From Saccoglossus kowalevskii (lineage: Eukaryota > Hemichordata > Enteropneusta > Harrimaniidae): a stretch of 21,383 bases of DNA. Of the stretch, positions 1-21,383 are shown piece after piece. The position numbers and the translations under genes were made by a program. The notes beneath the pieces were generated by a model. The model made no database searches. It was not told the origin of the DNA and saw only the letters and a list, made by a program, of their open reading frames with translations. Numbering within the stretch: the first letter of the stretch is position 1; every line of letters starts with the position of its first letter. The stretch spans positions 4,814 through 26,196 of the forward strand of contig NW_003105115.1 in assembly GCF_000003605.2 (NCBI RefSeq). Direction: 5' to 3'.

Positions 1-506
1 TTACAAAAATGTAATTCGTTGAATTTTTATGAATTGGAAGTAATATTCAACTTAGTTTCATCGTAAACGAATGATTTCGGTCGAACGTAAATGCTCGATG
101 TGATACGATATCCGCCAAGTTTTCAATACACGTGGCTCATTTAAATATGTTAATGACGGTTCAGTGACCTCGTGGTGAACGCAACGCGGTAGTAGATTTA
201 CCGATGTTGTAGCAAGAGTTTTTTTGTTTTAAATCAAACAATTAGTTGTTTTCAAAAAATAAACTGAGCATTCAAAGAATAATTTAAAATTGTTCGGAGA
301 AATAACAGCTCATTGTCGAAACGAAGCTTACCCATTCAGGCTAATCACAATAAACATCATACTCTTGAATGACTACGGTAATATAAATTTGACTCTTTTA
401 GGCGTCAGGAGAGAATGAAATATACAAAATATTAAAAATCAAAGAAAGCTTAGAAAGAACTCCAGTGTGCTGAGAGTATTTAAGACACATTAAATATAAT
501 TCAAAA
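1..506. other. Left edge, no gene recognised
   Basis: This is AT-rich DNA with no long open frame, no recognisable RNA gene and no repeat shared with the rest of the window. The tandem-repeat core of element A becomes recognisable near 507. The 5' end of that element, expected to carry an AACAAG-type terminus, was not found here, so either it is degenerate or the element is 5'-truncated. Confidence 0.5.
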
Positions 507-866
507 TTACTTGAATTTGAGATATTGATGGAAACGCAGAAAACTAATTATGCAGATTTAAGTGTAAAACTAATAAGGTCTGCACAATGTACCAAGTTTC
601 ATTGAATTGTGATTAGAACCAACAAATTATTAATTATTATGCTAATTAGAGAATTAATATGAACAGATTTTAACCCAAAATTAATCAGGCTGTCTATTGT
701 CCTAGAGCATTTATGTACCAAGTTTTATTCAAATGTGATGATCAATACTTGAGATATCAGTATTAATTAATTATGTTAATTAGGTGATTAAGAAGCATAA
801 ATATTTACCAACAAGCAGCCTATCGGCTGAGATAGCTCCGCTGTTAGCAATGCACATTTCAATTAA

Positions 867-1860
867 AGAACTGAAGACATCATTAGAAAATGAACAATAT
901 GTATAGTATCAAAGCAATCGGACTTACAGTTTTTAACAAGAAGTTGAAAATATCACTTTTTACCAAAAATTACAAAAATATTCACCAAAATTAGAGAATT
1001 GAAGATATCATCACTAAATGAACAAATCTGAGAGAAGTCCACATGTAGTACCTATATATGTAATATCAAAGCAATCGGACTTACAGTTTTTAACAAGAAG
1101 TCGAAAATATCACTTTTTATCAAAATTTACAAAAATATTCACCAAAATTAGAGAATTGAAGATATCATCACGAAATGAACAAATCTGAGAAAGGTCTACA
1201 TGTAGTACCTATATATGTAATATCAAAGCAATTGGACTTGCGGTTTTTAACAAGAAGAAAAAATATCACTTTTTATCAAAAATAACAAAAATAGTCATCA
1301 AAATTAGAGAATTAAAGATATCATCACGAAATGAACAAATCTGAGAGAGGTCTACATGTAGTACCTATATATGTAATATCAAAGCAATTGGACTTGTGGT
1401 TTTTAACAAGAAGTCAAAAATATCACTTTTTACCAAAAATGACAAAAATATTCACCAAAATTAGAGAATTGAAGATATCATCACAAAATGAACAAATCTG
1501 AGAAAGGTCTACATGTAGTATCTATATATGTAATATCAAAGCAATTGAACTATTGGTTTTTAACAAGAAATCGAAAATATCACTTTTTACCAAAAACTAC
1601 AAAAATATTCACCAAAATTAGAGAATTGAAGATATCATCACAAAATGAACAAATCTGAGAGAGGTCCACATGTATAACCTATATATGTAATATCAAAGCA
1701 ATTGCACTTGCGGTTTTTAACAAGAAGTCGAAAATATCACTTTTTACCAAAAATGACAAAAATATTCACCAAAATTAGAGAATTGAAGATATCAACATGA
1801 AATGAACAAACCTAAGAGAGGTCTACCCAAGGTACATATACACCAAGTATCAAAGCATTC
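867..1860 (+). repeat. 157-bp tandem repeat core of element B copy 1
   Basis: The anchor AGAGAATTGAAGATATCATC or a close variant recurs at 993, 1150, 1306, 1463, 1620 and 1777, a nearly constant 156-157 bp. Each unit also carries CATGTAGTACCTATATATG, TATCAAAGCAATTGGACTTG and TTTTAACAAGAAGTCGAAAA. A divergent first unit starts near 867. The even spacing and low divergence imply recent unit amplification by unequal exchange or replication slippage. Confidence 0.9.
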
Positions 1861-1937
1861 AGGCTTGTAGTTTTCAAGAAGAAGTTGAAAAAGTAAAACA
1901 TTGACACGGACGACGACGGAAAATCACTCATATGATA

Positions 1938-1968
1938 AGCTCCGCTCGACAAAGTCGACAGCAGAGCT
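1938..1968 (+). repeat. 3' terminal hairpin of element B copy 1
   Basis: AGCTCCGCTCGAC pairs with GTCGACAGCAGAGCT around an AAA loop, with a two-base bulge and one mismatch. It is followed by AAAAA. The copy at 19422-19452 has the same hairpin without the mismatch. Confidence 0.8.
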
Positions 1969-3001
1969 AAAAACCAATATGGTGTATAGTCCTAGGTTCA
2001 TTGAAATGGGATGGGTACTCTTTAAAAGTTTCATTAAAATCCAATGAGTATTTTTTTTAGACATCAGTGCAACAGCCATAGAACAGCAAAAAAACTAACT
2101 AATTATGCAAATTAGGTAATTAATATGCACAATTATTTAACTCAAAATTAATCAGGTCTCTGCATAGTCCTAGAAGATCTATGTTGCAAGTCTCATTGAA
2201 ATATGATGATCAGTACTTGAGATACATTTGTATCAGGTGAAAAGCTGAAAATGAACTAATTATGCTAATAAGGTGATTAATATGGACAAATATTTACCCA
2301 AAAACTGATCAGGTCTCTGCACAGTCCTCAAGTAACTATGTACCAAGTTTCATTGAAGCGTGATCATTACTACTCGAAATATCAAAAGCTGAAAATTAAT
2401 TAATTATGTAAATTAGGTAATTAATATGCACTGATATTACCTTAAAAACTATCAGGTCTGTGCAGTGTAATATGACATCTATGTAAGTTTTATTGAAATG
2501 TGATGATTAGTACTTGAGATATCAGTGGAAAAGCCAGAAATTGATTAATCATTATGCGCATTAGTTCAGAGTATTCATGTGCCAAGTTTCATCAAAATCC
2601 AATGAATGGTTCTTCAAATATCAGTGGAACAGTCATGGAACAACTTAAAATAAGTTAATTATTATGCAAATTAGGTAATTAATATTCATATATTTTTACC
2701 CAAAACTAATCAAATCTGCGCACTAGTTCAGAGCATCTATGTGCCAAGTTTCATCAAAATCCAATGAGTGGTTCTTTAGATATCAGTGGAACAATCATGG
2801 AACAGCTAAAAATCAGCTAATTATCATGCAAATTAGGTAATTAATATTCATGGATTTTCACCAAAACCTAATCAACTCTGCGCTTTATCCCAGAGCATCT
2901 ATGTACCAAGTTTCACCAAAATTTGATAAGTGGTTCTTGAGATAACGATGGAACAAAAATAAGTGACATACATACAGACATACAGACAAGGTAACTGCAA
3001 A

Positions 3002-3032
3002 GACTCCCTTTTGTGCTTCGCACACGGGAGTC
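3002..3032 (+). repeat. 3' terminal hairpin of element A
   Basis: GACTCCC at 3002-3008 pairs perfectly with GGGAGTC at 3026-3032. Inside the loop GTGC-TTC-GCAC forms a second short stem. A run of A follows directly. This corresponds in position and form to the 3' hairpins of elements B and C, so it marks the 3' end of element A. Confidence 0.75.
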
Positions 3033-3039
3033 AAAAAAA

Positions 3040-3706
3040 CGCAAGGCGATTTTATGGTCCCTTGCAGACTACTTGACTGACCGTCCATACACGTGTTGTC
3101 ACTGTACATCCGCCATGTTGAATCGCAGGAGATCGGCAAAATCTTCATTACAACTAACAGTTTAATGCTCACAACATAAAAAATACAAATATAATCTTAT
3201 TAGGCAACCTACTATTATATAATGAATAAATTGATCGACACAAGGACATTCTCCCCCCCCCCCCCCCTCCGAGTTGTGGATATTTCGGAAATCGCGACAC
3301 AAGCAAAAGATCGGATAACGTTTTACTTGAAAACTATGTCCCCATGTACAATAATTTGACAGGGTATACAAATTACGAACTTGTTTCGTAGATTAGAGAC
3401 AATTGTTTAATTTTTTTGACTTTTCACTCGAATATAAAGCTGGCAATCATAATATTCACGTCCGTACGTCACAGAATGTACACTAATCGTACCCCAATAT
3501 ACATTAAATTTTGCTGAAACTGGAGAACTTACCTTTGCAAACACGTCTCTTATGCCGCCTTCTTGATATCAAATAAAGTTACTAGTTCTTCTAGTAACTA
3601 GTGAATGAGACCACTGAGCCGAACAGAATACATGTATAAACAGTACTACATGTATAATAAATTGCACGCAATGGAGAAATCACGTGCTGTATCGTTACTC
3701 ACAGAT
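3040..3706. other. Unassigned DNA between element A and the retrotransposon region
   Basis: No gene is recognised. The stretch contains a C homopolymer at 3253-3267 and a perfect 8-bp-stem hairpin at 3578-3598. A good minus-strand splice-donor-like sequence (GCAAAG/GTAAGT) lies near 3525-3540, but no coding exon could be tied to it. Confidence 0.4.
3253..3267. repeat. 15-base C homopolymer
   Basis: Fifteen consecutive C residues lie between CT and TCC. It is a simple homopolymer whose length may be affected by sequencing or assembly. Confidence 0.9.
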
Positions 3707-3712
3707 CTAATC

Positions 3713-3870
3713 TACTGTAAAATATTTATCATTCGCTGAAAAGACTTTTTCTGGGCGTTTTGTATTGAATTTATTTTCATTGATTTTTGACAAGTTGACT
3801 GTAAAATATAAGAAAAGGGTATATTCGCTGGATTTTATTTTAACTGAAATTTTTGATGGAAATTGTGAAA
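3713..3870. mobile_element. MITE-like fragment, CTGTAAAAT family
   Basis: CTGTAAAATA followed by ATATTCGCTGG and a T-rich stretch ending AACTGAAATTT occurs twice here, starting near 3713 and 3797. It resembles the stretch at 10178-10372, which begins CTGTAAAATGACTAATATTCACTGGG. The similarity is partial and the boundaries are uncertain. No coding function is claimed for the short frames over it. Confidence 0.4.
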
Positions 3871-4059
3871 ATGACTCACTTGGGATTTTCAGATCTGGAA
3901 AAAAAATTACGTGCATACTCAGCAGAGACTTGTTCATCAACCTGCCAAGTTTCACTGATATCTGCTGTAGAATTTCTGAGAAAATGTTGGAGACGGAAAA
4001 TGGAATATGGAAAACGGAAACCGGACATTTGACATAACCTGAATTATAAGTCCCCTTTT

Positions 4060-4689
4060 CATCTAACAGGTGTAAGATGAATTTAATTCCATAGAAATGT
4101 TCAGCAACCCAACAAATTGCTTGGGACAGCATGTCAAAAATCTTTGGGCTAGATCTGCAACCAAATACTAATCTAACAAAAAAGTAATACTTGCCCTCCC
4201 ATTTTACCCCATGAAAGGGAACTTGCTTAAATGCGTCAGTTATATCAATTATATTCCTCAATAGCATCATCTATTTTAATATATGACATCGAAAAAGAAG
4301 CCTTACCAATGACATCATTAAGACTTGTAACCCCTGGTTCATTGTGAGTAGCTGAAAAATCTACTATAAGGAGTTTCTTGCCTGAATATTCACCTTCAGC
4401 TATACCAAGAGGGCTGATGCAATAGACAGGGAATGGGGGGTGGGGGTAACAAAGGGTTCTATCACATAACCTTTATCTATTTCTGATTGTAAAAGGATAC
4501 TGACAGAAACTGGATCTGCCTGGCTGATAAATTATTAGTACACTCAAAAGAGACAACTGGGACATCACTGATCCCAGTTAAGAAACCATTCCTAAGTCCT
4601 GTACACAGATTGTCAACAAAAATCCTATCCAGATGTTCCATTAACAGTTCCTCTAATTTGTCAATATTAATTGGAGTACTTGCGAAAAG
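4060..4689 (-). pseudogene. Reverse transcriptase fragment of the DIRS-like element
   Basis: The N-terminal RT region begins with TPINIDKLEELL near 4670 and runs through LCTGLRNGF and EIDKGYVIEPF to the poly-C frameshift. It then continues as SPLGIAEGEYSGKKLLIVDF. The next block holds the first catalytic aspartate (DITDAF), then KWEGKYYFF, FGCRSSPKIF and finally LLDE where LLDD is expected. Residues between DDA and DITDAF, and between QVPF and the following HGVKW block, are shorter than usual for the family, so small internal deletions are likely. The region ends exactly at the second catalytic motif. Confidence 0.75.
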
Positions 4690-6203
4690 TTGTCATTGCA
4701 TAATTGCCAGCGTCTTTTTATCAGCAGTAGTAATGGATTTGGAACGTTTCAAACTAGTGTCCACCTTTACAAATAGAACGTGGAGGAATGAACAGCCTGG
4801 TCGCAAACAACCATTCTGCGAGTTTAAGTTGTTGCAAAGCTCTCTCCCATTATAGAACACTCGCTTACGTCCTCTTATATCTGTAGTGCGTTGCTGTTGA
4901 TTTGTGCTTAACTGCCCTGCCTGTCCAAATCTCTTTTGTGGACAGCAGTCTTGCATATGGAGGGTGCTGTTACAAATCACACATGCAGCAGCTTTCCGAC
5001 CAGCTGAACATTTAATAAAAAGATTATTGTCTCTGACGGACCAGTCTACTTTAACTTTTTTTAGTTGGAGCCATGTAGCTGCATTCATAGAAAATTGTAC
5101 ATGGTAATCATAAAACACAGCTCCATAACTATTGGCCATATCAATTATGTCATTTTCATACAGTCCAATTCCTCTCGCCTCCCCGGATGAGCATCTCGAT
5201 CACACATAACTGCCTTATACCTTCCAAATGCCACCAGGAATTCACTTCAAGTTAGGGACTTATTTAGACGAGGATCCGAATTTCCTTTGATATGTATTTC
5301 ATTCCCAGCTAAATCCATAATAGATCGATTGTCTGACATTTCATGGGCTGGTATTAGCAGAGCTGCTAAATTAATATATTTACTTTTGACAATGTTATCT
5401 CTCATGGTCTCTGATACATTTACAATCCTTGACAATTCATGCGATGGTACTCCAAAACTTATCCTTTTGGTCAGATCGTTCTGTCCTGTGCTATTTAATA
5501 CATTGGGAGTCAAATCGCATCTTTGTGCACCCACGAAAATTGAATTCTGACTTGCTTTGTTTCTTCCGGGTATCGGTCTGTTTACCAAGGAGGCAGCCAT
5601 ATTGGATTGACGTAATGACCCAGCTGGGTCAGTTTCCCGTGATGCATTGCATGAAGACAAGGTTGTGATGTTGGAATTCATATTTTGAACCGTAGAACAT
5701 AACCCTTGTACCGTTTGACGTAAATCGTTGATTTCACAACGTAAACTTGTATCGGCGTCCGAGCTAGGCTCTTCAGTATCAGAAATGTTATTTTCTTGTA
5801 TTAAAATATTAGTTGCATCGTTACAAATCTCGATATTCTGCCTGTTTTCCGATGACTCTACCGATATCGGTTGGGAAGTAAAAGCCTCATGCTCTCTTGA
5901 TTGTCCTGCATTAAGTTCATAAATTTTGATAAATGATTTCCGTGATAGTCCTGCTGGTAAATTGAAACCCATGTCTTTCATTTTTGATTTTAGTTCGCTG
6001 GTAGACCAGTTAGCAGGATTATTGGGGTCAAGAGTGGCATTTCTTGTTCTTGTAGGTCGGAAAGGTCGTCGTCCTCGCGCCTGCTTAGAAGTAGCCGCAT
6101 CGTCTGCTGCTGTATCGCTCCTTGTTACCGGTGACTGGTCTTCTGCAACCCGTGCAGGGCATTTTCTACATTGTTGACGTGTGCTCATACAACGATTTTC
6201 CAT
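4690..6203 (-). pseudogene. gag-like ORF of the DIRS-like element
   Basis: The probable start is the ATG at 6203-6201 (MENRCMSTRQQ), because sequence upstream of it in the same frame is low-complexity and unlike the family. An early Arg-rich region (GRRPFRPTRTRN) and a SAP-like stretch (WSTSELKSKMKDMGFNLPAG, near 6020-5960) are followed by a Ser/Asn-rich linker. After an in-frame stop at 5249-5247 the same frame continues (SEFLVAFGRYKAVMC). A one-base shift near 5160 then moves it into the frame beginning MANSYGAVFY. A CCHC knuckle (C-x2-C-x4-H-x4-C) lies at about 4983-4942 and a CCCH finger (C-x8-C-x4-C-x3-H) at about 4836-4780. These would bind nucleic acid in the particle. Family-level assignment is good; exact clade is not determined. 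Confidence 0.7.
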
Positions 6204-6754
6204 GATAGTTGACACGGATATGGAATATATATAGAAAAAATATTTTAAAATGATAGACATAAAAAAACCAAGATGCAGTCTTCTAGAAAGTGTGGCATGA
6301 GACGCTGAGTAGAGAGAAAACATACCCCCTAGTGCAATGGCCATGAAAGACCCCTTAGTCAAATGATCATGAAAGAAAAGGCAAAATCTTGTGACATAAA
6401 TACAGTTTAATCTTACAATTAAACACCAATAGACAGTTTACCTGTTTTGTAAATAATACACAAACAAAATAAATGTCCACTCTTCAAACAATAGCAGATG
6501 TTTTCGTTTATTATGGATTGACAATTATTGTATCTTTATTATCTTACATTACACATGGAATTTGAACTGAAGCTACCTGCAAGTGTACAGGACTGAACTT
6601 GAATGACAATAAAATTCAAAATATTAAGCTTGGTCACCTTGGTGAACACTGGGGAGTAGCATGTTCAAAAGCGAATAAAGATTGTATGTATGTGCCTGAA
6701 TGCTGAATAACCTAAATCCATATGTATAGTATGATGTCTTTAAATAATTTTCTG
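6204..6754. other. Spacer between DIRS-like element and element C
   Basis: AT-rich DNA with no gene recognised. On transcript orientation this is the 5' side of the DIRS-like element, so part of it may be the element's terminal repeat, but I found no matching repeat elsewhere in the window. Confidence 0.35.
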
Positions 6755-7605
6755 TTGTATCATTGGTGTGCCAGGGAGAGAGCACAAGAAATTGCGTCAC
6801 TTAGACGGCACATCCAAGAAATAGTTCTGGACATGTTACAGAATGTGATTTTATGTTTTTTCGGCAAAATGGTCAAACATTGAACTGAATCAAGCCATAT
6901 CTTTCAGAGTAATATACACAAAAAAGAAAAAACAAAATGGCCGTGAGTCAGTCCAAATTTTGAAAAAAATATGATGTGCACGAGTAACCCAATATACATG
7001 ATCACCACACAAAGTTTGATTGAAATTGCCCTATCAAGCCCTGAGAAACAGTTCTGGACACGTTACAGACTGTGATTTTAAGATATTAAACAAAATGACC
7101 GCCATTTCAACAAATTTGATCAAATCTAAAAACAAAACATGGTGTTGTGTTATCTTGAAGTATAGTACCTATGTATAAACTTTGAACTGAATCAGGCCAT
7201 ATCTTATGGAGGAATCAGCACAAAAACAGGGAAAAAACTAAATGGCCGCCAGTCGGCCATCTTGGACTGAATCTCAAAAAAAAGTGACGTGCACTTATAA
7301 CCCAATATGCATGATCACCATACAAAGTTTGATTGAAATCACTCTGTTCAGCTCTGCGAAACAGTTCCGGACACGTTTAAATATCAGAATTTAGCAAATT
7401 TAGGGACAAAATGGCTGCCAATCAGACATATTTGATCAAATCATAGGAAAAATTGGCGTGCATTATGTGGATCATCATACATTGTCTGTATGCAAAGTTT
7501 GAACCGGAACGGCCAAAGTGTATCCGAGAAATGGCTCAGGGCGGACACACAGACGGAACCCAAATTAATAGTCCCCGTTTTCAGACTTCGTCTGAACAGG
7601 TACTT
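6755..7605 (+). mobile_element. Element C: HINE-like element with about 155-bp tandem units
   Basis: Degenerate units are anchored on ACAAAATGGCCGCC-like motifs near 6931, 7087, 7237 and 7406, spaced 150-169 bp. Alternate units are more alike: 6931 with 7237, and 7087 with 7406. This shows an A-B dimer period of about 310 bp. Each unit carries CATACAAAGTTTGATTGAAAT. A short GGACACACAGACGGA tract (about 7542-7558) precedes a 3' hairpin (7571-7600). The core is clearly related to element D. The 5' end is not resolved. It ends about 180 bp past the MRPS33 stop codon, near that gene's poly(A) signals. Confidence 0.7.
7571..7600 (+). repeat. 3' terminal hairpin of element C
   Basis: TTCAGAC (7580-7586) pairs perfectly with GTCTGAA (7590-7596) around a TTC loop. 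The outer part (GTCCCCG on the left, CAGG on the right) is only partly complementary, consistent with an eroded longer hairpin. Confidence 0.7.
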
Positions 7606-7629
7606 ATAACCGAAATGCAATATACCATG

Positions 7630-7656
7630 TTTATTTCACTAGTAATGTGTTTTATT
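7630..7656 (-). terminator. MRPS33 poly(A) signals
   Basis: AATAAA is present on the minus strand at 7656-7651 and again at 7635-7630. These are about 130-150 bp downstream of the MRPS33 stop codon and on the correct strand, so either could direct 3' end formation. Confidence 0.6.
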
Positions 7657-7783
7657 ATGTTGAAATGACACAGACATTGATGGATGGATTGAACAGACAG
7701 ACAGACATATTCATTCTTGGCCCATATCAAGATCCACATATAACAGAGACTGTTCAATATAAAAGTCACTTCTCTTTATGCAT

Positions 7784-7889
7784 CTATTTTGCTTTCAGTG
7801 CTCTTTTTCCTTCCCCCTTTTTGGGCTTTCCTTTTCCTCTTAGTTTTCTCACTCTCTTCATTTCATCCACAAAATCTTCATGTTCATCT
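7784..7889 (-). other. MRPS33: MRPS33 terminal coding exon
   Basis: This exon encodes [20 protein letters not shown] followed by the Lys-rich tail and TAG at 7786-7784. It is preceded on the minus strand by a pyrimidine-containing acceptor ending TTTCCAG (AG at 7891-7890). At 35 codons it is too short to stand out as an open frame. It was found by looking for the missing C-terminus of MRPS33. Confidence 0.93.
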
Positions 7890-10800
7890 CTGGAAAGCAT
7901 GATAAAGATGATAAAAACAGGGATGGTAAAAATCATAATTTATTCAACACCACTTTCAGCATAATTTCCCCTACTATTTACAGGACAATGATAGGTGATG
8001 TCTGTAATTAACAACACAGTGCAATAATTAAAATCACTTCCTATCACCTCCCTCATCAATGAGTTTTTGTTTGGGTGCAGAATTTAAAGTGTAACTGAAT
8101 TGGGCCAATTGACTTTTTTTTTTTGTGCAAAATATACTTATAAACAACATTATGAAAAACAAGTCATTGTCAATGACACATCCCCGTTCCGTTCATATTT
8201 GAGTGACATATACATTCAAAGCAGATCATGACCGAAATGCACCTGCATATGTACAACACATTGTGCTAAATCTGAACAAAATCCATCCATGCATGACTGA
8301 GATCCGGTTCTGGAATTGTGAAAATACGCGATTTTGATGCATTTTCGGCCTTAAAATGGCCATCATTCCACTATTGTTAAGCAGATCATGAAACAAATGC
8401 ACATATCTATTTGTGACATGATGTACCATGTGTGTGTGAAGTTTGAACTTGATCAATCCAGACATGTCTTGGATACGGATCCAGAACTGAATTCTTTAAC
8501 AAAATGGCCGCCAGTCGGCCATTTCGAACTTGATCCGGAAAAAAAAATGACGTGCATCAAGGTCCTATTATGTTTAATGTATGTACCAAATTTGAATGAA
8601 ATCCGTCCATGCATAACTGAGATCCGGGTCCGGAATGGTGAAAATGTGCGATTTCAATGCATTTTCGGCCTTAAAGCGGCCGCCATTTGGCTATCGTTAA
8701 TGAGATCATGAAACAAATGCACATACATATTTGTGACATGATGTACCTTGTGTGTGTGAAGTTTGAACTCGATCAATCCAAGCATGTCTCAGATACGGAT
8801 CCAGAACTGAATTCTTTAAAACAAAATGGCCGCCAGTCGGCCATTACGAACCCGATCCAAAAAAAAAATGACGTGCATCAAGGTCCTATTATGTTTAATG
8901 TATGTACCAAATTTGAACAAAATCCGTCCATGCATAACTGAGATCCGGGTCCGGAATGGTGAAAATGTGCGATTTTGATGCATTTTCGGCCTTAAAATGG
9001 CCGCTATTCGGCTATCGTTAATCAGATCATGAAAAAAATGCATGTGCATATGTCCCATATAATGTGTGATGTACGAGTGAAGTTTGAACTTAATCGGTCC
9101 ATGCATGTTCGAGATACAGGTGATCACGGACGGACGGACAGATGCACGGACAGACGGACGGACGCACACAGGGCAAACCATCACTAAAAATCAAGTGAAA
9201 AGGGTATACAAATTGGGTAAACAGTCCATGATATTCCAAAATCGGGCCACGCCCCCATCTCCCGTTACCTTCACGTTTTTTTGACATTACGGGTGTTGCC
9301 GAAATGGCGCCACCAACGGGACCATAAAGCAGGAGATAACTAGCAGACAGGATTGTTTATCATTTTCCATACGCACACATTTAGTAAACCAGCATATACA
9401 ACAAGCTACCACGATCGTTATCAAAAGGAAACGCTGTGATGTTGGCGGGTGTAGCAACACACACAGCGATCACGTAAGTTTTTATGCGTTTCCAAAAGAT
9501 GTGGAGTATTTCCGGTTTTGGTACATGCGTCACTGACTGTGTAAACAACCAGAAAAATAATATTTTCCATGTAGAATATGAATATTAATTTGCTTGAAAA
9601 GTTTAGAATGAATTCATGTAATTATGCCGGAGTCGAAATGACTAGATCGATCGTGGAACAACAACAAAACACAAAATGGCGATTGGAAAATGTAACTTGA
9701 AGCACTGGACGTAATCACCATTCATATACTTTGTGTCTTTTACATCATTTCATCAGAAGATCAAGAAACTGTTAATTGCATTTTCTCAAAACACTGATCT
9801 GAGTTGCCAAACCAGTCATGATGTTCAAACTCTGTGCCTGTGTCTGAATCGTCACGGTCATTTTGGGGAGGTACACGGTCACCCACATGTATGGGCCAAT
9901 TTATCCCTGGCATTCTAAAACAAAATCATGACATCTCTCGTTGTCATCATATTCCTTGATCTCATAACTCTCGTCAGATAGATTCCGTGTCGCTTTCCGA
10001 GCACTGCATGTGTATAGCGGCTATCGTGAAACGATGACAAATTCCCTCTGTGACGTCACAAATCACCCTTGTATGCTAATTAGGCTCTCTAGCTGGAGCC
10101 TCGTTCTGAGTCGGCCAAGAAATTGGACGTGGGCGTTTCCTTATCCAGAACATTATTATTGATCGTTTATTTAATGTACTGTAAAATGACTAATATTCAC
10201 TGGGTTTAAATTTCACTGATTTACCATTTCAGTAGGTTTTAAATTCACGGTTTTATCATTTAGGTAATGTGTTCTATGCTAAATTTTACATATTCACTGG
10301 GTTTTAATTTAGCGCATTTTCCAGTCAGCGAAATAAGCAAAATTAAAACCCAGTGAATAATTAAGCCTTTTTCACTTGATTTTTTTTCATAATGTTGTTC
10401 ATAAATAAATTTTGCACACCAAAAAAGTCAATTGTCCCAATTCAGTTACACTTTAAGGCAATATTTTTACCAGGAACTCAATTTCACAGTAGTTCTAATA
10501 GAAATGTGACTTACAGTCTAACGGGCCTCATTAATTTTTCAAATTATGCTCAAATATGTAAATACAGTCACGAAAAATTATTTGTGTAGTAGTTACATCA
10601 CATGCTCTTATAAAAGCGGTTTACGTAGTAAGGTAACCTGTTCACACCTTTATTTGTTTTAGGGCAATGTAAAGAAACACTAATAATAGTTGGGTTGTTA
10701 TATATACCACTAAAAAAAAAGAAGCCTTTTTAGATGTACTTATAATATAGGATAAATAAACACATCATTTTATTTAAATACAAACCTGTATAATCCAATA

Positions 10801-10994
10801 TGCCTTAGTCTTTTCATAAGTGAATGTGTCTGTGGATGTGGAGGATAGTAATTGACGATTTCAGGTCTCTTATCCAGTGGCTTCTCACTAAATAACTTGA
10901 CAACTCTCATGGACCGTTCGTTGGTTGTTCTCACCACTTCACCAAATATCCTCGCACTAAGGCGAGCCATTCTCTTTGCATACAGTGATGTCAT
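7784..10994 (-). CDS. MRPS33: Mitochondrial small ribosomal subunit protein S33 (mS33)
   Basis: The coding sequence joins 10994-10786 and 7889-7784 on the minus strand: 209 + 106 nt = 315 nt, 104 codons plus TAG. The first exon ends with AG at donor AG/GTTTGT and the second starts with A after acceptor TTTCCAG, rebuilding an Arg codon, so the phases match exactly. The protein has the family's [20 protein letters not shown] start, the [15 protein letters not shown] and YYPPH blocks, and [14 protein letters not shown] across the junction. Its C-terminus is basic ([19 protein letters not shown]). Known human MRPS33 is about 106 residues, so this looks full length. The product is a nuclear-encoded component of the mitochondrial ribosome small subunit. 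The frame is intact with no stops, unlike all neighbouring coding traces. The ATG at 10994 is the first in frame after an acceptor. Confidence 0.93.
8080..8157 (+). repeat. Older repeat E, left part, interrupted by element D
   Basis: TTAAAGTGTAACTGAATTGG, CCAATTGAC and AACAACATTATGAAA here match, in inverted orientation, the stretch 10373-10462. The match resumes on the other side of element D at 9188-9203 (ATCAAGTGAAAAGG), so the repeat was split by insertion of element D. Its nature is unknown. Confidence 0.7.
8222..9120 (+). repeat. Dimeric tandem repeat core of element D
   Basis: CAGATCATGAAACAAATGCAC-like anchors occur at 8222, 8382, 8702 and 9023. Unit one (AAGTTTGAACTTGATCAATCC, then AAAATGGCCGCCAGTCGGCC) alternates with unit two (TGACGTGCATCAAGGTCC, then CATTTTCGGCCTTAAA). 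The monomer is therefore about 160 bp and the higher-order period about 320 bp. Confidence 0.85.
9126..9170 (+). repeat. GACG/GACA-rich tract of element D
   Basis: Short GACGGACGGACAGA-type repeats sit between the tandem core and the 3' end. Equivalent short GAC-rich tracts occupy the same place in elements A, B and C. Confidence 0.85.
9420..9536 (+). pseudogene. THAP-type zinc finger fragment
   Basis: The frame from 9420 reads [18 protein letters not shown] then SFYAFPKD and FRFWYMRH, ending at TGA 9534-9536. C-x4-C near the start, followed by the F-x-FP-x-D block and a tryptophan, is the N-terminal half of a THAP (C2CH) DNA-binding domain. The later Cys and His ligands and the AVPTIF-type end are not found downstream. 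It may be a first exon fragment of a THAP protein, or a remnant of a THAP-bearing transposase (P-element or Kolobok-like). GTAAGT occurs inside it at 9475-9480, so splicing cannot be excluded. It lies antisense in the MRPS33 intron. Confidence 0.55.
9537..9760. other. Intronic spacer after the THAP fragment
   Basis: I see no feature here. It lies within the second MRPS33 intron. Confidence 0.4.
9761..9913 (-). pseudogene. Acidic 50-codon ORF, unidentified
   Basis: From the ATG at 9913 the frame reads [17 protein letters not shown], then [24 protein letters not shown] and on to TGA at 9763-9761. Upstream in a different frame is another acidic stretch ([19 protein letters not shown], about 9990-9930), suggesting one decayed acidic protein crossed by a frameshift. 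The G-N-S-D-x-C pattern after an acidic tract faintly resembles the P2X7-type cysteine-rich domain of many invertebrate proteins, but this is weak. It could equally be chance. Confidence 0.25.
10178..10372. mobile_element. MITE-like element, CTGTAAAAT family
   Basis: The element begins CTGTAAAATGACTAATATTCACTGGG and ends with the inverted block AATTAAAACCCAGTGAAT (10343-10360). ATTCACTGGGTTTTAATTT (10289-10308) pairs with that block as a large stem. A related stretch lies at 3713-3870. No coding capacity. The termini are not clean. Confidence 0.5.
10373..10462 (-). repeat. Older repeat E, uninterrupted inverted copy
   Basis: On the minus strand this reads TTAAAGTGTAACTGAATTGG, CAATTGAC, AACAACATTATGAAAAAA and ATCAAGTGAAAAAGG without interruption. 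It is the pre-insertion form of the repeat that element D entered at 8157/9191. It lies next to the MITE-like stretch at 10178-10372, so both may belong to one larger repeat. Confidence 0.7.
10463..10785. other. 5' portion of MRPS33 intron 2
   Basis: AT-rich intronic sequence directly following the first coding exon on the minus strand. No further feature is seen. Confidence 0.5.
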
Positions 10995-11003
10995 GGCAAC
11001 AAA
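10786..11003 (-). other. MRPS33: MRPS33 first coding exon
   Basis: The exon runs from an acceptor ending TTACTTCACAG (AG at 11005-11004) to the donor AG/GTTTGT (GT at 10785-10784). It has nine bases of 5' UTR (TTTGTTGCC) before the ATG at 10994-10992. The acceptor upstream of the start codon shows there must be at least one non-coding 5' exon. Confidence 0.9.
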
Positions 11004-11005
11004 CT

Positions 11006-11790
11006 GTGAAGTAATGATCAATCATAAATATTAGTAACATTTATCTAGTGAGCACTGCTCCATATTTGTGTACAACATGCCACTGTAAAAAAATAACAAT
11101 GAAGCATTTATCATCATACCAATGATTTATAAGATATGCAAGTGATGTGAGAGATGCAACGAAAATATCTAGTGAATGATTGTCGCTACAAATTTTATTG
11201 GCGCCCAAATTCTAAAACAACAACAGGAGATGTAAACTCATTAAAAATCTCATCAACACACTGTCAGTGGGTCAAATATTGCAATTAATTAAGGGGAAAG
11301 ACCAGGCAAACAACATGATGCTACCAGATGAAATTGTAAACATAGCAGTTGGCAATTTACAGTTTTTTTCATATCACTTTTCATTCTCTAGATATTCAAC
11401 AATTCATCAGTATTATGTAGTCCACCATCTTGATTCTCCAGTAAAGGATTATGGATAAAGTATGACATCATAGCCAGCATGCCATGCTCTGAATTATGTT
11501 GGAACTACATATAATAATAATAATACAGTTTTATTAAAGATGATATTTTAATAAAAGGTAAGGTAAAAAGGTAAGTAAAAAAAAGAACATGGACATGCAA
11601 ACCAGGGTTCTGTAAAACTCCATGCAATGAGTTTCAATGAATATTCATTTTGGTTGTCATTGTCAGCAAAAATCATAGACTGTTTTCAACAAGATGATAA
11701 ACAATTGGCGAAAATAAACTCTGCAGAGAATGGTTACTCTTTGATGGCTGTCACTTTCTGACGTTCCTGCAATTTGATTTTGGTACTTAC
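11006..11790. other. MRPS33 intron 1 (5' UTR intron)
   Basis: The region is bounded on the minus strand by a strong donor, GTAAGT at 11790-11785, and the acceptor TTCACAG at 11005-11004. It is AT-rich and contains a short ATA microsatellite at about 11510-11525. No mobile element was recognised. Confidence 0.55.
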
Positions 11791-12000
11791 AAAAAATCGT
11801 CGGCGGAAGTGACAAAACTACATCGTTCTGTCAGGCGTGTGTTGGATTTGATCTAGCCCTGAATACAGTCCTGTAGGCTGGCCTTCTTCCGCTGATCATT
11901 CGGCCCCCACAGTCCTGAAAAGTCGTATAGACTGAGAATTCGACACCCGCCTACAAATTTATGGCGGAGAACCGTTCTGCAGTTTTCATGATTGTATCCA
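11791..12000 (-). promoter_or_regulatory. Probable MRPS33 5' exon and CpG-richer promoter region
   Basis: On the minus strand, CACTTCCGCCGACGATTTTTT precedes the consensus donor GTAAGT (11790-11785). This makes a suitable non-coding first exon for MRPS33. CACTTCCG is also an ETS-like motif, common at promoters of ribosomal and mitochondrial genes in animals. CpG dinucleotides are clearly more frequent from 11800 to 11970 than in the surrounding AT-rich DNA. The transcription start is not located. Confidence 0.5.
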
Positions 12001-12149
12001 GCTAAAACATCTATCGACCAATCTAGCGATTACAAATACCTTTTTTGTGGCCGAAAAAAGAACCTAGAGGACTGGAACGTTGGCAAAAGTTTTTGTTAAT
12101 GAATATGTCAAGAACAAGATGGTGGCGTATATTTTTGGTTAATGTTTGA

Positions 12150-12211
12150 TCGATCCTAGTGGAAAATCTTATATAATTTCACTTCCAGTTAAGTTATTTA
12201 GAATATAATGA
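12150..12211 (+). mobile_element. Non-LTR retrotransposon fragment, left piece (5' of hAT)
   Basis: Just left of the hAT end one frame reads HFQLSYLEYND. After removal of the hAT and one copy of AATGA it joins in frame to NKGKSRKNKLRIYR at 18571 onward. This suggests the hAT entered a retrotransposon fragment. The piece is short and contains an in-frame stop, so the left limit and identity are tentative. Confidence 0.35.
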
Positions 12212-12228
12212 CAGGCCTCAAAATTAAC

Positions 12229-12510
12229 ATCGTCCCGACGGCCCGGGGCACTAAAAATTTAGGCCGGGACCACTAGAAATTCATTTTGGGATCTTTTTTG
12301 GGACGATAGAAAAATAATCAACATCGTTATTTAAACCCATTATAGTTTGTCAGGTGCGTGAACAAGCTGTCGGCTCCCAAAAGGCCCCCGAATTTGGTCT
12401 GTGGTTGTGCAATTACTGCGCGCCTGGAAGCTGCTAACACCCTGATTCTTTACTCCGCCCCATCCCTTTGATCTGCATTTAGCTCTTCCCATACGCGTGC
12501 ACTTTCCCGC
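12229..12510 (+). repeat. hAT left subterminal region
   Basis: GC-rich GACGGCCCGGGG and GGCCGGGACC precede GGGACCACTAGAAATTCAT, TTTTGGGATC and GGGACGATAGAAAAA. A closely similar series (GGGACCATTGGAATTTAT, TTTTGGGAAC, GGAACAATAGGGAAAAAA) occurs in the same orientation at 18497-18548 in the right end. Such blocks usually serve as transposase-binding regions. Confidence 0.55.
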
Positions 12511-14093
12511 CTCAGTTTTCACGTAGATATGAGTTGAGCGTACGCTCACTTTTAAAAAGTAAAGCATGGGGACAAACCATCGAATGCTGGTAATGTAATG
12601 AGAGCTACGCTCAGTTTAACATGAAGTCGACACAAATTCACGCGAGAGGACTTTTGTTAAAACAAAGCAACCATGTTTAATTAAATATTCACACAGTTTG
12701 ACCCATATGACCTTGTAAAGAAAAAAGGGGCATCTCAGCTTTCCAAAGATACAAGTTGAGCCTACGCTCACTTTCAAAATTGGGCATGGTGCCAAACAAT
12801 GTAAATTGAAGTCTTGCGACCCAATTAACACCTCGACCGAGGTGTTACCACATTATTACGTTACAGATTGATGAATGGAGATGTCCGTTTCTGTCACTTG
12901 TAGACAACTAACCAGTAGAGTCCCAACAAGTATGGGTGGGATGAGAAGAATTATATATATATTAATAAATTTGTTTCCATGTCCGTTACGGCCAAGTAAA
13001 TATTGAGTTTTCATTTAATTAAAATATCAGCGTTCAAGTGACTTTGCATAGCTCCGATGTTTTAATAAATATTATTTCGTCACATAGCTACATTTATTTT
13101 GTTATTGCACGTCATATTTAATTAAAGTAAGTATACTTTACTGATAAAGATGGAAATACATGTTAGCAGAAAGAGAGTGTACGCTCACTTAAAACTAGAC
13201 ATGAGAAAAAACAATTGAATTACACAGATTGAGGAATACATGCGTGACTCATTTCAAGAAAGCAGAATTATTTTCCGCACACTTTAGTCACCAGTATATG
13301 AATGGAGTTTTTAAATGCCGAATACAATATAGTAATTTAGATGCAATGCTGACACCACTAATGCAGTCTCGATCAAATGTGTATTTTACATGTAAATTTA
13401 TATTTTCATGAGGGTCAGCCAATTGAAGCCAAATGATTCTTACGATCACGAAACGATTCACGCACATCTAACGTATTTGTATAAATGTAGCAACGTGCAG
13501 CTTTGCACTACCATTGCTGTAGTGTAAATCTATGAAGGTTGATCCGGACATATGAGCAAATTGGGAATGTTTCATTAATAAAACGTCATTCTTTTATGTG
13601 TGCACAACAACTCTTAGTCACTGAGCGTTGTTTACAGACGACAACAAATGAATACACTCTAGACAAAACAAACGCCAGAGTTGCATCTTTATTAACTATT
13701 AAATATAATTGTTGCTGATCCCGACATTTATTTTGCGTAAATCAAAATGGTACTCTCAAAAACTTCATGTATTCACTGGCGGACTTATGGTTTCTTAAAA
13801 TCATACACACGCACTTCTCATTCCATTTTGGTTCTACGCCTACTATTTCATGTAAAAGTGAGCGACATAGTCTCTCATTACCAGACGTGTCCATTTTACA
13901 AGGGTTCAAACTGCGTGAATATTTAATTAAATATGGTTGCATCTGTTTTAACAAACGTCCTCTCATGTGAACATGTATCAACTTCATGTTAAATTGAGTG
14001 TAGCTTTCATGACGTTACCAGCATTCCAGTTTGTCCCCGCGCTTACATTTAAAAGTGAGCGTACGCTCAACTCGTATCTTTGTAAAAACTGAG
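12511..14093. mobile_element. 1.58-kb foldback-type element with about 205-bp inverted arms
   Basis: The left arm (12511 to about 12716) and right arm (about 13887-14093) are inverted copies. Shared stretches include GAGTTGAGCGTACGCTCACT, GGGGACAAAC, GAATGCTGGTAA, AACATGAAGT, GAGAGGAC, TTGTTAAAACA and TTTAATTAAATATTCAC. The ends are CTCAGTTTTCAC and GTAAAAACTGAG. The palindrome GAGCGTACGCTC occurs in both arms (12536-12547, 14057-14068), with variants at 12602, 12758 and 13175. No transposase is encoded. It lies just upstream of the hAT transposase start. No clean target duplication was seen. Confidence 0.7.
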
Positions 14094-14171
14094 ACGCTCA
14101 ATTATCGCGCTCAACTACCACCTAGAGACTCATTTGCATACCCTGTATGTTGTGAAGTGTGGAGTCTTTGG

Positions 14172-15740
14172 ATGGCACAGAGGAAAATTCTCGGCTTTTT
14201 TTCCCTGCGCGACGCCCCTGGGCCCACACTGTCGAAGGAAGCGACGCCCAGTGCTTCAGCCAAGGAGACCAACAGTGTTCAGCCCGATTGTCATCAGCAG
14301 TCTTCAGATTGCGAACGTGATGCGAGGGCCGATGGAAGGAGGGAGGGGGGCTCCATCGTGATCAATGCTGACACAGTTCATTCGGGCGAACGGCCAACCA
14401 AAAAGGCAAAGACCTCACGTGGAATACTTAAAGCACCCGAGTCAGCCATTGCTTCAAGTTCAACTTCAAGTCCAGCCCCAGTCACTACTCTGTGTCCCGT
14501 GACATAACAGGGGGGATCTGATGAAAGCTCAAGTGATGATGAAAACGACACGTACGACGTCGAGCCGCCAGTGCAGAAGTCCTTGGTATGTTTTTATCCA
14601 CTTCAAAATTATCATTGGTGTAAAGTTACTTTTTTCGATGAACTATAATTATTTAATGCAAGGAAAATTCTATCACCGGTAGTGTATGATTTCCTTATGA
14701 ATCTGGTTAAACCACAACAAGGCCTAATTCTTGTTTGACATACATGTATTCCAATTGATTTCAATAAACTGTTTATGGCTTTAAGTCTGTAATGACCAAG
14801 GTTATTTTATTTATTTTCTTTTGTGACTGTCAGTAACCAAGAACTTTAGTATATGACCTTAAATATTATTCTTCTAATTTAATACAAACTTTCATTTTAT
14901 CCTTTTGAGAAAGAAATGAACTACTTCATTGATTGAAAATTATCAATTTAGCTGATAGATATTTTTTTTTTCTTTTCCTACTTTAGAACACAGTGCCAGC
15001 TTCTAGAAAGTATGAGGACTAACGGAAGAGATGCTTCCTGGAGAAGTGTCGGAAAACCTATGACTTTGACTACGAAGCAGAAGTGATGTTCTGCAAAACG
15101 TGCAGGGCTGAACCCAGGGTAGCAAAAGACAACTCTCTGTTTCATGGGGTTATGGGAGATAAGATTAGAGTAAAAACTCTCCAAGAGCATAAAAAGATAG
15201 TTGCTCATGGACTGTGTGTTGCAGCAAATAAAGCCAGACAGAACCCAGTTCATGCACCGTTACGACATGCTTTACAACACATGGACAATGCAGTTAGAGA
15301 CAAACTTATAAGTTTGTTCAATACCGCCTATTTTGTGGCGAAAGAGGAGGCTCCCTTTACTCTGTTTCCAAAGCTTGTGGGCCTGCAAGTGAAGAATATT
15401 TCCAAGGTTTCTAAGAAGAAAGTTTAGCATTGTATTACATATATGTAATTGTAAATTGTGAAACAAAAAGGAGAATTAACTAGAATTTGTTCTGGTTAAT
15501 GTGTTTCAGATAACTCCAGGTGCTAAGCTCGAGATGAATTTGGCATGCTGTGAAAGAGGTTTTTCATGTCTTAATCGCATAAAGTCAGATTGGAGAAGTT
15601 CATTGAGTAATGAGATGTTGGACTATCTACTTAACATCTCCATCCATGGCCCAGACACTGTAACTTACAATGCAGAGGCTGCTGTTCTGAAGTGGTGGAT
15701 GAGTGGACAGAGGGAAAGAAGACCACAGTTTATGGACTAG
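14172..15740 (+). pseudogene. hAT transposase remnant (ZNF862/C17orf113-type)
   Basis: Exon 1 (14172-14585) starts MAQRKILGFFS, a typical start of this family, and ends at donor TTG/GTATGT. Exon 2 starts at 14987 after a T-rich tract and CTTTAG. It encodes the N-terminal zinc-finger region (FCKTCRAEPRVAKDNSLF...LQEHKKIVAHG) and the following helical part ending FTLFPKLVGLQ (about 15395). The last exon starts at 15510 after TGTGTTTCAG and encodes the C-terminal dimerisation segment (CCERGFSCLNRIKSDWRSSL...LDYLLNISIHG...KWWMSG), ending TAG 15738-15740. Two in-frame stops (14505-14507, 15020-15022) interrupt it. The roughly 400-residue catalytic middle is absent: only 110 bp separate the two halves. 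It cannot make an active transposase. Confidence 0.8.
14586..14986 (+). other. Intron of the hAT transposase gene
   Basis: The 401-bp AT-rich interval is bounded by GTATGT and a polypyrimidine tract ending CTTTAG. It falls between two in-phase (phase 0) coding blocks. Nothing else is seen in it. Confidence 0.65.
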
Positions 15741-15787
15741 TCCAAACAGGTAGTTTCAAATATCTGTGTCATTTTGTTATGTAAAAT

Positions 15788-15793
15788 AATAAA
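15788..15793 (+). terminator. Poly(A) signal of the hAT gene
   Basis: AATAAA lies 48 bp after the transposase stop codon, on the same strand. Confidence 0.55.
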
Positions 15794-16473
15794 TCTTACA
15801 CATTTGAATCTGTGTTGATTTTGAGTTTATTGTAACTGACTGTAGTTTATACAGAAATACTGTACTTTGACTCAACTTTAGTGTTGTTGTACCGTAAAAA
15901 CTTGATTAGTTTGCGGTAGTAAATATAATTATAAAGTCCACGAATTAATAGTGTAAAAATGGAAATTATTGGTTTTTGGTGCGCGAATTAAAAGAGTACT
16001 TTTTGATCGATTCAAAAAGCAGCTGTTTTTATAAATTTATTAGTGATTTGTTTTGTTTTCCAATGAACACGATTACAGACGTTTTTTTAGTGCCTCTGAG
16101 ACTCGTGGCTAGCGACATTCATGGCGTATAGTCGGGCAGAAAACACGCACTGCGTCAAGGACCACACACCATGTTACACTTGAAATGAAACAGTGAAAAA
16201 TGGCAAAGGTCACTCTGTACACAAACAAACAATGAACACGTGGCTACAAAGTAGCCGTCTGGCTGCATTGCCTTTTTTTTATTTTTCTAGGCATTGCCCG
16301 GGCGATGTTATGGCAGATATTATGAGGCCCATCTTGTCTGGAAAAATAACCCTGCGTTGATAAAAATGGTCTCAGAAAATGTTTAGAAAAAACAATGTTT
16401 CGCGTTGACCAAATATAATCATGCAAAGTATAAATTCAAAGTGTTTTAATACATTGGTGAGAGGTCGCATCAC

Positions 16474-16923
16474 TAAGGGAGACGTCAAAAGATCGATGTC
16501 GGATAAAAAATCTTAATTCCTTTAGTTTTTTTCCAAACCCCCCTATCCCCCACTGAAACTTAATTGATAAATATTGGTCATGACGTCAGACTACATTCAC
16601 CATTAAATACAAATCGATAATCGAACAGTAGTATTGTATAGCAGTTGGCTGTCGGGTGGGTGTAAAAGGATTTTACAAATGCACCTCATTTGACGCACAG
16701 ATTTACACTCGAACCAAACCATTTTTCTGTTTTTTTCCCTTTTCGGTTATTTCTGTCCATGACTGGATAGAAAAAAAACAAACTACAAATACTCCAAGAT
16801 TTTTTTGACTTCATTAAAAAATCGTTTTTGTCGGATGGAAACCTTTTGAGGTCAAAACCCCCCACCCCCAAACTAAAGGAGATAAGTTTTTTATCCGACA
16901 TAGATCTTTTGACGTCGTCCCTA
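16474..16923. mobile_element. 450-bp MITE nested in the TA-flanked element
   Basis: The left end AGGGAGACGTCAAAAGATCG, ATGTCGGATAAAAAA and CCTTTAGTTT are mirrored on the right, which in reverse complement reads GGGACGACGTCAAAAGATCT, ATGTCGGATAAAAAA and CCTTTAGTTT. The inverted repeats are about 55 bp. TA stands at both boundaries (16474-16475, 16922-16923). No coding capacity is seen. Confidence 0.75.
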
Positions 16924-16925
16924 AG

Positions 16926-17979
16926 AAGGAAAAGCAAGCCAAAGTCGAAACGGGGTGCATCATGGACATGACACAACACACGCTGCGTCAACTGAGTGAT
17001 CAGCGACATCATTTTGGGACGCAATTGAACTTCAAGTACGTTTTTGCGAAACGTGTTGCGCGGTGATGCTGACATCAAGTGTGTGTTGACCGAAGTTTGA
17101 CCCCAAGTCACGCACTGCACTGAACTGGCGCGGTACCTTAGCAACCTCTTTTTCTTTCGTGCCCCGCGCGTCAAACTAGTAAAATTGTTATTATATCCGA
17201 AGGTACTGTAATTACGCAACTTGTATGCAACTCTGTACTGGCTTGAATATATTAACTTGAACGTCGTTTACTTAGTGCACTGCTTTTCTAATTACGCAAA
17301 TTTGTTTACAATATTGTAATGGCTCTGTACTTCGTTATGCATTGCTTTCATGATAATTAGTTTTTTTTTTAACTATTGTTAGGGCACTGACCCGGGGTAT
17401 TGGGTCTACGAATATTTCAATATCAGCGACTTGATAATGCGTTGCATTCATAATAATTACGCAAACATAAACATACCATACGTCAAATTAAATTTTACTA
17501 TAATATAATAAACTCTGGGCAGCGGACTTAGATCGCATTTTCACGTACATTTCGACTGAACTCTAATAACCACGCGTTTGAATTACGTGCGGCACTGGGC
17601 AATGACATCCAGATATTTAATTTCATGCACTGATATTTAAATTCGGGCCACCCAGCTTGACGCAAATCAATATAGTTACTTGTCATTTGTTCGAAAAATC
17701 TTTTAACTCTCACAAATACTATGGACGCGAAGAGTTAACTGGGGGTTAAATGAAAAGAAACGTCTTTCTTGGACAAAAAACACATCAGTACAAGATTATG
17801 TGTGCAAGGTTAGATTTATAGAAGGTACATGACCGCTTAACACTGTGTTTTTTTACCGAATCCGGTACAATGAAAATGTGACACGAGGTCAATCGCCCGA
17901 CCAATCAAAAATGTCAATTTACACACCATAGGGCGGTTCACTTAAATGACGTAATAGAATAATGGCGGGCACATGGTCG
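16926..17979. other. Interior of the TA-flanked element, no gene
   Basis: Short frames on both strands show no recognisable domain. This is the internal non-coding part of the 2.57-kb element. Confidence 0.45.
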
Positions 17980-18012
17980 ATGCAACCATGGACGTACGTC
18001 CATGATGCAACC
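17980..18012. repeat. Perfect 18-bp palindrome between direct repeats
   Basis: CATGGACGTACGTCCATG (17987-18004) is exactly self-complementary. ATGCAACC lies at 17980-17987, overlapping the palindrome by one base, and again at 18005-18012. A CRE-like TGACGTAA is 40 bp to the left. Confidence 0.85.
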
Positions 18013-18565
18013 CTGTGGACCAGCGACGAAAAAGCCCTGTACTAAGCTTTCCATCACGGAAATTCGTAATCGATGTGCTGACCGATGGATATTTATCGAC
18101 TACGTAATAATCTTGCCCAACATCTGTAGTGTCGTGGGGTTATGATTTTTTTCACGTCAAATCTTTACCGAACCTAAACTGCTTGCTAACTGAAAGGCTG
18201 TGATGACGGAGATCATCTGCGATTGCGGCGACACTAAGTAATGATACATGTAACATAAAATTATATGTATATTTTTAATGTCTTCGAGCAATATATATTG
18301 AGTTATCCACTTTATTCTGGCCCGTGAATTAATAGGATACAATTTTAAACATGTTTTTGAACGCCGCGAATTAAAAGGATACATTTAAAAATTAGCGTTC
18401 AAAAATAAAATGGGTGCGCGAACTAATAGAAACCGTGAATTAATCGAGTTTTTACGGTAATATGCTTCTTATAATGGGACCTTCCATCCTCACTTTGGGA
18501 CCATTGGAATTTATTTTTGGGAACACTTCTGGAACAATAGGGAAAAAAGTTGATTTCGAGGCCTG

Positions 18566-18658
18566 AATGATAACAAAGGTAAAAGTCGCAAAAATAAGTT
18601 AAGAATTTATAGAATGATAAAACATAATTACGATTTTGAAAAATACCTGGAAGATGGA
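18566..18658 (+). mobile_element. Non-LTR retrotransposon fragment, middle piece
   Basis: Between the hAT right end and element B copy 2 one frame reads NDNKGKSRKNKLRIYRMIK then HNYDFEKYLEDG. It continues in the same frame after element B as PSHRSALTKLRISSHTL. This resembles the region after the reverse transcriptase in non-LTR elements (NKLR-Y, then HR-ALTK-RIS). Confidence 0.65.
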
Positions 18659-19458
18659 AACAAGCAGCCTGTCGGCTGAGATAGCTCTGCTGTTAGCAAT
18701 GCACATTTCAATAAAAGAACAGAAGATATCATTAGAAAATGAACAATATGTATAGTATCAAAGCAATGGGACTTGCTGTTTTCAACAAGAATTCAAAAAT
18801 ATCACTTTTCACCAAAAATGACAAAAATAATCATCAAAATTAAATAATTGAAGATATCACCACGGAATTAACAATCTGAAAGAGGTGCACATCACTTTTT
18901 ACCCAAAATGACAAAAATATTAAACAAAATTAGAGAATTGAAGATATCATCATGAAATGAACAAATCTGTAAGTGGTCCACATGTAGTACCTATATATGT
19001 AATATAAAAGTAATTGGATTTACGGTTTTTAACAAGAAGTCGAAAATTTCACTTTTTACCAAAAACAACAAAAATATTAAGCAAAATTAGAGAATTAAAG
19101 ATATCATTACAAAATGAACAAATCTGAGAGAGGTCCACATGTAGTACCTATATATGTAATATCAAAGGAATTGGACTTGCGATTTTTAACGAGAAGTTGA
19201 AAATATCACTTTTTACCAAAAATGACAAAAATATTCACCAAAATTAGAGAATTGAAGATATGATCATGAAATGAACAAATCTGAGAGAGGTCTACCCATG
19301 GTACGTACATTTGTATACACCAAGTATCAAAGCATTCAGGCTTGTAGTTTTCAAGAAGAAGTCGAAAAAGTAAAACATTGACACGGACGACAACGGGCGA
19401 TGAACAATCACTCATATGATAAGCTCCGCTCGACAAAGTCGACAGCGGAGCTAAAAAA
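18659..19458 (+). mobile_element. Element B copy 2: HINE-like element inside the retrotransposon
   Basis: It has the same 5' terminus as copy 1 (AACAAGCAGCCTGTCGGCTG, then AGATAGCTCTGCTGT), the same tandem units, GACACGGACGACAACGG tract and 3' hairpin (19422-19452). It ends ACAGCGGAGCTAAAAA. It is about 360 bp shorter than copy 1 because it has fewer units (full 157-bp anchors at 18932, 19089 and 19246, plus shortened ones). The flanking retrotransposon frame joins cleanly when it is removed. Confidence 0.82.
19422..19452 (+). repeat. 3' terminal hairpin of element B copy 2
   Basis: AGCTCCGCTCGAC pairs with GTCGACAGCGGAGCT around AAA, with only a two-base CA bulge. The right half also forms the inverted partner of the 5' TAGCTCYGCTGT. 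Confidence 0.85.
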
Positions 19459-19975
19459 CCCATCGCACAGATCTGCTCTAACTAAGCTAAGGATCAGTTC
19501 GCACACATTGCAGATTGAGGCAGGAAGATACATCAACCAAACAGTAGAAGAGAGAAAATGCCACTACTGTCAGGAAAAACAAATAGAAGATGAAAGCCAT
19601 TTTCTATTAAAATGTTCTCTCTAAGCTGATTTAAAAAACAAGTTCCTCCATACCACAAATGTTATTATAACAATTGACAAATCTGATATTGAAAACACTG
19701 TAGACATTCTAAAAACAAAAGATATACAATCACTAATTAATTTGGCAAAATATATCTTTGAGTGCTTCAATTTAAGAAATGACACCCATAAACAAAAAAT
19801 ACCAGCTGCTTTATAATTTTTCTGTTTTGTTTTTTTCTAACCATTCCTTGTTCTCAGTTTTTATTTTATTATGTTTTCATTTTGTCTTGCCATTTTGTAT
19901 GTATCTGAAACTTTATTGTATTTTAAGAATCGAGATTCTGAACAGGATAAGATTTCAATAAAGGCATCATTATTC
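19457..19975 (+). mobile_element. Non-LTR retrotransposon 3' fragment
   Basis: The frame PSHRSALTKLRISSHTLQIE, AGRYINQ and RKCHYCQEKQIEDESHFLLKC carries the C-terminal zinc-binding signature C-x2-C-x9-H-x4-C found after the reverse transcriptase in many non-LTR elements. A stop at 19621-19623 breaks it. The same frame then continues (ADLKNKFLH...LINLAKYIFECFNLRND) to a TAA near 19816. AATAAA at 19957-19962 and an ATT-rich end close the fragment. The clade is not assigned. The reverse transcriptase core is missing, as expected for a 5'-truncated copy. Confidence 0.7.
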
Positions 19976-21383
19976 CTCAGCTCCTGAGAGCGAGGTTATT
20001 TGTAGATATGCTGGCGATCGCATCTGTGTTTCCGGAAGTTTTAAATATTATATATCGTGGAATCTGGATGAAATAATGAAAGGGAACTGAAGTGGTATGA
20101 AAGGGCAGTAAATGTAGCCAGAATGCAAGGTCAGAATCCCGGGTCAAAATACGTCACAATACATCCATCAAGGTGGTTGCAAAGTGTCAACAACTATGGA
20201 TGAGGTAAAAGACTTCGTTTGCAGTTTGCGTGAATGGCCGGAGAGAAAAAATCAGGCAAATTCTGTGCTTCAGTATTTGCTACTTTTTTGTGCAATGGAA
20301 ATTAATACAAGAAATCCTTCTGGTAAACAAAACAACCTTGGGACATTTATCTCATTGGCACAGTAATGACGATTTTAGAGGGGTGACTCGCTAGAAGTAT
20401 TTGCCGTGACTCCAGACTTTTCATTCTGGTTTATACAACACTTACTTGTTACTATCAAGAAGGTTTAATGTCTTGTTTGTATTTGCACAATGTGAATGAG
20501 GGGTTTATTGTCAAAATATATACAGGTGCTTGTATGCCTATTGAAACTATACAAAATTTGACCAATGCATATCCGTTTCATGTGTTAAAAGAACATTGCG
20601 ATGTTCTCATGGAATTGTTAAATTATGGTATCATTCCCAACTGTCACCAAACTCTATGTTTTGACAACTCGTATGAACTTCTGGGACTTGTAATAAGTTT
20701 CTGGAAACTGTACAGAAAATCACATATTTTCCTTATTTAGTTGTTCATAGTTTTTCTAAATTTCAGTTTTGTGTGTAAGACAGCTTTGTCCACACAGGTT
20801 ATGTACGGATATGTGTGAGTATGTTTCATGGATTAATAGGCCAATCCTTTGCTTCATACCTAATAGTAACCGCACCCCCGATTTCGGCTTCAGTGTTAAA
20901 GAGTTCTCCATAATATTGTCCAGTGACATAGTTTTGCAAATTAGTGTTTGTGTAAACATTGCTAAGCAAACAAACACTTGCCCAGCTGTCAGTGTCTTCT
21001 TTCACCCATGTATGTTTACATACCAATTGCCAAATACATAATTAATGACTGAATTTTTTTGAAATGTATCACATTTGCCGACTTCAAACAAAATGTGTCA
21101 CAGTAAACAATGTTTCTTAGCATCATTGTTTACAAACAGTAATGCTGTTGATACTCTGAAATATTTAGTTCTACAAATGTAAATTTACTTTACAGAAACC
21201 TACTGGTGTACAATGTACTTGTATCTCAGGTCACTACTATTTAAATTTAGTCAAGATTTTAGTGATCTATTCGGACGTAGTCCTAGAAAAGGGATTATCA
21301 TATTTCTTTTTTTAGTTGAACAATGCTAATAATTAGAACTTCTATCATTCTTTCTGTGTTTGTTCCATGTTTCTCACCTCCAC
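19976..21383. other. Right flank, no identified gene
   Basis: AT-rich DNA. The longest plausible frame, 20468-20740 (+), encodes 90 residues of mixed composition (TGACMPIETIQNLTNAYPF...YELLGLVISFWKLY) that I do not recognise. At 20756-21041 three overlapping frames on both strands are open, which argues against any one being real. A 10-bp-stem hairpin is at 21103-21133. Confidence 0.4.
21103..21133. repeat. 10-bp-stem hairpin
   Basis: GTAAACAATG (21103-21112) pairs perfectly with CATTGTTTAC (21124-21133) around an 11-base loop. A related sequence GTAAACATTGCTAAG is at about 20953. Function unknown. Confidence 0.6.

Follow-up and report, generated by a model that had tools for sequence, protein, structure and literature searches.

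Nested mobile elements of known kinds in the hemichordate Saccoglossus kowalevskii, including a putative HINE

HINEs have been described, in passages of PMC4067079 and PMC7492417, as elements with subTIRs that mostly differ by one mismatch, located at T-rich or TT targets without target duplication, and the number of their terminal T varies between copies. According to parts of the same two sources, the arrays of the Pearl elements are made of repeats of about 160 bp, and Cg_HINE of Crassostrea gigas has been found inserted into further elements, with non-LTR retrotransposons among them (section of PMC7492417). Concerning elements with terminal inverted repeats, portions of PMC12730594 give a 5-bp target duplication (TSD) as the defining mark of the hAT5 group and 3 bp as the length of the canonical Harbinger TSD, and they indicate that superfamilies other than Tc1/mariner also use a TA target duplication.

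The window, which is the whole stretch of DNA that was analysed, consists of 21,383 nucleotides of S. kowalevskii (contig NW_003105115.1) and includes an MRPS33-like exon (Pfam MRP-S33, E 4.5e-17).

The nest of mobile elements in this window is real, mostly well-bounded, made of known element kinds and ordinary. Very probably, it consists of decayed or non-autonomous mobile elements that were nested in non-coding animal DNA by ordinary transposition. Six elements have been counted, with a greatest depth of four (retrotransposon, hAT, TA element and MITE, from the outside inwards), and not the five layers reported in the preliminary description. Nested transposition itself was upheld and most of the boundaries first given were correct to within 1-3 bases, so that the earlier account has been confirmed in part: the hAT ends and the inverted repeats stood, and the depth of the nest, the length of element B and the limits of the MITE and of the TA element have been corrected (Table 1).

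Table 1. Features of the nest and the second copy of element B (window positions).
Feature	Position	Strand	Remarks
Retrotransposon-like part 1	12150..12211	+	Left limit uncertain; TSD at 12207-12211 included; frame ...FHFQLSYLEYN runs on into part 2
Second TSD copy (18566-18570) and retrotransposon-like part 2	18566..18658	+	Frame NDNKGKSRKNKLRIYRM...KYLEDG
Retrotransposon-like part 3, CxxC...H...C stretch and 3' tail	19458..19975	+	Right limit as in the preliminary description
hAT element (hAT5-like)	12212..18565	+	TIR 15/17, TSD AATGA; interrupted by two insertions
hAT transposase piece 1 (MAQRKILGFFSLRD...), putative	14172..14507	+	In open frame 14013-14507; no Pfam match
hAT transposase piece 2, zf-C17orf113-like zinc finger	15023..15427	+	Pfam PF25431
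hAT transposase piece 3, C-terminal dimerisation-like	15480..15740	+	Putative; no Pfam match
Foldback element	12511..14093		Inverted arms 12508-12719 and 13895-14096
TA-flanked DNA element (CCGTAAAAACT...)	15892..18457		28-nt inverted repeats, TA on both sides
MITE, Harbinger-like (GGGA...TCCC)	16477..16921		TSD TAA at 16474-16476 and 16922-16924
Element B (copy B2), putative HINE, non-autonomous Helentron, 157-bp tandem repeats	18659..19457	-	Ends coincide with those of the second copy
Element B family, second copy (B1)	810..1973	-	Sits in a different tandem-repeat array

The hAT element and the elements that it carries

The ends of the hAT element are CAGGCCTC and GAGGCCTG, at 12212 and 18565. 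When the end CAGGCCTCAAAATTAAC (from 12212) was compared with CAGGCCTCGAAATCAAC (reverse complement, ending at 18565), 15 of the 17 terminal bases matched, and AATGA is present as a perfect 5-bp target duplication at 12207-12211 and 18566-18570. A scan was carried out, with dinucleotide shuffles as control, for pairs separated by 2-9 kb in which the 8 end bases agree exactly, the TIRs match at 15 or more of 17 positions and an identical 5-bp TSD is present. The hAT pair was the sole one in the window with all these features, and none was found in the shuffles (0/40). When the TSD was no longer demanded, 41 pairs appeared in the window, many of them shifts of the same repeats, and 329 in the 40 shuffles together, so the strength of the hAT call is carried by the TSD. 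These data bear out the limits 12212-18565 proposed earlier. On its TIRs and 5-bp TSD the element is assigned to the hAT5 type, and a hAT of the usual type, with an 8-bp duplication, was rejected because the duplication is of 5 bp here.

After removal of the inserts, the hAT's own DNA amounts to 299 + 1798 + 108 bp. The zinc-finger piece (15023-15427) matched Pfam PF25431 with an E value of 8.1e-07 and 29.2 bits, 0.3 bits under the cut-off of 29.5. No Pfam match was obtained for the other two putative transposase pieces; the stretch 14172-14507 is a candidate hAT transposase piece and 15480-15740 is presumably a C-terminal dimerisation-like piece. No piece of the RNase-H-like catalytic core of hAT transposases was seen among the open frames of the window. 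The C-terminal piece gave 21 pattern matches in viral contigs, where animal relatives are hardly expected, with 0 confirmed, and the predicted structure of the zinc-finger piece (mean pLDDT 39.1) was too poor for use.

The inverted repeats of the foldback element, the TA element and the MITE each match at 24 of 28 positions; the window holds eight such diagonals, and 20 shuffles gave none. Duplication of TA is a sign of Tc1/mariner, and in the TA element it is present together with TIRs, as in Tc1/mariner, the arms (15890-15917 and 18432-18459) being 28 nt long and 86% identical. The TA flanks first described for this element were found, and its limits, formerly placed at 15890-18459, become 15892-18457 for the element proper. 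In its five open frames scanned, one of which overlaps the MITE, a DDE/D transposase had no match at E<=1, and because of this the element has not been filed as a member of Tc1/mariner. More generally, in ten open frames (four from the foldback element, five from the TA element and one from B) no transposase was matched at E<=1, and the two Pfam matches of these frames (E 0.018 and 0.08) were to unrelated families under cut-off.

The MITE had rightly been placed inside the TA element, with limits (16474-16923, 450 bp) that are now corrected to 16477-16921, flanked by TAA. It is 445 bp long, with arms of 37 nt (89%), and other duplications also fit, namely a 5-bp CTAAG or 7/8 bases with misaligned ends. 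From these terminal features we infer a Harbinger-like MITE.

The arms of the foldback element have 176 identical bases over 201 aligned positions. Near its ends, any target duplication is of 3-4 bp at most, and its outer limits are defined by the inverted repeats alone. Such a lack of a longer duplication would also suit an inverted duplication arisen at 12511-14093 within the hAT; this origin is unlikely, as the two 200-bp arms, with the identity given above and sharp outer ends, are like those of foldback transposons, and a separate insertion is the preferred reading.

Containment had been said to fix the whole order of events. It does place the retrotransposon before the hAT and B, the lineage of the hAT copy before its inserts and the TA element before the MITE, but it leaves unfixed the order of the hAT and B, of the foldback and TA elements, and of the inserts and the arrival of the hAT at this locus. 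Since a loaded hAT could have moved as one unit, containment cannot date the inserts after this arrival. If the hAT was already composite on landing, the foldback element, the TA element and the MITE would have arrived inside one 6.35-kb unit; the inner elements would have spread as hAT cargo, containment would misdate them and, with respect to the arrival of the hAT, the time order first claimed would not be valid for the inner layers. The window holds nothing that separates this composite from the claimed order, and there is a precedent in MER6, a DNA transposon within which a V domain is carried in many copies (part of PMC6887750). A composite arrival is nevertheless quite improbable, because on general grounds an element of 6.35 kb that has apparently lost its transposase core would serve less well as a substrate than a short hAT. 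The locus thus calls for caution in general: what containment establishes is an order of insertions for the lineage of an element, and not necessarily for the locus.

Element B and the fragment that it interrupts

The two copies of element B are 91.8% identical over 784 aligned positions, and their left-end and right-end alignments stop at 810/18659 and 1973/19457. The similarity of the tandem units around B1 reaches base 809 and stops there in three of the four units compared. A join of the B1 flanks, which retained 7 left-hand bases and 1 right-hand base of B1, did not reveal an empty site: alignment to the neighbouring units was confined to the left flank (3/4 units). The plus-strand A run at B has five A in B1 and six in B2, the end positions are uncertain by 1-2 bases within this run, and no target duplication was detected beyond the run and its C. 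A plain satellite array was rejected on account of the defined ends and the second copy.

On the minus strand, B contains, in this order, a T run, the subTIR TAGCTC(C/T)GCTGT, a complementary inverted repeat, the array of 157-bp repeats, the 3' subTIR and a short candidate stem. The subTIRs match at 11 of 12 positions in both copies (one mismatch allowed), and only one of 1000 shuffles of the ends of B2 was as good; since there is one mismatch in each copy, no exact inverted match between the ends exceeds 6 nt. The complementary inverted repeat next to the 5' subTIR is exact over 9 nt in B2 and over 5 nt in B1, and the 3' subTIR is located 23 nt from the end. Stems of 5 bp are present near the 3' end, in a comparison without shuffle control; those picked automatically differ from CAGCC/GGCTG, the stem identified by eye. 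The target is T-rich/TT and without TSD, as the definition of HINEs requires. On this anatomy, element B can be named as a HINE (non-autonomous Helentron) on the minus strand. A canonical Helitron, described in a passage of PMC4067079 with 5' TC, 3' CTRR and a target between A and T, was rejected, B having a T run and subTIRs. The end pattern of B gave 0 matches in viral contigs and B itself 0 in phages, both collections being remote from animal genomes.

The reading frame of the outer fragment was claimed to join across both gaps, and this held for the hAT: with AATGA counted once, HFQLSYLEYN runs on as DNKGKSRKNKLRIYRMIKHNYDFEKYLEDG across it. At B, the frame breaks with the 800 bp first proposed (18659-19458), and also when 799 bp are removed, and it joins only with 798 bp, running on as NPSHRSALTKLRISSHTLQIEAGRY...CHYC...HFLLKC. 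Since only this removal keeps the frame, one or two bases of the A run would be owned by the host or slipped, and slippage at HINE termini has been published (passages of PMC4067079 and PMC7492417). One stop is located just before the FHFQ of part 1 and another inside part 3, in which an open frame covers 19382-19624 with one stop and then goes on to 19816.

It is reasonable to regard this fragment as the putative decayed tail of a non-LTR-type retrotransposon, the CxxC...H...C stretch and the motif that precedes it presumably resembling retrotransposon C-termini. The zf-RVT match of the retrotransposon piece, with E values of 0.1 (13.7 bits, cut-off 27.5) and 0.089, was below cut-off, and Pfam gives no real support to the label because the unrelated families DUF2039 (E 0.057) and Ssl1 (E 0.056) scored better. 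In the search for relatives of this piece, 13 pattern matches in viral contigs and 116 in prokaryote genome contigs yielded 0 confirmed, and the sequence searches of the PDB, in which it was included, gave 0 matches. The silence of viral, phage, prokaryote and solved-structure collections says little, since DNA of an animal genome is unlikely to be there. That the outermost layer (12150-12211, 18566-18658 and 19458-19975) is spacer DNA of unrelated origin or the remains of a host gene would agree with the outscored zf-RVT and with the lack of relatives in viral contigs, genome contigs and the PDB, where an animal retrotransposon is in any case unlikely, but is very improbable in view of a frame that crosses both insertions with a length multiple of three and of the presumed likeness to retrotransposon C-termini.

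Proposed build-up and comparison with known systems

The tail of a non-LTR-type retrotransposon would have been the first substrate. Cut-and-paste transposition with a stagger of 5 bp very probably brought a hAT5-type element into this tail, as its TIRs and TSD show. The HINE would have been inserted into the tail in minus-strand orientation at an A/T run, where no target was duplicated; its anatomy suggests the rolling-circle route of Helentrons. The hAT also carries the foldback and TA-flanked elements, and the TA element the Harbinger-like MITE, and these entries may have occurred before or after the arrival of the hAT at this locus. The foldback element, the TA element, the MITE and the HINE are without a recognised transposase, so they were presumably mobilised by enzymes encoded elsewhere. 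The locus illustrates nested transposition clearly and is otherwise ordinary for a repeat-rich invertebrate genome. It provides a HINE family member with ends fixed in two ways, from its two copies in the window and from the reading frame that it interrupts.

As in TinT (PMC3014933) and TRANScendence (PMC5657132), activity history is deduced here from elements within elements; the parts of these sources considered describe whole genomes pooled, whereas one locus is used here. The hAT element resembles the hAT5 group, as described in portions of PMC12730594, in its 5-bp TSD and in a zinc-finger piece of hAT-derived type, and it differs in that the catalytic core was not found in it and two other elements are carried. 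The MITE is like the PIF/Harbinger MITEs in its 3-bp TAA duplication (TWA type), its TIRs and its G-rich ends, although it is without transposase and its ends differ by one indel.

Concerning element B, its 3' subTIR is nearer the end than in published HINEs (23 nt, compared with 38-60 in those of mites, in a passage of PMC4067079), and its microsatellite is weak. By anatomy, B resembles Cg_HINE (PMC7492417), Pearl and DINE-1 (PMC4067079), as far as these are described in the sections considered, in the 5' T run that varies between copies, the subTIRs, 11-12 bp in length and with a single mismatch, the complementary inverted repeat, a candidate 3' stem and the T-rich/TT target with no TSD, and the 157-bp repeats of its central array are close in length to the repeats of Pearl, of about 160 bp.

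Tandem-repeat elements around B1 and downstream

B1 (810-1973, minus strand), the second copy of the element B family, which was assigned by its anatomy to the HINEs (non-autonomous Helentrons), is itself enclosed by another tandem-repeat element, with outer limits at about 440-3031 as read by eye. Units of about 157-162 bp were revealed for this enclosing element in the repeat listing of the window, and its right end, read on the minus strand, is a T run plus GACTCCCGTG...GGGAGTC. Judged from sequence, B1 and its enclosing element are a putative HINE nested in a HINE-like element. The spacing in the two further tandem arrays corresponds to twice about 157-160 bp, and these arrays are perhaps of the same style. 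The array with 320-bp spacing is enclosed by a strong inverted-repeat pair separated by about 2.4 kb, a candidate for another DNA transposon.

Further features of the window
Feature	Position	Strand	Details
Open frames	3707-6437	-	putative gag-like and reverse transcriptase resemblance
Tandem array	6817-7400		spacing 313 bp
Inverted-repeat pair	8084-8162, 10380-10456		36 nt 97%, 47 nt 87%
Tandem array	8219-9117		spacing 320 bp
THAP-like stretch	9285-9536	+	E 0.0098; 17.1 bits, below cut-off (23.9)
MRPS33-like exon	10770-11021; possible 5' exon 11790-12000	-	Pfam MRP-S33, E 4.5e-17

Coding-like stretches

A splice-acceptor-like site precedes the ATG of the MRPS33-like exon, and a donor-like TTTTTTGTAAGTACC lies near 11790 on the minus strand. 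If the latter marks its 5' exon, the nest of mobile elements would start upstream of the gene, at a distance of a few hundred bases. The Pfam scan of the open frames at 3707-6437 gave no match of worth; their products presumably resemble those of a DIRS-type element.
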